A stretch of 64,000 nucleotides of DNA from Acidobacteriaceae bacterium (GCA_019233755.1 JAFAMD010000048.1:1-64000); one strand, 5' to 3'; counted from the first letter of the stretch, positions 1-64,000 are shown. The notes: generated by a model not told the origin, from the letters alone. Numbers and translations: made by a program.

Positions 1-605
1 TTGCTAGCCGCGAGCTCCGGCGGATTGCGTTAGCGCTGTGGCTGCTAATTCCGCTTTCGGCGTTACCCTACTTACATCTGCCGGTTAAGTATCTTGTCCC
101 TTGCGCTCCCGCGATGGCACTCCTGATTGCGGATATATTGCAGCCTATGCGCTGGCGCACGGCCGCACTCGGAGGGATCGCCGCGGCCGGAGTTGTTTGG
201 GCAAGCATGGTGTTGCACGCTGACGCCAAGTTTGCAGAGATGGGGCGCGTGGCCGCAGCACGCCTAATCGTGCCCCAGGTAGCAGCCGGCCACCGGGTGT
301 GGTTTGCGAGTCAGTGGGGGTTCTATTGGTACGCATTGAAGGCCGGTGCCAAACCCCTTTGGACCAATCAGGTGCCTGCGCCGGGCGACTACCTGGCCAG
401 AGGCGAAATGGAAGGGTATCCACAGACACTGAAGCGGCTACCACCCGCCGTTTTGGTCGAGACCTACACGGTTGCCGGGCCAGGAGGGCGCACAATGAGC
501 TGGAAAGATCACGCCGGACTCTATAGCAACTACTACAGCAGCGACCTGATGTGGGCTTGGGGAACAGGCGAGTGGAACCATTACGAACTCTGGCGCTTCG
601 AGTAG
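1..605 (+). CDS. C-terminal part of a multi-pass membrane glycosyltransferase-like protein (5' end outside window)
   Basis: The reading frame is open from the left edge (frame beginning at base 3) to the TAG at 603-605, so only about the last 200 residues are here. The visible part has one or two hydrophobic segments followed by a soluble tail. It is a close paralogue of the next gene: blocks such as LWLLIPL, HLPVKYLVPCAPA, KFAEMGR, FASQWGF, WYALKAGA, DYLARGE and VETYTVAGPGGRTMS are shared. Family knowledge suggests a GT39/PMT-like enzyme that uses a polyprenyl-phosphate sugar. Since the catalytic N-terminal part is outside the window, that role is inferred from the paralogue. Confidence 0.75.
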   Translation, partial: ASRELRRIALALWLLIPLSALPYLHLPVKYLVPCAPAMALLIADILQPMRWRTAALGGIAAAGVVWASMVLHADAKFAEMGRVAAARLIVPQVAAGHRVWFASQWGFYWYALKAGAKPLWTNQVPAPGDYLARGEMEGYPQTLKRLPPAVLVETYTVAGPGGRTMSWKDHAGLYSNYYSSDLMWAWGTGEWNHYELWRFE

Positions 606-657
606 CGAGGCGAATCTGACAAACGAGCTTATTGTTTGGGCTCTCCCCACGAATAAG

Positions 658-2319
658 ATGAAAGCCTTTCTACCGCGCTCTATGGCCGGACTACAGCTTT
701 CAGATTCTGCGGAGATGAGTCTAAAGGTAAAAGATCAGTTACAGAAGCGTGTCCTGCCGAGTTCGCTGCCTGCGCTGATACTGTCCGCAGCCTGCCTTCT
801 GCCGTATCTCTCTAAGCCGTTCACGATTGACGATCCTCTATTTCTGCAAGAAGCGCAACATATTCGCGTCTCGCCGCTGCATCCGATGCTGACCCAGATC
901 TGCTGGAATATCGACAACTCGTGTGGCCCGCTTGCCGGGACTGCGCCAAACAATCTCCTGATGTCCTATCTTCTGGTACCGGTGGTGGCGAGCGGCGCCC
1001 ACGAGTGGCTCGCTCACTTAATGCAAATCCTGATATTAGGAGCCGGCATCATAGCTACAGTTTCATTGGCGTTTCGGTTCGGCTTCAATACCTTTGGGGC
1101 ATGCGCCGCCGGGTTGATTTTAGCGGCTAGCCCACCGGTATTGGCTATGGCAAGCACAGCCATGCCAGACGTGTTGGCGATGTCGCTGGGTGTGATCGGT
1201 GTTGAGCGGCTCATCGCCTGGAGGCAGCAAGGAAAATCCATCGATGGCGTTTTCTGCGCGCTGGCGCTGGGGCTGGCCGGCTTTGCGCGGTTGCATATGG
1301 TCCTGCTATGGGCCTGCTGCGTAGTGCTATTGCGGGACAATGGGCGAATTCTGAATGTAAAGGGCTGGCTCGCTCTGAAGACTCGCTGGTGGCCTCTCGC
1401 AGGCTCGGCTTTGATATGCGGGATTGCTCTCGTATTAACTCGCGAACCTGGATCTACGGCAGGCCCCAGTCAACATTGGGTGTCTGCATCTTTTGTCCGT
1501 TTGAATATTTGGTCATATTTTTTCTACTGGACTCTCGCCATGCCGCTTGGACTAGCTTGGCTGGTTCTGCGAAACCGCCGGATGAATTTGTTAGCTCTGG
1601 TTCCTTTCTGCGGTTTCGCTATCTGGAAGATTTTGACTCACCCATTCCCCAATGTGTGGAAGACGTTATGTTTTGCCCTTGGCGCCCTTGTTCTAGTGGA
1701 CATTTTCTTGTGGGCCTTTCAAACGCTCGAGCAGCGGCGCCTGTTTTGCGCGCTTTGGCTGCTGATACCCCTGGCCGCCCTCGAGTACGTACACCTACCG
1801 GTGAAATATCTGGTCCCTTGTGCCCCTGCGGTGGCGCTGTTGGTGGTGGATGTATTGCAGACTGCTCGTTGGCGCAACGCCACTCTCGGGGTAATTGTGG
1901 CAGCCGAAGTGATTTGGGGAAGCATGGTGCTGCAGGCAGATGCAAAATTCGCGGAAATGGGGCGGGATGCCGCTGCAAGGCTGATCAAGCCTCACGTAGC
2001 AGCCGGAGAGCGTGTGTGGTTCGCTAGCCAGTGGGGCTTCCAGTGGTACGCATTGAAGGCCGGCGCCAGACCTCTTTGGACCAACCAGATGCCGGCACGG
2101 GGCGACTACCTGGCCAGAGGTGAAATTGAAGGTTATACCGAGACGCTCAAGCGGTTGCCGCCTGCAACGTTGGTGGAGACCTATACTGTCGCCGGCCCGG
2201 GCGGGCGTACGATGAGTCGCAAGGATAATGCCGGCTTATACAGTAACGCATCGGGTCAGCTAATGTGGGCTTGGGGCACCGACACATGGAATCGGTACGA
2301 GCTGTGGCGGTTTCATTAA
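658..2319 (+). CDS. multi-pass membrane protein, GT39/PMT-like glycosyltransferase family
   Basis: This 553-residue protein has many hydrophobic segments spread over roughly residues 35-420 and a soluble C-terminal domain of about 120 residues. Shortly after the first hydrophobic segment comes FTIDDPLFLQEAQHI, an acidic pair in the first outer loop as in PMT/ArnT-type enzymes that transfer sugars from polyprenyl phosphate at the membrane. The tail repeats that of the gene upstream, so the two are tandem paralogues only 52 bases apart and probably co-transcribed. ATG 658 has no obvious ribosome binding site; ATGs at 682 and 715 are alternative starts. Donor and acceptor cannot be told from the sequence. 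Confidence 0.7.
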   Translation: MKAFLPRSMAGLQLSDSAEMSLKVKDQLQKRVLPSSLPALILSAACLLPYLSKPFTIDDPLFLQEAQHIRVSPLHPMLTQICWNIDNSCGPLAGTAPNNLLMSYLLVPVVASGAHEWLAHLMQILILGAGIIATVSLAFRFGFNTFGACAAGLILAASPPVLAMASTAMPDVLAMSLGVIGVERLIAWRQQGKSIDGVFCALALGLAGFARLHMVLLWACCVVLLRDNGRILNVKGWLALKTRWWPLAGSALICGIALVLTREPGSTAGPSQHWVSASFVRLNIWSYFFYWTLAMPLGLAWLVLRNRRMNLLALVPFCGFAIWKILTHPFPNVWKTLCFALGALVLVDIFLWAFQTLEQRRLFCALWLLIPLAALEYVHLPVKYLVPCAPAVALLVVDVLQTARWRNATLGVIVAAEVIWGSMVLQADAKFAEMGRDAAARLIKPHVAAGERVWFASQWGFQWYALKAGARPLWTNQMPARGDYLARGEIEGYTETLKRLPPATLVETYTVAGPGGRTMSRKDNAGLYSNASGQLMWAWGTDTWNRYELWRFH

Positions 2320-2345
2320 CGCGGCCAACTCGCCTGGGAAGATCT

Positions 2346-4370
2346 TTATAACTTCTTGTCCCGTGTACTTACTTCTGAAAGGCGATTCCGGACCTCTATG
2401 AGAGGCGATCTAGACTGTGCTTTCGAGTGCCTGTACTGCAGCTCCGAGCGGTCAAGATGGGCCGGTTGCAGGGCTTCCGGGTCTTTCGAGGACCGATACA
2501 ACGTAAAATCCTGAGCGGCGAAAATCGGAGTCATTGTCTGTTGAATCTCCGATAGCAGCTCATCGTGGCCACGCGAGACGGCTAAGCTCTTGAAGAAGCT
2601 GTAGACTTCTTGATTCACGAGGACGCATCCTTGCCTCTGCCGCCGAAGCTTGGGCAGGGTGTCCTTTTGAATTTCATCCGGCCATAAAAACGGCCACGTG
2701 TTGATTCGCTTTTCCTCAATGGGCGCAACCCCGCTCCATATCGAGAAACTGTACATACCAGGAAGTGTGAGTAGGACTCGGCAATTATGGTTTAGCTCGC
2801 CGACGACAAGGGTCAGTAGTGCAGCGTCGCGCGCCGGGAGCCGCAACCAGTACGCACCTGGAAGATTGACCGACTTGGTCCAGCGCCACTCTTCGAGGGA
2901 CATCCGTGTCTTTATTTCAACAAACACAAACATGTAGAAGACCAGCACAATCCCCAAAGCAGTGGTAACGAAACCGGCCGTGCGCCGTAAAGAGACAGGC
3001 AAGCCTTTGAGAACCATGCCGTTCATACCGTCTGCCAACAGCACGGCGGCGGCAGTCATCGGCATCAGCGCCGCCCAGTCGACTTGCTCCCCGGCCATCG
3101 GAAAGAGTTGCAGACTGAAAAGAGCGGATAGCAAAGCAAGCAGGAGTCGGTTGGAATGCGCGCGGGCGGGTAGGGGCGCCACATCGATAATCAGGAGCCA
3201 CAAAAACAGCAGCGATCCTGTCAACGCTATACGGTGATCGTAGTGGAACGCACATAGCAGACCGGCACCGACCGTAACCTTAAGTAATCCCAGCCAGGCG
3301 GGACGAACGTTGAACAGCCGCCACCAGCCGAACACTCCAGCCGCAGTAGCGAGACCGATTACGGAAATCAAGATGGATGATGTGCTGGACGCTTCCACAA
3401 ATGGATTGTGATAGCTCCTCACGAACATCGCTGGTCCTGTCACCAGCCCTCTGAATAGGGCTCGAGGTGTTGTTCCATAGGTGAGGGTGAGTACCACACC
3501 AAAGCACAGACATATTCCCAGTCCGGCCGCCAACCGTCTGAGATTCACGAGAGAAGGCTGGTGTTTAGTAGGCTGCTTCATCGCAACGCCGAGAGTGATG
3601 CCGAGAGAGGCAAGGTACACCGCGGCAAAGTATTTTTCCGAACGCGTTGAATTCGCCAAGAGCAGCGCGATACCCAATCCCGCGGCTGCCGTGATCAGTA
3701 GTCCACAAGCTAATGTTCGGCGCCGTCCCTCCAGATGTAAGCTCACCGCTAGTGCCACGCTAATGAAAACAAAAATCCCGATATTGACTTTAAAAAGGAT
3801 GATTGTTCCGATGATGGCCCCGGTCCAGAATGCGTGCCAGCCATAGCTTGCCTGCGTTACCCAATCCAACCCCGACCATAACAACACCGCGACCGCCAAA
3901 ATGATCCAGAGTTGTGGGTGTCCGACGCCTTTAGCGAGGCCCTTCAAATGGAAACCTACCAGTAGGAACATTGCGACCGACACCATAAATCGATCTGTCC
4001 AGCGCCACACGACTCCTGCCAAGAGCGCCGCAATCATAATCCACACCGGCAATTCAATCCAGCGGAGGGCGTCGTGCGTTATATTGGCGGCGTTGAAACC
4101 TGCGAGTAAAGCCGCACTGAAGAAAGTCCAAGGACCGTATATTGTAAACACCTGGTCGTACAGAATACGGCCTGAGAGGAAATCACGATATGCCTGTAGA
4201 AAATAACCTTCGTCGTCCCACGGTACGAACGTAGTAAACAGTTGCGCGAAGGCAAACATGCCAATCAGACAGACGGCAGCCAGCACGACTGCCCATCTAC
4301 AAACATAGCGATCGCGTAAGACTGTTCTACTGCTCCACTGGATCACATTGAGGAGAATATTGCTTCCCAT
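2346..4370 (-). CDS. large multi-pass membrane protein, possible GT39-like glycosyltransferase
   Basis: This 674-residue protein is convergent with the preceding gene. It begins with a short cytosolic stretch and a hydrophobic helix, then VPWDDEGYFLQAYRDF, an acidic first-loop motif resembling that of PMT-like glycosyltransferases. About ten further hydrophobic segments follow to near residue 490. The C-terminal soluble region (about 500-674) has no motif I recognise and ends in a basic, Ser/Arg-rich tail. It is not obviously a paralogue of the two preceding genes by direct comparison of motifs. The function is a family-level guess: an integral membrane sugar transferase or a polysaccharide assembly protein. 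Confidence 0.6.
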   Translation of the reverse strand: MGSNILLNVIQWSSRTVLRDRYVCRWAVVLAAVCLIGMFAFAQLFTTFVPWDDEGYFLQAYRDFLSGRILYDQVFTIYGPWTFFSAALLAGFNAANITHDALRWIELPVWIMIAALLAGVVWRWTDRFMVSVAMFLLVGFHLKGLAKGVGHPQLWIILAVAVLLWSGLDWVTQASYGWHAFWTGAIIGTIILFKVNIGIFVFISVALAVSLHLEGRRRTLACGLLITAAAGLGIALLLANSTRSEKYFAAVYLASLGITLGVAMKQPTKHQPSLVNLRRLAAGLGICLCFGVVLTLTYGTTPRALFRGLVTGPAMFVRSYHNPFVEASSTSSILISVIGLATAAGVFGWWRLFNVRPAWLGLLKVTVGAGLLCAFHYDHRIALTGSLLFLWLLIIDVAPLPARAHSNRLLLALLSALFSLQLFPMAGEQVDWAALMPMTAAAVLLADGMNGMVLKGLPVSLRRTAGFVTTALGIVLVFYMFVFVEIKTRMSLEEWRWTKSVNLPGAYWLRLPARDAALLTLVVGELNHNCRVLLTLPGMYSFSIWSGVAPIEEKRINTWPFLWPDEIQKDTLPKLRRQRQGCVLVNQEVYSFFKSLAVSRGHDELLSEIQQTMTPIFAAQDFTLYRSSKDPEALQPAHLDRSELQYRHSKAQSRSPLIEVRNRLSEVSTRDKKL

Positions 4371-4800
4371 AGATCAGCCATTCCCCGCTTCGTCCACAGC
4401 AACTATATTTCTGTTTATCAAGAGTGCTGACAAAAGGAGAATGAACGAAACCAAGGACCTTGGTTACAACTGCTGGTCGAGTCAGCGACACTTCATCTGA
4501 TGATCGACATAGCGCAGTTTCTTTGAATCGCCGGCAGGCTACAGCGTTTCGAAATTTTTTCAGCCTGACAGCCGGAATCCGTTACTTCTGACAGACGATT
4601 TTGGGCTCCCCCGGGTGCGCTTGATGCTTGGCGTTCGATCCCGTTCTGGCAGTAGGCTTCGATATTTCCTCGCGTCCTACTTGGCGGCGAAGGACTGAGC
4701 ATCGCATTGTTGCCGGTCGCGTCCACCTCTGCAGGGTGTCATGCAGCGACACCCCTTCCTTGTTTAACAGCCCCAAAGGGAATAGCGCGAACCAGCCTGC
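4371..4800. other. 430-base gap between divergent genes, no convincing gene
   Basis: This space separates the start of the minus-strand membrane protein from the start of mlaE, so it should contain promoters for both directions. The only structured element I see is the inverted repeat at 4449-4465. A 19-codon open frame at 4441 has AAGGAGA directly against its ATG, too close for a normal ribosome binding site. Longer minus-strand frames here are antisense to mlaE and look spurious. Confidence 0.5.
4449..4465. repeat. perfect 8-bp inverted repeat, possible operator
   Basis: AACCAAGG and CCTTGGTT flank a single central A. This compact dyad lies in the divergent intergenic region about 335 bases before mlaE. 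Its shape suits a dimeric repressor site better than a terminator, because the one-base spacer leaves no loop. No cognate regulator is visible, so the role is inference. Confidence 0.3.
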
Positions 4801-5610
4801 ATGGTAGCATCGAGCCATGAGAGCGAGGTTGCTACCGGGGGCTTCTACTTGCTCGGGCTCCTGACGAGAGTATTGGTCGCGTTCCAGGACTTTTTGTTCC
4901 TCTCTGGCCGAGCGTTTGCCAACCTCTTTCGACGTCCGCACTATTATGACGATGTCGCTCTCCAGATGGATATTATCGGCGTCGGCAGCCTGTCCATCGT
5001 AATCCTTGTGGGTGCTTTCAGTGGAGCGATCATCGCCCTTCAGATGGCTCGCGCCCTCAACACGTACGGTGCCGCCAGCCAGGTGGGCACCATCGTATCT
5101 CTCACGCTGGTTCGCGAACTTGGCCCGGTTTTGACCGCCATCATTGTTGCGGGACGCAATGCGTCGGGCATTGCCAGCGAACTCGGCTCCATGAAAGTGA
5201 CCGAGCAGATTGACGCGATGCGCGCCTTGGGCACAGATCCGGTCCAAAAGCTGGTAACGCCCCGGTTGACCGCGACAGCGGTCATGCTGCCTTGTCTCAC
5301 CGTCATCGCGGATGCCGTCGGCTCCGTCGGCGCCTACCTCGTATCCGTCCCGCTCCTCCATATCATCCCCACCGAGCAGTATTGGAGTACGTTCTGGCGC
5401 GCGCTGGTCGTGAACGATCTTGCCCAGGGGCTTGGAAAGCCGTTCGTCTTCGGCATGATCATTGCAATGGTCGGCTGCCACTATGGTCTTCGGACCACTG
5501 GCGGAACACAGGGAGTTGGTCGGGCCACGACTCAGGCCGTCGTGGTGTCTTCCATTTGGATTTTCGTGGTGACGTTCTTCTTTGACAAGATTTTTGTAAA
5601 CCTGTCGTGA
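4801..5610 (+). CDS. mlaE: MlaE-family ABC transporter permease (lipid transport)
   Basis: This 269-residue inner-membrane permease belongs to the MlaE (formerly DUF140) family, which moves phospholipids or related lipids together with an MlaF ATPase and an MCE protein. The signature regions are clear: GAFSGAIIALQMA, the LVRELGPVLTAIIVAGRNASGIASELG block where the permease meets the ATPase, and several C-terminal hydrophobic helices. The length fits the family. The stop overlaps the GTG of the ATPase gene by 4 bases, and an MCE gene follows, giving the order E-F-D. No MlaB or MlaC partner is in the window. Confidence 0.92.
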   Translation: MVASSHESEVATGGFYLLGLLTRVLVAFQDFLFLSGRAFANLFRRPHYYDDVALQMDIIGVGSLSIVILVGAFSGAIIALQMARALNTYGAASQVGTIVSLTLVRELGPVLTAIIVAGRNASGIASELGSMKVTEQIDAMRALGTDPVQKLVTPRLTATAVMLPCLTVIADAVGSVGAYLVSVPLLHIIPTEQYWSTFWRALVVNDLAQGLGKPFVFGMIIAMVGCHYGLRTTGGTQGVGRATTQAVVVSSIWIFVVTFFFDKIFVNLS

Positions 5611-6461
5611 GCATGGAGGGCATGGCGGAGCAACCGATCCTCGCGTTCCGGGACGTGAATCTGCAGTATGGAGACACGTGGGCATTGAGGAATGTCTCCC
5701 TCGTTTTGCGGCCCGGCGAGACACGGATTATTTTGGGCGCGGCCGGAAGCGGCAAAACCTGCCTCTTGAAGGCCGCAATTGGCTTGGTTCACGTTGATGG
5801 CGGTGAAATCAGCCTGTTCGGAGAAGACGTCACGCGAGACAGGGAGACCGACTTATTTGCATTGCGCAGCCGCGCCGGCTTCGTGTTTCAGGAAGGCGGA
5901 CTCTTCGATTCCTTGTCAGTCGGGGAAAATGTCGAATATCCGCTGCTGAACCAGCGACTCAGTGGGCATCAGAATAACAGCGGTTCGGAGCGAAGCATTG
6001 AAGATCGGGTTCGGGAGGCATTGCGCTTCGTGGAACTCGAGCGAACCTTCGACAAGTTCCCAAGCGAAATCTCGGGCGGTATGCGCCGCCGGGTCGGAAT
6101 CGCCCGCGCCATCGTGACCGAGCCGCCGCTGGTCTTGTATGACTCGCCCACAGCCGGGCTTGACCCTATTACGGCAAACACCATCATGGCGCTGATTGCG
6201 AAGGAACGGGACGTGCGGAACAGCGCGTCGCTCATCGTCACACATCGCTATCAGGATGGCGAGATCATGGACAAGTTCTTTTACGACGCGGCACGGCAGG
6301 AATTAGTGCCCCTGGGCGAATGCGCCGACACCGATCCAAAGCGCAATCGCACCAGGTTCATAGTGATGAAAGAGGGGCAGGTGGTGTTTTTCGGCACTCG
6401 CCTCGAACTAGAAGCCTGCGATGATCTGTATGTGAAGCGGTTTGTCCATCACGAGGACTAG
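5607..6461 (+). CDS. mlaF: MlaF-family ABC transporter ATP-binding protein
   Basis: This 284-residue ATPase partners the MlaE permease. Visible motifs are Walker A GAAGSGKT (residues 44-51), a Q-loop in FVFQEGG, the signature SGGMRRR, Walker B LVLYDSPTAGLD, and the switch His in VTHRYQ. The GMRRRV signature context is typical of the Mla branch. The chosen start is GTG 5607, overlapping the permease stop as GTGA; in-frame ATGs at 5613 and 5622 are alternatives. An insertion of about 15 residues between the Q-loop and signature (NQRLSGHQNNSGSERS) is modestly longer than usual. The protein should be cytosolic, bound to MlaE. Confidence 0.92.
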   Translation: MSMEGMAEQPILAFRDVNLQYGDTWALRNVSLVLRPGETRIILGAAGSGKTCLLKAAIGLVHVDGGEISLFGEDVTRDRETDLFALRSRAGFVFQEGGLFDSLSVGENVEYPLLNQRLSGHQNNSGSERSIEDRVREALRFVELERTFDKFPSEISGGMRRRVGIARAIVTEPPLVLYDSPTAGLDPITANTIMALIAKERDVRNSASLIVTHRYQDGEIMDKFFYDAARQELVPLGECADTDPKRNRTRFIVMKEGQVVFFGTRLELEACDDLYVKRFVHHED

Positions 6462-6463
6462 TT

Positions 6464-7540
6464 ATGCCCAGCAAAGAAAAAGTGAGTCTTGCGCAGTTGA
6501 GAGTCGGAGTCCTGGGCATCGTCGCCCTGTCCTGCATTGGCCTCATCATCTTTCTGCTCACCGGCAACACGAAATGGTTTGAGAAAGAAGTGCCGCTGAG
6601 GGTCTATATTTCCGACGCAGCCGGCCTGACGGCGGGGTCGCCGGTGCGTATCAATGGCATTCAGGCCGGCAAGGTGGACAATGTGACGCTTTCGGGCGAC
6701 AGAAACCCTCAGCGTGTCATCAGGATCGATTTCGACGTGGACGAGCCGATGCTGAAACAGATTCCGGAGGACTCGATCGCCTCGATTTCCTCCGACAATT
6801 TGCTGGGCAGCACGAAATTCCTGCAGATAACCAAAGGCATAAGCGCTGAGACCGTCAGACCCGGCACCACATTGAAGGCACAGGATACCCAGCAGTTCAA
6901 CGATCTTGTGGCCCGGGGATTCAATGTTCTCGATTCCATGCAAGGAGTGTTGGGAAAGGTTCAGAACATCGTTGGCCAGGTAGAGAGCGGCGAGGGAACC
7001 ATCGGCAAACTCCTGGTCGACGATAGGCTCTACAACACTCTGGAGGCAACAGTTTCTCAAGTGCAGCAACTGGCCACCACGCTCAATTCCAGAACCGGTA
7101 CCATCGGCATGCTGGCAAACGACCCCACGCTTTACAACCAGGCGCTGACCATGGTCGGCCGCATCGACACCCTGACGCAGGGCCTACAGGAGGGGCAGGG
7201 CACGGCAGGCATGCTGTTGAAAGATCCAAAGCTGTACAACGATATGCATGCTTCGCTCAATCAGCTGAACACAATCCTTACCAATCTGAACGAGGGTAAG
7301 GGCACAGCCGGGCAGCTCTTGAAAGACGACAAGATTGCGAAACAGCTCTCTGGGACTCTGCAAAGGGTCGATACAACGCTCGATAAGATGAATTCGGGTC
7401 AGGGGACGCTCGGGCAGTTGCTTGTCAACCCTGCCTTGTATGACGAATTGACCGGCACGACCCGCGAGTTGCACGACCTTTTAAGAGATTTTCGGGCCAA
7501 TCCGAAGAAGTTCCTCCAGATTCGCCTGCACGTCTTCTAA
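6464..7540 (+). CDS. MlaD-like MCE-domain protein with repeated C-terminal tail
   Basis: This 358-residue protein is anchored by one N-terminal membrane helix (about residues 13-35) and has an MCE domain at about 40-120, containing the DAAGLTAGSPVRINGI stretch typical of MlaD/Mce lipid-binding subunits. The tail (about 170-345) has five related blocks spaced roughly 33-36 residues apart, with a G-x-GT-x-G-x-L-(L/A)-x-(D/N) core, often followed by LY: GEGTIGKLL, RTGTIGMLA, GQGTAGMLL, GKGTAGQLL and GQGTLGQLL. It starts two bases after the mlaF stop and completes the transporter. The periplasmic tail probably forms helices that multimerise or extend toward the outer membrane; that is inference. 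Confidence 0.88.
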   Translation: MPSKEKVSLAQLRVGVLGIVALSCIGLIIFLLTGNTKWFEKEVPLRVYISDAAGLTAGSPVRINGIQAGKVDNVTLSGDRNPQRVIRIDFDVDEPMLKQIPEDSIASISSDNLLGSTKFLQITKGISAETVRPGTTLKAQDTQQFNDLVARGFNVLDSMQGVLGKVQNIVGQVESGEGTIGKLLVDDRLYNTLEATVSQVQQLATTLNSRTGTIGMLANDPTLYNQALTMVGRIDTLTQGLQEGQGTAGMLLKDPKLYNDMHASLNQLNTILTNLNEGKGTAGQLLKDDKIAKQLSGTLQRVDTTLDKMNSGQGTLGQLLVNPALYDELTGTTRELHDLLRDFRANPKKFLQIRLHVF

Positions 7541-7541
7541 G

Positions 7542-8312
7542 TTGAAGCAGCTAATCATTAATGCCGATGATTTCGGCTTTACGCGTGATGTGAACGCCGG
7601 CGTTGTACATGCACATCGCGAGGGTGTGCTCACTTCCACCACGCTGATGGCGAACGGCGATGCGTTTGACGATGCGGTTCGTCTTGCACGCCTAACGCCC
7701 ACGCTGGACATTGGCTGCCATCTGGTTCTGGTTCAGGGCAGCTCATTGCTCACAGGAAAGCCCTATCCGGAGAAGCTGGCGGGAACGTACAAGGCTCTGC
7801 TTACCGGTGAATTGGATCCCTATGCCGAGCTTCTGCCGCAGGTCAAAAAGATCGTTGCCGCGGGAATCCGCCCCACCCATCTCGATTCGCATAAGCACAC
7901 CCATATCGTTCCAGTCGTGTTTCGGGCAGTGATACGCCTGGCGCACGAGTTCGGAATTCCGTTTGTGCGCCTGCCGCTGGATGCGAGCGTGCGCTTTGCT
8001 GCCCTGCCTTGCGCCGCAGGTAAGCGTTTCTATCGCGGGCTGGCGCGCAAGTGTAACGTCCGGATGACCGATCACTTCCTCGGCTTCAGACTGACGGGCT
8101 CGCTGACAGAAGAAACGTTCGCGGCTTCTATCGAGCAGTTACAAGAGGGAATGACGGAATTCATGTGCCACCCTGGATTTCACGGGCCGGAGTTGCAGGC
8201 GTCTGCGACGCGTTTGAAGGAGTCGCGCGTGCGAGAACTGGAGGCTCTCACCTCGCCGCGAATTCGTCGGCTTATGGACGAACGCGGAGTCCGCTTGAGC
8301 CGTTTTCGTTAG
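7542..8312 (+). CDS. ChbG/HpnK (YdjC)-family carbohydrate deacetylase
   Basis: This 256-residue protein of the YdjC family removes acetyl groups from amino sugars or glycolipids using a metal. Family motifs are NADDFGFT at the N-terminus (metal aspartates), [11 protein letters not shown], the metal-histidine motif [11 protein letters not shown], and MCHPG near the C-terminus. I chose the TTG start at 7542 because it places [12 protein letters not shown] at the N-terminus, as in relatives; it begins one base after the MCE stop and may be translationally coupled. HpnK acts in hopanoid synthesis elsewhere, but no hopanoid genes are here, so the substrate stays open. The 3' end overlaps the convergent amidohydrolase by 41 bases. 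Confidence 0.85.
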
Positions 8313-9975
8313 CCGAGTAAACCACGCGGCCATCGAAGATGGTCAGCAGGACTTTCGTATCGGCGATTTTGACAGGATCGATCGCGAAGATGTCGTCGGA
8401 AAGAACAACAAAGTCGCCCAGCTTCCCGTTTTCGATGGACCCCTTGATTCTTTCGTCGAAGCTGGCGTACGCGGACCCCATCGTATATGCTCGGACGGCT
8501 TCCGCGACCGTGATCTTCTGTTCTGCAATCCAGCCCTCAGGATGCTTATCGTCGAGTGTGCGCCGCGTCGCGGCAGCATAGATTCCCATGATCGCGCTCA
8601 TCGGCGCCACATCCCAATCGGATCCAAATGCAAGGATTGCTCCGGAATCCAGCAATGACCGGAAGGCATATGTGGTTTTGGCCCGCTCCGGTCCGATACG
8701 CTTCTCGGCCCAGCGCCCGTCGTCGATGCAGTGGTAAGGCTGCATGGAGGCGATAACGTGCAGCCGGGCGAACCGCGGGATATCGGCCGGAAGCAGGTGC
8801 TGTGCATGCTCGATGCGAAACCGCCGGTCGCGTTGGCCATGCTCCTGCTCCACGCGCTCATAGAAACCGAGAATTGTGTGGTTCGCCTTGTCGCCGATGG
8901 CGTGAATCGCCACCTGCAGGCCGGCGGCATCGGCGTGTTCGATATTGGCGAACATCTGGTCGGGATTTGCAAGCTCCGCACTGGGAATGCCGCTGGTCTT
9001 AGGCGCGTCCAGATAAGGCTGGAAAAACAGAGCAGTGGTGGATCCGAGCGATCCATCCGCAAAGCCCTTTAATCCGCCGATGTGGAGATATTCGTTACCG
9101 AAATCTGACTGCAAACCTACCTCAGCCAGGCGCTTCCATGACATCAGCGGTTGATGGCCGGAAATGCGAACCGTCAATTCGCCGTGATGCACCATATCCT
9201 GGTACACCCGGAAGACGTCCGGCGTGGCCGACATATCCTGCACGCTCGTAACACCCTGCGCATTCGCGTACGACTGGGCCGCCTTGACGGCAGTCCGGAT
9301 CTGCTCGGCCGTGGGTGGAGGAATCACCTTGTAAATCAGTTCCTGCGCCGCGTCCTTGAGAATGCCGGTGGGATTCCCATCCGCATCACGAACAATGACG
9401 CCGCCTGGGACATCCTTCGTGTCATGATCGATGCCGGCAAGTTTGAGCGCCACGGCGTTCGCCAGCGACATGTGCCCATCCAATCGATTCACGAAGACGG
9501 GCCAATCCTTGGTCACCGGGTCGATTAATTGATGGACCGGCAGTGTGGCAGGCGTCCAGTTCTCGTGATCCCAATTTCCACCGACGATCCATTGACCTTT
9601 CGGGGTGTGGCTGGCGAATTCGGCCAGTATGTTGCGAAACTCTTCCTGACTCTTCGCATAGCGCAGTTGGGGGCCGGCCAGACTTGCGCCGCCTTCGAAG
9701 AAATGAACGTGTGCGTCATCGAAGCCCGGCAACACGCGCTTGCCTCGCAGGTCAATCACCTGCGCGCCGGTCCGCTCCAACTTCAGGATTTCGGCTGAGC
9801 TTCCGACCGCGATGATACGATTCCCGCTAACCGCTACCGCTTCCGCCTCGGGCTGCTTCGGATTTGCGGTCCAGATTTTTCCATTCACCAGCAGCAAGGT
9901 TGCCCCCGCCTGCGCTCCGAGAGGGAGCGCTGCAACGAGCGCGATGGCAGCGAATCGGAGCAGTTTCATGTTCAT
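8272..9975 (-). CDS. exported amidohydrolase, YtcJ-like
   Basis: This 567-residue protein begins with a signal peptide ([23 protein letters not shown]) followed by the composite beta-domain start [13 protein letters not shown]. Amidohydrolase features are [12 protein letters not shown] (metal HxH), [23 protein letters not shown] and FGSDWDVAP (metal Asp). This matches the YtcJ branch of metal-dependent amidohydrolases, whose substrates are mostly unknown. Its start overlaps the murB stop by 4 bases (ATGA), so it is the last gene of a GNAT-murB-amidohydrolase run. It probably acts in the periplasm. Confidence 0.87.
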
Positions 9976-10958
9976 GCCGGCGCCGCGGCGTAGTCGAACC
10001 CGACGTATTGCACTTCTTCCTCGAGTTCAATACCGAAACGATCCCGTACCCGCTGCTTTAATTCCTGAATAATCGAGACGAGATCGGCCGCGCTCCCTGA
10101 ACCGTCGTTATAGATCAGATTGGCGTGATATGTCGCCACCTGAATATCACCGCGCCTCAACCCTTTTCCGCCGGCTTGCTCCAGGAACCAGGCTGACGGT
10201 ATCTTGCCCTCGCGAATAACCTTAGCCGGAATTTCTGCTACTACTTCGGCTGGCAGATTAACTGCGAGGAAATTCTTGAAGATGCTGCCCGCGCATTTCA
10301 TCATGGGTGGGTACTTGGCATCGCGAATGGTGCGGATTTCGGCGGCTGTTTTTGCCAGTTCCTCAGTGTTTGCGGATTCAAATTCGAGATCGGCAGAAAG
10401 AATAATCCAGTCCTTTCGCTCCTTGAAAACGCTCTCGCGGTAGCGGAACTGGCAGTCTTCGTTTCTGAATGACACGATGCGGTCGCCATCGAACAACCGC
10501 ACCTGCCGTATCCGCTCCTGGATGGAGTGCCCGTAGGCGCCTGCATTGCCATAGACGGCGCCGCCAAGATATCCCGGAATGCCGGTCATGGTCTCCATGC
10601 CTTTGAGACCCCAAGCAATACTCCGGTCAACTACATCCTGGAGTATGGCGCCGGCCTCCGCGCGGAACATGTATCCATTCCGCGCAATCCGCGCACCCGC
10701 ATAGCGAAGAACAATGCCCTCAAACCCGGTATCCGATACCACCAGGTTCGTGCCGCCGCCGATCACCATGCGGGGCAGCGCGAGATCCTGGGCAACCTGG
10801 ATCGCCTCCACAAACGCTTGCTCGTGGGTCGTATCGCAGAGAATTGAGGCCGGACCTCCGATGCCGAACCGTGTGTACTGAAAAAGTGGAGCATCCTCCA
10901 GAACAACCAGTTCCGGAATAGCAGCCAGGCGCTTGAAGGCCGCTGAAGAAACAGGCAT
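9972..10958 (-). CDS. murB: UDP-N-acetylenolpyruvoylglucosamine reductase (MurB)
   Basis: This enzyme makes UDP-N-acetylmuramate from the enolpyruvyl precursor using NADPH and FAD, in the cytosol. I place the start at ATG 10958, giving 328 residues; the frame extends further upstream but without MurB-like sequence. Visible features are the substrate/FAD region [25 protein letters not shown], the [24 protein letters not shown] block, [16 protein letters not shown] (proton-donating Ser region) and [24 protein letters not shown]. The CAGSIFKN context and overall length suggest a type II-like MurB. The gene is 28 bases downstream of the GNAT gene. Confidence 0.93.
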
Positions 10959-10986
10959 TGTCACGATTATAGGTTGCCGCTTGGTT

Positions 10987-11490
10987 TCATCCTTTGGATT
11001 GGCCGGCCAACCGGTCCAGCGCTGCGCCGCTGAGGCGGTAGACGGTCCAGTCCTCGAGCGGAACCGCTCCCAGGCCCTTGTAAAAATCAATAGCCGGTTG
11101 ATTCCAATCGAGTACCGCCCAGTTCAGGCGGCCGCAGCCTCGCTCTACGGCGAGCTTTGCCAAATGGATAAGCAACGCTTTGCCGATCCCTTTGCCGCGA
11201 TGCTCCGGTTCGACGAACAGATCCTCCAGGTAGATTCCCGGTCGGCCAAGAAACGTCGAAAAATTATGAAAGAAAAGCGCGAATCCTGCCGGAATCCCCT
11301 TCGTGTAGGCAATCAGCACCTCCGCCGCCGGGTGCGGGCCAAAAAGCCACTGCCGGAGCGTACCCTCGTCCGTAACTGCCTCATGCAGCAGCTTTTCGTA
11401 TTCCGCCAGCTTTTTGATAAAGCCAAGAATCAAAGGGACATCCTGCTCTTGAGCCGGCAGGATCTCCAAATCTGCGGCCATCTGTAACAT
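10987..11490 (-). CDS. GNAT-family N-acetyltransferase
   Basis: This 167-residue protein has the GNAT acetyl-CoA loop in FVEPEHRGKGIGKALL and a C-terminal NWAVLDWNQPAIDFYKGLGA strand-helix typical of the fold. The EYEKLLHEAVTDEGTLRQWLFG region resembles diamine/thialysine acetyltransferases (SSAT-like), but the acceptor cannot be fixed from sequence alone. ATG 11490 is used; ATG 11481 is a close alternative. It sits upstream of murB on the same strand, with 28 bases between. Confidence 0.85.
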   Translation of the reverse strand: MLQMAADLEILPAQEQDVPLILGFIKKLAEYEKLLHEAVTDEGTLRQWLFGPHPAAEVLIAYTKGIPAGFALFFHNFSTFLGRPGIYLEDLFVEPEHRGKGIGKALLIHLAKLAVERGCGRLNWAVLDWNQPAIDFYKGLGAVPLEDWTVYRLSGAALDRLAGQSKG

Positions 11491-11590
11491 GTTCTGATAC
11501 TATCGGTACTATCATCGGTGAACCAGCAGGTGCGGCGCACTGTGCTCTGTTTCCGCCATTTGCTGTGGCGACTGTGACCGAGTTTCTTAC

Positions 11591-12247
11591 ATGAAGTTTT
11601 TTTTGGATTCAGCCAACCTGGAAGAGCTGAAGAAAGCCGCAGAGTGGGGCATCATCGATGGTGTCACGACGAACCCTAGCCTCATCGCTAAGGAAGGTGT
11701 GCCGATGGAAGAGCAGATTCGCAAGATCTGCGACATCTTTGACGGCGACATCAGCGCGGAGGTGGTTTCCGATACAGCAGAGGAGATGGTGGAGGAAGGC
11801 CGGCGACTCGCCAGCATCCACTCCAATGTGGTTGTCAAGGTGCCCCTCGTCCAGGAAGGCATCAAAGCCGTTTCGAGACTCTCGAAAGAAGGCATCCGGA
11901 CGAATGTCACGCTCTGCTTTAGCGCCGCCCAGGCATTATTGGCTGCCAAGGCAGGCGCGTATATCGTCAGTCCGTTCATCGGCCGGGTGGATGATCTGGG
12001 CTGGCCCGGCATGGACCTGATTCGCGATATCGTGACGATTTACAAAAACTACGGTTTCCAAACCCAGGTGCTTTCTGCTTCCGTCCGCGGCGCGCTGCAC
12101 GTAGTGGAAGCGGCGAAGGCAGGCGCTCATATAACCACCCTTCCCTACAAGGTCATAGAGCAGTTGTTCCATCACCCGCTGACCGAAAAGGGCCTGGAAC
12201 AGTTCCTTGCCGATTACCGCAAAGCCTTCGATCTGATTCCTGCTTAG
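11591..12247 (+). CDS. tal: small transaldolase / fructose-6-phosphate aldolase-type protein
   Basis: This 218-residue protein has the length of the short transaldolase (MipB/TalC/FSA) family. Motifs are [42 protein letters not shown] (Schiff-base Lys in VKVP), [26 protein letters not shown] and [11 protein letters not shown]. In this family the enzyme transfers dihydroxyacetone units in the pentose phosphate pathway, or acts as an aldolase; the sequence alone does not decide between these. It is a single gene, convergent with the downstream Sua5 gene with only 5 bases between the stops. Confidence 0.92.
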
Positions 12248-12252
12248 TAGCC

Positions 12253-13173
12253 CTATTCCCGGCTCGTGCTGGCTCTCCTGAGCCGGTCGAGAATACCGGC
12301 CCATTCCGGTGTTTCAGGGGGTTTCTCCACGGCAATCCAGTCAAGCCCTTCCGCGTCTGCCTGGTGCAACACCGAATAAAGCGACGCAGCGTAGGCATCG
12401 CGGTCTTGGGGCATCGACAGCACGCGCCCCCGGCCGGATGGCTTGGGTGCGCCGAATTCCAGTACATAGAAGGGAGTGCGCGGTGCGTAGTGGCGCGGAT
12501 GCTGCCCCGGCGATTCAGCCCCTTCTTTGATATGCGGAAGATCCACTTCCCGTTCCCATCGGACGCGCGTGACTGCCTCGAGCTCCGATTGAGAGATCAT
12601 GCCTGGCCGCAGAATTGTCGGCTGGTCGCGCCTTAAGGAAACGACCGTTGACTCGATGCCGACTTGTGTTTGGCCGGCATCCAGAATCATTTCAATACGG
12701 TCCCCGAGCCCGGCTTGCACGTGCTCCGCGGTAGTCGGCGAAAGTTCAGTAAACCGGTTCGCGCTGGGCGCCGCGATCGGCACCCCTGCCCTGCGAATGA
12801 GGGCGAGCGCAACCGCATGCGCCGGCACACGCACGCCCACCGAGTCGAGTCCGGCGGTCACCAGATCGGGGACGATCGCTGCCTTTCGAATAACCATCGT
12901 CAAAGGACCGGGCCAAAAACACCGCGCCAGCTTATGGGCAAGCGGCGGCCACTCCGCAGTCACCGTTCGCGCCATTTCTTCATCGCTGACATGGACGATC
13001 AGCGGACTCGCGAACGGCCGCTCCTTTACTCCGAAGAGTCGTTTCACCGCCTCTTGATCGAGGGCGTTCACGCCCAGGCCGTAGACCGTCTCGGTGGGAA
13101 ATGCGACCAACCCGCCCTGCCGGATGATGGTGGCTGCGCGGCGTATCGACTCGTCCGTAGCCTTATCGATCAT
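12253..13173 (-). CDS. L-threonylcarbamoyladenylate synthase, long Sua5 type
   Basis: This enzyme makes threonylcarbamoyl-AMP from threonine, bicarbonate and ATP for t6A37 modification of tRNAs decoding ANN codons. The YrdC domain is clear: IRQGGLVAFPTETVYGLG, KERPFASPLIVHV, FWPGPLTMV, GVRVPAH and PIAAPSAN. After it lies EGAESPGQHPRHYAPRTP, which introduces the C-terminal Sua5 domain, so this is the two-domain form. I chose ATG 13173 (306 residues), which leaves 7 bases after the prfB stop; a GTG at 13209 would overlap prfB. The gene follows prfB on the same strand, a translation-related pairing. Confidence 0.9.
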   Translation of the reverse strand: MIDKATDESIRRAATIIRQGGLVAFPTETVYGLGVNALDQEAVKRLFGVKERPFASPLIVHVSDEEMARTVTAEWPPLAHKLARCFWPGPLTMVIRKAAIVPDLVTAGLDSVGVRVPAHAVALALIRRAGVPIAAPSANRFTELSPTTAEHVQAGLGDRIEMILDAGQTQVGIESTVVSLRRDQPTILRPGMISQSELEAVTRVRWEREVDLPHIKEGAESPGQHPRHYAPRTPFYVLEFGAPKPSGRGRVLSMPQDRDAYAASLYSVLHQADAEGLDWIAVEKPPETPEWAGILDRLRRASTSRE

Positions 13174-13180
13174 GCACTCA

Positions 13181-14315
13181 TTATTCGGGCAGATCTTCCT
13201 TGCTATCACCGGAAGTTTTCCCGGTTTTGCGCCAGACGAGATAGGCGTGGATCAGATTATCAATATCGCCATCCAGCACGCGATCCACGTCGCCGATGGC
13301 CAGTTTCGTCCGGTGATCCTTGATCAGGCGGTAGGGCGCAAGCACATAGCTGCGAATCTGGCTGCCGAAGTTGATTTCGAGCTTGCTGTCTTCGAGCTTC
13401 TGGTCTGCAGCCCGCTTCTTCTCAAGCTCATACTCGTAAAGCTTCGCTTTCAATTGCTTCAGCGCGCTCGCCCGGTTCTTGTGCTGTGAGCGCTCATTCT
13501 GGCACTGCACCACCAGCCCGGTAGGTAAGTGAGTGAAGCGGACGGCAGATTCTGTCCGGTTCACGTGCTGTCCGCCGGCGCCGCTCGCGCGGAAGACATC
13601 GACTTTCAGATCCTCGGGCTTGATCTCGATATTGATGTCGTCGTCGATTTGCGGATAAACAAAAACCGACGCGAACGAAGTATGCCGCCGTGCGTTGGCG
13701 TCGAACGGGGAAATGCGAACCAACCGGTGTACGCCAACTTCCGATTGCAACTGGCCGTAGACGTTCTCGCCGTTTATTTCGACCGTAGCGGACTTGATTC
13801 CGGCACCTTCGCCTTCAAGACGGTCCGTGATAACGGCTTCAAACTTGTGCCGCTCAGCCCAACGCAGGTACATGCGCAGGAGCATTTCCGCCCAGTCCTG
13901 ACTCTCGGTTCCCCCAGCACCCGGGTGGATCGTAACGATGGCGTTGCGGGCATCATTCTCGCCGGAAAGAAGCATGCCGGTTTCGAGTTGGTCGAGCCTG
14001 TCCTGAAACGAACGAATCTCATTTTCCAGATCGCCGTTGACGTCCTCGCCCTCGCGCGCGAGCTCGAACAGTGCTTCGATATCGGCGGCGGCGGACGCTA
14101 CAGACTTCGAGTTTTGAACCGCTTCTTCGAGCCGTTTGCGCTGCTGCATCACGCGCTGGCTCTTCTCGGGTTGGCTCCAGAAGTCCGGAGAGCCGATTTC
14201 GGCCTCTAACTTCTCCAGCTCTTTTTGCTTGACAGGCGCGTCAAAGATAGCTCCGCACAGCTTCACCTTGCTGCCGGAGCGTAACGTACTCTCTTTCTAG
14301 CTCTTCCAGGGTCAT
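13181..14315 (-). CDS. prfB: peptide chain release factor 2 (programmed +1 frameshift)
   Basis: RF2 terminates translation at UGA and UAA. The main frame (up to 14266) carries AGAGGQHVNRTESAVR, with the catalytic GGQ, but its apparent N-terminus is not RF2-like. Reading from ATG 14315 in the +1-related frame gives 24 codons (MTLEELEREY...RSYL) ending in an in-frame TGA at 14243-14241. A +1 slip at CTT TGA C joins this to DAPVKQKELEKLEAEIGSPDFW, restoring a normal RF2 N-terminus. The full product is about 377 residues. This is the known autoregulatory RF2 frameshift. No strong ribosome binding site precedes ATG 14315. The Sua5 gene follows. Confidence 0.93.
14241..14254 (-). promoter_or_regulatory. 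prfB programmed +1 frameshift site
   Basis: On the minus strand the order is GGAG, CTAT, CTT, TGA, C. CTT TGA C is the canonical slippery stop used by RF2 genes, and the GGAG element just upstream plays the part of the internal Shine-Dalgarno that stimulates slipping. Low RF2 slows termination at TGA and favours the +1 shift, giving feedback control. The stop is codon 25, close to codon 26 in E. coli. Confidence 0.9.
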
Positions 14316-14494
14316 TCAATTTGTAGTTTACAGTGCCGCGGCTGCGTTCGGCCAATGAATGCGAAAACGATAAAAATGCCGCGTTTCGTTACAATAAAGT
14401 ACGGATCTGGACATGAAGTTGAAGGCGCGCTCGCGTCTTAGGAATTCTGTACGCTCATCGCTCGCGCTCGCTTAAAGCCCAAAGAATCATCAAA

Positions 14495-17400
14495 ATGCCG
14501 CAAGGAAATGACCCCACGTTGGGTATCAATAGCTGGTTAGAAGACGAACTCCTGCATCAATATCAATTCGATCGGAAGAGCGTTGATGAAGGGTGGACCC
14601 GCCTGTTCCAGGAATCGGGACAAAATGGCGGAACAGTAGCAAAGACGAACGGCGATCCGGCGGTTACGTCGCAGCCCGCCGGAGCTGCGGCCGCGATGGC
14701 GGTCGAAACGGCCCCGCCGGTGCCTGGTCGGGAGCCGGAGCAGCCACCGCTTCCTGAGAAGGAACCCCCGCAGCCCGCCCGTCAGGAACCGTCGCAACCA
14801 CTCCCCGTTTCACAGCAAGCCACTCCTTCCCCCAGCGCTCCTTTCCCAACTGCCGCCACCCAGGCCCCAACTGCCGCCACCCAAGTCACCAAAGCGTCTT
14901 CCGCTCAGCCCGTAAAACACGACCAGGGAATCGGCCCCAGCGATCAACTCGTTCCGCTGCGCGGCGCTGCTGCACGCATCGCGGAGAACATGATTGCGAG
15001 TCTCTCGATTCCGGTTGCCACGTCGCAGCGGCAAATTCCGGTCCGTGTGATCGAAGAGAATCGCAACATCATCAACCGCCAGCGCGCATCGCAAGGCCGT
15101 GGCAAGCTCAGCTTCACGCATCTGATCGCTTGGGCGATCGTGAAGGCCGTTAAGTCGAATACCGCGCTGAATCATGCTTATGCGGAGAACGGCGGCGAGC
15201 CATTCCGGATGGTCCGCAATCACGTCAACATCGGTCTTGCAGTGGACGTTGCGGGCAAGGACGGTTCCCGTTCGCTCAAGGTGCCGAATATCAAGAATGC
15301 CGACGGCATGTCGTTCGCGCAGTTCGTTGCGGCCTACGACGACATCGTGGCGCGCGCTCGCACCAATAAGCTGCAGGTCTCGGACTTTGAAGGCACGACC
15401 ATCTCGCTGACGAATCCCGGCACTGTCGGCACGCTCGGTTCGGTTCCCCGCCTGATGCCGGGCCAGGGGGCAATTATTGCGACCGGCGCCATCGACTATC
15501 CCGCAGAGTTTGCCGCTGCCAGCGAAGAAACGCGGGCTATGCTCGGCCTCAGCAAGGTGCTGATGATCACCTGCACGTATGATCACCGCATCATTCAGGG
15601 TGCCGAATCGGGCGCTTTCCTACAGAAGCTCCAGCAGCTTTTGCAGGGCGAAGACGGCTTCTACGATAGTGCCTTCCGCGACCTCAGGATTCCTTACATG
15701 CCGGTCCGCTGGCAGACCGACCAGCAGATCGCGCCCAACCGCTTCGCCGCCGTCAATACGGACGTCGCCAAAGAGGCCGCCGTTGTTCAGCTCATCAATT
15801 CGTATCGAATCCGCGGCCATCTGCTCGCGAATACGAACCCGCTTGGGAATGAGCCCGCTTATCATCCCGAACTCGATCCGTCATCATACGGCCTGACCAT
15901 CTGGGATCTCGATCGGCCGTTCCTCGCCGGTGCGGTGAAGGCTCCCAGCGGGGCGATCGCGTCCTACATGCAACCCTATGAGACGCTGCGCGAAATTTTA
16001 GATCGCCTCCGTTCCACATACTCCGGTTCCATCGGCATCGAGTACATGCACATGCAGGATCCGGAGCAGAAACAATGGCTCCAGGACCGCATGGAATCGA
16101 CCATGAACCTTTGGAAGCTGGACGACCAGGTGCGCCAGCGCATTCTGAACCGGCTGATCCAGGCTGAAGAGTTCGAGCATTTCCTGCAGAGCCGGTTCGT
16201 CGGCCAAAAGCGCTTCGGTCTCGAGGGACTGGAAACCACGATTATCGTGCTGGATGAGACTCTCGAACGGGGCGCCAATCAGAACGTTCACGAAGCCGTC
16301 ATTGGTATGGCTCACCGCGGGCGCCTGAATGTGCTGGCCAACGTGGTCGGTAAGTCGATGGCGCAGGTGTTCTCGGAATTCGAAGGCGAGCCCGACCCAC
16401 AGAGCGTGCAAGGGTCCGGCGACGTGAAGTATCATCTGGGCGCGAGCGGAATTCATCGCTCCAGTCAGGGCAAGGAAGTGCTCGTTTCGGTTGCCTTCAA
16501 CCCCAGCCATCTGGAAGCGGTTGACCCCGTGGTCGAAGGTCTGGTTCGTCCCAAGCAGGATCGTCTGGGCGATGAAAAGCGCGAGCGCGTCATACCCATC
16601 CTGATTCACGGCGATGCCGCTTTTATCGGGCAAGGCGTGGTGGCGGAAACTCTGCAGCTTTCGCAGCTCGATGGATACAAGACCGGTGGCACCATTCACG
16701 TTGTCACAAACAACCAGATCGGCTTCACCACGAATCCGCTGGAAGGCCGCAGCAGCGTCTACTCCACTGACGTCGCACTCTCCGTGCAGGCGCCGATCTT
16801 TCATGTCAATGGGGACGACCCGGAGGCTTGTCTGCGTGTTGCACAGCTAGCCTACGACTACCGGCAGCAATTCAAGCGAGACGTAGTCATCGATGTGATC
16901 GGCTATCGCCGCCAGGGTCATAACGAAGCAGACGACCCGAGCTACACGCAGCCGGTGATGTACCGCAAAATCAAGAATACGCCGACGGTTGCAACTCAGT
17001 ACTCCGAGCGGCTGGTTCGCGAGAAGTTCGTTTCGCAGGATCAGGTCGAAAGCCTGCGCGCCCAGGTGCGCGCGCGATTAAACGCGGTATACGACGAAGC
17101 GACGAAGAATCGCGAGCAGTTTGTCATCGAAGAGTTTGCGGTGGCGCCTGCCGAACAGATCGCCCAACCGATTCCGTCCACGGCGGCCGAGTACAACACG
17201 CTTGCCAAAGTAATCGAAGGTTGCACCACGCTGCCCGAAGACTTCAATCTGCATCCGAAGCTGAAGGGACTTCTGGAAAAGCGCCGGGAAGCCTTGCGCG
17301 GCGGCCCGATCGATTGGGGCTTTGCCGAAATGCTGGCCTTTGGCAGCCTGGTTGTTGAAGGAACACCGGTCCGCTTGAGCGGCGAAGATGTCTGTCGCGG

Positions 17401-18418
17401 CACATTTACCCAGCGCCATCTCGAATTCAGCGATTACGAGACCGGCCACGGCTATATCCCCCTCAAGCACCTCGATCCGAGGCAAGCAAAATTCGAAGTT
17501 GTCGATAGCCTTCTCAGCGAATTCGCAGTAATGGGCTTCGAATTCGGCTGCAGCGTGGCCGACCCGCTTACCCTGGTGATGTGGGAGGCGCAATTTGGCG
17601 ATTTCGTTAACGGTGCGCAGATCATCATCGATCAGTTCGTAGTGTCGGCAGAGTCCAAATGGAACCAGCCGAGCGGGCTGGTTCTCCTGCTGCCGCACGG
17701 CCTGGAAGGCCAGGGTCCGGAGCACTCCAGCGCCCGCATCGAACGATTCCTGCAGCTCTGCGCCGAAGACAACATTCAGGTCTGCAACTGCACGACGCCG
17801 GCCCAATACTTTCACCTCCTGCGCCGCCAAATGTACGGCGGCAAAGACCGGCGTGGCATTCGCAAGCCGCTGATCGTTTTCACGCCGAAATTCTTGCTGC
17901 GCTACCCGAAGGCCGCATCCCGTCTGGAAGAGCTGACCAGCGGATCCTTCCAGGAAGTTATCGGCGATTCCACCTACGTAGGCAACAATGTCCGCCGGAT
18001 ACTGCTCTGTTCGGGAAAGGTCTACTACGATCTCGTAAACAAGCGCGAGGAGCTCGGCCGCGGCGATGTGGCGATCATCCGCCTCGAACAGCTTTATCCT
18101 TTCCCGTTGCAGCGCCTCACAGACATTCTGCGGCGCTACCCAGACACGGCAGAATTGTTTTGGGTTCAGGAAGAGCCCGAAAATATGGGTGCATGGTACT
18201 TCGTCGAAGAGCAGATGCAATCGATCATCAACCCCGGCGGAAGCGGCGGCCCGATTAAACGGAACCTGCGCTACGTAGGACGCCCCACCGCGGCCAGCCC
18301 TGCGGCCGGGGCTCACAAGGTGCATCACGACCAGCAGGAAACGCTGGTAAACGAAGCCTTCGCCGCCGCCCCGCTGGTGGTGCGGAAGGCGCGTCGTCTG
18401 GTTCGCAAAAAGCGCTAA
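14495..18418 (+). CDS. kgd: multifunctional 2-oxoglutarate dehydrogenase E1 / decarboxylase with fused E2 catalytic domain (Kgd/OdhA type)
   Basis: This 1307-residue cytosolic TCA-cycle enzyme has a short N-terminal E1-like segment (GINSWLEDELLHQYQ), then a long Pro/Ala/Gln-rich linker (about 50-145). An E2 acyltransferase catalytic domain (about 150-385) follows, with the TYDHRIIQGAESG motif (His364). A full thiamine-dependent E1 domain then runs to the end, with EAVIGMAHRGRLNVLANV, HGDAAFIGQGVV, TNNQIGFTTNP and the C-terminal WVQEEPENMGAW block. There is no lipoyl domain. This matches the actinobacterial Kgd/OdhA architecture, in which lipoyl groups come from a separate E2. It starts at ATG 14495 and its 3' end overlaps the convergent glycosyltransferase by 4 bases. 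Confidence 0.93.
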   Translation: MPQGNDPTLGINSWLEDELLHQYQFDRKSVDEGWTRLFQESGQNGGTVAKTNGDPAVTSQPAGAAAAMAVETAPPVPGREPEQPPLPEKEPPQPARQEPSQPLPVSQQATPSPSAPFPTAATQAPTAATQVTKASSAQPVKHDQGIGPSDQLVPLRGAAARIAENMIASLSIPVATSQRQIPVRVIEENRNIINRQRASQGRGKLSFTHLIAWAIVKAVKSNTALNHAYAENGGEPFRMVRNHVNIGLAVDVAGKDGSRSLKVPNIKNADGMSFAQFVAAYDDIVARARTNKLQVSDFEGTTISLTNPGTVGTLGSVPRLMPGQGAIIATGAIDYPAEFAAASEETRAMLGLSKVLMITCTYDHRIIQGAESGAFLQKLQQLLQGEDGFYDSAFRDLRIPYMPVRWQTDQQIAPNRFAAVNTDVAKEAAVVQLINSYRIRGHLLANTNPLGNEPAYHPELDPSSYGLTIWDLDRPFLAGAVKAPSGAIASYMQPYETLREILDRLRSTYSGSIGIEYMHMQDPEQKQWLQDRMESTMNLWKLDDQVRQRILNRLIQAEEFEHFLQSRFVGQKRFGLEGLETTIIVLDETLERGANQNVHEAVIGMAHRGRLNVLANVVGKSMAQVFSEFEGEPDPQSVQGSGDVKYHLGASGIHRSSQGKEVLVSVAFNPSHLEAVDPVVEGLVRPKQDRLGDEKRERVIPILIHGDAAFIGQGVVAETLQLSQLDGYKTGGTIHVVTNNQIGFTTNPLEGRSSVYSTDVALSVQAPIFHVNGDDPEACLRVAQLAYDYRQQFKRDVVIDVIGYRRQGHNEADDPSYTQPVMYRKIKNTPTVATQYSERLVREKFVSQDQVESLRAQVRARLNAVYDEATKNREQFVIEEFAVAPAEQIAQPIPSTAAEYNTLAKVIEGCTTLPEDFNLHPKLKGLLEKRREALRGGPIDWGFAEMLAFGSLVVEGTPVRLSGEDVCRGTFTQRHLEFSDYETGHGYIPLKHLDPRQAKFEVVDSLLSEFAVMGFEFGCSVADPLTLVMWEAQFGDFVNGAQIIIDQFVVSAESKWNQPSGLVLLLPHGLEGQGPEHSSARIERFLQLCAEDNIQVCNCTTPAQYFHLLRRQMYGGKDRRGIRKPLIVFTPKFLLRYPKAASRLEELTSGSFQEVIGDSTYVGNNVRRILLCSGKVYYDLVNKREELGRGDVAIIRLEQLYPFPLQRLTDILRRYPDTAELFWVQEEPENMGAWYFVEEQMQSIINPGGSGGPIKRNLRYVGRPTAASPAAGAHKVHHDQQETLVNEAFAAAPLVVRKARRLVRKKR

Positions 18419-19737
18419 ATCGTGTTCTCACCCTTGAGGGCGGCTTCGATTGCATTGCACGCGGTTTGCAAGCCGTCCTCGGCCCTGATTCGCTCGCTTA
18501 GTTCCGCCGCGCGCTCGGCATAACAAGAGTTATCCAGTAATTCGCGCATAACTCCGATCACTTTTTCCGCGGTGTACTGGTTGCGGTTCACCCATCGCGC
18601 AACACCCAGTCGTTTCAGCCGTTCTGCATTGTCGGGCTGATCGTGCGACCACGGTACAACGAGCATCGGCCGCCCGGCTCGCAACGCCTGTGCGGTCGTA
18701 CCGATGCCGCCCTGATGGACGGTCAGCGCAGCTCTTGGCAGCACTTTCGAGTAGGGAGCATAATCCGCTACAAAGACTGATTGTGGAAGTTCGTTTGGCA
18801 ATTGCGCGCGCTCCTTCGCGCCTGCCAGGAGAACGGCCCGAACCCTCAGTTTGAGCGCCAACTTCAGGCTCTCGCGATAAAACGTCCCGGGATGCATCAC
18901 CGCCGAAGAGCCAAGCGTAAAAACCACCGGAGGCGGACCTGTATCAAGAAAACGAGCCAGTTCGGCGGTCACCTGCTCGTCGGTGTGCGGCGAGTATCGC
19001 GCAAAGCCCTCTCCACGCCGGTCATAGAAAACGAACCCGGTGATGAGAACATTCTTTGGCCAGTCGGGTTGCGGGGAGGCGAATTGCCGCGAAAACAGCG
19101 CCAGCGTGCGGCAGGGCGAGAACGATCCCTCAAAGATGGGATTCTCAGCGGTCGATAATCCGAGCCGCTTGCGCAAGCGGAGCAGTGGTTCGCCCCATCG
19201 CCTCACGCGTGCCTTTCCCATTGCGAATAGGGCGACTCTGGCGCCGCGGCCCAGTCTGTACACATGTCTCAGCCATGCCGGCGGAAGCACAGGTGGGTCG
19301 TCAGCGGACAGAAAAATTGAGGGCTGCGGCACAACGCTGATCCACGGAAGTTTCAAAACCTCGGCCACAGTGGGACCTGCATACGCCGCCGGATGTGTGA
19401 GTAAGAGATCTGCTCCAGCACATCCTGCGGAAAGATCTTCGTAGGCCTGTTCCACACGGGGCATGAGGTAATCGCGAATCAAGTATTCGGGTCCTCGTAG
19501 TGGATGCCACACTTTTTCAATGATGTCCGGCCGTTCCAGCAGTTCTCCCACATCAGGGCGCACCGGGGAGAAACCGATGCCCTCCGCCTGTATCTTCGCG
19601 CGGTACACCTCTGACGTTGCAATAACCGGGTCATGATCGCGGCGGCGCAGTTCAATAGCAATCGCCAGATAGGGATGAAGGTCGCCGAAAGAGCCGAAGG
19701 TGTTCAGAACGATGCGCGCCACGGCTTCTACTATCAT
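18415..19737 (-). CDS. UGT-like glycosyltransferase (GT1 family)
   Basis: This 440-residue protein resembles the UDP-glycosyltransferase/MGT group that glycosylates lipids, sterols or small molecules. The N-terminus (IVLNTFGSFGDLHPYLAIAIELRRRDHD) is the acceptor-binding start of GT-B enzymes. FTLGSSAVMHPG and the donor motif HQGGIGTTAQALRAGRPMLVVPWSHDQPDNAERL near residues 330-370 are diagnostic for GT1. The acceptor is unknown. The gene is first encountered in a minus-strand block (18.4-23.7 kb) of mixed functions, 15 bases downstream of the Gfo/Idh gene. Confidence 0.88.
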   Translation of the reverse strand: MIVEAVARIVLNTFGSFGDLHPYLAIAIELRRRDHDPVIATSEVYRAKIQAEGIGFSPVRPDVGELLERPDIIEKVWHPLRGPEYLIRDYLMPRVEQAYEDLSAGCAGADLLLTHPAAYAGPTVAEVLKLPWISVVPQPSIFLSADDPPVLPPAWLRHVYRLGRGARVALFAMGKARVRRWGEPLLRLRKRLGLSTAENPIFEGSFSPCRTLALFSRQFASPQPDWPKNVLITGFVFYDRRGEGFARYSPHTDEQVTAELARFLDTGPPPVVFTLGSSAVMHPGTFYRESLKLALKLRVRAVLLAGAKERAQLPNELPQSVFVADYAPYSKVLPRAALTVHQGGIGTTAQALRAGRPMLVVPWSHDQPDNAERLKRLGVARWVNRNQYTAEKVIGVMRELLDNSCYAERAAELSERIRAEDGLQTACNAIEAALKGENTI

Positions 19738-19752
19738 CCGTGCCGGGCAATG

Positions 19753-20709
19753 CTACTCGCCGATCGAATGAACATCCTGCACGGAGACCGCCTTCCCGCC
19801 CTCCGCAACGCTCTTTTGCGCGGCATCCATGAATGCGAACATCTCCAGCGTCACGCTGTTCGGCACCGGAGCGGTTTTCGTCTGCATGAAATGGACAATC
19901 TCTTGAACCAGCGGGACGTAACTGAATTTCATGTCCGGGTTCGCATTCAACTTTTGCCCCTTCAAAAACACCACCGCGCCATACTTTCCATACGGTCTTT
20001 GCAAATGTACCGTGCCTAGTCTGCCGTCGCTCCAGCGGCCGGTCACGATGTCGGCGTCGGGCGAAGAAATGCGACTGACTTCCGTGCAACCCGGTCCGAA
20101 GAGCGTATACAGCATCTCCACGCCGTGGATCCCGTACCAGGAGAGATCAAGCTGGTGATGCGGTTCCAGCGGACCGGGCGCCCACACGATGGCACCGGTC
20201 ATATCGGGGCTTCGCATGTCCGCCACTGCGCTGTAGCGAAGCGAAGACGAACTGAACCATGGAATATTTTTCTGCTTCGCCAGATGTGCGATCTCGATGG
20301 CATCCGCCAGCGTTGATGCGAGCGGCTTATCAATGAACACCGGCTTTCCGCAGCTTGCGGCCTCGCGAAACTGCGCCAGATGCGGGCGCCCGTCTACACT
20401 CTCCAGCAGGATGCCATCCACCAGAGGGCATAAATCGCGTATCGTGCTGACAATTTCGACGCCCCATTTGTCGTGCAGCTCGTTGGCATACTGATCCGTG
20501 CGCTTCGCACTCTCCTCGATATCCGGGCTTCCGCCCTTGTAGGCTGCCACCACACGCGCGCCGCCGACGTGATCCGCGGCATTCGGGTCGTTCAGAACAC
20601 TCGTAAATGCAGTTGCGTGGGAGGTATCGGTTCCGATGATTCCTAGCTTCAGATCCGCGGCTGCCAGCGGCCATACGGTAAACACAAAAAGCAAAAGCGT
20701 GAGCTTCAT
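19753..20709 (-). CDS. exported Gfo/Idh/MocA-family oxidoreductase-like protein
   Basis: I chose ATG 20709, giving 318 residues that begin with a hydrophobic signal peptide (MKLTLLLFVFTVWPLAAA). The nucleotide-binding start KLGIIGTDTSHATAF follows directly. The family Lys motif is present as IDKPLASTLADAIEIA. The first glycine motif (GIIGTDTSH) departs from the usual GxGxxG, as in the TDTSH-type secreted proteins I associate with sugar-modifying pathways. Export and the altered loop leave NAD(P) use uncertain; the substrate is unknown. Confidence 0.8.
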   Translation of the reverse strand: MKLTLLLFVFTVWPLAAADLKLGIIGTDTSHATAFTSVLNDPNAADHVGGARVVAAYKGGSPDIEESAKRTDQYANELHDKWGVEIVSTIRDLCPLVDGILLESVDGRPHLAQFREAASCGKPVFIDKPLASTLADAIEIAHLAKQKNIPWFSSSSLRYSAVADMRSPDMTGAIVWAPGPLEPHHQLDLSWYGIHGVEMLYTLFGPGCTEVSRISSPDADIVTGRWSDGRLGTVHLQRPYGKYGAVVFLKGQKLNANPDMKFSYVPLVQEIVHFMQTKTAPVPNSVTLEMFAFMDAAQKSVAEGGKAVSVQDVHSIGE

Positions 20710-20818
20710 AGACGTGGAACCACCATATCGAACCGCCATGTCGAACCGGCGGTCTTCGATCGGCACACATGCAAGGTACGCCCGATGGTGGCAGGGAACT
20801 GCTCTTGCTTTGCCGCTT

Positions 20819-21319
20819 TTACACCCGCTTCGACAAATGCGACATCATCAGCGCGAGCGCTCCCGCACCCAGCGCCTGCACCACGGTAGGATGCTGCGCA
20901 TAGAATTGGCTGGCCCGATCGACAATCGAGGGATCTTTTGTCTGGGCGTGCTCCGCTAGCTGTTGCACTGCCGACGCTGAAACTTGGTTCGCCTGCTCTG
21001 GCGTGACGTTCGGGTTGCGCAGCAATCCGGAAAACTGCTGCAGTAGTGGACCGCTCAAACTTCCTCCGCCCGCGCTGAGCAACTGACTCAATATGCCCGC
21101 GCGCTGCTGGCCGTCCGACTGATTGAAAAGCGTTGCCAGCATCTGCGGGAACGCAGGTGTCTGGTTTGACCGGAAGGCTTCCGCTATAGCATCTGCTAAA
21201 TGGGGCTGGGGAGCCGCTTGCGAAACCTTCGCGAAGTCTCCCTGCGTATTCGCGGGTGGCGCGGACGCACTCGCGCCCGCGTAGGATTGCAGCACATTGA
21301 CGAAGTCAGCTAGTGACAT
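20819..21319 (-). CDS. hypothetical protein, mostly helical
   Basis: This 166-residue protein starts MSLADFVNVLQSYAGAS and is rich in Ala, Gln and Ser. It has regularly spaced helices (QQRAGILSQLLSAGGG, PLLQQFSGLLRN, ANQVSASAVQQLAEHA) and ends in a short hydrophobic segment (VVQALGAGALALMMSHL). I do not recognise a named domain; the Gly-Gly-Gly/LLQQ pattern is reminiscent of DUF937/YidB-like proteins, which is only a suggestion. It lies 8 bases after the LysM-protein gene on the same strand, so a joint envelope role is plausible. Confidence 0.65.
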   Translation of the reverse strand: MSLADFVNVLQSYAGASASAPPANTQGDFAKVSQAAPQPHLADAIAEAFRSNQTPAFPQMLATLFNQSDGQQRAGILSQLLSAGGGSLSGPLLQQFSGLLRNPNVTPEQANQVSASAVQQLAEHAQTKDPSIVDRASQFYAQHPTVVQALGAGALALMMSHLSKRV

Positions 21320-21327
21320 GACATTGT

Positions 21328-21768
21328 TCAGCTCGGGATCACGAGCTCCTGCCCGACTTGAATCTTGTTCGGATCACTCAGCTTATCCCGATTAGCCTCA
21401 AAAATACGGTTGTAATCGGTAGCCTTGCCATAGAATTGCTCGGCAATTTTCGAGAGAGTGTCGCCCGGTTTTACGGTATACGTGCGCGTGCTTGCGCTCG
21501 CACCGGCAGAGGCCGATGCAGCGGCAGCCTGCGTCTTTTGAGGTGCAAGGCTCGGATCTATCGTCAGATCACAGGTTAGATCGCTGTAAGCGGGGTCGGC
21601 AGCTTTGATCTGATTCCACACTTCGTTCTTGGCATCCTGGGAGGGCGCCGCTCCCTGGATAAACAATTTATTGTCTTGTACATGCAGGTGCGTCAGCCGA
21701 ACACCCAGGCGCTGGATCGCATCCAATGCGGAGCGATACTTGTTCTTTAACTCATCCAAACGGTCCAT
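21328..21768 (-). CDS. LysM-domain protein with N-terminal BON-like region (Kbp-like)
   Basis: The start is set at ATG 21768 because GGAGGTTGA lies 2-3 bases upstream in the mRNA sense, giving 146 residues. The N-terminal half (about 1-70) resembles a BON-like fold (LHVQDNKLFIQGAAPSQDAKNEVW). An Ala/Ser-rich linker follows, then a C-terminal LysM domain (about 95-145: YTVKPGDTLSKIAEQFYG ... NKIQVGQELVIP). This layout matches E. coli Kbp/YgaU, a potassium-binding protein, or related peptidoglycan-associated proteins. No signal peptide is seen, which also fits Kbp. It is in tandem with the 20819-21319 gene. Confidence 0.85.
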   Translation of the reverse strand: MDRLDELKNKYRSALDAIQRLGVRLTHLHVQDNKLFIQGAAPSQDAKNEVWNQIKAADPAYSDLTCDLTIDPSLAPQKTQAAAASASAGASASTRTYTVKPGDTLSKIAEQFYGKATDYNRIFEANRDKLSDPNKIQVGQELVIPS

Positions 21769-21851
21769 ATTCAACCTCCCGGCTGTGGATGACACCAGCG
21801 CGATTCCGTTGCTCTTTAAATGCACCGAGAGCACGCGCCCTATTTCACAAA

Positions 21852-22829
21852 TTACGAGTGCCCGAGGATAGCGTGCGGCCTGTAAGGTTCTTCCAGGCAC
21901 TTGATCTCTTCGTCGCTGAGTTTCAATGCGAGAGCATTCACGGCATCTTCGAGGTGATTCGGTTTGCTCGCGCCGATGATTGGCGCTGCGATGCCCGGCT
22001 TCGAGAGAATCCACGCCAGGGCTACCTGCATATTTGGCACCCCGCGCGCCTTCGCCACGTTGCTCACGCGGTCCGCAACAGCGAAGTCATCATCCTGGTA
22101 ATACATTTGCATCGCGTAGTCATCTGTTTTTGCGCGCGTGGTCTCTCCGCCTTGCCTATTGCGATTGCCGGCGAGAAAACCGCGTGCCAGCGGCGACCAC
22201 GGGATGATGCCGATGCCCTGACCGCGGCACAACGGTATCATCTCGCGCTCTTCTTCGCGATAGATGAGGTTGTAGTGATTCTGCATCGATACAAAGCGCG
22301 TCCAGTTGTGCAGATCGGCAATGTAAAGCGACTGTGCGAACTGCCAGGCATACATAGATGACGCCCCGACATAGCGCGCCTTCCCTGCTTTCACGACATC
22401 ATGCAGCGCTTCGAGCGTCTCTTCGATGGGCGTGCTGTAGTCCCAGCGATGGATCTGATAGAGATCCACATAATCTGTGCCGAGCCGCCTCAGGCTGTGA
22501 TCGATCTCAGTCATGACGGCTTTTCGGGAAAGCCCGCGGCCGTTAGGATCCTCCCGCATCGGGTTGAAGAGCTTGGTGGCGATTACAACCTCTTCACGGC
22601 TCGAAGAATCGCGAAGAGCACGCCCGAGAACTTCTTCGCTTGCACCGAGCGAATACATGTTGGCCGTATCGAAGAAATTGATGCCCGCCTCCAGAGCGCG
22701 TTTGATGAACGGCCGGCTGTCTTCCTCGTCTAGTACCCATTCGCGCCACTTCCTCGAGCCGTAAGTCATACAGCCCAGACACAGGCGCGACACTCTGAGC
22801 CCCGATTTCCCGAGGTTGACGTATTCCAT
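21852..22829 (-). CDS. aldo/keto reductase
   Basis: With ATG 22829 the product is 325 residues (ATG 22838 adds MPG). Family features are MEYVNLGKSGLRVSRLCLGCMTYG, FDTANMYSLGASEEVLGRAL (catalytic Asp/Tyr), VVIATKLFNP (catalytic Lys), VDLYQIHRWDYSTPIEETLEAL (catalytic His) and a C-terminal IIGASKPNHLEDAV NADPH-binding segment. It is a cytosolic NADPH-dependent reductase of the AKR group; the substrate is unknown. It lies 43 bases after the DUF4097-like gene. The longer upstream frame overlaps that gene in another phase and is not coding. Confidence 0.9.
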   Translation of the reverse strand: MEYVNLGKSGLRVSRLCLGCMTYGSRKWREWVLDEEDSRPFIKRALEAGINFFDTANMYSLGASEEVLGRALRDSSSREEVVIATKLFNPMREDPNGRGLSRKAVMTEIDHSLRRLGTDYVDLYQIHRWDYSTPIEETLEALHDVVKAGKARYVGASSMYAWQFAQSLYIADLHNWTRFVSMQNHYNLIYREEEREMIPLCRGQGIGIIPWSPLARGFLAGNRNRQGGETTRAKTDDYAMQMYYQDDDFAVADRVSNVAKARGVPNMQVALAWILSKPGIAAPIIGASKPNHLEDAVNALALKLSDEEIKCLEEPYRPHAILGHS

Positions 22830-22872
22830 ACCCGGCATTATGACGCGCGGGGTTTCGAGACCGGGCTGCGTG

Positions 22873-23727
22873 TCACTCGACCGTGATGCTCCCCGAGTCG
22901 GCGCGAATAGTGACCTGCGGCCCTCCATTGTGGATTTTTCCCTCAACGTGATGCCGGGAGAAGCCGCTGCTGACAACCATTTCCGGAACCGAGATATGGC
23001 CGCTTTCCGCTTCGATACTGAGGTCGTATCCGCCGCCGGGCGCAAGCTTGACGGTGATGCCTCCGGAATCGGCCTTCGCGTGAATGGGCGCGGGATTTGT
23101 CTGAGCCAGCCGGATGCCACCCGAGTCGGTTCGTGCCTCAATGCTGCCCGACACACCGGTCGCTTCGATTCCGCCGGAGTCAACGTGGGCGGATACCGGG
23201 CCGTTGATGTTGCTGAGGTGGATACTTCCGGAGTCGGCGGCTGCGCGGACCTCGGATGCGATGTTGCGGATTTCGATTCCCCCTGAATCCGTGTGACAAT
23301 CCGCCGGGCCACGTATACCTTCGACACGGATTCCTCCCGAGTCAGCGTGGGCGCGGAGCTGGGTATCAGAAGGCGTCTGGATCTCCAGACGCATAGAGAC
23401 GTTTTTGAGCAGATCGCGATCATGAACGTACCCGATGCGCACGCGATTGCCGCTTTGTTCCACGGGCGGGTTACGCTCCAGTTCGCGAATGCGTGACTCC
23501 ACATCGCTTGAATCAAACCAGCCGTGCTGCCCCTTGAGAATTGCATGCACCCGCAGAGTTCCGGAAGAGCCAGGTGTTACCGTAATTCCTCCCGAGTCTG
23601 TCTTGACGTCAAGATCAACTGGGCCGGAAACGGCGAGGGATCGGTCGAATGACCCTTCCGCCTGTGCTCCTGCCATGAGGCTGGCAGTCCAGACGAAGGG
23701 GACAAGAGTCAGGGCGAAAACTTTCAT
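22873..23727 (-). CDS. exported DUF4097-like repeat protein with DSGG beta repeats
   Basis: ATG 23727 is supported by AGAGGAG about 8 bases upstream and gives 284 residues with a signal peptide (MKVFALTLVPFVWTASLMAGAQA). The mature part consists largely of a short repeat centred on DSGGI or a variant, about nine copies: TDSGGITV, ADSGGIRVEG, TDSGGIEIRN, ADSGSIHLSN, VDSGGIEATG, TDSGGIRLAQ, ADSGGITVKL, AESGHISVPE and ADSGSITVE. The spacing is 17-20 residues, except where a longer insert follows the first copy. Such repeats suit a right-handed beta helix as proposed for DUF4097 'adhesin' proteins. The role is unknown; probably periplasmic or surface. Confidence 0.82.
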   Translation of the reverse strand: MKVFALTLVPFVWTASLMAGAQAEGSFDRSLAVSGPVDLDVKTDSGGITVTPGSSGTLRVHAILKGQHGWFDSSDVESRIRELERNPPVEQSGNRVRIGYVHDRDLLKNVSMRLEIQTPSDTQLRAHADSGGIRVEGIRGPADCHTDSGGIEIRNIASEVRAAADSGSIHLSNINGPVSAHVDSGGIEATGVSGSIEARTDSGGIRLAQTNPAPIHAKADSGGITVKLAPGGGYDLSIEAESGHISVPEMVVSSGFSRHHVEGKIHNGGPQVTIRADSGSITVE

Positions 23728-23799
23728 AGGTTTACTCCTCTCGGGGCGCTGCTGAGTCAATACGCAGATCGGCGCGCAATGTTCAAAGAAGTGTCGCGC

Positions 23800-23837
23800 G
23801 GACGGACTGGAAGCGTCCGAGAGTAGTTAGTCCGTCC
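23800..23837. repeat. 9-bp inverted repeat between DUF4097 gene and fic
   Basis: GGACGGACT and AGTCCGTCC are perfect inverted arms separated by 20 bases. They lie between the start of the minus-strand DUF4097 gene and the fic upstream region, so they are not a terminator for either. They could form a cruciform or be a dyad binding site. Confidence 0.35.
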
Positions 23838-23885
23838 ACCGTTTGATTTTTGGGATCACACGGGCGAAAGACAATACATAAACAT

Positions 23886-23992
23886 CGGCATATAGAACGG
23901 CAGTAAGGCCGGCAATAAAAAGGTTTTGTATGCCACTTAAAGTATTGCCTTCAATAGCTTAAGATAACAATAGATCGGCATTACAACCGGCA
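23886..23992. promoter_or_regulatory. phased 12-bp CGGCA repeats upstream of fic, probable operator array
   Basis: CGGCA occurs at 23886, 23898 and 23910, exactly 12 bases apart, then again at 23976 and 23988, also 12 apart. Each is followed by an A/T-richer 7-mer. Two inverted TGCC copies (23931, 23946) lie between the clusters. The last copy ends 5 bases before the assumed fic ATG. Regular spacing close to a helical turn indicates protein binding on one DNA face, most simply autoregulation. That interpretation is inference. Confidence 0.5.
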
Positions 23993-23996
23993 TTTC

Positions 23997-25178
23997 ATGA
24001 CGCTTTGTCCAGCAATTGAACCAGTTCTGCCTGAGGACAGCCAACACGTTTTGGACGATATGGCCTTTGACCTCACGTCTTCCGCGAACGCTCTCGCGAG
24101 TCAGCTCAGCCCCGTTGTTCGAACAAGCGTCGGCGAATTGGTCCGGTCGATGAACTGCTACTACTCCAATTTAATTGAGGGTCACAATACGGTGCCGCGC
24201 GATATCGAGCGCGCGCTGGCGCACGAGTATGCGTCGGAACCAACGCGCCGGAACCTCCAGCTCGAAGCCGTCGCGCATGTCCAACTTCAGCGCAAGATCG
24301 ACCTTGGCGCTGATCCTCCAGACGACCCTGTTTCGATCTCCTACATCCGATGGCTGCACCGCGAATTCTGCTCGCTATTGCCCCTAGAACTGCTCTGGGT
24401 TGAGAACCCCGATACGGGAGAAAGACTGTGCATCAGTCCCGGCGAGATTCGGACTCAAAGCGTCAAGATCGGATTCCATGTGCCTCCAAGCCCTGATGAG
24501 CTCGTCGCCTGTTTGGAACGATTTGAAGAAGCTTATTCCGGGGCACTGAGCAAGGTCCGGAGGGTGATCGCCGTCGCAGCGTCTCATCATCGGCTTTTGT
24601 GGATTCACCCGTTCCTCGATGGAAACGGTCGTGTCGCGCGACTCATGGCTCACGCCCTGCTTCGACGGCTGAACATTGGAAACAGTCTCTGGTCTGTGTC
24701 CCGAGGACTGGCCAGACACGTCTCCGAATACAAATCGCTGCTTATGGCGGCGGATAATCCTCGCCAAAATGATTACGACGGGCGCGGGAATCTCTCGGAA
24801 CGGGCCCTCTTTGAGTTTTGCGTCTTCTTCCTTCGCGTTTGCATGGATCAGGTGCAATTCATGCAATCGCTTTTGGACCCGGGCAACCTGCTTCGCAGAA
24901 TTGAACTCTTTTGCCGAGATGAAGTCGAAGCGGGACGCTTACCCAAGCTCGCGTATCAAGTCCTGCGCGAGGCCGTACTGCAAGGCGAAGTTGATCGCGG
25001 GCATGTCCCAAGCCTCATCGGCCTTCGAGAACGCGCCGCTCGTAACGTGACTGCTGCTTTGATAGCAAAAGGGCTTCTCACGTCCGAAACCCCTAAAGGG
25101 CCGCTCCGGCTTGCCTTTCCAACGGAGGCTGTCGAGCGGTGGTTCCCAGCGCTATACCCGGGTACTGGCCCAGGATAG
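23997..25178 (+). CDS. Fic-domain protein (probable AMPylase) with N-terminal inhibitory motif and C-terminal winged-helix-like region
   Basis: This 393-residue protein has the full Fic active-site motif HPFLDGNGRVAR (His204 onward), which transfers AMP or another nucleotide moiety to target hydroxyls. S57-NLI-E61-G62 matches the (S/T)xxxE(G/N) inhibitory helix, placed N-terminally as in class II Fic enzymes, so the protein is probably self-inhibited and needs no separate antitoxin. The C-terminal part (about 310-390: LAYQVLREAVLQGEVDRG ... ERAARNVTAALIAKGLLTSE) looks like a winged helix. No Shine-Dalgarno precedes ATG 23997. The neighbours give no target. Confidence 0.88.
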   Translation: MTLCPAIEPVLPEDSQHVLDDMAFDLTSSANALASQLSPVVRTSVGELVRSMNCYYSNLIEGHNTVPRDIERALAHEYASEPTRRNLQLEAVAHVQLQRKIDLGADPPDDPVSISYIRWLHREFCSLLPLELLWVENPDTGERLCISPGEIRTQSVKIGFHVPPSPDELVACLERFEEAYSGALSKVRRVIAVAASHHRLLWIHPFLDGNGRVARLMAHALLRRLNIGNSLWSVSRGLARHVSEYKSLLMAADNPRQNDYDGRGNLSERALFEFCVFFLRVCMDQVQFMQSLLDPGNLLRRIELFCRDEVEAGRLPKLAYQVLREAVLQGEVDRGHVPSLIGLRERAARNVTAALIAKGLLTSETPKGPLRLAFPTEAVERWFPALYPGTGPG

Positions 25179-25308
25179 ACATCGTGCCCAGTTCCGGCCG
25201 AAGTGAGGCCGCTGCTTACTCACCGTCATGATGATGAGCGCCATCAGGGCCATGATCAACAAGAGATTGCAGGGTTGCGGCGGTTTAGCGGAAGTGCCTG
25301 AGAATCAA

Positions 25309-25382
25309 TGGCTGGGAGGCAGGGACTCGAACCCCGATACGCAGATCCAGAGTCTGCAGTCTTACCATTAGACGACCTCCCA
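25309..25382 (-). tRNA. tRNA-Gln (anticodon CTG)
   Basis: Read on the minus strand, the 74-base sequence folds as a cloverleaf. The acceptor arm TGGGAGG pairs with CCTCCCA, followed by G73 and an encoded CCA. The anticodon stem GCAGA/TCTGC encloses loop CTCTGGA with anticodon CTG, reading CAG. The T arm contains GGTTCGAGTCC. The gene lies between fic and the sortase gene, 50 bases downstream of the sortase stop. The 130 bases between fic and the tRNA hold no supported gene. Confidence 0.95.
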
Positions 25383-25432
25383 AGGGTTCAACCGCCAGTA
25401 TACCAGCCGGATGCGGCAGAAGGGCCGTTTTC

Positions 25433-26335
25433 CTAGGAAAAACGCCGTGGCGCAGGTGCTGATCGTCTGTCCCGTTTCGTGGCCGCGAGCTTTTCTTGGC
25501 CGGACGGGTTATTCGACACGAGCTTGGCCTCCACGATAAAGCGCTTCGGTGCAGACCCGACGTAGTAGAACGGGTAGCACGTAATCATCGTCAGAAGTTT
25601 CGGCTCGTTGGCGATCTCGGCGACGGGTATAAGACCGCCGCCATCCGACCGCAGAACGCTCACATCGGAGGGTCTCACGATCTTCGTTGCAAGCACCCGG
25701 TACGTGTAAGCTCCCAGAGAGTTCTGAAAGGTGACCAGATCGCCCGTTCTGATGTCTTTCAGCGCGCGGAATAGTGTATCGCGGTGAGCCGCGATGGCGA
25801 AGTTTCCTTGCTGACCCGGTAGTGCGGTCGACGGCACATGGCCGACCGCGAGACTGAGGACCCTCGCGTCAACGCCCTCACGAACCATCGCCGAGAGGTG
25901 TAGCCGGCTGATCTCGACACGCCCCAAAATCGATCCGTATACGGGCCGCGGCGCTTGCGGTGCGGGCGATGGCGGACGGGAAGCGGCCACATCCGGAGGC
26001 AGCGCGGTCCCGCCTCCTAACAAAGAGCCGAAAGGCATCGCGGCCCGGATAAAGTCTGCGAAGGTCACCGTTTTGTTGCCTGAAATCTGCTGATCGAACG
26101 CCCAGTTTTCGTAGGCTTGATAAACGTATTCATCTCCAAACGTGTACCCGTAATACCCAAGGGCGCATATTCCGGCGAGGAACAAAATGCGGCGGAGGTG
26201 ACGGAATGTGCCCTGCCTTTTCTGTCTCTGATCCGCGCCCACTCTCCGCCGCACATTATGGCTATGCTCGCCGGGCCGCCAGCCATAAGGACCGCCAGCC
26301 GGACGAATGATAACGGGGCCGGTTACGTTCGCCAT
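25433..26335 (-). CDS. sortase, class D-like
   Basis: ATG 26335 gives 300 residues. A basic cytosolic N-terminus precedes one membrane helix (IRRILFLAGICALGYYGY region, about 50-70), then a Pro-rich linker and the sortase beta-barrel (about 145-290). The catalytic triad is visible: His184 in AIAAHRD, Cys253 in MITCYPF and Arg265 in APKRFIV. The order and the cysteine context suit class D. Sortases cleave an LPxT-type signal and join the protein to an amine acceptor. The gene lies 4 bases after the VWA gene and near an LPHTA-ending exported protein, which points to a dedicated substrate. The stretch before the helix is unusually long. Confidence 0.9.
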   Translation of the reverse strand: MANVTGPVIIRPAGGPYGWRPGEHSHNVRRRVGADQRQKRQGTFRHLRRILFLAGICALGYYGYTFGDEYVYQAYENWAFDQQISGNKTVTFADFIRAAMPFGSLLGGGTALPPDVAASRPPSPAPQAPRPVYGSILGRVEISRLHLSAMVREGVDARVLSLAVGHVPSTALPGQQGNFAIAAHRDTLFRALKDIRTGDLVTFQNSLGAYTYRVLATKIVRPSDVSVLRSDGGGLIPVAEIANEPKLLTMITCYPFYYVGSAPKRFIVEAKLVSNNPSGQEKLAATKRDRRSAPAPRRFS

Positions 26336-26339
26336 AAGA

Positions 26340-27299
26340 TCAATGCGCAACTGTGTACGTCGTGCGCGTTCGCACGAGCAGTTTGTGCCCATCTTTTTGG
26401 GCAGTGACTTTCACGCTCCTTAGCGTGTGCTTGTCGTTCACTTCGTCGGGTGCATAGCCCAACGTGTAACGATTTCTAATATCTCTAGAGATCTCGTCGA
26501 AGGTCGGCTGCACTTGTTCCAGTCTCTGAGGCTCGAAGAACTTTCCACCGGTGATGTGGGCCATTTTTCGGAGAACACTCGGATTGGCGTCATCACCGTC
26601 TCCTTCGTATAACCCAACGGTGTAAATTGTGGCCCGCGAGGCTTTGATAATTTGCAGCAGCTCGGGGTAGGTCAACTTACTCACATTGTCCCGCCCATCG
26701 CTCACTACAATCAAAGTCCGCTTATCACGATGGCCGAGTTCCAGGTGCCGGATCGCGTAGGCGATGGCATCATAGAGGGCCGTGCGGCCTTGCGGTGCGC
26801 CAAAATAAAGCGCGGATCGAAGCTGTTGCAGATTGTCAGTGAACAGAACATCGTGGGATAGACCGCAGCCGACATAGTCATTGAAATTGACTACAAAAAA
26901 CTCGTCTTGCGGATTGCTCTCCTTGGCGAAGGCGAGTCCAGCCATGATGACGTACGGCCGTTTTCGGCCCATACTCCCGCTATTGTCAACAACCAGACCA
27001 AGCGTCACAGGCGTGTCCAGGCGAGCGAATTGCGTTATCTGGCGTGGGTGGCCGTCTTCGTATATCCGGAAATCGCTTTTGTCGAGATCCGTTACGTAAC
27101 CGCCCTTGGAGTCTTTCACGGACGCGTCCAGCAGGACAAGATCGACATTATCTGAGATCGTGTAGGCCCGTTGGTCAGAGCCGGACGATACCGGAGGCCG
27201 AACTGGCTGCCCTGACACCGCCCACGCTGCCGGTCCAGCCGCTACAGTGGTGACCAGCACGAGCAAGCCACGCTTCCAACCTGTGCGGCGCGTTGCCAT
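26340..27299 (-). CDS. exported VWFA-related domain protein (Acidobacterial type)
   Basis: This 319-residue protein has an N-terminal hydrophobic export segment (LLVLVTTVAAGPAAWAV). Next come the conserved VDLVLLDASVKDSKGGYVTDLDKSDFRIYEDG region of the VWFA-related proteins common in Acidobacteria, then a VWA domain with an intact MIDAS: DNSGSMG, the later Thr (GRTALYDAI) and IVVSDGRDN. It ends without a sortase signal. The gene sits between the LPHTA protein and the sortase, 4 bases upstream of the latter. It may be a ligand-binding or assembly partner; that is inference. Confidence 0.88.
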   Translation of the reverse strand: MATRRTGWKRGLLVLVTTVAAGPAAWAVSGQPVRPPVSSGSDQRAYTISDNVDLVLLDASVKDSKGGYVTDLDKSDFRIYEDGHPRQITQFARLDTPVTLGLVVDNSGSMGRKRPYVIMAGLAFAKESNPQDEFFVVNFNDYVGCGLSHDVLFTDNLQQLRSALYFGAPQGRTALYDAIAYAIRHLELGHRDKRTLIVVSDGRDNVSKLTYPELLQIIKASRATIYTVGLYEGDGDDANPSVLRKMAHITGGKFFEPQRLEQVQPTFDEISRDIRNRYTLGYAPDEVNDKHTLRSVKVTAQKDGHKLLVRTRTTYTVAH

Positions 27300-27342
27300 G
27301 GTCTGTTCTCTACATTCTTTTTACTGCAGCGGGCACTACCTC

Positions 27343-27391
27343 AACCCCAAAGACGCCAAGGCGCATAACCGGCCAGACGTCTTATGGGGTT
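27343..27391 (-). terminator. hairpin between the LPHTA-protein gene and the VWA gene
   Basis: AACCCCAAAGACG (27343-27355) pairs with CGTCTTATGGGGTT (27378-27391) with one bulged base and a loop of about 22 bases. It lies just downstream of the LPHTA-protein stop on the minus strand. No T run follows, so it may be a weak terminator or a processing/stability element that makes the first gene more abundant. Confidence 0.35.
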
Positions 27392-27410
27392 ACAACTGAG
27401 GATCGAAGTT

Positions 27411-28118
27411 TTAGATATTTTTCGTGGTTTGCGTCACCAGCGACAGTAACCCCGCAAGGCTGAGGCAAGCGGCTCCAAGCAAGCCCACCATAGGACTAAC
27501 GCTGGCAGTGTGGGGTAAGGCTGCCGGCTCCGGTTGTACAGGTACCGGCTGCGTGGTTGTGCTCGGTTGCGGCACCTCCGGCTGTGCTGCCGCTGTGGGT
27601 TGAGGCTCCGGTTCCGGAACAGGAGCAGGCTGCACTTCCGGCTGAGGCTGTGGTTCAGGCTCGGTGTAGGCCGCCGGTTGAGGGGCAGGTGCCGCGGACG
27701 CGAGCTGATCTACCAGCTTCTTTGGATAAGGGAATTCCTGACCGAAATTGTCACCAGGATAGAACCAGGCGCGAACTGCCTTCGGAACACCTGCCGGCGT
27801 TTCCCAAAATGCAAACTGAACGTGGTCCGCCGGCTGTAACCGGTAATTCGGAATCGCAAGAATCGTCGTTTCGAGGTGCCGCTGATCCTTGTCATAAATC
27901 TGTACAATGTGCCGGTCAGATGGAGAGTCCATCAGTTTCCAGACATACGTTCCCGGGTCGAGAACTTTGTTACCGGCAATGATTGGTTGCTGGACAGTGA
28001 CGACGGTCATCTTGTTCCACCCGTCCGCATGAGCTTTCGGTACGAACGAAGTGGCGAGTAGACCGACACCTATTACCGCCAAGGCACCAATGTAAAAGGC
28101 TCGAAATCTTCGACTCAT
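27411..28118 (-). CDS. exported Pro-rich protein with C-terminal sortase-like sorting signal (LPHTA)
   Basis: ATG 28118 is preceded by a strong GGAGGAGA and gives 235 residues. There is a signal peptide (FRAFYIGALAVIGVGLLATSFVPKAHA) and a folded domain (about 32-130: VQQPIIAGNKVLDPGTYVWKL ... FAFWETPAGVPKAVRAWFYPG). A Pro/Glu/Gln linker (about 140-198) follows. The end is LPHTAS (from residue 201), a hydrophobic segment (MVGLLGAACLSLAGLLSLV) and a short tail with one Lys. That is a sortase sorting signal of the LPxTA kind used by class D sortases. It is probably the substrate of the sortase two genes downstream. The biochemical role of the folded domain is unknown. Confidence 0.8.
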   Translation of the reverse strand: MSRRFRAFYIGALAVIGVGLLATSFVPKAHADGWNKMTVVTVQQPIIAGNKVLDPGTYVWKLMDSPSDRHIVQIYDKDQRHLETTILAIPNYRLQPADHVQFAFWETPAGVPKAVRAWFYPGDNFGQEFPYPKKLVDQLASAAPAPQPAAYTEPEPQPQPEVQPAPVPEPEPQPTAAAQPEVPQPSTTTQPVPVQPEPAALPHTASVSPMVGLLGAACLSLAGLLSLVTQTTKNI

Positions 28119-28505
28119 CTTCTCTCTCCTCCAAACTCCAAACTGTTTGTTGTGTGCTGTTGCCACAACTTTGTTCGGCTGCTCGCGTTACTGGCGCGGC
28201 GCCGTGCTCTCTGCTCACGTAGGCATGCTGACTGCCAAACACATTCAATGCGGTCAATCAACACCTTTGTGACGCATGTGGGATTTGGAGAGATGCAAAA
28301 ACTACAGAGCCGCGAGGAAATACCGGCATCATGGCCACGGGCGTAATCGAATTGTACGAGGTGATTTTGGCGCTTAGCTAACAGAACCGCCGTACATTAT
28401 CCGAATGTATTATCCGAGCGGTTCGCTATGGATAAAACGGTGAACGGAAGAGGGCTTACAGCCGTTCGATACACGCTACCGAACGGCTTCAACCCTCTGA
28501 GTCAT
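28119..28505. other. 387-base non-coding region between tatC and the sortase-substrate gene
   Basis: This region should contain the promoter of the LPHTA-protein gene and the 3' end of the tat transcript, both on the minus strand. The only clear element is the hairpin at 28449-28498. Short frames here are unsupported. TTATCCG occurs twice close together (28397 and 28409), with no assigned meaning. Confidence 0.5.
28449..28498 (-). terminator. strong hairpin downstream of tatC, probable terminator
   Basis: AGAGGG ... AGCCGTTCG pairs with CGAACGGCT ... CCCTCT. The 9-base inner stem is perfect with an 11-base loop, and a 6-base outer stem is separated by a small internal loop. It begins 8 bases after the tatC stop on the minus strand. 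There is no immediate T run, so it may act with other factors or protect the 3' end. Confidence 0.5.
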
Positions 28506-29609
28506 TTAGTGTTTCGTCAGTGCCCGCACCGGCTGCGCCAGGTACGGCCAGTGAGGCACGAACTGAAAGTGATAGCGATAAATCAGTAGCGCTATCAGGC
28601 CCGCCGCAACTAAGAGCATCGCCAGAATTGCTAAGACGACCTTTGTCCAGGGGAATTTCCTTCCTTCACGCCGCATCACCAGTAGTTGGCTTGCGAACAC
28701 GCCGACGAAAAACAGCAACACCATCGGCACCGCGAAGAGCATCATGTTGAACACGTCGGGTGTCGGCGTGACAACAGCGGCAATGATGGTGATGGCGAGA
28801 ATTGCGTACCGGCTGTGCCGTAGCAGGAAGCGCGGCGAAGCGAGGCGCAGCAGAGTCAGAAAGAAGATGATGACGGGCATCTCAAACACGAGGCCCACAC
28901 CAAGCGTTACGTTTACGAACAGATCGAAATACTCGTTAATGGAAACAACCGGCGTTACGTGGACGTCGCGGCCGATGCCCAAGAGAAATTCAAGACCATA
29001 ACGGAACGCGACGAAATAGGCGAAACAGCCGCCCGTGATGAACAACCCGGCCGTGCAGAGAATAAACGGCACTGCCCATCTCTTTTCGCGCTTATAGAGG
29101 CCCGGCGAAATAAATCCCCAGACCTGGTACAACACCCATGGGGAACCGAGGAAGATCGAGACCAGCAGGGGCAGTTTCAAATAGATGACATTGAACTGCT
29201 CCATCGGCGTGATCTGGGCCAGGTTCGGCGGATTTATGCCCAGGTGCTTCAGAGCGATTACGGCCGGCGCCGAAACCACCTCCCAAAGCTGCTTGCAAAA
29301 GCCGATACTAACCATGAACGCGACAGCAAGACCCAGCAGCGCCCGAATAATTCGTGTGCGCAGTTCCTCCAGGTGCTCCATGAAGGACATGCGCAGCATG
29401 CCCCTCTCTTCTTCGTCCCCCTCGTCTTCATCGCTATCGGAGGGTGGAGGCGGAGGCGGCGTTACCGGAGGTGCCGCTGCGGGCAGATTCGGCGAAGCCG
29501 TTGCGTCAGGCGGAGTGGTGGCAGACGCTTCCGAAACCGTACTGGTAACGGTGCTGTCGATTGCACCCTCCCCGTTTGGAGTTCCGTACTCCTTTGTATC
29601 GTCCAGCAT
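28506..29609 (-). CDS. tatC: Sec-independent protein translocase TatC with acidic/Pro-rich N-terminal extension
   Basis: TatC is the six-helix receptor of the Tat pathway, which exports folded proteins with twin-arginine signals. The core starts near residue 72 with MRMSFMEHLEELRTRIIRAL, the conserved cytosolic FMEHLEELR motif. The usual helices follow, with QITPMEQFNVIYLKL, SPWVLYQVWGFISPGLYKREKR and later family motifs. The protein is 367 residues against about 250 typically; the extra part is an N-terminal extension of about 70 residues rich in Thr, Pro, Asp and Glu, and a moderate C-terminal tail. The gene follows tatA/B by 13 bases. Confidence 0.93.
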   Translation of the reverse strand: MLDDTKEYGTPNGEGAIDSTVTSTVSEASATTPPDATASPNLPAAAPPVTPPPPPPSDSDEDEGDEEERGMLRMSFMEHLEELRTRIIRALLGLAVAFMVSIGFCKQLWEVVSAPAVIALKHLGINPPNLAQITPMEQFNVIYLKLPLLVSIFLGSPWVLYQVWGFISPGLYKREKRWAVPFILCTAGLFITGGCFAYFVAFRYGLEFLLGIGRDVHVTPVVSINEYFDLFVNVTLGVGLVFEMPVIIFFLTLLRLASPRFLLRHSRYAILAITIIAAVVTPTPDVFNMMLFAVPMVLLFFVGVFASQLLVMRREGRKFPWTKVVLAILAMLLVAAGLIALLIYRYHFQFVPHWPYLAQPVRALTKH

Positions 29610-29622
29610 TGATTTCTAATGA

Positions 29623-30066
29623 CTACGCAGGGTGCTGCTCTTCGCCAGCGACGTGCTCGACCGGCTGAGCACTATTCGATCGTGCAACCGTTCCGTTTAC
29701 CGGTAAGTGGGCGGGCGGAGCAGAAGCCGCTTCGCTCGGCGGCTCGCTGATGCCTGGCGTGTTGTAAGAATGCTCAGAGGTCGTGCCTGGCTGCGGTTCC
29801 TGTCCATACTCATCATACGGATACGATTGCCGGGGAGATGAGTAGTCCGGCTTGTACTCCGTGGAGGAGTATTTTTCCAGATTTGCCTCACGCTCAAGTT
29901 CACGCATATGCGATTCGAAGGTAGTCTTGAGCTCATTCTTGGCGCGGCGGAACTCGGTCAGCCCCTTGCCGACGAGCCGGCCCAATTCAGGCAGCTTCTT
30001 CGGGCCAAATAGCACGAGCGCAAGGACGAATATAAAGATCATCTCCTGCGCGCCGATCGGTCCCAT
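29623..30066 (-). CDS. TatA/TatB-family twin-arginine translocase subunit
   Basis: This 147-residue protein has a single N-terminal membrane helix (IGAQEMIFIFVLALVLFGP), the hinge motif FGPKKLPELGRLVGKGL and an amphipathic helix rich in Arg, Glu and Lys (to about 60). A long Pro/Ser/Glu-rich tail completes it. The short N-terminus and FGPKKLP hinge fit both TatA and TatB; the acidic MGPIGAQE start leans toward TatB-like, but with no second TatA copy here it may serve both roles. It is the first gene of the pair with tatC. Confidence 0.9.
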   Translation of the reverse strand: MGPIGAQEMIFIFVLALVLFGPKKLPELGRLVGKGLTEFRRAKNELKTTFESHMRELEREANLEKYSSTEYKPDYSSPRQSYPYDEYGQEPQPGTTSEHSYNTPGISEPPSEAASAPPAHLPVNGTVARSNSAQPVEHVAGEEQHPA

Positions 30067-30176
30067 TTGTGCTTTCCTGACTATTGTGTAACGCCTTTAT
30101 CATAGCCCACGGTTCAGTGGCCCAGACTGCGATTCGTTAGTTTTTTGCTAATTCCTTGTTATGATCGCCAACGCTT

Positions 30177-32327
30177 ATGCGGTTTGCCTTTATTTGCCTG
30201 CTGGCGACCCTGCCTTTTGTATCTAAGGCGCAGGTAGATTTGAAAGCCGACGGGAATGACCATGTCTCGGTCACAATCAGCGGCCAGCCGTTCTCGGACT
30301 TCTATACAGGTCCCGCTTACGCCAAGCCGTTTCTCGCGCCGCTTCGCTCGGCGGACGGGCTGATCGTATCGCGCCGTTTCCCGATGGAGATGGTCGCCGG
30401 CGAATCGCGCGACCATCCCCACCACCGGGGGCTGTGGATCGGTTACGGAGATGTGAGCGGAATCAACTTCTGGGAGAACGATCCGAACTCGAGCACCAGC
30501 AAAGGCAATCCGGCTGTGAAGGGAACAATTGTCCTCCGCAACCTTGACGCCGTTGAACCGGGGACGCGCTTCGGCCGGATCGTCGCGACCTTCGGATGGG
30601 AAGCGCCAGGCAGCGAAGAAATCCTCGAAGAGCGGCGTACCATGACCTTCTTCGCTGACCGAGACGTGCGCCGCATCGATATAGAAGCGGTCTTGACCGC
30701 GAAAGAGGAAGCCGAGTTCGGCGATACGAAAGAAGGCTTCTTTGCGCTTAGCGTGGCGGACGGCCTGGCGGGGAAGAACGGTGGAATCATCCGAAACTCG
30801 GCAGGTCTCGAAGGAGAGAAGAACGTTTGGGGCAAGCGTGCGGACTGGGTGGATTACTCCGGAGCGGTGGACGGCCGGAAAGTCGGTATCACGATCTACG
30901 ACGATCCGCGGAATTACCATCACCCGCCGCGCTGGCATGTTCGGGATTACGGCTTATTCGCCGCGAATCCTTTCGGTGCAAAAGATTTCGACCCGCGATC
31001 AAACGATCGCGCAGGCTACGATCTTCACCCGGGTGAGTCGTTAAGCTTTCGCTATCGCGTCATCATCCATTCCGGCGAAGTGCCGATTCCGCCTGCCGCG
31101 TGGGCCTCGGCGGACTTCAATGCCGAGGCGGCAACGAACGCCTGGCTGGCAACCCTGCCGCCGGCGGCAAGGGCAAGGTCGGATGCCTATTTCGAAGGTG
31201 GATACTGGCTCATGCTATGGGATTTCCTCTATCTCCTTGCCATTCTGTTCTTCCTGCTCGAGAGCGGGCTGTCGGCGCGGATGCGGAATTGGGCGGAGCG
31301 ATTGACGCGCGTTGGGTGGCTGCAGACCTTCCTGTACTGGATCGCGTTCGCCCTCGCGGCGGCGCTGCTGACATTTCCCTTGACCGTATATGAGGACTTC
31401 TTCCGCGAGCACCAATATGGGTTGGCGAATCAGACCTTTGCCGGATGGCTGCGTGATGCAGTCATCGGGTTCGGGGCCGGCACACTGTTGTCGGGCATCG
31501 CGGTCGCCACGCTGCTGGTCATCGTTCAGCGCTGTCCGCGAACCTGGCATTTCTGGGGGACTTTGGCTGCCATCGCGTTCCTCATTGTCGGCATCATGAT
31601 TCAGCCCGTTTTTCTTGCGCCGCTATTCAACACGTACACGCCACTGAAAAACACTCCCATCAAGAGCGAAATCCTGAGCCTCGCTCGAGAAAACGGCATT
31701 CCGGCCAGGGATGTGTACGAAGTCAACGAATCGAAACAGAGCAACCGCGTAAGTGCAAACGTCAGCGGCCTGTTCGGGACCGACCGGATCACTCTTAACG
31801 ACAACCTGCTGAGGCGCTGTTCCCCGGGCGCCATTCTCTCGGTCATGGGGCACGAAATGGGGCACTACGTGATGCACCATATCGCGAACGGCCTGTTGCT
31901 CTCTTCGGCCGCTTGCGCCGCTGCGTTCTGGATACTGCGATGGTTGCTCGGTTGGTCAATCGGTCGCTGGGGCCCGCGATGGCAGATCCGCGGCATCGAG
32001 GATGCTGCCATGCTGCCCCTGGCGGCAATCATTCTGGTCACAATAAGCTTGCTTGCAACCCCGATCAGCAACACATTAACCCGGACCCAGGAGTACGAGG
32101 CGGACATCTTTGGGCTGAACGCCGCTCGCCAGCCGGACGGCGAAGCGGAAGTGGACCTGTTGCTGGGTGAGTACCGGAAGCTCAATCCCGCGCCAGTGGA
32201 AGAGTTTCTGTTCTTTGATCACCCGAGCGGTCGAGCCCGGATTTACGCTGCCATGCGGTGGAAGGCTGAGAATCTGTGCCTCTTCGACCCGGCGCTTGCG
32301 TGCAAAAACCAGCCCGCACCGCGGTAA
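30177..32327 (+). CDS. DUF6807 (PmoA-like) domain fused to a Ste24-type M48 membrane protease
   Basis: This is one uninterrupted frame of 716 residues. A signal peptide (MRFAFICLLATLPFVSKAQ) leads into a DUF6807/PmoA-like domain (about 20-300), with DHPHHRGLWIGYGDVSGINFWEN and HVRDYGLFAANPFGAKDF. This Pfam name does not mean methane oxidation. From about residue 315 comes a Ste24/CAAX-protease-like part beginning ATNAWLATLPPAARARSDAYFEGGYW, with several membrane helices and the zinc motif HEMGH (His559, Glu560, His563). A second zinc-ligand region follows (TQEYEADIFGL). Each half normally occurs as its own protein. The junction is clean. The start is divergent from tatA/B. Confidence 0.85.
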   Translation: MRFAFICLLATLPFVSKAQVDLKADGNDHVSVTISGQPFSDFYTGPAYAKPFLAPLRSADGLIVSRRFPMEMVAGESRDHPHHRGLWIGYGDVSGINFWENDPNSSTSKGNPAVKGTIVLRNLDAVEPGTRFGRIVATFGWEAPGSEEILEERRTMTFFADRDVRRIDIEAVLTAKEEAEFGDTKEGFFALSVADGLAGKNGGIIRNSAGLEGEKNVWGKRADWVDYSGAVDGRKVGITIYDDPRNYHHPPRWHVRDYGLFAANPFGAKDFDPRSNDRAGYDLHPGESLSFRYRVIIHSGEVPIPPAAWASADFNAEAATNAWLATLPPAARARSDAYFEGGYWLMLWDFLYLLAILFFLLESGLSARMRNWAERLTRVGWLQTFLYWIAFALAAALLTFPLTVYEDFFREHQYGLANQTFAGWLRDAVIGFGAGTLLSGIAVATLLVIVQRCPRTWHFWGTLAAIAFLIVGIMIQPVFLAPLFNTYTPLKNTPIKSEILSLARENGIPARDVYEVNESKQSNRVSANVSGLFGTDRITLNDNLLRRCSPGAILSVMGHEMGHYVMHHIANGLLLSSAACAAAFWILRWLLGWSIGRWGPRWQIRGIEDAAMLPLAAIILVTISLLATPISNTLTRTQEYEADIFGLNAARQPDGEAEVDLLLGEYRKLNPAPVEEFLFFDHPSGRARIYAAMRWKAENLCLFDPALACKNQPAPR

Positions 32328-32339
32328 ACTGGCCGGCTT

Positions 32340-33359
32340 TCAGATCTTTTCCCACTGGCCGGTCTTGCCGGAACGCAGGACTGCCTCAATGGCAGCCATA
32401 TTGGCCAAAGCGTTCTCAAGCGGCACAGGAACCGCGCCGTTGTCCTGAATAGCGCGAGAGAAGACGTCGCCCTGAATCGTGTATTGGTCGGCGGCTGGGA
32501 ACTCCTCGACCCGGGCGCTGCGCCCCGCCAGTTGCGAGCCATCATCGACAAAAATGCGGCTGGGGCGGTCGGGCGGGATGTTGTACGGGATTTCGATCTC
32601 TATGCGGCCTTTCGTGCCAAAAATCTGCATCCGCTGGAAGGAAACGAGCTGCGTGCTGCAAGTAAACACCGCATGGCCCGGCGCGAAGTCGAGCATGGCG
32701 GAGCTGAGGCGGTCGGTTTTGAAGTCGGGATCGAGCTCGATGAGACCGGAAGCGCGCACCGGCTCGCGCTCAAACAGGAAACGCGACATCGTGATGGGAT
32801 AACAGCCGATGTCCATAACACCGCCGCCGCCAATCTCCTGGATGTTACGAACGTTCGAAGGATCGCGATTGAAATAGGAAAAAACGCTCAGAATGGCCTT
32901 GAGTTCGCCGATTTCACCGCTTCGAACGATCTCGCGGGTGCGCAGCCATTGGGGATGCGTTCGCACCATAAAGGCTTCGCCGATCTTGACACCGGTCCGG
33001 TCGCGGACTTCGATAAGGCGCCGCCCCTCGGCAACGCTGAGAGAGAGCGGTTTCTCGCACAGGACATGCTTGCCCGCTTCGGCAGCCTTAATGGACCAGG
33101 GCACGTGCAGGTGGTTGGGCAGAGGATTGTAGATCGCTTCGATACCCGGGTCGGCCAGCAGCTCTTCATACGAGCCATACGCTTTCGGAATCTGTAGGGC
33201 ATCCGCTGCGCGGCGCGCACGGTCGCGATCGCGCGAGGCAACGGCGACAATCTTGGTCCGCTCGCCGTTTTGCATGGCGGGTATCACTTTCTTGAGGGCG
33301 ATGTTGGCGGCGCCAAGCACGCCCCAGCGAACCTTCTTCAATACATCTCCGCTGGACAT
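32340..33359 (-). CDS. Gfo/Idh/MocA-family oxidoreductase
   Basis: ATG 33359 gives 339 residues. The NAD(P) fold starts at VRWGVLGAANIALKKVIPAM and continues with IVAVASRDRDRARRAADAL. The family motif CEKPLSLSVAEGRRLIEV carries the EKP lysine, and GGGVMDIGCYPITMSRFLF carries the catalytic-region His/Asp equivalents. It is a cytosolic dehydrogenase for a sugar or cyclitol; the substrate is unknown. It is convergent with the Ste24 fusion (12 bases apart) and divergent from the pyrophosphatase. Unlike the 19753-20709 relative, no signal peptide is present. Confidence 0.9.
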   Translation of the reverse strand: MSSGDVLKKVRWGVLGAANIALKKVIPAMQNGERTKIVAVASRDRDRARRAADALQIPKAYGSYEELLADPGIEAIYNPLPNHLHVPWSIKAAEAGKHVLCEKPLSLSVAEGRRLIEVRDRTGVKIGEAFMVRTHPQWLRTREIVRSGEIGELKAILSVFSYFNRDPSNVRNIQEIGGGGVMDIGCYPITMSRFLFEREPVRASGLIELDPDFKTDRLSSAMLDFAPGHAVFTCSTQLVSFQRMQIFGTKGRIEIEIPYNIPPDRPSRIFVDDGSQLAGRSARVEEFPAADQYTIQGDVFSRAIQDNGAVPVPLENALANMAAIEAVLRSGKTGQWEKI

Positions 33360-33418
33360 GTCCCGAGTTTCGCATTCCCGGGCGGCTCGAAGCACGTTCA
33401 GTCTGCTACGCTGAACGC

Positions 33419-33988
33419 GTGAAGCTGTACGATATTGATCCAGGCCCTGATAGTCCCGAGCTCGTTCGCGTCATTATCGAGATCCCGAAAAACTCGAGCA
33501 ACAAGTATGAGTACGACGGCAATCTGGGTGTATTTCGACTCGATCGCGCACTCTACTCGCCTATGCACTATCCGGGCGACTATGGCTTCATTCCCGGCAC
33601 GTTGGCGGAAGATGGCGATCCCCTCGACATCTTAGTGTTGGTGAATGAGCCCAGCTTCACCGGCTGCATGATGGAAGCGCGGCCGCTCGGACTCCTGCAC
33701 ATGGTGGACGGCAAGGAGAACGATCAAAAAGTTCTGGCTGTACCCAATCGGAATCCGCGTTTTGACGGTATCCACACGATGGACCAGATCTTCCCGCATG
33801 TTCGAAGGGAGATCGAGTACTTCTTCTCGATCTATAAAGAGTTGCAGGGCGCGAAGACGGAAATGAAGGGTTGGGGCGGACCGCGGGAAGCCCGCAAGGT
33901 GATCAACGAGAGCCGGCAGGCTTACCTGGACCGTCGCGAACAGGCGAATGTACCCGTTCGCGACGAAGTCAACTTGATTGCGGAATAG
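33419..33988 (+). CDS. ppa: inorganic pyrophosphatase (type I)
   Basis: This 189-residue cytosolic enzyme hydrolyses pyrophosphate and so drives biosynthetic reactions. Family motifs are VIIEIPKNSSNKYEYD, PMHYPGDYGFIPGTLAEDGDPLDILVLV (metal Asp cluster DGDPLD) and GKENDQKVLAVP. The start is a GTG at 33419, giving MKLYDIDPGPDSPE, which matches relatives. The length is slightly above the E. coli 176 residues owing to a C-terminal tail. It lies 59 bases from the divergent oxidoreductase, so the promoter must fit in that space. Confidence 0.94.
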   Translation: MKLYDIDPGPDSPELVRVIIEIPKNSSNKYEYDGNLGVFRLDRALYSPMHYPGDYGFIPGTLAEDGDPLDILVLVNEPSFTGCMMEARPLGLLHMVDGKENDQKVLAVPNRNPRFDGIHTMDQIFPHVRREIEYFFSIYKELQGAKTEMKGWGGPREARKVINESRQAYLDRREQANVPVRDEVNLIAE

Positions 33989-33998
33989 GCAGCAGTTG

Positions 33999-34709
33999 CT
34001 AGACGTCGAAACCGCCTGAATTGTCGTCGAAGCCGCCGTCGTCCTCGGTGTCCATGGCGTCGTCGAATTGGCTATTGTCGTCGTACTGCGTCTGATCGTC
34101 TACGTTCTGGTCGAAGTGGTCGCCGCGATCGTCCGCCCGGTAGTCCTGGGGTGGCGCTTCGTAATAGTTATTGACCACTTCTTCGGTCGGCATCACGCCG
34201 CCGCCACCGCCCATGAATCCACTACCGCCGCCAAATAATCCGCCGCCGGGATGAAAAAGAGAGCTGATGGCTTCGGCTGCAAGTACCCCGCCAGCCACAC
34301 CGGTTGCGGTCTGGGCTGCGCTGCGCAGGAAACTGGGCGCTCCGCCGCCTGCTGAAGCCGGCGCCGGCGGGGCATATTGCGGCGGCATGGCAGCTTGCGG
34401 TGTTGGCGCGGCATACTGCGGCCGCGCGCCGGCCTGCTGCTGGTAGCCGCCAGCCGCTCCCCCGAGAAAGCTGGATCCGGGCGCGACCTGGGTTTGCGAA
34501 CTGGATTGCAGTTCCTGGATCTGCCGCTGAGCATTCTGAAGGGCGAGGTTCTGGATAAGAACCGTCTGTGTCATCAGGTAGAGCGCGTCAGGCCGGTTGC
34601 CGATATGTGTTCGAATGAATTCTTCTGCTTCGGGATCCCGCGGCGGCGCCGGAGTCTGCGCAATTTTGTTCGCGAGATCGGAGAGCATCTTCTGTTCGTC
34701 TGGTGTCAT
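33999..34709 (-). CDS. DUF2076-family protein
   Basis: ATG 34709 (with GAGGA about 10 bases upstream) gives 236 residues. The N-terminal helical part is the family hallmark: MTPDEQKMLSDLANKIAQ ... DALYLMTQTVLIQNLALQNAQRQIQEL. A Gln/Ala/Pro-rich, Gly-rich middle with GGGLFGGGSGFMGGGGG and a strongly acidic Asp-rich tail follow. DUF2076 proteins are of unknown function and are often described as possible periplasmic ligand-binding proteins, though no signal peptide is visible here. Translation from upstream starts gives a basic stretch that looks non-native. Confidence 0.85.
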   Translation of the reverse strand: MTPDEQKMLSDLANKIAQTPAPPRDPEAEEFIRTHIGNRPDALYLMTQTVLIQNLALQNAQRQIQELQSSSQTQVAPGSSFLGGAAGGYQQQAGARPQYAAPTPQAAMPPQYAPPAPASAGGGAPSFLRSAAQTATGVAGGVLAAEAISSLFHPGGGLFGGGSGFMGGGGGVMPTEEVVNNYYEAPPQDYRADDRGDHFDQNVDDQTQYDDNSQFDDAMDTEDDGGFDDNSGGFDV

Positions 34710-34954
34710 GCGTTTCAGTCCTCTTTTAAGTCTGCCTCTCAGTAGACGCGAGCGCATCACCCTTGGTTCAGCCGCGAGCACAAAGTTTTGTTCCTGAAAC
34801 AAAACCGCCCGCCGGATGTTGCAAGTCCGCCTCACTCGTGACAGTGTAGGGATTGGGTGATGCACCTTCGGGTTTGCCCTTGCCATGAGGGCGGAGCAAG
34901 CGAGAGCGGAGGTTTAACGCAACACCGTTTCAGTCCGCCAGGAGACTGTACGCC

Positions 34955-36232
34955 ATGCTCTTAGAACAATCGACCCTGTCTGTCGATCACGAAGTGAATC
35001 CATGGGAATCTGCCGCGCACCGGTTTGACGAGGCAGCCGAACGGCTGAAGCTGGATGACGGAATGCGCAAAGTGTTGCGCACCCCCTCCATGGAGCTTAC
35101 CGTAAACATTCCGGTCGTCCTGGACGATGGCCGTATAGAGGTGTTTACCGGGTACCGGGTGCAACACTCGATTGCGCGTGGACCGGCTAAAGGCGGCATC
35201 CGTTTTGCCCCGGACGTGTCGCTCGATGAAGTTCGCGCGTTAGCGGCGTGGATGACATGGAAGTGTGCCGTCGTGAATATTCCCTTCGGTGGCGCCAAGG
35301 GCGGCGTCATCTGTGAGCCGCATCTGCTCAGCGAGGGCGAATTGGAGCGGATTACGCGCCGGTATACGGCGGAGATTTACGAGGTAATCGGTCCTGAGCG
35401 GGATGTTCCGGCGCCGGATGTAAACACCAACGAGCAGACGATGGCGTGGATCATGGACACCTATTCCATGCACCAGCGCCATACCGTCACCGCAGTCGTA
35501 ACCGGCAAACCGTTGGAACTGGGCGGATCCCTGGGTCGCCCGGAGGCAACCGGCCGTGGGTGCATGTTCGTAACTATGCAGGCGCTGAAGCGTTTCGGAC
35601 TGGCGCCGGAAAATACGCGCGTGATCATCCAGGGCTTCGGAAATGTTGGAGGAATGGCCGCGCGGCTCATGTCGCGCGTAGGCTTCAAAATAGTCGGGAT
35701 CGTGGAGTATGACGGCGCGGTTTACAATCCGCACGGGCTCGACGTGGAAGCCTTGATGGACTATCGCCGCGAAACGGGTTCCATTCGCGGTTTTCCGGAA
35801 GCCGAGGATGTTGATAGATACGAAGCATTGCTGATGGATTGCGACGTTCTGATTCCGGCCGCACGCGAAAACGTCATTACTTCTGTGAATGCGGACCGAA
35901 TTAAGGCCAAAATTCTGTGCGAAGGCGCCAATGGACCGACGACCTTTGTTGCCGATTCCATTCTGGCCGAGAAAAAAGTGTTTGTAATTCCCGACATTTT
36001 GGCAAACGCAGGCGGCGTTACAGTTTCTTATTTCGAATGGGTGCAAGACCGGCAGGGATATTTTTGGAACGAAAATATGGTCAACGAACGGTTGGAAGAG
36101 ATTATGGTGACCAGCTTCAACGATGTGATCGGCTACGCCGGCAAGCACAATGTGAACAATCGCACCGCGGCCTATATGCTGGCGCTCGATCGCGTGGCAT
36201 TCGCAATCAAGAGACGTGGGCTGTACGCATAG
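34955..36232 (+). CDS. Glu/Leu/Phe/Val dehydrogenase, probably glutamate dehydrogenase
   Basis: This 425-residue enzyme interconverts glutamate and 2-oxoglutarate with ammonia. Motifs are [36 protein letters not shown] (catalytic Lys115), [19 protein letters not shown] (catalytic Asp), [12 protein letters not shown] and the dinucleotide fold [16 protein letters not shown]. Length and the PFGGAKGG context suit the GDH branch. An AGGAGA lies upstream of the ATG. It is followed by mutS 37 bases later. Confidence 0.93.
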
Positions 36233-36269
36233 TTTCATTACCCGAAAGCTGGAGGGCGGGCTCCAGTAG

Positions 36270-38840
36270 ATGAACCAAGAGCCATCTACCCCGCTGATGC
36301 GGCAATATCAGGCCGCAAAAAAACAAGTCCCGGGCGCGCTGCTGCTGTTTCGGCTAGGCGATTTCTATGAGCTCTTCTACGAAGACGCAGTAAACGCGGC
36401 CCGTGAACTGGAAATCACGCTTACCGCTCGCAACAAGGAGCGCGGCGACCCTGTGCCGATGTGCGGCGTCCCCTATCATGCGGCCGAGGGATACATTGCG
36501 CGGCTGATTCAGCGGGGATACCGCGTGGCCATCTGCGAGCAGATGGAAGAAGCCGGGCCGGGCAAGAAGCTTGTTCGGCGCGAAGTCACACGCGTGATTA
36601 CGCCGGGAACGGCCACCGATTCCAACCTGCTGCGTTCACACGAAAACAATTATGTTGCGGCGGTTCTCACAAGGAGCGGCCGAAGCGGGCTAGCATATGC
36701 GGATCTTTCAACCGGCGAATTTCGAACAACTGAACTCCCTTCCGATGAACTGATCCCGACCATCGAGACGTTAAACATTCGTGAAGTGCTGCATCCGGAT
36801 GGCCTGCGGGTGGGCGCTCAGTGTTTGGAGACCTCGCTCGACGCATGGGTATTCGGGGGAGATTACGCCGGCCGCCAGATCCTTGAGAATTTCCGGCTGC
36901 TTTCGCTCGACGGCTGCGGCCTGACAGACAAACCATTGGCTGTCTCGGCCGCGGGAGCCGTCCTGCATTATCTGCGCGAGACGCAGAAATCAGCGCTGGA
37001 CCACTTGAACCGGCCCTCGTTCTACCAGCGCGCGGACCACATGGTGCTGGATGGGGTCACCGTCCGCAACCTGGAACTCGTCGAGCCGCTGTTCGCGGGC
37101 GAGAAGCGGGATGCAACGCTGATCTATGTCCTCGATAAGACCTTGACGGGCATGGGCGGGCGCCTGCTGCGCCGCCGATTATTGAATCCTTCGTGCGACC
37201 GCGCGGAGATTGAAGCGAGGCTCGATGCGGTAGCGGAGCTTGCCGCAAAGGTAATTTTGCGCGGCGATCTTCGAAAGGCGCTCGGCACGGTTCAGGATCT
37301 CGAGCGGCTGCTGGCGAAGGTGACGCTCGGGACGGCTACGCCGCGGGATACGCTGGCACTGGGCCGGTCGCTGGAGCAACTGCCGAAGGTCGCGGAGTTG
37401 ATTCAGCAGCTCGAAAACCCGGGCCTGCGGGCCGAGATTGATCTTGTTTCGGAAGTTCGCGAGCGGGTGCTGAATGCGATCGCCGCTGAGCCGCCAGTGA
37501 ATCTGGCCGATGGCGGCACCATTCGCGACGGCTACCATCCGGAACTCGACGAACTGCGCGACATCAGCCGCAACAGCCGGCAATACATCGCCGCAATCGA
37601 GACCAGGGAGCGAAACCAGACGGGCGTTCAGTCCCTCAAAGTCCGGTTCAACAATGTTTTCGGCTATTACATCGAAGTTTCAAAGGCGAACTTGCAGTTC
37701 GTACCGCCAGCATACGAGCGGAAACAAACGCTCGCCAACGCGGAACGGTTCACCACGCCCGAGCTGAAAGAGCTGGAATCGAAGGTATTAGCCGCGGAGG
37801 ATAAAATCCTCGCCCTGGAGCGGGAAATCTTTCAGGAGGTTCGATCTTTCGCCGCGGCGCATGCGGACCGGATCAAAGCGGCCGCGGCCGCCATTGCCGA
37901 ACTGGACGTCACCGCGTCCCTCGCGAATGTCGCGGTAGAAAACCGGTATAAACGCCCGCGCTTTTCGGATTCTGGCGAAATGCGGATTGATGCCGGGCGG
38001 CATCCCGTGATTGAGAAGCTGACTGAAAAAGATGCTATCCGCTTCATTCCTAACGATCTGTACCTTCATTCGTCAAACCAGTACATAGGCGTAATCACCG
38101 GCCCGAATATGGGCGGGAAATCGACCTACCTGCGGCAAGCGGCCTTGATCCTGATCATGGCCCAGATGGGATCGTTCGTCCCGGCAGAAGCAGCGCTACT
38201 GCCCGTGGTAGACCGCGTGTTCACGCGCATCGGGGCGGCGGACAATCTGGCGCGCGGCCGCTCCACTTTCATGGTTGAGATGACCGAGACCGCTGCGATC
38301 TTAAATTCTGCCACTTCTAATAGTTTTCTGGTACTCGACGAAATTGGGCGCGGCACCTCCACGTATGACGGTCTGGCGCTGGCGTGGGCCGTGGTCGAGT
38401 ACATTCACGAGCGGGTTAAAGCCAAGACACTATTCGCCACGCATTACCACGAGCTCACCGAGCTTGCTGATCAACTTTCTGGCGTAAGAAATTTACACAT
38501 GGCTGTAAAAGAGGCAAATGACCAGATCTTGTTCATAAGAAAGGTCGAACCGGGTGCAGCAGACCGCAGTTATGGCATTGAAGTGGCCCGATTAGCCGGT
38601 TTGCCGCTTAAAGTAATCGAGCGAGCGAGGTCCGTTTTATTGCATCATGAAGTAAGGGAACGCTCCGTACGTGAGGAGCTGGCCCCGGGTGACGCTCACG
38701 CGCCCCTACAGATAAAACTTTTTGAGCCCGTAAACCAAGGGCTCGCCGATCGGATACGGGGGTTGAATATCGACGAACTCCGGCCGGTCGAAGCTTTGCA
38801 GATTCTGCAAGATTTGCAGCAAGAGTTGCTAAACACATGA
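36270..38840 (+). CDS. mutS: DNA mismatch repair protein MutS
   Basis: This 856-residue protein recognises mismatches and clamps on DNA. The N-terminal mismatch domain has MRQYQAAKKQVPGALLLFRLGDFYELF, containing the F-x-E mismatch-reading residues (FYE). Connector, lever and clamp domains occupy the middle. The ATPase has Walker A GPNMGGKS (from residue 611), FLVLDEIGRGTSTYDGLALAWAV and LFATHYHELTEL. Length is typical for MutS1. The stop overlaps the anmK start by 4 bases (ATGA), so the two are translationally coupled. Confidence 0.96.
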   Translation: MNQEPSTPLMRQYQAAKKQVPGALLLFRLGDFYELFYEDAVNAARELEITLTARNKERGDPVPMCGVPYHAAEGYIARLIQRGYRVAICEQMEEAGPGKKLVRREVTRVITPGTATDSNLLRSHENNYVAAVLTRSGRSGLAYADLSTGEFRTTELPSDELIPTIETLNIREVLHPDGLRVGAQCLETSLDAWVFGGDYAGRQILENFRLLSLDGCGLTDKPLAVSAAGAVLHYLRETQKSALDHLNRPSFYQRADHMVLDGVTVRNLELVEPLFAGEKRDATLIYVLDKTLTGMGGRLLRRRLLNPSCDRAEIEARLDAVAELAAKVILRGDLRKALGTVQDLERLLAKVTLGTATPRDTLALGRSLEQLPKVAELIQQLENPGLRAEIDLVSEVRERVLNAIAAEPPVNLADGGTIRDGYHPELDELRDISRNSRQYIAAIETRERNQTGVQSLKVRFNNVFGYYIEVSKANLQFVPPAYERKQTLANAERFTTPELKELESKVLAAEDKILALEREIFQEVRSFAAAHADRIKAAAAAIAELDVTASLANVAVENRYKRPRFSDSGEMRIDAGRHPVIEKLTEKDAIRFIPNDLYLHSSNQYIGVITGPNMGGKSTYLRQAALILIMAQMGSFVPAEAALLPVVDRVFTRIGAADNLARGRSTFMVEMTETAAILNSATSNSFLVLDEIGRGTSTYDGLALAWAVVEYIHERVKAKTLFATHYHELTELADQLSGVRNLHMAVKEANDQILFIRKVEPGAADRSYGIEVARLAGLPLKVIERARSVLLHHEVRERSVREELAPGDAHAPLQIKLFEPVNQGLADRIRGLNIDELRPVEALQILQDLQQELLNT

Positions 38841-40153
38841 GAATAGCAGGTATCATGAGCGGGACTTCGCTCGACGGGATCGATGTAGCGATTGTCGATA
38901 TTACCGGTTCGGGCTTCAAGGCCAAAATCAACGTCTTGACGAGTCATTCGGTCCCTTACCCGAAAAAGGTCCGTGAAGCGCTTCTCGCCGTATCGAATAC
39001 GAACGCCTTCACGGGCGATATTTCGCGCCTCAATTTCCTATTGGGAGAGCTTTACGCAGAGGCGTTGGAAGAAGCGGCGGAGCGTGCGCAAATTCCGTTG
39101 AACAGTATCAAACTCATCGGATGCCACGGCCAGACGATTTTCCACGAGGGGCAGGGGACGCAGTACCTGGGAAAGAAAGTCGCGAGTACGTTTCAAATTG
39201 GCGAATCGAGCATCATCACGGAGCGAACCGGGATCGATGTGATCTCCAATTTTCGTGAGCGCGACGTGGCCGCCGGCGGGAAGGGTGCGCCTCTCGTACC
39301 TTATCTCGATTACATGCTCATGCGGCATCGCGGGCGCGGACGCGTCGCCATCAATATTGGCGGGATCGCGAATCTTACGGCAATTCCTCCGAACACGAAC
39401 ACCGATCGCGTGATTGCGTTCGATACCGGTCCGGGCAATATGGTGATCGATCAGCTCGTAACTCGCATCACCTCGGGTGCTCAGACATACGATCGGGACG
39501 GCGCGATTGCGGCCTCCGGGCAGATCGATCCTAAACTGTTGGCAAAACTTCTGCGCGACAAATACTTCCGTGCAAAGCCGCCAAAGACGGCGGGGCGTGA
39601 ACAATATGGCTCCGAGTACGTCGCGAAACTGCTCGATACGGAACTGAGCAGCGAAGACCTGATCGCAACGGCGACGGCGCTTACTGCCGAGAGCATCGCG
39701 CTGGGCGTGCGAAACTTCGTGCTCACGGACATGCGGGTGGATGAAATCTTCGTTTCGGGCGGCGGGACACACAATCCGACGCTTATGCGGCAGCTCCGCA
39801 AGGCAATGGACCCTATTCCGGTAATGGAAAGCACGGAGGTAGGGCTGGATGTGGACGCCAAGGAAGCGATCGCGTTTGCCGTAATGGCCTACGAAACGGC
39901 GCACGCACGTCCCTCAAACATTCCGATGGCAACCGGTGCAAAACGCCCGGTTGTGCTTGGAAAGCTGACTCAGAATGGCTCGTCGACGCCGCGAACTGCA
40001 ACTGCCACTGTCCCTGCGCCTGTGGCGGTAGCGAGCTTGAATGGCTCAGCGCGCAACGGATCGGGCACGGCTACGCACAAGCCGAAAACGACCCGTACCA
40101 CCAACGTGAACCGTGCTGCGATGAGTTCGAAGATGAAGGCTGCCGCCCGGTAG
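38837..40153 (+). CDS. anmK: anhydro-N-acetylmuramic acid kinase with low-complexity C-terminal extension
   Basis: AnmK phosphorylates and opens 1,6-anhydroMurNAc released by murein turnover, feeding it back to MurNAc-6-phosphate. Motifs are MSGTSLDGIDVAIVD, GCHGQTIFHEG, GTQYLGKKVASTFQIGE, GGIANLTAIP, FDTGPGNMVID and VFVSGGG-type (IFVSGGGTHNPTLMRQL). The catalytic part ends near residue 365. After it comes a low-complexity Thr/Ala/Asn/Lys-rich basic tail of about 65 residues, not part of the usual family. It is coupled to mutS and followed by a strong terminator. Confidence 0.93.
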   Translation: MRIAGIMSGTSLDGIDVAIVDITGSGFKAKINVLTSHSVPYPKKVREALLAVSNTNAFTGDISRLNFLLGELYAEALEEAAERAQIPLNSIKLIGCHGQTIFHEGQGTQYLGKKVASTFQIGESSIITERTGIDVISNFRERDVAAGGKGAPLVPYLDYMLMRHRGRGRVAINIGGIANLTAIPPNTNTDRVIAFDTGPGNMVIDQLVTRITSGAQTYDRDGAIAASGQIDPKLLAKLLRDKYFRAKPPKTAGREQYGSEYVAKLLDTELSSEDLIATATALTAESIALGVRNFVLTDMRVDEIFVSGGGTHNPTLMRQLRKAMDPIPVMESTEVGLDVDAKEAIAFAVMAYETAHARPSNIPMATGAKRPVVLGKLTQNGSSTPRTATATVPAPVAVASLNGSARNGSGTATHKPKTTRTTNVNRAAMSSKMKAAAR

Positions 40154-40180
40154 CAAGACGGACAAGACCTAAGCACAAGA

Positions 40181-40219
40181 AAGGGAACACCTCAAGAAGG
40201 TGTTCCCTTTTTCTCTTTT
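40181..40219 (+). terminator. Rho-independent terminator after anmK
   Basis: AAGGGAACACCT (40181-40192) pairs perfectly with AGGTGTTCCCTT (40198-40209) across a 5-base loop, followed by T-rich TTTCTCTTTT. This is a strong intrinsic terminator for the mutS-anmK transcript. Part of its stem also encodes the last residues of the convergent gene ending at 40192. Confidence 0.88.
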
Positions 40220-40731
40220 ACAGCAGAGTAGGGCATCGTCGTCAGCAGATGCTCAAGCCGCTGTTCTACGATCGACGACTTGGCTTCGTCCGCCTGAACG
40301 TCCGCGAGAAATACATCGATGCCGGCGAAGAATGCTGTGACGAGATCTCGCACGGAAACCGACAGCCCTGGCAAAGGAGCGTGGAATTCCTGGCTATCCG
40401 CGACATACGCTAAGGGCTTGCACTCCGCACTCCGGCTCAGCCGTGAGTGGGCGCCCCCATGCAACGCGCTGCAACGCGCCCCGTAGAGATCACGGGCGGT
40501 AATCTCCTGACCGGAGGTCAAGTGGATGTAGCGCTCCACCCATGCGATGAAATCGGAGCGCATCACATCCGATCTGTCGACGGCCATGCTGAGAAACGCC
40601 ATCGTGTCCATGCCTGAATACGTCAGCACCAGTGCCGCCGGATAAGAGCGCGAATCGACCAGCATCTGGATAGGCCGCTTGATTCCGTTCTCGATCACGC
40701 TGGCCACCAGGGGTGCAGACAAGCCAGGCAC
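40192..40731 (-). CDS. hypothetical protein with HEPN-like RxxxxH motif
   Basis: This 179-residue protein appears mostly helical. It contains ARDLYGARCSALHGGAHSR, where R-CSAL-H fits the Rx4-6H motif of HEPN domains; the region resembles the ARC-x-LLHG stretch of many HEPN-type uncharacterised proteins. The N-terminus (SRSYPAALVLTYSGMDTMAFL) and later helix (VRDLVTAFFAGIDVFLADVQ) fit a helical bundle. HEPN proteins are often RNases in toxin-antitoxin or defence systems, but no antitoxin-like nucleotidyltransferase gene is adjacent here. I do not recognise the family with certainty. Confidence 0.6.
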   Translation of the reverse strand: MPGLSAPLVASVIENGIKRPIQMLVDSRSYPAALVLTYSGMDTMAFLSMAVDRSDVMRSDFIAWVERYIHLTSGQEITARDLYGARCSALHGGAHSRLSRSAECKPLAYVADSQEFHAPLPGLSVSVRDLVTAFFAGIDVFLADVQADEAKSSIVEQRLEHLLTTMPYSAVKEKKGTPS

Positions 40732-40764
40732 TCTTAGGATTCCAGGTCCGCTGTTCCCGGCGCC

Positions 40765-42063
40765 TTACAGGCCTGCGTTGACGCCCGCGAGCTGTTGCTT
40801 CCAGCTATACAGCGGGAACCGGTCGGTCAAGACGCGTACGGCTTTTCGCGCATCGGCACGCACCTGTTCCGAACTGATGTCTTGAAGGACTTGCGAGATC
40901 AGGCGGCCGACTTCCCGCATCTCTCCTTCGCCGAAGCCGCGTGTAGTAACGGCCGGACTGCCCAGGCGGATCCCGCTCGGATTCAGCGGCGGGTTGGTAT
41001 CAAACGGAATCGCATTTTTATTCGCGGTGATGTAAGCCTCGTCAAGCGCCTTCTCGGCTTCCTTACCTTTCACGCCTTTAGCGAAAACGTCGATCAGGAA
41101 CATGTGCGAATCCGTGCCGCCGCTGACCACCCGGAAGCCTTCTGCATTGAGCGACGCCGCGAGGGCCGTGGCGTTGGCCAGCACCTTGACCTGATACGCG
41201 CGGAAATCTTCGTTTGCCGCTTCCTTGAAGCAGACTGCTTTGGCGGCGATGATGTGCACCAGCGGACCTCCCTGAGCCCCCGGGAAAACCGCCTTATCGA
41301 TTGCCGGGCCGAATTTTTCTTTCGCGAGAATCATGCCTGCACGCGGACCGCGCAGGGTCTTGTGCGTGGTGGAGGTGACGATATCGGCATGTTCGCAGGG
41401 ATTCGGATAGACTCCCGCCGCGATCAATCCTGAGTAGTGCGCCATGTCGACCAGGAAGACGGCACCAATCGAATCGGCAATCTGCCGGAAGCGGGCGAAG
41501 TCGATCACGCGCGAATAGGCGCTCGCCCCGGCCACAATCAGCTTCGGCTTGTGCTCTTCGGCCAGGCGCTGGACCTCGTCGTAGTCGATGATCTCGTCGT
41601 CCCGGCGGACACCGTAGGCAACGACGTTGTACAGCTTGCCGGAGAAGTTCAGCGGATGGCCGTGCGTCAGGTGTCCGCCGTGAGCGAGGTTCATCCCCAG
41701 CATCGTTTCGCCTGGCTTCATCACCGAGGCATAGGCTGCTTCATTCGCCTGCGAACCGGAGTGCGGCTGAACATTGGCATACTCCGCCTTGAAGAGCTGC
41801 TTGACCCGCTCCCGCGCCAGGTTCTCCACGACATCCACAAACTCGCAGCCGCCGTAGTAACGCTTTCCCGGATAGCCTTCAGCGTACTTGTTCGTGAATA
41901 CGGTGCCAGCCGCTTCCAGAACAGCTTCTGATGTGAAGTTCTCACTGGCGATCAGTTCAAGCCGGGTGTTTTGCCGTTGGAGCTCGTGCTGGATCGCGTC
42001 ATAAATCTCGGGATCGGTTTCCGCGAGAGATCGGGCCATTGCTTGCTGTTCGTTCATGAGCAT
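40765..42063 (-). CDS. glyA: serine hydroxymethyltransferase
   Basis: This 432-residue PLP enzyme converts serine and tetrahydrofolate to glycine and methylene-tetrahydrofolate. Motifs are [81 protein letters not shown] and the PLP-lysine motif [14 protein letters not shown]. Two ATGs at 42063 and 42057 compete as start. It lies upstream of the hypothetical HEPN-like gene (33 bases) and is divergent from the SDR gene with about 200 bases between. Confidence 0.95.
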
Positions 42064-42262
42064 GTACGGGTGCCTGATCTAATTGTCCATTACCCGGCAC
42101 GCAGGGCGATGCGGAAGCTGTCCACGAACGCGGAAATGAACAATTTTGTGGCTGCCCGGGCACGACAGTTTTCCGTCCCGCCTGGGCCGCGCGACGGTAA
42201 TCTGCCGCACGAGCGTAATCTAAGGGAATGCCCCAATCGCATCTCCGAGGTTATTCGCGCCA

Positions 42263-43039
42263 GTGCAGGTAAAAGTAGCGGTCGTAACCGGCGCGGCGCA
42301 AGGAATCGGCCAACGCACGGCCGAAGTGCTGGCATCGAAAGGATACGCGGTTGTTGTGACTGATGTGCAATCATGCGCGGCAACCACGAGTGCTGTTTCG
42401 CGTACAGGACAGGCCTCGATGGAAGTGCTGGGTGATGTTTCAGACGAGACGTTTGCAGAATCGCTCGCTTCTGCCGTGCACAAAGAGTTCGGGCGGGTGG
42501 ATGTGCTGGTGAACAACGCCGGTATCGCGCACATCGCGCCCGCGGAGAAAACGAGTGCAGCAGACTGGCGGCGGGTGCAGGACGTAAATCTCCTCGGCCC
42601 GTTTCTGCTGTCTCGCGAATTGGGCAAGCTCATGCTGAAGCAGCGGGAGGGCAGCATCGTGAACATAGCGTCTATCGCGGGACTGCTGGCCGTAGCCGAT
42701 CGAGCGGCCTACAATGCGAGCAAGCACGGGTTGATCGGGTTGACGCGAACCCTGGCAGCCGAATGGGGCGGGCGCGGCGTGCGATGCAACGCGGTATGCC
42801 CGGGTTGGGTGAAAACGCCGATGGATGTTGCGCCGCAAGCCGCCGGCTTGTACAGCGACGCCGATATCACCGGCCGCGTGCCCATGGGGCGCTTTGCAAC
42901 CGCGGACGATATCGCTGCCGCCGTGGCCTTCCTCGCGGATTCATCTCAAAGCGGCTTCATCAATGGCCATACCCTTTCAGTGGACGGAGGTTGGTTCGCG
43001 GATGCGAGTTGGGAAAGTCTTCGTCTGCGGCATCGATAA
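42263..43039 (+). CDS. SDR-family oxidoreductase
   Basis: This 258-residue classical short-chain dehydrogenase has the cofactor motif VTGAAQGIGQ, NNAGIAH, the catalytic Ser (VNIASIAG) and Y-x3-K (YNASKHGLIG), and a C-terminal FINGHTLSVDGGW. The start is GTG 42263, giving MQVKVAVVTGAAQG. In this family it reduces or oxidises a hydroxyl or keto group of an unidentified substrate with NAD(P). The acetyltransferase gene starts 2 bases after the stop, so the two may share a transcript. Confidence 0.92.
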   Translation: MQVKVAVVTGAAQGIGQRTAEVLASKGYAVVVTDVQSCAATTSAVSRTGQASMEVLGDVSDETFAESLASAVHKEFGRVDVLVNNAGIAHIAPAEKTSAADWRRVQDVNLLGPFLLSRELGKLMLKQREGSIVNIASIAGLLAVADRAAYNASKHGLIGLTRTLAAEWGGRGVRCNAVCPGWVKTPMDVAPQAAGLYSDADITGRVPMGRFATADDIAAAVAFLADSSQSGFINGHTLSVDGGWFADASWESLRLRHR

Positions 43040-43041
43040 AC

Positions 43042-43836
43042 ATGCTGCGGGACTTTCCTACCTCCGACCGGGCTTTGGCTGCGCGTTTGGAGGCGGCGGA
43101 AGCGGCTATTGGCGCGCGCATGGCACAAGCGGCTGCCGCCACACACGATGTGGCCTTTGAGCCCTTTGCGGGAGGCGTGGCGCTCTTTGCCGGCGTAGGG
43201 TCACCCATGACGCACGCCGTCGGCATCGGAATGCGAGGTACGGCGTCGCACCAGGAACTTGAGAGGCTGGAGATGTTCTACAGAGATCGCCGCAGCGCGT
43301 GTGTGATCGACTTATGCACATTGGCCGATACCTCCGTGATTGCATTCGTACAGAGCAGGCCCTATCGCGTGGTGGAGTTCAACAACATCATGGTCCGGCA
43401 AATCGCGCCGGAGGAACGGTTTGAGGTGTCGCCTGATGTACGGGCAATCGGGCTCCATGAAACCGCGGACTGGGCGCGTGTGGTGAGCGAAGGCTTCTCG
43501 GAGTACATGCCAGTCAGCGAGGAAATGGTGGACTTATTGGCATCTACCTGCGCGGGCGGACACTGCTGGCTTGCAGGCCGGGAAGTGGCGGCCGGAGGGG
43601 CCGCGATGAGTGTACATCAGAGCGTTGCCCTGCTTGTTGGAGACGCCGTGCGGCTGGAGGCGCGCAGGCAAGGTTGGCAGGGACAGCTCATCCGGGCGAG
43701 GCTTGCGGCCGCACAAAGGTTGGGATGCGAACTGGCCATGGCCTCTGTTTTACCCGGCAGCATTTCGCACCGAAACTACGAGCGCGCAGGTTTTCAGTTG
43801 TTGTATACGCGCGTGAACATCGTGCGCGAGTTTTGA
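43042..43836 (+). CDS. GNAT-family acetyltransferase
   Basis: From ATG 43042 the product is 264 residues. The N-terminal half contains VALFAGVGSPMTHAVGIGMRG and a RLEMFYRDRRSACVIDLCTLAD stretch. The C-terminal half has a GNAT-like core (HCWLAGREVAAGGAAMSVHQSVALLVGDAV, ARRQGWQGQLIRARLAAAQRLGCELAMASVLPGSISHRNYERAGF) with the Q-G-W-x-G-x-L acetyl-CoA loop. Two-part GNAT proteins of this size are common and mostly uncharacterised. It is closely spaced after the SDR. Confidence 0.8.
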   Translation: MLRDFPTSDRALAARLEAAEAAIGARMAQAAAATHDVAFEPFAGGVALFAGVGSPMTHAVGIGMRGTASHQELERLEMFYRDRRSACVIDLCTLADTSVIAFVQSRPYRVVEFNNIMVRQIAPEERFEVSPDVRAIGLHETADWARVVSEGFSEYMPVSEEMVDLLASTCAGGHCWLAGREVAAGGAAMSVHQSVALLVGDAVRLEARRQGWQGQLIRARLAAAQRLGCELAMASVLPGSISHRNYERAGFQLLYTRVNIVREF

Positions 43837-43860
43837 CTGGCAGCCCCGGCTGTGAACGCG

Positions 43861-44793
43861 CTACATGCTTGCCTTGACCCAGACCTGCTGCGGCGCGGCA
43901 ACGCTGGCGTCTTTGCCTTCAAGTATGACCTTCAGCGGCTGGAATCCAGCCTTTTTCTCGGGGCGCGCTTCGAAGGTCAGAAGATATTGATTTCGCTGGA
44001 GGTTCAGAATCTGCTCGAGGAATGGCTGGAAGGAAACGGGAGAACCAAACCCTATCGTGTAAAACTCGCCGCCCGTTTGATCGGAGAGCTCAGATAAAAA
44101 ATTCTGACCCCACGTAGTACGCCAGTAACTGTGACCGGAATGACCAACGCTGGGATTATAAATTGTATACACTACAACGCCCGCCTTCAGCGCACTGTGG
44201 ATGCCTTCCGTTACATACGGGTTGTCAGGATACCACCCGCCGCCAAGTTCTTCGATGCCGCTGCTGATCATCACTACTTCCCTGCGCTCAGCTTGAGTGT
44301 TCGGCCATTTCCCGATTGCGTCGGTGAGAGAGTCGTAAGGGTTGACATCCGCCCCACCCGAGCCAATTACAACCCGGATCGCATTGGCCGCCGCGGCGTG
44401 ATCCGGCGTGAATTGCTGTGTGAACTGAGTCATGCCGTTGCGCATATATCCGACGGCCACTTCATAGCTAGCCGGAAGCGATTGGACGAACTGTTTCATA
44501 GTGGCGATTTCGGTGTCGAAGCTGCCTCGCGCTGAATCGTCGATCAGAAGCAGCAGTTGCGTTTTCGCTTCCTCGCCTACTAGCCGGAAGCCGGTAACAG
44601 GCCGCTTTTCTTTGGCCTCCATTACAACAAGGTCCTGCTGTTCGACCGGCGGAACTGTCTTGCCGTGCTTTGGCTCCAGCGTAACGACCACGCTGATTGG
44701 TTCCCCACGCGGCGTCTGTTGCGCTAAAAGTGGCATCCCAGCGAATAAGAGAGAAATAGTCCCGCTTACTAGAAAACGCATGCTTGTCTTCAT
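43861..44793 (-). CDS. exported VWFA-domain-related protein with degenerate MIDAS
   Basis: ATG 44793 gives 310 residues with a signal peptide (MKTSMRFLVSGTISLLFAGMPLLAQQ). The body follows the acidobacterial VWFA-related plan: QDLVVMEAKEKRPVTGFRLV, LLLLIDDSARGSFDTEIATMKQFV, VMISSGIEELGGG and a C-terminal YLLTFEARPEKKAGFQPLKV strand pair. The first MIDAS element is DDSARGS, not DxSxS, so metal binding may be reduced or lost. It is convergent with the acetyltransferase and has no sortase signal. The role is unknown. Confidence 0.82.
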   Translation of the reverse strand: MKTSMRFLVSGTISLLFAGMPLLAQQTPRGEPISVVVTLEPKHGKTVPPVEQQDLVVMEAKEKRPVTGFRLVGEEAKTQLLLLIDDSARGSFDTEIATMKQFVQSLPASYEVAVGYMRNGMTQFTQQFTPDHAAAANAIRVVIGSGGADVNPYDSLTDAIGKWPNTQAERREVVMISSGIEELGGGWYPDNPYVTEGIHSALKAGVVVYTIYNPSVGHSGHSYWRTTWGQNFLSELSDQTGGEFYTIGFGSPVSFQPFLEQILNLQRNQYLLTFEARPEKKAGFQPLKVILEGKDASVAAPQQVWVKASM

Positions 44794-45171
44794 AACGTAC
44801 ACTTACTACTTTTGCTCCCGTATCCTGAGCCGCTCAGAAACTCGAACGAATCGGTGATAAGAGATGTCCACAAGTTAGACGTGACGACAGCGGCGTTAGT
44901 CACCACCACGATCTCAGAACCAGCTTGGGGAAGAAAAGTCGAGTTCCGGTCACTCATCTTAAGAGTTCACCGTATTCAGTCCGATAATTAAACTGCGGCG
45001 CCATGGAGATTCCTTCGTGGGGGTATGCCTCAGCCTGAGACCGATCTGCGGTGATTCCAACCATCCTGTGGAACGCCAATCACCATCTGGAAACAAAAAT
45101 GCCCGGACAAGGGAAAGCCCTAGCATACATTGGTAATACAGAAGGTTAAGAATAGTTAAGCGATTTCTCGA
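44794..45171. other. 378-base divergent intergenic region, no gene seen
   Basis: This space separates the VWFA-related gene (minus) from the histidine kinase (plus) and must hold both promoters. I see no tRNA, riboswitch-like fold or strong repeat. A minus-strand frame at 44959-45192 has no ribosome binding site and no recognisable content. Confidence 0.45.
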
Positions 45172-46713
45172 ATGCCCGACGATTTTGCCCAACGCCGAAA
45201 GGATCTCTTGGACCTTTTGGTTTCACAGCTCAATGAATTTGTCGTTGTCTTGTTGGACCGGACGGGGAATTTTACTTCGTGGCATCCCGGTGTGTACACG
45301 CAACTGGGATACACGAAAGAGGAATTTATTGCAAAAAACCTGGAAATTCTTCTTCCGCTTGCGGATCGCCTGAGAGCTTCGGCTCAGCAGGAGTTGTCGG
45401 CTGCCGCAGAAACGGGAGCGGCGTCCGATACCCGGTGGCTGGTTCGCAAGGGCGGACAGCGCATTCTCGCCGAGGGTGTAACCATTCCTTTACGCAACGT
45501 CGCCGGGGAGTTACTGGGATTCGGCAAGGTCATTCAAGATGTGACCGAGCGGAAAAATGCCGAGGACGACCTGAAGGCGCTCGCCCGGGCGCTCGAAGAA
45601 TCGCCCGTCCTGATCTGGAGCTGGGACGGCGTAATCGAGCACTGGACCACCGGCTGCGAACGGCTCTATGGCTGGACGGCGCAGGAAGCGGTGGGTCAGG
45701 TATCCCATACGTTGTTGCGGACTACCTACCCGGCACCGCTCGAGGAGATCCATCAACATCTGCTCGCAACCGGCATGTGGCAAGGCGAGCTTCGCCAGTT
45801 CCGGCGCGACGGCTCTCCCGTGTACGTGGCGGCCCACTGGGTTCTTCTCTCCGACGATGCGGACGAACCGATCAGCATAATTTCGACCCACACCGACATC
45901 ACAGCGCGCCTGAAGATGCAGCAGGAATTGGAGGCGGTGAACGAGCGTTTGAAAAAAATGGCGCAGGAACTCGAGCGCTCCAATGAGGAACTCGAAGAGT
46001 TTGCGCGCATCGCCTCTCACGATCTGAGTGCTCCGATTACCAGTACGCGATGGCTGGTGGACCTGCTCACGACCCGGCACGCGAAGAACCTCGATCCTGA
46101 AGGGCAGAAGTGCCTTAAACAGATATCCGTGGGGCTGGAGCGCATGGCCGACCTGGTGGAAGCGGTTTTGACGCATGCCCGGGTAGGCAAGAGCGCAATC
46201 GGCTCTGCCGAAAGCGTAAACGCGGAGGATGCTCTTGCGATTGCTATCGAAAACCTGCAGAGGGATGTTCAGACTACAGGCGCGGAGATCAGCTATGATA
46301 CGCTGCCTGAACTTCTGATTCAGGCGCAGCCGCTTGCCCAACTCTTCCAGAATCTGCTCTCAAACGCCATTAAGTACCGTCCGCCGAATGCCCCGCCGGT
46401 GATACACGTCAGTGCTGATCGCGAAGGCGTGCTCTGGCGAGTTGCCGTACGTGACAACGGAATCGGCATCGAACCGGAGTGGCACGAGCGTATCTTTCAG
46501 CCCATGCAGCGGCGGCACGGAATGAATATTGCCGGCAGCGGCATCGGGCTGGCGACCTGCAGGAAGATCGTGACACGCGCCGGCGGCCGGATTTGGGTGG
46601 AATCCCAGCCCGGTTCCGGATCGACCTTTTACTTCACGTTGCCGGGTGCAGCCGACCCGCGCTCCGAGGCGGCGAAGGAGACCGCCGCGACCACGCAATT
46701 CGGCGTGGGCTGA
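45172..46713 (+). CDS. PAS-domain sensor histidine kinase
   Basis: This 513-residue protein has no membrane segment and should be cytosolic. A first PAS domain (about 10-130) reads LNEFVVVLLDRTGNFTSWHPG. A second (about 135-255) reads SPVLIWSWDGVIEHWTTGCERLYGWTAQEAVG and ends in ISIISTHTDITARLKMQ. A coiled segment leads to the HisKA box FARIASHDLSAPI (phospho-acceptor His283), followed by a HATPase with LLSNAIKYRPP, DNGIGI and GSGIGLATCRKIVTRAGG. The likely partner is the NarL-type regulator 226 bases downstream. The signal is unknown; two PAS domains suggest a soluble ligand or redox input. Confidence 0.92.
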   Translation: MPDDFAQRRKDLLDLLVSQLNEFVVVLLDRTGNFTSWHPGVYTQLGYTKEEFIAKNLEILLPLADRLRASAQQELSAAAETGAASDTRWLVRKGGQRILAEGVTIPLRNVAGELLGFGKVIQDVTERKNAEDDLKALARALEESPVLIWSWDGVIEHWTTGCERLYGWTAQEAVGQVSHTLLRTTYPAPLEEIHQHLLATGMWQGELRQFRRDGSPVYVAAHWVLLSDDADEPISIISTHTDITARLKMQQELEAVNERLKKMAQELERSNEELEEFARIASHDLSAPITSTRWLVDLLTTRHAKNLDPEGQKCLKQISVGLERMADLVEAVLTHARVGKSAIGSAESVNAEDALAIAIENLQRDVQTTGAEISYDTLPELLIQAQPLAQLFQNLLSNAIKYRPPNAPPVIHVSADREGVLWRVAVRDNGIGIEPEWHERIFQPMQRRHGMNIAGSGIGLATCRKIVTRAGGRIWVESQPGSGSTFYFTLPGAADPRSEAAKETAATTQFGVG

Positions 46714-46939
46714 AACAGCGCGATCCCTGTCTGACAGATTTCTTTCCACTCAATGAGCCCAACTTTGCCCGTATTGTCTCGAGTCGAATCCGCGTCAGAC
46801 ACCAAAGGCTCATTTGTGATCACAACCTCACGCGTGCCCGGCGACACGACGGGGGAGATTCCGCTTACGAAGGGGAGGGTCCGGGCTAGCCTAAGTCCAG
46901 GTAGGATGATTCGTAACAGGTCAAATCAGGGAGGGTCAT

Positions 46940-47581
46940 GTGGCATCACCTGAACCAATCGCAACCTCGGGTAGCCGTCGGGCAAAGTTGTTGTTTGCAG
47001 ACGACCATCAACTGGTCTTGGATGCCCTGCTGTTTATGGCGAGCCCACACTTCGAGGTTCGTGGCGTCGATAATCTCAAATCGTTCGAAAATACTGTCGC
47101 CGGCTTCGCTCCCGACCTGGTGATTCTCGATGTCCGTATGCCCGACGGAGACGGCTTCGAGGCTGCGCGGCGGGTACTCGAGAACCACCCCGGAATGAAG
47201 CTGATGTTTTTGTCTATGCACACCGAGGCCAAGTTTGTGAAACGAGCTGTAGAAGTGGGCGCCCAGGGCTATCTTTCTAAGCGCGCGCCGATGGACGAGC
47301 TTATGTTGGCTATACGGACCGTGCTCAATGGGGGAAAATACATTGGTTCGCGTGTGCAGCCGGCCGAAGAATCACACGTTACGCCGGAAGGCTCATTGAC
47401 CGAGCGCCAGATCGAAGTGCTGCGGCTGATCGCGCAGGGCTGCTCGGCCAAGGAAATTGCCAGCCGGCTGAATATCTCCGTGCGTACGGCTGAGTTTCAT
47501 CGAGCTGCCATTATGGACCGTCTGAAGCTGCACTCAACAGCCATGATGACGCGGTACGCGGTTGAGAGAGGTATCGCGTAA
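46940..47581 (+). CDS. NarL/LuxR-family response regulator
   Basis: This 213-residue regulator has a receiver domain (about 15-130) with phospho-acceptor Asp64 in LVILDVRMPDGDGF and Lys in YLSKRAP. The C-terminal LuxR helix-turn-helix reads LTERQIEVLRLIAQGCSAKEIASRLNISVRTAEFHRAAIMDRLKL. The start is a GTG at 46940 with GGGAGGG about 5 bases upstream. Pairing with the preceding PAS kinase is inferred from order and spacing, though NarL-type regulators more often pair with HisKA_3 kinases. Targets are not visible. Confidence 0.92.
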   Translation: MASPEPIATSGSRRAKLLFADDHQLVLDALLFMASPHFEVRGVDNLKSFENTVAGFAPDLVILDVRMPDGDGFEAARRVLENHPGMKLMFLSMHTEAKFVKRAVEVGAQGYLSKRAPMDELMLAIRTVLNGGKYIGSRVQPAEESHVTPEGSLTERQIEVLRLIAQGCSAKEIASRLNISVRTAEFHRAAIMDRLKLHSTAMMTRYAVERGIA

Positions 47582-47623
47582 ACCTCCGTCGTTCGGACAG
47601 CCCGATGCTCGAAACTGGAAGAG

Positions 47624-48043
47624 ATGACATGGTTTGTCTGGGCTCTCCTCTCGGCAGTGTTCGCAGCCGCTACGGCCATTCTTGCAAAACTTGGCGTGGC
47701 GGGCGTCGATGCGAATTTTGCAACCGCCGTCCGCACGACTGTGGTTGTTGTGTTCACGTGGCTGATTGCCTACACCTTCCGGCCATCAGGCGGTTTCCAC
47801 GTTCCATCCAATAGCACGTGGCTCTACCTCGTTCTATCCGGGCTCGCCACAGGTTTGTCCTGGCTCTGTTATTTCCGCGCGCTCCAAGCCGGGCCGGCTT
47901 CGCGGGTCGCCCCTATTGACAAACTCAGTGTCGCCCTAGTCATCGTGTTCGCCACCGTGTTCCTCGGTGAGAGGCTTACGTGGGGGAAGGCGCTCGGCGG
48001 CGCCTTTATCGTTGCAGGTGCGATTTTTGTTGCGTTCGATTAG
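47624..48043 (+). CDS. half-size EamA/DMT-family transporter
   Basis: This 139-residue protein has four to five hydrophobic helices and a single EamA repeat (MTWFVWALLSAVFAAATAILAKLGVAGVD ... RALQAGPASRVAPIDKLSVALVIVFATVFLGERLTW). Full EamA proteins carry two such repeats, so this would work as a dimer, as small-multidrug-type proteins do. GGAAGAG precedes the ATG. It follows the regulator gene and ends overlapping the convergent hydrolase by 38 bases. The substrate is unknown. Confidence 0.88.
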   Translation: MTWFVWALLSAVFAAATAILAKLGVAGVDANFATAVRTTVVVVFTWLIAYTFRPSGGFHVPSNSTWLYLVLSGLATGLSWLCYFRALQAGPASRVAPIDKLSVALVIVFATVFLGERLTWGKALGGAFIVAGAIFVAFD

Positions 48044-49844
48044 CTTGCGTCCCGGCGGCGAGGTTTGCCGCCGTTCGCGGATGATGCCTCGTCACTGTTT
48101 CCACAGGGATTAACGGCAGAATCAGAGCCGAGGGGTAATTCTTATCGTGGAATACAGTTTGGCGCGCCTTCGTGAGTTTGGCAAGATCTGCATTTGGGCT
48201 TGTCCCGTTTAAATTCCGGTCGAATCGCGGAAAATTGCTGCTCGAGATCTCCAGCCGAAGCCGATGTCCGGGATAAAACACGTAGCTCGTAACACCGGCA
48301 TCAATGCTGATCTGGTAGGGTGAATTCCGCTTCACAAAAACCGGATGATCGGGCGCGAGCCGATACCTCAATCGCTGGATCCCGTCCGTCACCAGAAGCG
48401 GCTGTCCGTCCGGCTGTACATCGACGAGTTTTGCCGTGAAGTCCGTGTCGTTCGCGGAGGTGGCGACGTAAAGGAGAGCGCGCACCTGGCCAGTGGTTTC
48501 CATGGCTTGCGTCAGGGGTAATGACGTGAAAACCAGAACGTCCGCGCGCTTTTCGACCTTCGCTTGATCAAGCGGCCCGGGCGGCAGAATACCAGGATCG
48601 CAGCAGACCGCTCCGCCGGCTGTTGGAACCGGGAGACGCGGATCATACGTGAACCGGTCTGCCTGGGCGCCGTTCGCCTCGTGCCATTGCAGAATGCCAT
48701 CACCCGAACTCGAGTTGGCGTGGCCGCTGCTGGTGAGGTAGATGGGCGTGTAGCGGGTACGGGCAAGCGGCCATTCGTGCTCTTCGCGCCACTCGTTCGG
48801 GCCCATGACGAAGATATGGAGCAGCGCGGGTGGAGCGTTCTGCTTCGCGCTCAGCGTGTCTTTCTTCACCCAGCGGTCGAACCAGTCGGCTTGCACTGCC
48901 CGAATAGGAATGTGGGCATCCGGTCCGAAATCGCGCGTCGGAAACTCTAGGGCAGGATTGTGCGCCCACGGGCCGATCCAGGTTTCGACCGCGTCATGTT
49001 GTAAGGCCAGGCGGGAGAACGCATCCAGGTCGCTTTCGGCATAGTTATCGAACCAGCCCCCGAGCGAAAGTACGGGAATGGTCACACGGCGGCTTTCCTG
49101 TCGGATACTGCGCGCTCTCCAGTAGCCGTCATAGGAAGGATGACTTACGGCATCCCGCCAGACTCGCAAAACGGTGCCGGTTGCCGCCACGTCAGCGGTA
49201 CGTAACGGCAAATGGCCGATATAGGTCGCAAACAGGAATCGTTTCTGGTTCGGTGGCGTGAGGTTTTCTGAGAGCCATACCAGGCGATGCCCCAGCTTCA
49301 TCGCACCGCCGGACGAATAAAACCGATCCAGGTATTCGTCGTCCCCCGAACACATGGGAGAGATTGCGTCGAGATGAGGGTTTTCTTGCACCGCCGCCCA
49401 CCATTGGGCTAGGCCCAGGTAAGAACTACCCGCCATCGCGACGCGGCCGTTTGACCATGGCTGGGCGGCGATCCAGTCGATCGTATCGTTGCCGTCCGGA
49501 CCTTCCTGCTCGACCGGACCGAATACGCCTTGGGATCCATAACGGCCGCGAACATCCTGAATCACCACCGCATAGCCTCGCAGGACAAAGTAGCGATAGC
49601 TGGCGCTGGCGGAGGATCTGCGATTGTAGGGAGTGCGAACCAGCACAGTGGGCCAGCGCCCGGTCGCCTGAGGAAGAAATACGTCAGCCGCCAGATCCAC
49701 TCCGTCACGCATGCGAATCAATATCCCCAGCAGGCCCGTCGGGCCGCCCTGATACGGACTTTTCTCAATCACTTGTGCGCCGAACAAGCCCGAAGCGAGG
49801 AGCAAGGCGATAGGGCCAAATATGGACAACAGCCGGATCATCAC
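48006..49844 (-). CDS. exported CocE/NonD-family hydrolase (X-Pro dipeptidyl-peptidase-like)
   Basis: This 612-residue protein begins with a signal peptide (MMIRLLSIFGPIALLLASGLFGA). The alpha/beta-hydrolase part has RMRDGVDLAADVFLP, VRTPYNR, GYAVVIQDVRGRYGSQG and the nucleophile GSSYLG. LSLGGWFDNY and GPWAHNP (catalytic His region) follow. The C-terminal jelly-roll (about 400-580) contains YVFYPGHRLRLEISSSNFPRFDRN. This is the S15/CocE architecture; members cleave esters, amides or X-Pro peptides. Its start overlaps the YggS stop by 4 bases, so the two are coupled. Confidence 0.91.
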   Translation of the reverse strand: MMIRLLSIFGPIALLLASGLFGAQVIEKSPYQGGPTGLLGILIRMRDGVDLAADVFLPQATGRWPTVLVRTPYNRRSSASASYRYFVLRGYAVVIQDVRGRYGSQGVFGPVEQEGPDGNDTIDWIAAQPWSNGRVAMAGSSYLGLAQWWAAVQENPHLDAISPMCSGDDEYLDRFYSSGGAMKLGHRLVWLSENLTPPNQKRFLFATYIGHLPLRTADVAATGTVLRVWRDAVSHPSYDGYWRARSIRQESRRVTIPVLSLGGWFDNYAESDLDAFSRLALQHDAVETWIGPWAHNPALEFPTRDFGPDAHIPIRAVQADWFDRWVKKDTLSAKQNAPPALLHIFVMGPNEWREEHEWPLARTRYTPIYLTSSGHANSSSGDGILQWHEANGAQADRFTYDPRLPVPTAGGAVCCDPGILPPGPLDQAKVEKRADVLVFTSLPLTQAMETTGQVRALLYVATSANDTDFTAKLVDVQPDGQPLLVTDGIQRLRYRLAPDHPVFVKRNSPYQISIDAGVTSYVFYPGHRLRLEISSSNFPRFDRNLNGTSPNADLAKLTKARQTVFHDKNYPSALILPLIPVETVTRHHPRTAANLAAGTQANRTQQKSHLQR

Positions 49845-50554
49845 GCCGCGGGAATGGTGCTGGTTTGGGGCTTGGGACGTGGCCCAAAAAGAGCTGTGCC
49901 GATCCGAATGATAGTTGCACCCTCCTCGATCGCGACTTCCAGGTCACCGGACATGCCCATCGAAAGATCGCGCAGTTGATACTGGCGCGCCAGGACCGCG
50001 AGTTTCCGGAAATAAGGTCTGGAGTGCTCCGGATCCTCCGACCATGGCGGCATGGTCATGAGCCCCCTCAGGCGCAGATGCGTACATTTTTGCGCTGCAC
50101 CCAGCAGTTGAGGGATATCGTCTGGTGCGGCGCCAGCCTTGGCTTGCTCAGGAGAAAGCTTGATCTCGAGCAGCACATCCAGCAGTCTCCCGCGTGCGGC
50201 TGCAGCATCCTGTAGCCGCTCGATCAGACGAATGGAATCAGCCGTTTGGACCACATCGAATAGGCTGCAGGCCAGCCGGGCTTTATTCGACTGGAGGTGT
50301 CCGATGAGATGGAAGCGCGCTTCGCCGAGATCCGCCAGGGCAGTCTGCTTCTCGGCAAACTCCTGAACGTAGTTTTCGCCAAAGTCCCGAATGCCCGCGG
50401 CATACGCTGCCCGGATATATGCAGCAGAGAATTTCTTGGATACCGCTACTAACGTTACGTCCGATCGCGATCGGCCGCTTTGTTTGACTGCTCGCGCAAT
50501 CCTTTCCTCCACAAGCTGGAGGCGGCCCGCGAAATTGGAGTCTTCAGGTGACAA
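49841..50554 (-). CDS. YggS/PLPBP-family pyridoxal phosphate homeostasis protein
   Basis: These cytosolic proteins bind PLP and maintain vitamin B6 and amino-acid balance. The motifs are VTLVAVSKKF (PLP lysine), RDFGENYVQEF, FHLIGHLQSNKARLA and the C-terminal SMGMSGDLEVAIEEGATIIRIGTALFGPR. The start is uncertain: TTG 50554 (237 residues) fits the usual family N-terminus, while an upstream ATG at 50629 adds 25 residues with no family character and overlaps the divergent gene by 82 bases. The stop overlaps the CocE-like gene start. Confidence 0.9.
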   Translation of the reverse strand: MSPEDSNFAGRLQLVEERIARAVKQSGRSRSDVTLVAVSKKFSAAYIRAAYAAGIRDFGENYVQEFAEKQTALADLGEARFHLIGHLQSNKARLACSLFDVVQTADSIRLIERLQDAAAARGRLLDVLLEIKLSPEQAKAGAAPDDIPQLLGAAQKCTHLRLRGLMTMPPWSEDPEHSRPYFRKLAVLARQYQLRDLSMGMSGDLEVAIEEGATIIRIGTALFGPRPKPQTSTIPAA

Positions 50555-52080
50555 AACTCTATGATAAGAGTCCGGCAAAGGCTGCCAAAACCGAAAACCC
50601 GGAACAGCTGCTGAACACCATTTCAACATTCGTGAATGCTTGCCGCCGCCCGGCAGTGCTCGAGTACGGCGAAGAGCCGATCCCTTTAAAGCCCGGTGAG
50701 TATGTTCTCGAGATTAGAGCCGGCCGACTGGGGCTCGAGGTTTGGGACGAGACGCGCTGCATCTCGCGGCGCATTCTTGCCGTCGAACGCATATCCACGG
50801 CAGTGCTTGATTGCACCGTTCAACGCTTCGGAGGAAAATGCGGCAAGCTTACCGTTCTTGACCTGGATCGTCCCCAGGCGGCGCACCGCTCTCTTATCGG
50901 AAACCGGCAAAGCTTCGCGGAAAAGTTCCGGCGTATGCTGTCCCGCCAGTTTCCGGATTGGGAGATCACGACACTATCCAGCGGCCTCGATCTGCAGCGC
51001 TCATTTTCTTCGAGGTTCCCGCGAGCATGGCTTACCCGCGCGAATAGGGCAATCGCGGCAATGGCTTGTCCTGCGGAGGAAGACGAGGCCGCCATGCTGA
51101 CATTCGCGCTGCTGTGGCACGGTTATCTGCGAAAGCAGAGTCCGCCGCAGGATCACCTTTCCCTGGCTTTGTTTTTGCCGGAAGGCGCCGGAAATCTTAC
51201 AGCGCACCGCTTACGGTGGCTGACCGGTGCTTCGCTGCGTTTCACCCTGTTCCTGTTCAATCAGCACGGCTCGGCCGGGGAAGTCGACCCGGATGATCTC
51301 GGTAATCTGCAAACTCGCGTCGCATCGCAGTACGCGCCGCCGCAAATCGCCGTCGAAATTAGAAAACTGTTGGACCGCCTCAGAACCATCGACGGCGTAG
51401 GATGGTCCCCCGAACTCAACGGCAGCTTGAGCATCTCTTGCCGAGGCCTCGAATTCGCACGTATCGAAGGCGGCCGCATCCTGCTGGGCCTCGAAGAGAG
51501 GCGGGAGTTGAGCGCGTGCCACACTGAAGACGTGGAGCACTTCGCGATGCGCCTGTCCGGCCTCTCCGCAAGATCCCCGGCAGCGTTCGCGCCTCGCGTT
51601 TTTCCTGAGCGCTGGTTTGAAACGGCTGTTCGATCCCACCTGACATCTATCTATCCCGAGCTGATTACCGATACGGTGCATGCGCAAGTGTTGTCGTTTG
51701 CTGCTACAAACCGTGATCTGATTGACCTTCTCGCAGTCACTCGTTCGGGCAGGCTTGTTGTGCTTGAATTGAAAGCCGCTGAAGATATCCAGCTGCCTTT
51801 TCAAGCCATGGACTACTGGATGCGTATTCGCTGGCATGCCGAGCGAGGCGAACTACAGCACCTCTTCCCTGGCGTGGCCGTAATGCCACTGCCCCCCATT
51901 CTCCTGCTGGTTGCGCCGGCGATGACATTCCATCCTGCTACCGAATCCGTCCTGCGCTATTTTGCGTCTGATATTGAAGTGGAACGAGTGGGCGTCAATA
52001 CAGAGTGGCAAAAGCGCTTTCAGGTGGTACTACGCCTCCGCGGCGCTGAAGTCCCCGCATCGCATCGGAGTTCTGAATAA
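50548..52080 (+). CDS. hypothetical protein with possible C-terminal PD-(D/E)xK nuclease-like domain
   Basis: This 510-residue protein has an N-terminal region about a cis-encoded strand pattern (ISTFVNACRRPAVLEYGEEPIPLKPGEYVLEIRAGRLGLEVWD) that I do not recognise. In the C-terminal third, NRDLIDLLAVTRSGRLVVLELKAAEDIQLPFQAMDYWMRIRWH resembles the D...ExK core of NucS/restriction-like nuclease folds: an Asp-bearing strand, then ELK. No catalytic role is proven. The start GTG 50548 overlaps the divergent YggS start. The next gene begins inside its stop (TAATG), indicating a tight pair. Confidence 0.7.
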   Translation: MTKLYDKSPAKAAKTENPEQLLNTISTFVNACRRPAVLEYGEEPIPLKPGEYVLEIRAGRLGLEVWDETRCISRRILAVERISTAVLDCTVQRFGGKCGKLTVLDLDRPQAAHRSLIGNRQSFAEKFRRMLSRQFPDWEITTLSSGLDLQRSFSSRFPRAWLTRANRAIAAMACPAEEDEAAMLTFALLWHGYLRKQSPPQDHLSLALFLPEGAGNLTAHRLRWLTGASLRFTLFLFNQHGSAGEVDPDDLGNLQTRVASQYAPPQIAVEIRKLLDRLRTIDGVGWSPELNGSLSISCRGLEFARIEGGRILLGLEERRELSACHTEDVEHFAMRLSGLSARSPAAFAPRVFPERWFETAVRSHLTSIYPELITDTVHAQVLSFAATNRDLIDLLAVTRSGRLVVLELKAAEDIQLPFQAMDYWMRIRWHAERGELQHLFPGVAVMPLPPILLLVAPAMTFHPATESVLRYFASDIEVERVGVNTEWQKRFQVVLRLRGAEVPASHRSSE

Positions 52081-52973
52081 TGTTCGATAGCCTGATTCAC
52101 ATTAAGAAAGCAATTGGTACTCTAAACCCGCAACACGTTCGCGACCTGAGTGAGCGACCCATTCGCATCGCCCTGCATGCCTCGAATCAGGACGCGTACC
52201 GGCAAATGGAAGAATTTTTCCTGAGTCAGTTGACTCCGGCGCGGCGGCGCCAATCTGCCCTCCTGCTCGCCCGCGCGCCGATTCCGCCCTCGACGCAACC
52301 ATTCGACCTGCACGTCTACGACTCCGGGACGCTCGCGCCGGAAAAGGCGCTGGTGTTTCATCCCCATCACACGCAAGCATTCGTACTCAAGGTGCTCGCA
52401 AACAATCCGTCGTCAGGTGTTGTGCTGGCCCAGCGCTTCGTGCCGTTCCGGCGCCCATTTATCGACCGGGTCATTGCAAAAACCGCCCGCGAGAACACAT
52501 TGTTCTCGATTTCAACCGCTCTGCCGGACGTGATCCCGAGCATCATCGAATTGCCTTGGGCAGTTGCCGAATTCGCCTCCGACACAGCGTTCTTAACAAT
52601 GAACCAGGTTCGGATGGCTTTTTTGCTGGCCGCTGCGAGCGACCGTGAAGTGGGATACATGCAGCAGAAGGCAGAAATCGCGAGTGTGATCGGAAGTGCT
52701 TTCGGCTGGCGGGCGCTGGCCCGGCAACTCGTCGGCAAAATTCCGTTTGGCGGCGGCCTTATCGCCAAGGCCGCAGTGGCATATGCCGGAACCAGAGTCC
52801 TGGGGCTTTCTCTCGAGCGCTACTACAGCATCGGTTTCACGTACACTCGCGAAGAGCGGGACCAGATCTATTCGGAAGCCTTTCGGCAGGGCAAACAGGT
52901 TGCTTTGAAAATGGTCAGCTATATCCGGCCTGAACTGACTGCAAAGCTCAATGGCCGGGCTCAACAGCGCTGA
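52080..52973 (+). CDS. hypothetical protein with DUF697-like C-terminal region
   Basis: This 297-residue protein starts with MFDSLIHIKKAIGTLNPQHVRDLSERPIRI and a soluble, possibly GTPase-like fold remnant. No Walker motif is visible. The C-terminal half (about 170-270) has hydrophobic helices reading VIGSAFGWRALARQLVGKIPFGGGLIAKAAVAYAGTRVLGLSLERYY, much like DUF697, which is found on membrane-associated GTPases (YcjF type). It is coupled to the preceding gene by a one-base overlap. Together they suggest a membrane-associated pair of unknown job. Confidence 0.7.
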   Translation: MFDSLIHIKKAIGTLNPQHVRDLSERPIRIALHASNQDAYRQMEEFFLSQLTPARRRQSALLLARAPIPPSTQPFDLHVYDSGTLAPEKALVFHPHHTQAFVLKVLANNPSSGVVLAQRFVPFRRPFIDRVIAKTARENTLFSISTALPDVIPSIIELPWAVAEFASDTAFLTMNQVRMAFLLAAASDREVGYMQQKAEIASVIGSAFGWRALARQLVGKIPFGGGLIAKAAVAYAGTRVLGLSLERYYSIGFTYTREERDQIYSEAFRQGKQVALKMVSYIRPELTAKLNGRAQQR

Positions 52974-53118
52974 AAGCGGCAGTACCAGCATCAATTGTGC
53001 CTGGACGACGCTTGACCAGGAAACCTGAAAGCGAATGGCACGTCGTTTGCTTTAGAATGAGACGATCTTTCCAATTGTGCACTTGTCCCACATTGGATGA
53101 TGAAGTGAACCAGTATCT

Positions 53119-53946
53119 ATGACCAAACGTATTCTCCTTTCGTTGTTGGCGGCCGTTTCTCTCCTGAACGCGGACACGTTGGTGCTTCGTGACGGAACCC
53201 GGATTGACGGACGACTATTGGGCAGCGATGGCGAGTCTGTTCGTTTCCAAGCGTCGGGTGGCCAGGCGAGCACCTACTACCGTGACCAGATTGAATCGCT
53301 CCGGTTCGGCAAGGAGTCGGGCTCTTATCAGCAGGGCGCAGCATATCCTCCGCCAAATCCCGGCTACTCGCAGAATCCGCCTCAAGGCCATCCACCCGAT
53401 ACGTATGCTGCTCCGGCCGGGGCGCCCGCCGGTAGCGTGGCCGGTGTTGAAGTGCCGGCAGGAACCCAGATTGTCGTTCGCCTGATCGATCCCGTGAACT
53501 CGGAACGAGACACCTTGGGACAGACCTATCGCGCGACGATAGATGAGCCGGTTCTGGAGAATGGACAGGCGGTAATCCCTCGTGGTGCAGATGCGGTAGT
53601 AGCCCTGGTGGACGATCAGCAATCCGGCAAATTCGCCGGACGCACTGTCATGACGCTTGCGCTCCGAAATGTAACCGTGAACGGCCGCGCCTACGACGTG
53701 ACGACAGCAGGAGTAGCGCAGGCTAGCAGCTCTCGCGGCAAGCGTTCGGGTGAAGTTATCGGCGGGACCGCTGCTTTAGGCGCCATCATCGGCGCAATCG
53801 CGGGCGGCGGCAAGGGCGCTGCCATCGGCGCGGGTTCCGGCGCAGCAGTCGGCGCGGCCGGCCAGGTGCTGACGTCGGGCCAAAAGGTAAAGGTCCCTTC
53901 CGAAACGCGGTTGACTTTCACGCTGCAAAACCCTATCGACCTCTGA
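53119..53946 (+). CDS. exported glycine-zipper protein of unknown function
   Basis: This 275-residue protein has a signal peptide (MTKRILLSLLAAVSLLNA). A small N-terminal domain (LVLRDGTRIDGRLLGSDGESVRF) and a Pro/Gln/Tyr-rich linker follow. A beta-rich domain (about 115-195: VEVPAGTQIVVRLIDPVNSERDTLGQTYRATID ... VNGRAYDVTTA) comes next, then a Gly/Ala zipper (GGTAALGAIIGAIAGGGKGAAIGAGSGAAVGAAG). Glycine zippers pack or insert in membranes. The overall plan is common in acidobacterial envelope proteins, but the role is unknown. It is followed by an intrinsic terminator. Confidence 0.8.
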   Translation: MTKRILLSLLAAVSLLNADTLVLRDGTRIDGRLLGSDGESVRFQASGGQASTYYRDQIESLRFGKESGSYQQGAAYPPPNPGYSQNPPQGHPPDTYAAPAGAPAGSVAGVEVPAGTQIVVRLIDPVNSERDTLGQTYRATIDEPVLENGQAVIPRGADAVVALVDDQQSGKFAGRTVMTLALRNVTVNGRAYDVTTAGVAQASSSRGKRSGEVIGGTAALGAIIGAIAGGGKGAAIGAGSGAAVGAAGQVLTSGQKVKVPSETRLTFTLQNPIDL

Positions 53947-53973
53947 TCTTCGCCGTTTGAAGGAGTCGCACGA

Positions 53974-54005
53974 AAAGGGAGCATGTCCACATGCTCTCTT
54001 TTTTT
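53974..54005 (+). terminator. Rho-independent terminator after glycine-zipper gene
   Basis: GAGCATG and CATGCTC form a 7-base perfect stem with a TCCA loop, followed by T-rich TCTTTTTTT. This is a clear intrinsic terminator. It overlaps an in-frame upstream extension of the next gene, which is one reason to start that gene later, at 54040. Confidence 0.85.
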
Positions 54006-54039
54006 GTATGCGACAGAACCCGTAGCGGACACTAACAAT

Positions 54040-54675
54040 ATGGAACCGCTGGATCCGGTAGAGGCACGAGTCCTTGGCGCCCTGATCGAAAAAGAAGCAA
54101 CCACGCCTGAGTATTACCCGCTCTCGTTGAATGCTCTCGTCAATGCGTGCAATCAGAAATCGAATCGTGACCCCGTAGTGAGTTACGACGACGAAACCGT
54201 AGAAGAGGCTCTGGCTCGCCTTCGCGACAACAAGTTTGCGTTCAAGCTCACGGGAAGCGGGCGCGTGGACAAGTACTCGCAGCGCATCTCGGAGACGCTC
54301 AACTTAGGCCGCCGCGAGCTCGCGGCCTTATGCATCCTTCTGCTGCGCGGTCCGCAGACTCTGGGCGAGATCAAGGATCGCAGCGAACGCATCTTTGCAT
54401 TTGCTGATCTCGAGGAGGCCGAGCGCGTACTTGCGAAACTCGCTGAACTCCCCACCGGGCCGCTCGTTGCAAAGCTGCCCCGGCAGCCCGGACAGAAGGA
54501 GGCCCGCTACGCACATCTGCTTTCCGGAGAACCTGTCATTGACACAGCCAGCGGGTCTGCCGCTCCGCCTGCGCCGACACGCGTGGAACAACTCGAACAG
54601 GAGCTCCAAAAACTGCGCTCCGAGTTCGATGATCTGAAGAGCAGATTTGAAACGCTCGAGGCACAGCTCCGCTAA
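54040..54675 (+). CDS. yceH: YceH-family protein (DUF480)
   Basis: The ATG at 54040 gives 211 residues beginning MEPLDPVEARVLGALIEKEATTPEYYPLSLNALVNACNQKSNRDPV, the hallmark of YceH. The family has paired winged-helix-like domains; GRRELAALCILLLRGPQTLGEIKDRS starts the second. The end (about 180-211: EQLEQELQKLRSEFDDLKSRFETLEAQL) is a coiled coil. The molecular function of the family is unknown. It lies alone between the terminator and a minus-strand DUF1634 gene. Confidence 0.92.
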   Translation: MEPLDPVEARVLGALIEKEATTPEYYPLSLNALVNACNQKSNRDPVVSYDDETVEEALARLRDNKFAFKLTGSGRVDKYSQRISETLNLGRRELAALCILLLRGPQTLGEIKDRSERIFAFADLEEAERVLAKLAELPTGPLVAKLPRQPGQKEARYAHLLSGEPVIDTASGSAAPPAPTRVEQLEQELQKLRSEFDDLKSRFETLEAQLR

Positions 54676-54700
54676 CCCGTTGTGCGCGTTGATTGAGACT

Positions 54701-55090
54701 CTAACCGTGCGCGGCTCCGCTTATGAGGCTGTAGAGTAGTACGGCAAGCACGATCGCAGTGATGAGAAGGTAGTGGCGATCCTTTTCCATTGCAAAGCCG
54801 ACAAGGCAAAGCGCGACGCGAGCAACGGGAGTCGCAATCAGGAGCAGAACCCCGAGTTGAATAACACATCGCGCCCGAAGTGCTATCGCGCCCGCGACGA
54901 TCTGTCCGACGATACGATACTCAGCCGGCGTTTGATGAAATTGCCGATAGTCTATCTGTTCCCCACCGTGGCGGATCATGAAATAGACACCGCCGACCAG
55001 CACGACGAATCCGGCGATGAGCACGCCGGTTCGAAGCAGCATGCTCACCATTAATTCGATGGATCGGTCAGTCATGCGCGGCGAACTCAT
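54701..55090 (-). CDS. DUF1634-family membrane protein
   Basis: This 129-residue protein has three hydrophobic helices: LRTGVLIAGFVVLVGGVYFMI, LGVLLLIATPVARVALCLVGFAM and LLITAIVLAVLLYSLIS. The conserved TDRSIELMVSMLLRTGV start and CVIQLGVLLLIATPVARV loop match DUF1634. These proteins are usually encoded beside a TauE/SafE permease, as here, where the start overlaps the permease stop by 4 bases. It is likely an accessory subunit; that is inference from pairing. Confidence 0.88.
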   Translation of the reverse strand: MSSPRMTDRSIELMVSMLLRTGVLIAGFVVLVGGVYFMIRHGGEQIDYRQFHQTPAEYRIVGQIVAGAIALRARCVIQLGVLLLIATPVARVALCLVGFAMEKDRHYLLITAIVLAVLLYSLISGAAHG

Positions 55091-55923
55091 AGGTATCCTT
55101 TCACTCCGCTGTAAATCATCTCGATTGCCATCACGCCGACGACGATTGCGAAAATCCGGCGCAACAGAAGAACCGAAAGGCGCTTCAGGTAGCGCGCTCC
55201 GACGACAGACCCGGCCAAAACGCCTAGCATGACAGGCATCGCCACGCCTGGATGCACATATCCGCGGCTGAGGTAGATGCCGGCGCTGGCGGCGGCAGTC
55301 ACGCCGATCATGAAGTTACTCGTTGCCGTGGAGACCTTGAAGGGAATCTGCATCACCTGGTCCATTGCGACGACTTTCAGAGACCCGGAGCCGATCCCAA
55401 GCAGACCCGAGACCGTGCCGGCACCGAACATCAGCGCGAACCCGGCTTTTACGCGCCGGACCTTGTATTCTTGAATCCCTTCTATGGTGTCGTAGGAGGA
55501 GTTCAGCTTTAAACTTTCCCCGAGCGGGTCGGGCGGCACAGGCTTTTTCAAATCCTTGTGCTCGTGCGCGGCCTGCCATGCCGCCTGCATAAGGATGAGC
55601 CCGAAAATAATACTCAGACTGCCTGTCGAGATTTTCGAGGTCAGATACGCCCCGAAAAGCGCCCCCAACGTGGTGGCGATCTCAAGAAACATTCCAATCC
55701 GGATATTCGAATAACCGTCGCGAACGTAGGCGGCAGCCGCGCCGGAAGAGGTCGCGATCACTGAAACAAGGCTGGCTCCTATCGCGTAGCGAAGGTCGAC
55801 GCCGAGGAAGAGCGTCAGCACAGGCGTCACAACTACACCCCCGCCGAGTCCCGTAAGGGAGCCGAGAAAGCCCGCGACGAGCGCCGCTGCGAAAACAATG
55901 GGAGTGAATTCAGCGATTGTCAT
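55087..55923 (-). CDS. TauE/SafE-family sulfite or anion exporter
   Basis: ATG 55923 gives 278 residues (an upstream TTG at 55977 would add 18). The family duplication is visible: FLGSLTGLGGGVVVTPVLTLFLGVDLRYAIGASL in the first half and LLGIGSGSLKVVAMDQVMQIPFKVSTATSNFMIGVTA in the second. It has seven or eight helices. Members export sulfite, sulfoacetate or related organic anions; the particular substrate cannot be read. It forms a pair with the DUF1634 protein. Confidence 0.9.
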   Translation of the reverse strand: MTIAEFTPIVFAAALVAGFLGSLTGLGGGVVVTPVLTLFLGVDLRYAIGASLVSVIATSSGAAAAYVRDGYSNIRIGMFLEIATTLGALFGAYLTSKISTGSLSIIFGLILMQAAWQAAHEHKDLKKPVPPDPLGESLKLNSSYDTIEGIQEYKVRRVKAGFALMFGAGTVSGLLGIGSGSLKVVAMDQVMQIPFKVSTATSNFMIGVTAAASAGIYLSRGYVHPGVAMPVMLGVLAGSVVGARYLKRLSVLLLRRIFAIVVGVMAIEMIYSGVKGYL

Positions 55924-55998
55924 CGCGTCGAGAACAAAAGTGCCCTGATGACTCTGATATAGAAGGGAGGCGTCCAACTTTTTGCAAAGAGGATCATC

Positions 55999-57141
55999 GT
56001 GAAAAGGTTACTACTTTCCGCCTTGGCTGGGGCTGCAACCTTCGCCCAGCAACTCCCTGTCATTCAATCACCGGATGTCCACAATGATGGCCGTGTGACC
56101 TTCCGGTATTTCGATCCCGGCGCGCAGCACGTGGTGGTCAATCTTGAAGGCCGCAAGGATCCTTATGTTATGGAGAAGGATCAGCAAGGCATCTGGTCCG
56201 TAACAAGTGATCCGCTAGCCCCGGAAATCTATGGCTATTCGTTCACGGCAGATCGTATCCATCGTCTGGACCCGGAGAACACCCGGATCAAACCGAACTT
56301 ATTGACCCTGAACAATCTGGTGCTCGTTCCCGGCCCTTCACCCATGCCCTGGGAAGACACGGACATCCCGCATGGCACTGTCCATCACCACTTCTACAAA
56401 TCGAACGTTGTGGGCGACAACCGCGACTTTTATGTTTATACTCCGCCGGGTTATGATCCGAACGCGAAGACGCTCTATCCGGTTCTGTACCTGTTGCACG
56501 GCTACAGCGATGACGCCCGCGGCTGGACGGCCGTCGGCAAAGCGAACTTGATTCTGGACACGCTGATTGATCAAGGCAAAGCAAAGCCGATGATTGTCGT
56601 CATGCCTTTAGGCTACGGCGCCCCCGAGATCGTGTCGCGCAGTTCGGCGTCCGGCGGTTTCCGGAATCAGGACCTGCGTAGGCGGAACTTTAGCAACTTT
56701 CAAGCTGCTCTTCTCGACGAAGTCATTCCCCGGGTAGAGCAGATGTACAAGGTGAGCACAAACCGCAGTGCACACGCCATTGCCGGGCTATCTATGGGCG
56801 GCGCCGAATCATTGCTGACCGGCTTGAATCATCTGGAGGAGTTCTCCTGGATCGGTGGCTTCAGTTCGGGTGGTCTTGATCAGGATCTCGCAGGCGAGTT
56901 CCCTAAGCTGAGTTCAGCGGACAACACGAAGATTCGTTTGCTCTGGATTGCTTGCGGAACGGAGGACAATCTAATTACCCCAAACCGTAACCTGATTGGC
57001 TGGTTGAAGGGCAAGGGCCTTAAGGTTACACCAATCGAAACGCCGGGCATGCACACCTGGATGGTTTGGCGCGCAGATCTGTTGAATTTCGCTCCGCTGC
57101 TCTTCCAGGATCGCCCTGACGGCAACACAGGGGTGCAATAA
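55999..57141 (+). CDS. exported esterase, enterochelin esterase/EsD-like, with N-terminal Ig-like domain
   Basis: GTG 55999 (with AGAGGA upstream) gives 380 residues. A signal peptide (MKRLLLSALAGAATFA) is followed by a CBM48/E-set-like domain (about 20-110: GRVTFRYFDPGAQHVVVNLEG ... YGYSFTADRIHRLDPENTRIK). The alpha/beta-hydrolase domain then starts at FYVYTPPGYDPN, with LYLLHGYSDDARGW, the nucleophile GLSMGG and a late catalytic His in TPGMHTWMVWR. This plan occurs in feruloyl/acetyl xylan esterases and enterochelin esterases. Periplasmic or secreted; substrate uncertain. Confidence 0.9.
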   Translation: MKRLLLSALAGAATFAQQLPVIQSPDVHNDGRVTFRYFDPGAQHVVVNLEGRKDPYVMEKDQQGIWSVTSDPLAPEIYGYSFTADRIHRLDPENTRIKPNLLTLNNLVLVPGPSPMPWEDTDIPHGTVHHHFYKSNVVGDNRDFYVYTPPGYDPNAKTLYPVLYLLHGYSDDARGWTAVGKANLILDTLIDQGKAKPMIVVMPLGYGAPEIVSRSSASGGFRNQDLRRRNFSNFQAALLDEVIPRVEQMYKVSTNRSAHAIAGLSMGGAESLLTGLNHLEEFSWIGGFSSGGLDQDLAGEFPKLSSADNTKIRLLWIACGTEDNLITPNRNLIGWLKGKGLKVTPIETPGMHTWMVWRADLLNFAPLLFQDRPDGNTGVQ

Positions 57142-57147
57142 CAGAAA

Positions 57148-57178
57148 AGGCCGAGTAGATGATCTATCCACTCGGCCT
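57148..57178 (-). terminator. Rho-independent terminator of the OmpA-family gene (shared hairpin)
   Basis: AGGCCGAGT (57148-57156) pairs with ACTCGGCCT (57170-57178). Read on the minus strand the stem is followed by TTTTCTG, giving a terminator for the OmpA-family gene ending at 57206. On the plus strand it closely follows the esterase stop and may help there, but lacks a T run. Confidence 0.75.
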
Positions 57179-57205
57179 CAACGTTGGAGGCACGTTCAAG
57201 CGTGG

Positions 57206-58249
57206 TTACTGGTTAGGCGCGCCTGGACCGGGTTGCGGTTGATTACTGGCGCTGCTTTGCCCGCCCACTACTCCCTGGTTCACGAGCACTTTCACTTCCA
57301 CTCGACGGTTCATCTTTCGGCCCGAGGCTGTGTTGTTAGGAGCGGCCTCGTGCGAAGTACCCATGCCAGCCGGGGTAAGAATGCGGTGAATCGGGATGTT
57401 GCCTTGTTGTTCGAGGTAACGAATTACAGCATTGGCACGCGCTTCACTCAATTGCTGATTGAGGCTCGCGTTACCGGTCTTATCGGCGTAACCAGCTACC
57501 TCAATCACATAGCCCTTCTGCGCCTGCGCCTTTTGGGCAAGAGAATCGAGGTCCTGTTTCGCCTGCGGTGTTAACGTGGCACTGTTGAGGCGGAAATATA
57601 CCGTAGCGGTGTCTTCGGGTTTGTAGTTATCCAGGTCAGAGATCCGGCCGTTTGCGGCGCTCACGCCCTGGTTTGCCTGGTCGGCCTCTGTCTTCACCTG
57701 CCCGACCTGCGTCTGCACCTGGCCGACTTGCTGCTGAGTCTGCTGCTGTTGTGTCTGCAACTGATCCGTCCGGCCTTCAAGCGTTCCTGTCCGGCCTTCG
57801 AGCGTGCCGGTACGGTTCTCAAGCGTGCCGGTCCTGGCCTCGAGCGGCGAAACGCGCGTGTCGATCTGGCGCGAGGCGCGCATTGAGTTCGGATCGAAGA
57901 TTACCTTACTCGCAACAAGATCGCCCTTTTCGTTGCCTGCTCCTTCCGCCTGGATTTGCAGGCCCGGGACAAGGGCGGTTGCATCCATTGCGGTCTTTCG
58001 ACCGAACATCCCGTGCTTCAGTTGAATCCTGGTCGTGTTCGTCAGGTCGACCGTGCCGATAGAGTCATCGTTCGTTCGCAATTTGATGACGTCGCCATCT
58101 CGAGAGACGATCACCCCCTGGACCTTGGTATTCTCGCCGTTTGCGAATGTGCGGGTATTGGGCGTGACCCGCGCCATGCATAGGGCCGAAAAGAGCACGA
58201 TTGGTGCTGTTAGAGATACGGAAACCCTGGAGATTTTGTTAACTTTCAT
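57206..58249 (-). CDS. OmpA-family protein with DUF5666-like N-terminal domain and coiled-coil repeats
   Basis: ATG 58249 gives 347 residues. A signal-like hydrophobic start (VSVSLTAPIVLFSALCMA) is followed by a DUF5666-like domain (about 40-115: KVQGVIVSRDGDVIKLRTNDDSIG). Next are three to four 7-residue repeats (EARTGTL, ENRTGTL, EGRTGTL, EGRTDQL) and a Gln-rich coiled coil. An OmpA C-terminal domain (about 210-320) completes it, with VYFRLNSATLTPQAKQDLDSLA and peptidoglycan-binding region SLNQQLSEARANAVIRYL ... GRKMNRRVEV. It probably links the outer membrane or periplasm to peptidoglycan. Confidence 0.88.
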   Translation of the reverse strand: MKVNKISRVSVSLTAPIVLFSALCMARVTPNTRTFANGENTKVQGVIVSRDGDVIKLRTNDDSIGTVDLTNTTRIQLKHGMFGRKTAMDATALVPGLQIQAEGAGNEKGDLVASKVIFDPNSMRASRQIDTRVSPLEARTGTLENRTGTLEGRTGTLEGRTDQLQTQQQQTQQQVGQVQTQVGQVKTEADQANQGVSAANGRISDLDNYKPEDTATVYFRLNSATLTPQAKQDLDSLAQKAQAQKGYVIEVAGYADKTGNASLNQQLSEARANAVIRYLEQQGNIPIHRILTPAGMGTSHEAAPNNTASGRKMNRRVEVKVLVNQGVVGGQSSASNQPQPGPGAPNQ

Positions 58250-58416
58250 AAGCTTCTTGTTTGGAACGCCTCCCTTGGCCACCAAAAACTGTCGGAAGCC
58301 GCTCAGCTCTGTTGGCGACTATTAGACGCCTCCTTGCCAGATCCTGTAACAAAAACTACGAGGGTGCCACGAAACGTCCGCGGAGGCGTGAGACCGAGGA
58401 TGGTATAACCTATGGC

Positions 58417-59724
58417 GTGCCAGATACTTCCGTAGGAGCCCATAAGAGATCTCGCTTTTACGGCTGGTGGATTGTTGCCAGCACTTTTGTGACGTTTGGA
58501 ATCGCTGTCGGCGTTCCGTATTACAACCTGCCTTTTTTTTACGATTACTTCCAAAAGGCATATCACTGGGACATTCGCGAAATTACGCTCGGCTTTCCGC
58601 TCGCCGCCATCCTTACGCTGTGGGTGGGACCGGTTTTGATTCCACGCTTCAGCCCGCGGAAGCTGATACTCGCAGGCACAGGCTTCACAGCGCTTGCCTT
58701 CTTCGGCTTCGGCGCGATGAGAGGCGCCCTCGGTGTCTACTTTCTGCTCTATTTCGTGTATACGGTCGGCTACATTTTCTCAGGACCCATCCCTCATCAA
58801 CTCCTGGTCTCCTACTGGTTCCGGCGCAAGCGCGGGACCGCGATGGGCATTGTTTACGTTGGGGTCGGACTTTTCGGCGGATTGGGTTCGTTTTTCGTTC
58901 GCGGGGTGACGGACAGCTATGGCTTCCGTGCGGCTCTTTTTGCGGTTGGCGCTCTGATGTTTCTGACCTGGCCGCTGGCGCTGCTGTTCATGAAAGACAA
59001 ACCCGCCGAACTACAGCAGTACCCCGATGGAGCGGACCAGCCGCCGCAGGATGTCCATCTTTCACCCCACAGCTTTGCGTATCTCCTGCGCAGCAAGCCG
59101 TTCTGGCTGCTGCTGATCGGCAGCATCTGCTCGATTGGATCTATTGGCTCCATTAACATGCACATGAAGTTCGTATTCCGGGATGCCGGCTTTGTCGATC
59201 AGCGTGCCCTGAACGCTACCTGGACCACCGCCTCCGTTTTGATCCTCTGGTCGAGCATTGTGGGCCGCCTCGGCATCGGCTATTTCGCCGATATTTTCTC
59301 CAAGAAGCGGGTTATGACCGCCACTTACTTCATCGTTGCCGCCAGTATTCTGTTGCTGCTCACGGTGACGCCGGCGCGCTACGATTCGGTCTACATTTTC
59401 GCCACCGTGTTCGGATTCTCGATGGGTGCGGATTACATGCTGATTCCGCTGATGGCTGCAGAACAGTTTGGCGTCAACAGTCTTCCCCGCGCTATGGCCG
59501 TAATCCTGCCGCTAAACACTATTGGTCAGACCTGGTGCCCGTACTTCGTTTCTCAACTACGTGCACACCAAGGAAGCTATTGGGCTCCCATGGCCGTTGT
59601 ATTTGCAATCGCGATGCTCGGAGCTGCAGCCATTGCGATCTTGCCTCGCACTCCTCAATTAACGAATTCGCCCGAACTGGAACGCCCCGTCCTGGCAAAT
59701 CAACGCGAGAGATCGCTACCTTAG
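58417..59724 (+). CDS. MFS transporter
   Basis: GTG 58417 gives 435 residues and places SRFYGWWIVASTFVTFGIAVG near the N-terminus, as in MFS proteins; the longer upstream frame has Arg-rich, unlikely content. Twelve helices are expected. The loop 2-3 region (LWVGPVLIPRFSPRKLILAG) and YWFRRKRGTAMGIVYVGVGLFGG, plus GRLGIGYFADIFSKKRVM in the second half, resemble the OFA/monocarboxylate-like MFS groups. The substrate is not determinable. It is divergent from the OmpA-family gene. Confidence 0.88.
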   Translation: MPDTSVGAHKRSRFYGWWIVASTFVTFGIAVGVPYYNLPFFYDYFQKAYHWDIREITLGFPLAAILTLWVGPVLIPRFSPRKLILAGTGFTALAFFGFGAMRGALGVYFLLYFVYTVGYIFSGPIPHQLLVSYWFRRKRGTAMGIVYVGVGLFGGLGSFFVRGVTDSYGFRAALFAVGALMFLTWPLALLFMKDKPAELQQYPDGADQPPQDVHLSPHSFAYLLRSKPFWLLLIGSICSIGSIGSINMHMKFVFRDAGFVDQRALNATWTTASVLILWSSIVGRLGIGYFADIFSKKRVMTATYFIVAASILLLLTVTPARYDSVYIFATVFGFSMGADYMLIPLMAAEQFGVNSLPRAMAVILPLNTIGQTWCPYFVSQLRAHQGSYWAPMAVVFAIAMLGAAAIAILPRTPQLTNSPELERPVLANQRERSLP

Positions 59725-59738
59725 ATTCTTGGCCAGCG

Positions 59739-59907
59739 CTCAGCCATCAGCAGTCAGCTTTCAGCTTTCAGCCATCAGCTTAGCCTCCGGCTGGCGGCCG
59801 GATTGAATAATCTGTGACCGTAACCGGGTCATTCACAGGCCAGCGGTCAGCCTTCAGCTTTTTTCGGTTGCTGATAGCTGAACGCTGAAGACTGAAAGCT
59901 ATCGCTG
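59739..59907. repeat. heptamer tandem repeats with inverted arm
   Basis: Six consecutive 7-mers of form NTCAGCN run from 59739 to 59780 (ctcagcc, atcagca, gtcagct, ttcagct, ttcagcc, atcagct). A second short run (gtcagcc, ttcagct) begins at 59846. It is followed by the same unit inverted (gctgata, gctgaac, gctgaag, actgaaa) from 59870. The second part is bounded by CCAGCG and CGCTGG, giving an imperfect inverted repeat that could fold. Such intergenic heptamer elements occur in several bacterial phyla. Confidence 0.75.
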
Positions 59908-59986
59908 GCAAGCGCACAGCGCGTTTGTTGCCTGTTATGCGCGCTCAAAAATAGATTTCAAGTATCCTTGGCTAGCCCTAGCCGTT

Positions 59987-60042
59987 GGAGGAATGGCCGA
60001 GTAATAGAAAGGAGGCGTCTCTGGACGTGTCATACTCCGCCA
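59987..60042 (+). pseudogene. decayed tRNA-Ser-like remnant
   Basis: The sequence opens GGAGGAATGGCCGAGT, nearly identical to the 5' end of many bacterial class II tRNAs (Ser/Leu). Downstream, CTCC followed by GCCA can pair with the initial GGAG and gives an acceptor-like end with an encoded CCA. D-arm-like GCC/GGC pairing remains, but the anticodon, variable and T arms are missing. It is too short (56 bases) to be functional. It may be a degenerate copy or a trace of integration near a tRNA gene. Confidence 0.4.
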
Positions 60043-60141
60043 GCCGATTCTTCAGCGAGAGGCACGGGTGGTCGATCGAATCGTGACGGGCCGGCACCAG
60101 GCGCCTTTCGACTGTAGCCGGGTAGTGCGCAACATTGCCTG

Positions 60142-60804
60142 CTAGCCGCTGCCGAAGTGCGGGGGTAGGGGACGGCTCATGCGCCAGAAATATTCGGACG
60201 GCGGAAGCGCGGTTTGTTCCTGGGGGTATGAGCTCGGGCTGATGTCCGGGGTGATTGGGGGCGTGGACTTTCGCGCGAACGCGGCCTTCGGGGTGAGCAG
60301 CCGGGCTTCGAGCTGGTCGATCTTTTCCTGGAGGGAGACCTCGCGCTCGAGAGACTTGAGCAGGCGGATGTTCTCGCTCATGATGTCTTTTCGCAGGCCC
60401 TGCAACACTTTCCAGGCACGATAGAAGGCGCGCTCGGCGGTGATTTTGTAGCGCTGCATGAGGTCGATGTGGTGGCGCTGTTCAGGGGACCAGTGCGCGG
60501 GATCGGGGCCGGAGGCGGCGACTACTTCGGTTTCGGCCTGAGAGAGGCGGCGCCGGGCGCGGCGGTAGAGCACGTCGTTTTCAATAAGGATGCCGACGAG
60601 GGCGTGCTCCTGGAAGTCGGCGGGATCGAACTGGGTGTTCCAGCCGCGAATGATTTCGTCGAGCTCGGCGGGATCTTCGCCGGGGAGAAGGAGCTGGTGG
60701 GAGCAGCAACCGTGCCTGGTGGCGTTCTGGCTGGAGGTCTTCTTGCCGTGATCCGAGCGCGGGCCGGTGGACCCGTTTGGATTTTTTTTCGAGCGGCGCG
60801 GCAT
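60142..60804 (-). CDS. hypothetical protein with 'TGPR...GK..S..N...HG' motif
   Basis: This 220-residue protein begins with MPRRSKKNPNGSTGPRSDHGKKTSSQNATRHG, a motif shared by a large, uncharacterised family that I recall as multi-copy in Acidobacteria and some other soil bacteria. A helical region with many Arg and Glu follows (HALVGILIENDVLYRRARRRLSQAETEVVAA, SLEREVSLQEKIDQLEARLLTP). The end is Pro-rich. The basic N-terminus suggests nucleic-acid contact. Its position beside repeats and a tRNA remnant hints at a mobile or expanding element; that is inference. No transposase motif is visible. Confidence 0.7.
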   Translation of the reverse strand: MPRRSKKNPNGSTGPRSDHGKKTSSQNATRHGCCSHQLLLPGEDPAELDEIIRGWNTQFDPADFQEHALVGILIENDVLYRRARRRLSQAETEVVAASGPDPAHWSPEQRHHIDLMQRYKITAERAFYRAWKVLQGLRKDIMSENIRLLKSLEREVSLQEKIDQLEARLLTPKAAFARKSTPPITPDISPSSYPQEQTALPPSEYFWRMSRPLPPHFGSG

Positions 60805-61294
60805 GAAGGGTTCGGTTGCTTTCGTTCGCGAGTTTGCGGGAGGGGCGGGCGGATGGCGGCGGTTGATGGGAGTTAATGCCGTGATTTGGTGGAGGAAAGA
60901 ATTTTTTGGTGTGTGGTGAATGGCGGGAAGAGCGTTAGGGCGAGAGGTTACTGGATGGGGGAGATACCGCGTTTTGCGAAACGAAGTGGTGTGGGCGGGA
61001 TTGGGTTCGTTTTTGCGGATTTGGGGAGAGAGGTTGATGGCTGGGGGTGGGAAGGGTCTTTAGTTGTGAAAGTCGGGACTTGACCTTTCAGTTTTCAATG
61101 TCCGATCAAGTTGTGCGTGTCAGACATCCAATTATGACGCGAGTTTCCGGCAAGCTCACATAACGGGCCACAACGAAGAATTGCTTCCGAGTCACCGCTG
61201 GTTCGGCCGTAATCGGCAAGCTTCCTTTGAGGATCATTCTGTTGAGCGTTGGCCCGACAGCACCTTCGGATGTGGGGGTAAGTATATTAAGGAA
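60805..61294. other. 490-base region before hen1, no convincing gene
   Basis: About 60820-61085 is strikingly G/T-rich on the plus strand, with many GGG and GGTG runs. Open frames here (for example 65 codons from 60886) have biased, repetitive composition and no recognisable family. The hen1 promoter probably lies around 61085-61290. The frame of hen1 is open upstream to 61181, but the family N-terminus begins at 61295. Confidence 0.5.
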
Positions 61295-62686
61295 GTGCTT
61301 CTCACGATTGCTGCAGACATCCCCGCCTCAGAGTTAGGCTATCTGCTGCACAAGAATCCAGCGCGTTTTCACAGTTTTGACCTTTCATTCGGCAAGGCAC
61401 ACGTTTTTTATCCCAAAGTTGGCAGCATTCGGTCCGAGGCTGCGCTGCTGTTGGACGTCGATCCAGTCGGCCTGGTGCGGGGACGGTCTCATACTGCAGA
61501 AGCCGGTCTGCATCAGTACGTGAACGATCGCCCTTATATTGCCTCTTCGTTTCTCAGCGTCGCAATGTCCCAGGTCTTCGGCACGGCAATGAGTGGCCGA
61601 AGCAAGGAACGGCAGGAACTCGCGGATCAGCCAATACAGTTCGATGCCTTAATCACAGCGCTGCCGTGCCGGGGCGGGTCCGAGCTGCTGAAGCGGCTGT
61701 TTGAGCCGCTTGGCTACGAATCCGAAGCCAAAGGTTACCACCTCGACGAACACTTTCCTGAGTGGGGAACCAGTCCGTATTACACGGTCCGGCTAAGAAA
61801 CCATGTGCGCTTGCGGGATCTGCTGACCCACATGTACGTCCTGATCCCGGTCCTCGATGCAGAAAAACATTATTGGGTTGGGGAGGACGAAGTAGAGAAG
61901 CTGCTGCGTAAGGGCGAAGGCTGGTTAGCTGATCACCCGGAGCGCCAAACCATTGTAAATCGCTATCTACGGTACGACCGGAAGCTCACGAGGTCTGCGC
62001 TGGGGCGGCTGGTCGAGGGAGAGAGCAACGATCCCGAGGCAGAAGATATCGATCACACCCAGGAAGAGCGGTCAATCGAAGCTCCGCTCAAGTTATGGGA
62101 GCAGCGGATCGGTTCCATTACCTCTGCCTTACGCTCAAGGGAAGCGCAGACGGTTGTCGATCTGGGTTGTGGTGAAGGCAAGTTGCTGAGCGTCCTTTTA
62201 CACGACCGCTCCTTTGAGCGCATCGTCGGAGTAGACGTCTCATGGCGGGCGCTGGAAATAGCCTCGAAGCGCCTGCATCTTGACCAACTGCCTATCGCGC
62301 AAAGATCTCGGATCGAGTTGCTCCATGGGTCGCTGATGTACAAGGATAAGCGCGTGAGCGGGTTCGACGCTGCTGTTGTGGCAGAAGTTATCGAGCACCT
62401 CGACCGACCACGTCTTGCGGCGTTCGAGCGCGTCGTATTCGAACATGCGCGTCCTGGCATGGTTTTGGTCACGACGCCCAACGCCGAATACAATCCGCTG
62501 TTTCCGTTTTTGCCAAGCGGCCGGTTCCGGCACAAAGATCATCGGTTCGAGTGGACGCGCAGTGAGTTTCAGCGCTGGGCGATGGAAAATGCGGAACGGT
62601 TCGGGTATAAAGTTCGTTTCCTACCGATCGGCACGTCCGATCCGATTGCGGGGCCGCCCACCCAGATGGGGGTCTTCGAAAGGTGA
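61295..62686 (+). CDS. hen1: 3'-terminal RNA ribose 2'-O-methyltransferase Hen1
   Basis: Bacterial Hen1 methylates the 2'-OH at a broken RNA 3' end before ligation, marking the repaired site. GTG 61295 gives 463 residues starting VLLTIAADIPASELGYLLHKNPARFHSFDLSFGKAHVFYP, the Hen1 N-terminal (Pnkp-contacting) domain. The C-terminal methyltransferase has the SAM motif DLGCGEGK (Asp289). It also has the metal motif AEVIEHL (Glu364, Glu367, His368), and HKDHRFEW with the fourth ligand His413 or His416. The length suits the family. Its stop overlaps the pnkp GTG by 4 bases, giving a coupled two-gene operon. AAGGA lies unusually close to the GTG start. Confidence 0.95.
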   Translation: MLLTIAADIPASELGYLLHKNPARFHSFDLSFGKAHVFYPKVGSIRSEAALLLDVDPVGLVRGRSHTAEAGLHQYVNDRPYIASSFLSVAMSQVFGTAMSGRSKERQELADQPIQFDALITALPCRGGSELLKRLFEPLGYESEAKGYHLDEHFPEWGTSPYYTVRLRNHVRLRDLLTHMYVLIPVLDAEKHYWVGEDEVEKLLRKGEGWLADHPERQTIVNRYLRYDRKLTRSALGRLVEGESNDPEAEDIDHTQEERSIEAPLKLWEQRIGSITSALRSREAQTVVDLGCGEGKLLSVLLHDRSFERIVGVDVSWRALEIASKRLHLDQLPIAQRSRIELLHGSLMYKDKRVSGFDAAVVAEVIEHLDRPRLAAFERVVFEHARPGMVLVTTPNAEYNPLFPFLPSGRFRHKDHRFEWTRSEFQRWAMENAERFGYKVRFLPIGTSDPIAGPPTQMGVFER

Positions 62687-64000
62687 AGCTCACCCTCCCG
62701 GAACTGTCTCTAGTGGTTCTGATCGGGCCGTCAGGGTCGGGTAAATCTACGTTTGCCAAGAAGCACTTCCTTGCGAGTGAGGTGCTCTCGTCCGACTTCT
62801 GCCGCTTTCTAGTCTCCGACGACGAGAACAGCCAAGCTGCAACGAGTGATGCCTTTGACGTGCTGCACTACATCGCTGCAAAGCGCCTCGCAGCCGCAAA
62901 GCTCACGGTGGTGGATGCGACGAACGTCCAGAAAGAAGCACGCAAGCCGCTGGTGGATTTGGCGCGTCAATACCACGTTCTGCCCGTCGCCATAGTCCTA
63001 AACTTGCCGGAGCGAGTCTGTGCAGATCAGAATCGGAATCGCCCAGATCGTAACTTCGGGCCGCACGTCGTTCGCAATCAGTCTCAGGAGCTTCGACGCT
63101 CTCTGAAAGGTCTCGACCATGAGGGGTTCCGCCACGTACACGTTCTCAGCAGCCTGGATGAAATCGAGGCGGCTGTGATCGAGCGCCAACCGCTATGGAA
63201 CAACCGCAGGTTCGATCATGGCCCTTTCGACATCATTGGCGACGTTCACGGCTGCTTCGATGAGTTGATAGAGCTTCTGCAGCGCCTAGGCTACGCGATC
63301 ACGAGAGAAGCAGATCAGTACAAGGTCCTGCCGCCAAGCGGCAGAAAGGCCCTGTTTGTTGGTGATCTCGTTGACCGTGGCCCCAAGGTGGCAAAGGTCC
63401 TGCAGCTTGTCATGGCGATGGCAGACTCTGGTGTGGCGCTTTGCGTGCCCGGCAACCATGACATGAAGCTGGTCAAGAAGCTTCGCGGCAGCGATGTCCA
63501 GATGACGCATGGGCTTGCGGAAACCTGGGCTGAACTCGAACGTGAATCGCCAGAATTTCGAAAGAGAACGCTCGCCTTCCTGGACGGGCTGGTCAGCCAT
63601 TACGTTCTGGACGGCGGGGGACTTGTCGTCGCACACGCGGGCATGAAGGAAGAGATGCAAGGACGTGGCTCGGGCAAAGTCCGTGAATTTGCCCTTTACG
63701 GTGAAACCACCGGCGAGACGGACGAGTTCGGTTTGCCCATACGCGTCAACTGGGCTGCGGAATATCGAGGCCGGGCAATGGTCGTGTACGGCCACACTCC
63801 CGTTCCCGAACCCGAATGGCTAAACAGGACTGTCAATATCGATACAGGCTGCGCCTTCGGTGGTGCACTAACTGCCCTCCGTTACCCGGAGAAGGAGTTT
63901 GTGTCCGTGCCAGCCAAGCACACTTACTATGCGCCCGCGCGCCCATTTATACCCGAAGGCACGGCACCTGAACCGAAGTTGACCGCCCAGCAGAGACAAG
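62683..64000 (+). CDS. pnkp: polynucleotide kinase-phosphatase-ligase Pnkp (3' end outside window)
   Basis: Pnkp repairs cleaved RNA: its kinase phosphorylates 5'-OH ends, its phosphatase removes 2',3'-cyclic or 3' phosphates, and a C-terminal ligase-like domain adenylates the end. The kinase is at about 1-170 with P-loop GPSGSGKST (residues 15-23) and DATNVQKEAR. The metallophosphatase is at about 180-420 with GDVHGC (186-191), GDLVDRGP (227-234), GNHD (257-260), VAHAGM and GHTPV. The frame is open at the right edge, so the ligase domain lies outside. GTG 62683 overlaps the hen1 stop (GTGA). Confidence 0.95.
   Translation, partial: MKLTLPELSLVVLIGPSGSGKSTFAKKHFLASEVLSSDFCRFLVSDDENSQAATSDAFDVLHYIAAKRLAAAKLTVVDATNVQKEARKPLVDLARQYHVLPVAIVLNLPERVCADQNRNRPDRNFGPHVVRNQSQELRRSLKGLDHEGFRHVHVLSSLDEIEAAVIERQPLWNNRRFDHGPFDIIGDVHGCFDELIELLQRLGYAITREADQYKVLPPSGRKALFVGDLVDRGPKVAKVLQLVMAMADSGVALCVPGNHDMKLVKKLRGSDVQMTHGLAETWAELERESPEFRKRTLAFLDGLVSHYVLDGGGLVVAHAGMKEEMQGRGSGKVREFALYGETTGETDEFGLPIRVNWAAEYRGRAMVVYGHTPVPEPEWLNRTVNIDTGCAFGGALTALRYPEKEFVSVPAKHTYYAPARPFIPEGTAPEPKLTAQQRQ

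Follow-up and report, generated by a model that had tools for sequence, protein, structure and literature searches.

A candidate dedicated sortase-substrate cassette with an LPxTA-type sorting tail in diderm Acidobacteriota

Sortases are taught as Gram-positive enzymes; Bacillus anthracis SrtC is a class D sortase, and the sorting motif of class E is LAxTG. What the few sortases of diderms anchor, and to what, is an old question. Marine Gram-negative bacteria have a dedicated sortase of class GN (TIGR03784) with a VWA/VIT-LPXTG target (TIGR03788) (PMC3237569). In B. anthracis, SrtC cleaves its LPNTA motif at the Thr-Ala bond, with the m-Dpm amine as acceptor (PMC3297441). Our analysis of a 64-kb stretch of acidobacterial DNA (hereafter the window) identifies three genes, for a sortase, a von Willebrand factor A-type (VWA) protein and a small exported protein with an LPHTA sorting tail, that make the acceptor of a diderm sortase directly testable. 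No description of an Acidobacteriota sortase pair was found in the literature, where coverage of subscription journals was thin.

The host is a diderm member of the Acidobacteriota, order Bryobacterales, with a 4.95-Mb genome (G000, contig C8; completeness 93%); the closest named relatives of its sortase are found in Bryobacterales/Bryobacteraceae MAGs and in strain KBS 96. A genome search returned two Omp85/BamA-type proteins above cut-off, which fits a diderm. Omp85 was used as the diderm marker after a search of the genome with the Pfam model for LptD found nothing; the LptD of this organism may be divergent or may lie in the missing part of the assembly. The first-pass annotation had described a sortase, a VWA protein with an intact MIDAS and an LPHTA protein clustered in a probable diderm, and the sequence bears out each of these elements and their arrangement. 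On the minus strand, the LPHTA substrate gene (27411..28118) is followed in the direction of transcription by the VWA gene (26340..27299) and the sortase gene (25433..26335); the VWA stop ends at 26340 and the sortase ATG lies at 26335, a gap of four bases.

Several features of the neighborhood were recorded. The LPHTA-VWA intergenic gap (27300-27412, minus strand) contains a stable hairpin of -36 kcal/mol (z -2.28; matched by 3 of 200 shuffled sequences) that may hold expression of the VWA-sortase pair below that of the substrate. The LPHTA gene is immediately preceded by tatC and tatA (28506-30066), which are transcribed the same way; they occupy this position only in genomes of the same genus and are apparently mere neighbors. 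A tRNA-Gln (ctg) lies directly downstream of the sortase on the same strand (25309-25382), with a Fic-domain gene beyond it on the opposite strand (23997-25178), and a 716-aa ORF (30177-32327) fuses a DUF6807 domain (residues 30-302) to a full M48 peptidase with a membrane part (333-694). Several Bryobacterales loci (L148, L177 and L203) have a malic-enzyme gene between the LPxTA and VWA genes and a large glycosyltransferase gene downstream of the sortase.

The predicted sortase (300 aa) has an N-terminal membrane helix and the residues His184, Cys253 and Arg265 (numbered on the 300-aa reading), which are invariant in relatives (145/145, 146/146 and 142/142, respectively). It belongs to the sortase superfamily (PF04203, 99.9 bits; cut-off 26.6) and scores below the curated cut-offs for class D (NF033746, 110 bits against 165), LPxTATN-specific class D (NF058671, 118 against 140), class E (NF033747, 102 against 160) and class GN (TIGR03784, 79 against 158); the NCBIfam class C model also matches, but below its curated cut-off. 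Since every curated class cut-off is missed, acceptor specificity is not readable from class membership. The predicted structure (pLDDT 81) has the sortase fold and matches many sortases, with 4d70 first by Foldseek E-value; the nearest solved structures by sequence are 2ln7, which we take to be a class D sortase, 4d70 (class D), and 5go6 and 5go5 (class E). Class D is only the nearest class, by profile score, PDB sequence and Foldseek E-value, with no curated cut-off reached. Actinobacterial sortases form a separate, fully supported group in the tree.

The putative substrate (235 aa) starts at the ATG at 28118, directly downstream of a strong Shine-Dalgarno-like sequence, GGAGGAGAG. It comprises, all on the minus strand, a Sec-like signal peptide, MSRRFRAFYIGALAVIGVGLLATSFVPK, followed by AHAD (28035..28118; cleavage site predicted), a beta-rich N-domain of about 106 aa (27717..28034), a Pro/Ala/Glu/Gln-rich linker of 66 aa (27519..27716), the LPHTA motif (27504..27518), and a hydrophobic helix with a short tail (27414..27503); the C-terminal signal reads LPHTASVSPMVGLLGAACLSLAGLLSLVTQTTKNI. 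The tail, TQTTKNI, is weakly basic, and those of relatives are more basic. The curated LPXTG anchor models TIGR01167 and PF00746 do not match the window protein; an orthologue ending in LPHTG (L033) passes both (20.7 against a cut-off of 15.9 and 24.6 against 20, respectively). Leaders of orthologues are varied and Sec-like, and no RR motif is conserved among them. Export through Tat was considered and rejected, because tatA and tatC are upstream only in the same genus and the leaders of relatives have no conserved twin-arginine.

No Pfam or NCBIfam family matched the N-domain. AlphaFold predicts a confident beta-rich domain (pLDDT 88.6, pTM 0.82; three of the five models were poor), and nothing meaningfully similar was found when this fold was searched against the PDB (Foldseek, VIA) and viral structure libraries (best E 0.8, best Z 3.5); rows suggesting a PH/EVH1-like domain were too weak and were not used. 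Such weak or absent matches to a predicted model do not prove a new fold. Orthologues from the same genus keep a linker of 65-69 aa, about one third of it Pro, although its sequence diverges; across the order the median length is 80 aa. Paralogues of the N-domain without a sorting tail were also seen (L208, L216, L217, L222, L223, L228, L229, L231, L232 and L234), often in tandem arrays and away from the sortase; their existence suggests that the domain also works unanchored.

Under a fixed rule ([LM]PxT[ASGD], a helix and a short tail), the sorting tail was found in 93 of 96 N-domain proteins, most commonly as LPKTA, LPATA or LPHTA. Among the remaining ORFs of 110 aa or more in the same regions, 3 of 3,493 had it; the three background tails belong to alternative substrates (L149, L197 and L199) that are themselves adjacent to a sortase. 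Among the N-domain proteins in which no tail was recognized, that of L142 has its tail masked by N and that of L145 ends differently. The LPHTA protein is the only ORF in the window with an [LIVM]PxT motif and helix tail, and the genome-wide count, made by profile search, gave one confident match (E 1.5e-12), the next (0.1) being without the motif. No second sortase was found in this genome at its 93% completeness.

Two further comparisons tie the tail to the enzyme. In six genomes with multiple copies of the N-domain, copies next to a sortase tend to be the tailed ones (11/5/2/14, p 0.003, with adjacency judged by hand), and paralogues away from a sortase are mostly without a tail; tailed copies with no sortase seen nearby occur in some genomes and count against the anchoring model set out below. 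A second substrate subtype (IWxxGKNYGYEF) has mostly MPxTS/D, not LPxTA, with M first in 9 of 13 proteins versus 2 of 80, and the sortases that go with it fall in a supported clade of their own. The motif thus changes in step with the enzyme, as a true enzyme-substrate pair predicts.

Genome lists compiled by hand from search outputs were used for the co-occurrence tests. Of 257 genomes from the order, 156 encode a member of the sortase family and 152 the substrate N-domain: 145 genomes have both, 11 the sortase only, 7 the N-domain only and 94 neither (Fisher p 2.6e-48, a value that ignores relatedness). A phylum sample of 396 genomes, of which about one fifth have the sortase, gave 39, 42, 10 and 305 in the same order, or 36, 42, 10 and 305 with the Bryobacterales removed, and outside the order the two genes lie within 5 kb of each other in 32 genomes. 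Sortase-only genomes are common there, so other substrates are probably used. The first-pass annotation had named two findings that would refute it, an LPHTA motif not conserved in orthologues and a lack of co-occurrence with the sortase. Both were tested and neither was borne out, as LPxT(A/G/S/D) tails are conserved and co-occurrence is very strong; its description of a dedicated and poorly described system agrees with the single sortase and single tail of this genome, with an N-domain in no Pfam or NCBIfam family, and with the literature search.

Adjacency was scored in a non-random sample of the best sortase matches, mostly one to three per genus, comprising 100 regions from about 50 genera with 101 sortase ORF calls (one sortase was called twice). 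A same-strand N-domain protein lies within 5 kb of 94 of these calls, a VWA protein of the window's kind accompanies 65, and 63 have both. There are a few exceptions: in L186 the substrate adjoins the sortase on the opposite strand; in L149, L197 and L199 a different small exported LPxT-tailed protein does so; and L175 and L187, the only 2 of 100 loci without an adjoining N-domain or other LPxT protein, are at contig ends. Marine and other Gammaproteobacteria (L056, L057, L059, L063, L066, L067, L068 and L077) encode a related sortase directly before a small exported LPTTA, LPKTA or LPSTA protein, and the sortase of L199, with its other substrate domain, groups with these enzymes. None of the alternative substrates, acidobacterial or gammaproteobacterial, showed a profile relation to the N-domain; between the Acidobacteriota and gammaproteobacterial proteins there is only a weak common segment (hhalign probability 57%, E 1e-4).

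Starting from the gene set, catalytic residues, conserved tail, enzyme-substrate pairing and clustering of linked VWA copies, which come from comparing sequences, we infer a course of cleavage, attachment to peptidoglycan, spatial reach and VWA function. After export, probably through Sec, the LPHTA protein would stay tethered to the inner membrane by its C-terminal helix, the LPHTA site facing the periplasm. An inner-membrane sortase would then cut LPHT|A via Cys253, aided by His184 and Arg265, and the Thr carboxylate would be passed, most likely, to the side-chain amine of meso-diaminopimelate in lipid II, so that the substrate becomes bound to the thin peptidoglycan. That the sortase acts on the LPHTA tail is very probable. 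Peptidoglycan is by analogy a moderately likely acceptor, favored because SrtC of B. anthracis, which acts on an LPxTA motif, uses the m-Dpm amine; the weakly basic tail of the window protein counts against the model as a whole. Taken whole, with attachment to peptidoglycan included, a dedicated one-sortase, one-substrate anchoring cassette of a diderm seems to us a reasonably likely reading.

With its Pro-rich linker (about 66-100 aa), the bound protein might extend its N-domain through the periplasm in the direction of the outer membrane; going by general polymer dimensions, 66-100 fully extended residues would span about 20-30 nm, which is on the scale of the periplasm. We suggest tentatively, as a possibility that may well fail, that the product is a sortase-built peptidoglycan tether, with its C-terminus on the thin wall and a linker carrying the N-domain to the outer membrane or to the VWA partner. 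Such a tether, if real, would be a sortase-made counterpart of Braun's lipoprotein that is widespread in Acidobacteriota and unrecognized as a system.

The main rival to a peptidoglycan acceptor is simple release from the membrane, in which the sortase would be mainly a processing protease, cutting the LPHTA protein off its helix by hydrolysis or with a small-molecule acceptor and freeing it to the periplasm, outer membrane or surface. Other C-terminal sorting systems of diderms (GlyGly-CTERM and PEP-CTERM) are thought to release their proteins outward, and adjacent dedicated pairs are known among such systems (PMC3237569, PMC1569441). In contrast, the sortases of known function are transpeptidases, and a long Pro-rich linker ahead of the motif resembles that of wall-anchored proteins; we regard release as unlikely.

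The VWA protein carries a signal peptide, has no LPxT tail, and belongs to TIGR03436 (acidobact_VWFA; 179 bits, cut-off 81.25); against the GN target model TIGR03788 it scores 21.5 bits (cut-off 552). Its MIDAS is intact and conserved in relatives (D105, S107, T173 and D201 in 76/77 each, S109 in 67/76). The genome contains about 20 TIGR03436 paralogues. In the tree, 22 of 23 sortase-locus VWA rows form one group, which an own-genome paralogue joins at an open fork, and the remaining row (L188) is a VWA gene that does not adjoin its sortase; the linked copies cluster apart from most of the 13 own-genome paralogues, which indicates a particular part of the family and not a random neighbor. About one third of sortase loci have no VWA gene, so the protein is accessory to the core pair and not needed for the core reaction. 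It is probably a functional partner of the system, and would cooperate with the N-domain, in the periplasm and in a MIDAS-dependent way, either as an assembly factor or as a ligand.

This gene also bears on the proposal that the acceptor is a protein, the sortase linking the LPHTA substrate either to the VWA protein or to a protein of the outer membrane. In its favor, the VWA gene directly precedes the sortase gene and its linked copies cluster; against it, the loci without a VWA gene retain their LPxT protein, and the VWA protein showed no conserved acceptor motif. This reaction appears very improbable.

A pilus-like polymer, in which LPHTA subunits are joined via a lysine (in F-x-YPK at the end of the N-domain, which resembles a pilin motif) and tipped by the VWA protein as adhesin, is very improbable. 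VWA proteins are common tip adhesins of sortase pili, and of the 64 substrates encoded in loci with a VWA gene, 53 have a YPK-type lysine; the other 11 lack a matching lysine motif (they have YPR, YSP, YPA or others), a few having a lysine one step off, and in the second substrate subtype that position is mostly N, D or P. On this count the pilin-motif lysine is not strictly conserved. Further evidence against a pilus is that the VWA protein has no LPxT tail, that there is one small subunit only, and that no class C match exceeds its cut-off. Accidental adjacency of the three genes, for which we found no evidence (in the same genus tatA/tatC are also upstream, apparently as mere neighbors), is refuted by the adjacency and co-occurrence tests, by recurrence in about 50 genera and outside the order, and by a background tail rate of about 0.1% or less, and is extremely improbable.

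With a single enzyme and a single substrate, the cassette makes a clean test case in a major soil order, and it is present in a named strain, Acidobacteriaceae bacterium KBS 96 (L038). It also brings a substrate domain that none of the family databases searched contains, and a VWA group singled out of a very large, unexplained paralogous family.

Several known systems resemble the set in part. Braun's lipoprotein and the LD-transpeptidases provide a functional analogy only, should the product be bound to peptidoglycan and extend to the outer membrane (for background, see PMC8263019); the enzyme is unrelated, and no lipidation signal was seen in the window protein. The gammaproteobacterial sortase-LPTTA pairs (L057, L059, L063, L066, L067, L068 and L077) share a diderm host and a sortase beside one small exported tailed protein, but their substrate has another N-domain, its gene lies downstream, and no such VWA gene was found alongside. 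Actinobacterial class E sortases (NF033747) have a similar domain score and fold; the window enzyme is below their cut-off, is outside their tree group, and is paired with LPxTA in place of the class E motif. Class D (B. anthracis SrtC/LPNTA, NF033746, NF058671) shares the LPxTA-type motif and is nearest by profile, sequence and Foldseek, and differs in that both curated cut-offs are missed, the host here is a diderm and the substrate architecture is different. With class GN the set has in common a diderm host, a sortase that adjoins one target gene, a VWA domain in the cassette and one-to-one pairing. The sortase and VWA protein of the window both fail the GN cut-offs, and the GN VWA/VIT protein itself bears the LPXTG, whereas in the window the VWA domain and the sorting tail are carried by different proteins, the tail by a small Pro-rich one whose domain is unrelated. 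Of the published concepts, the GN sortase/TIGR03788 pair comes closest.
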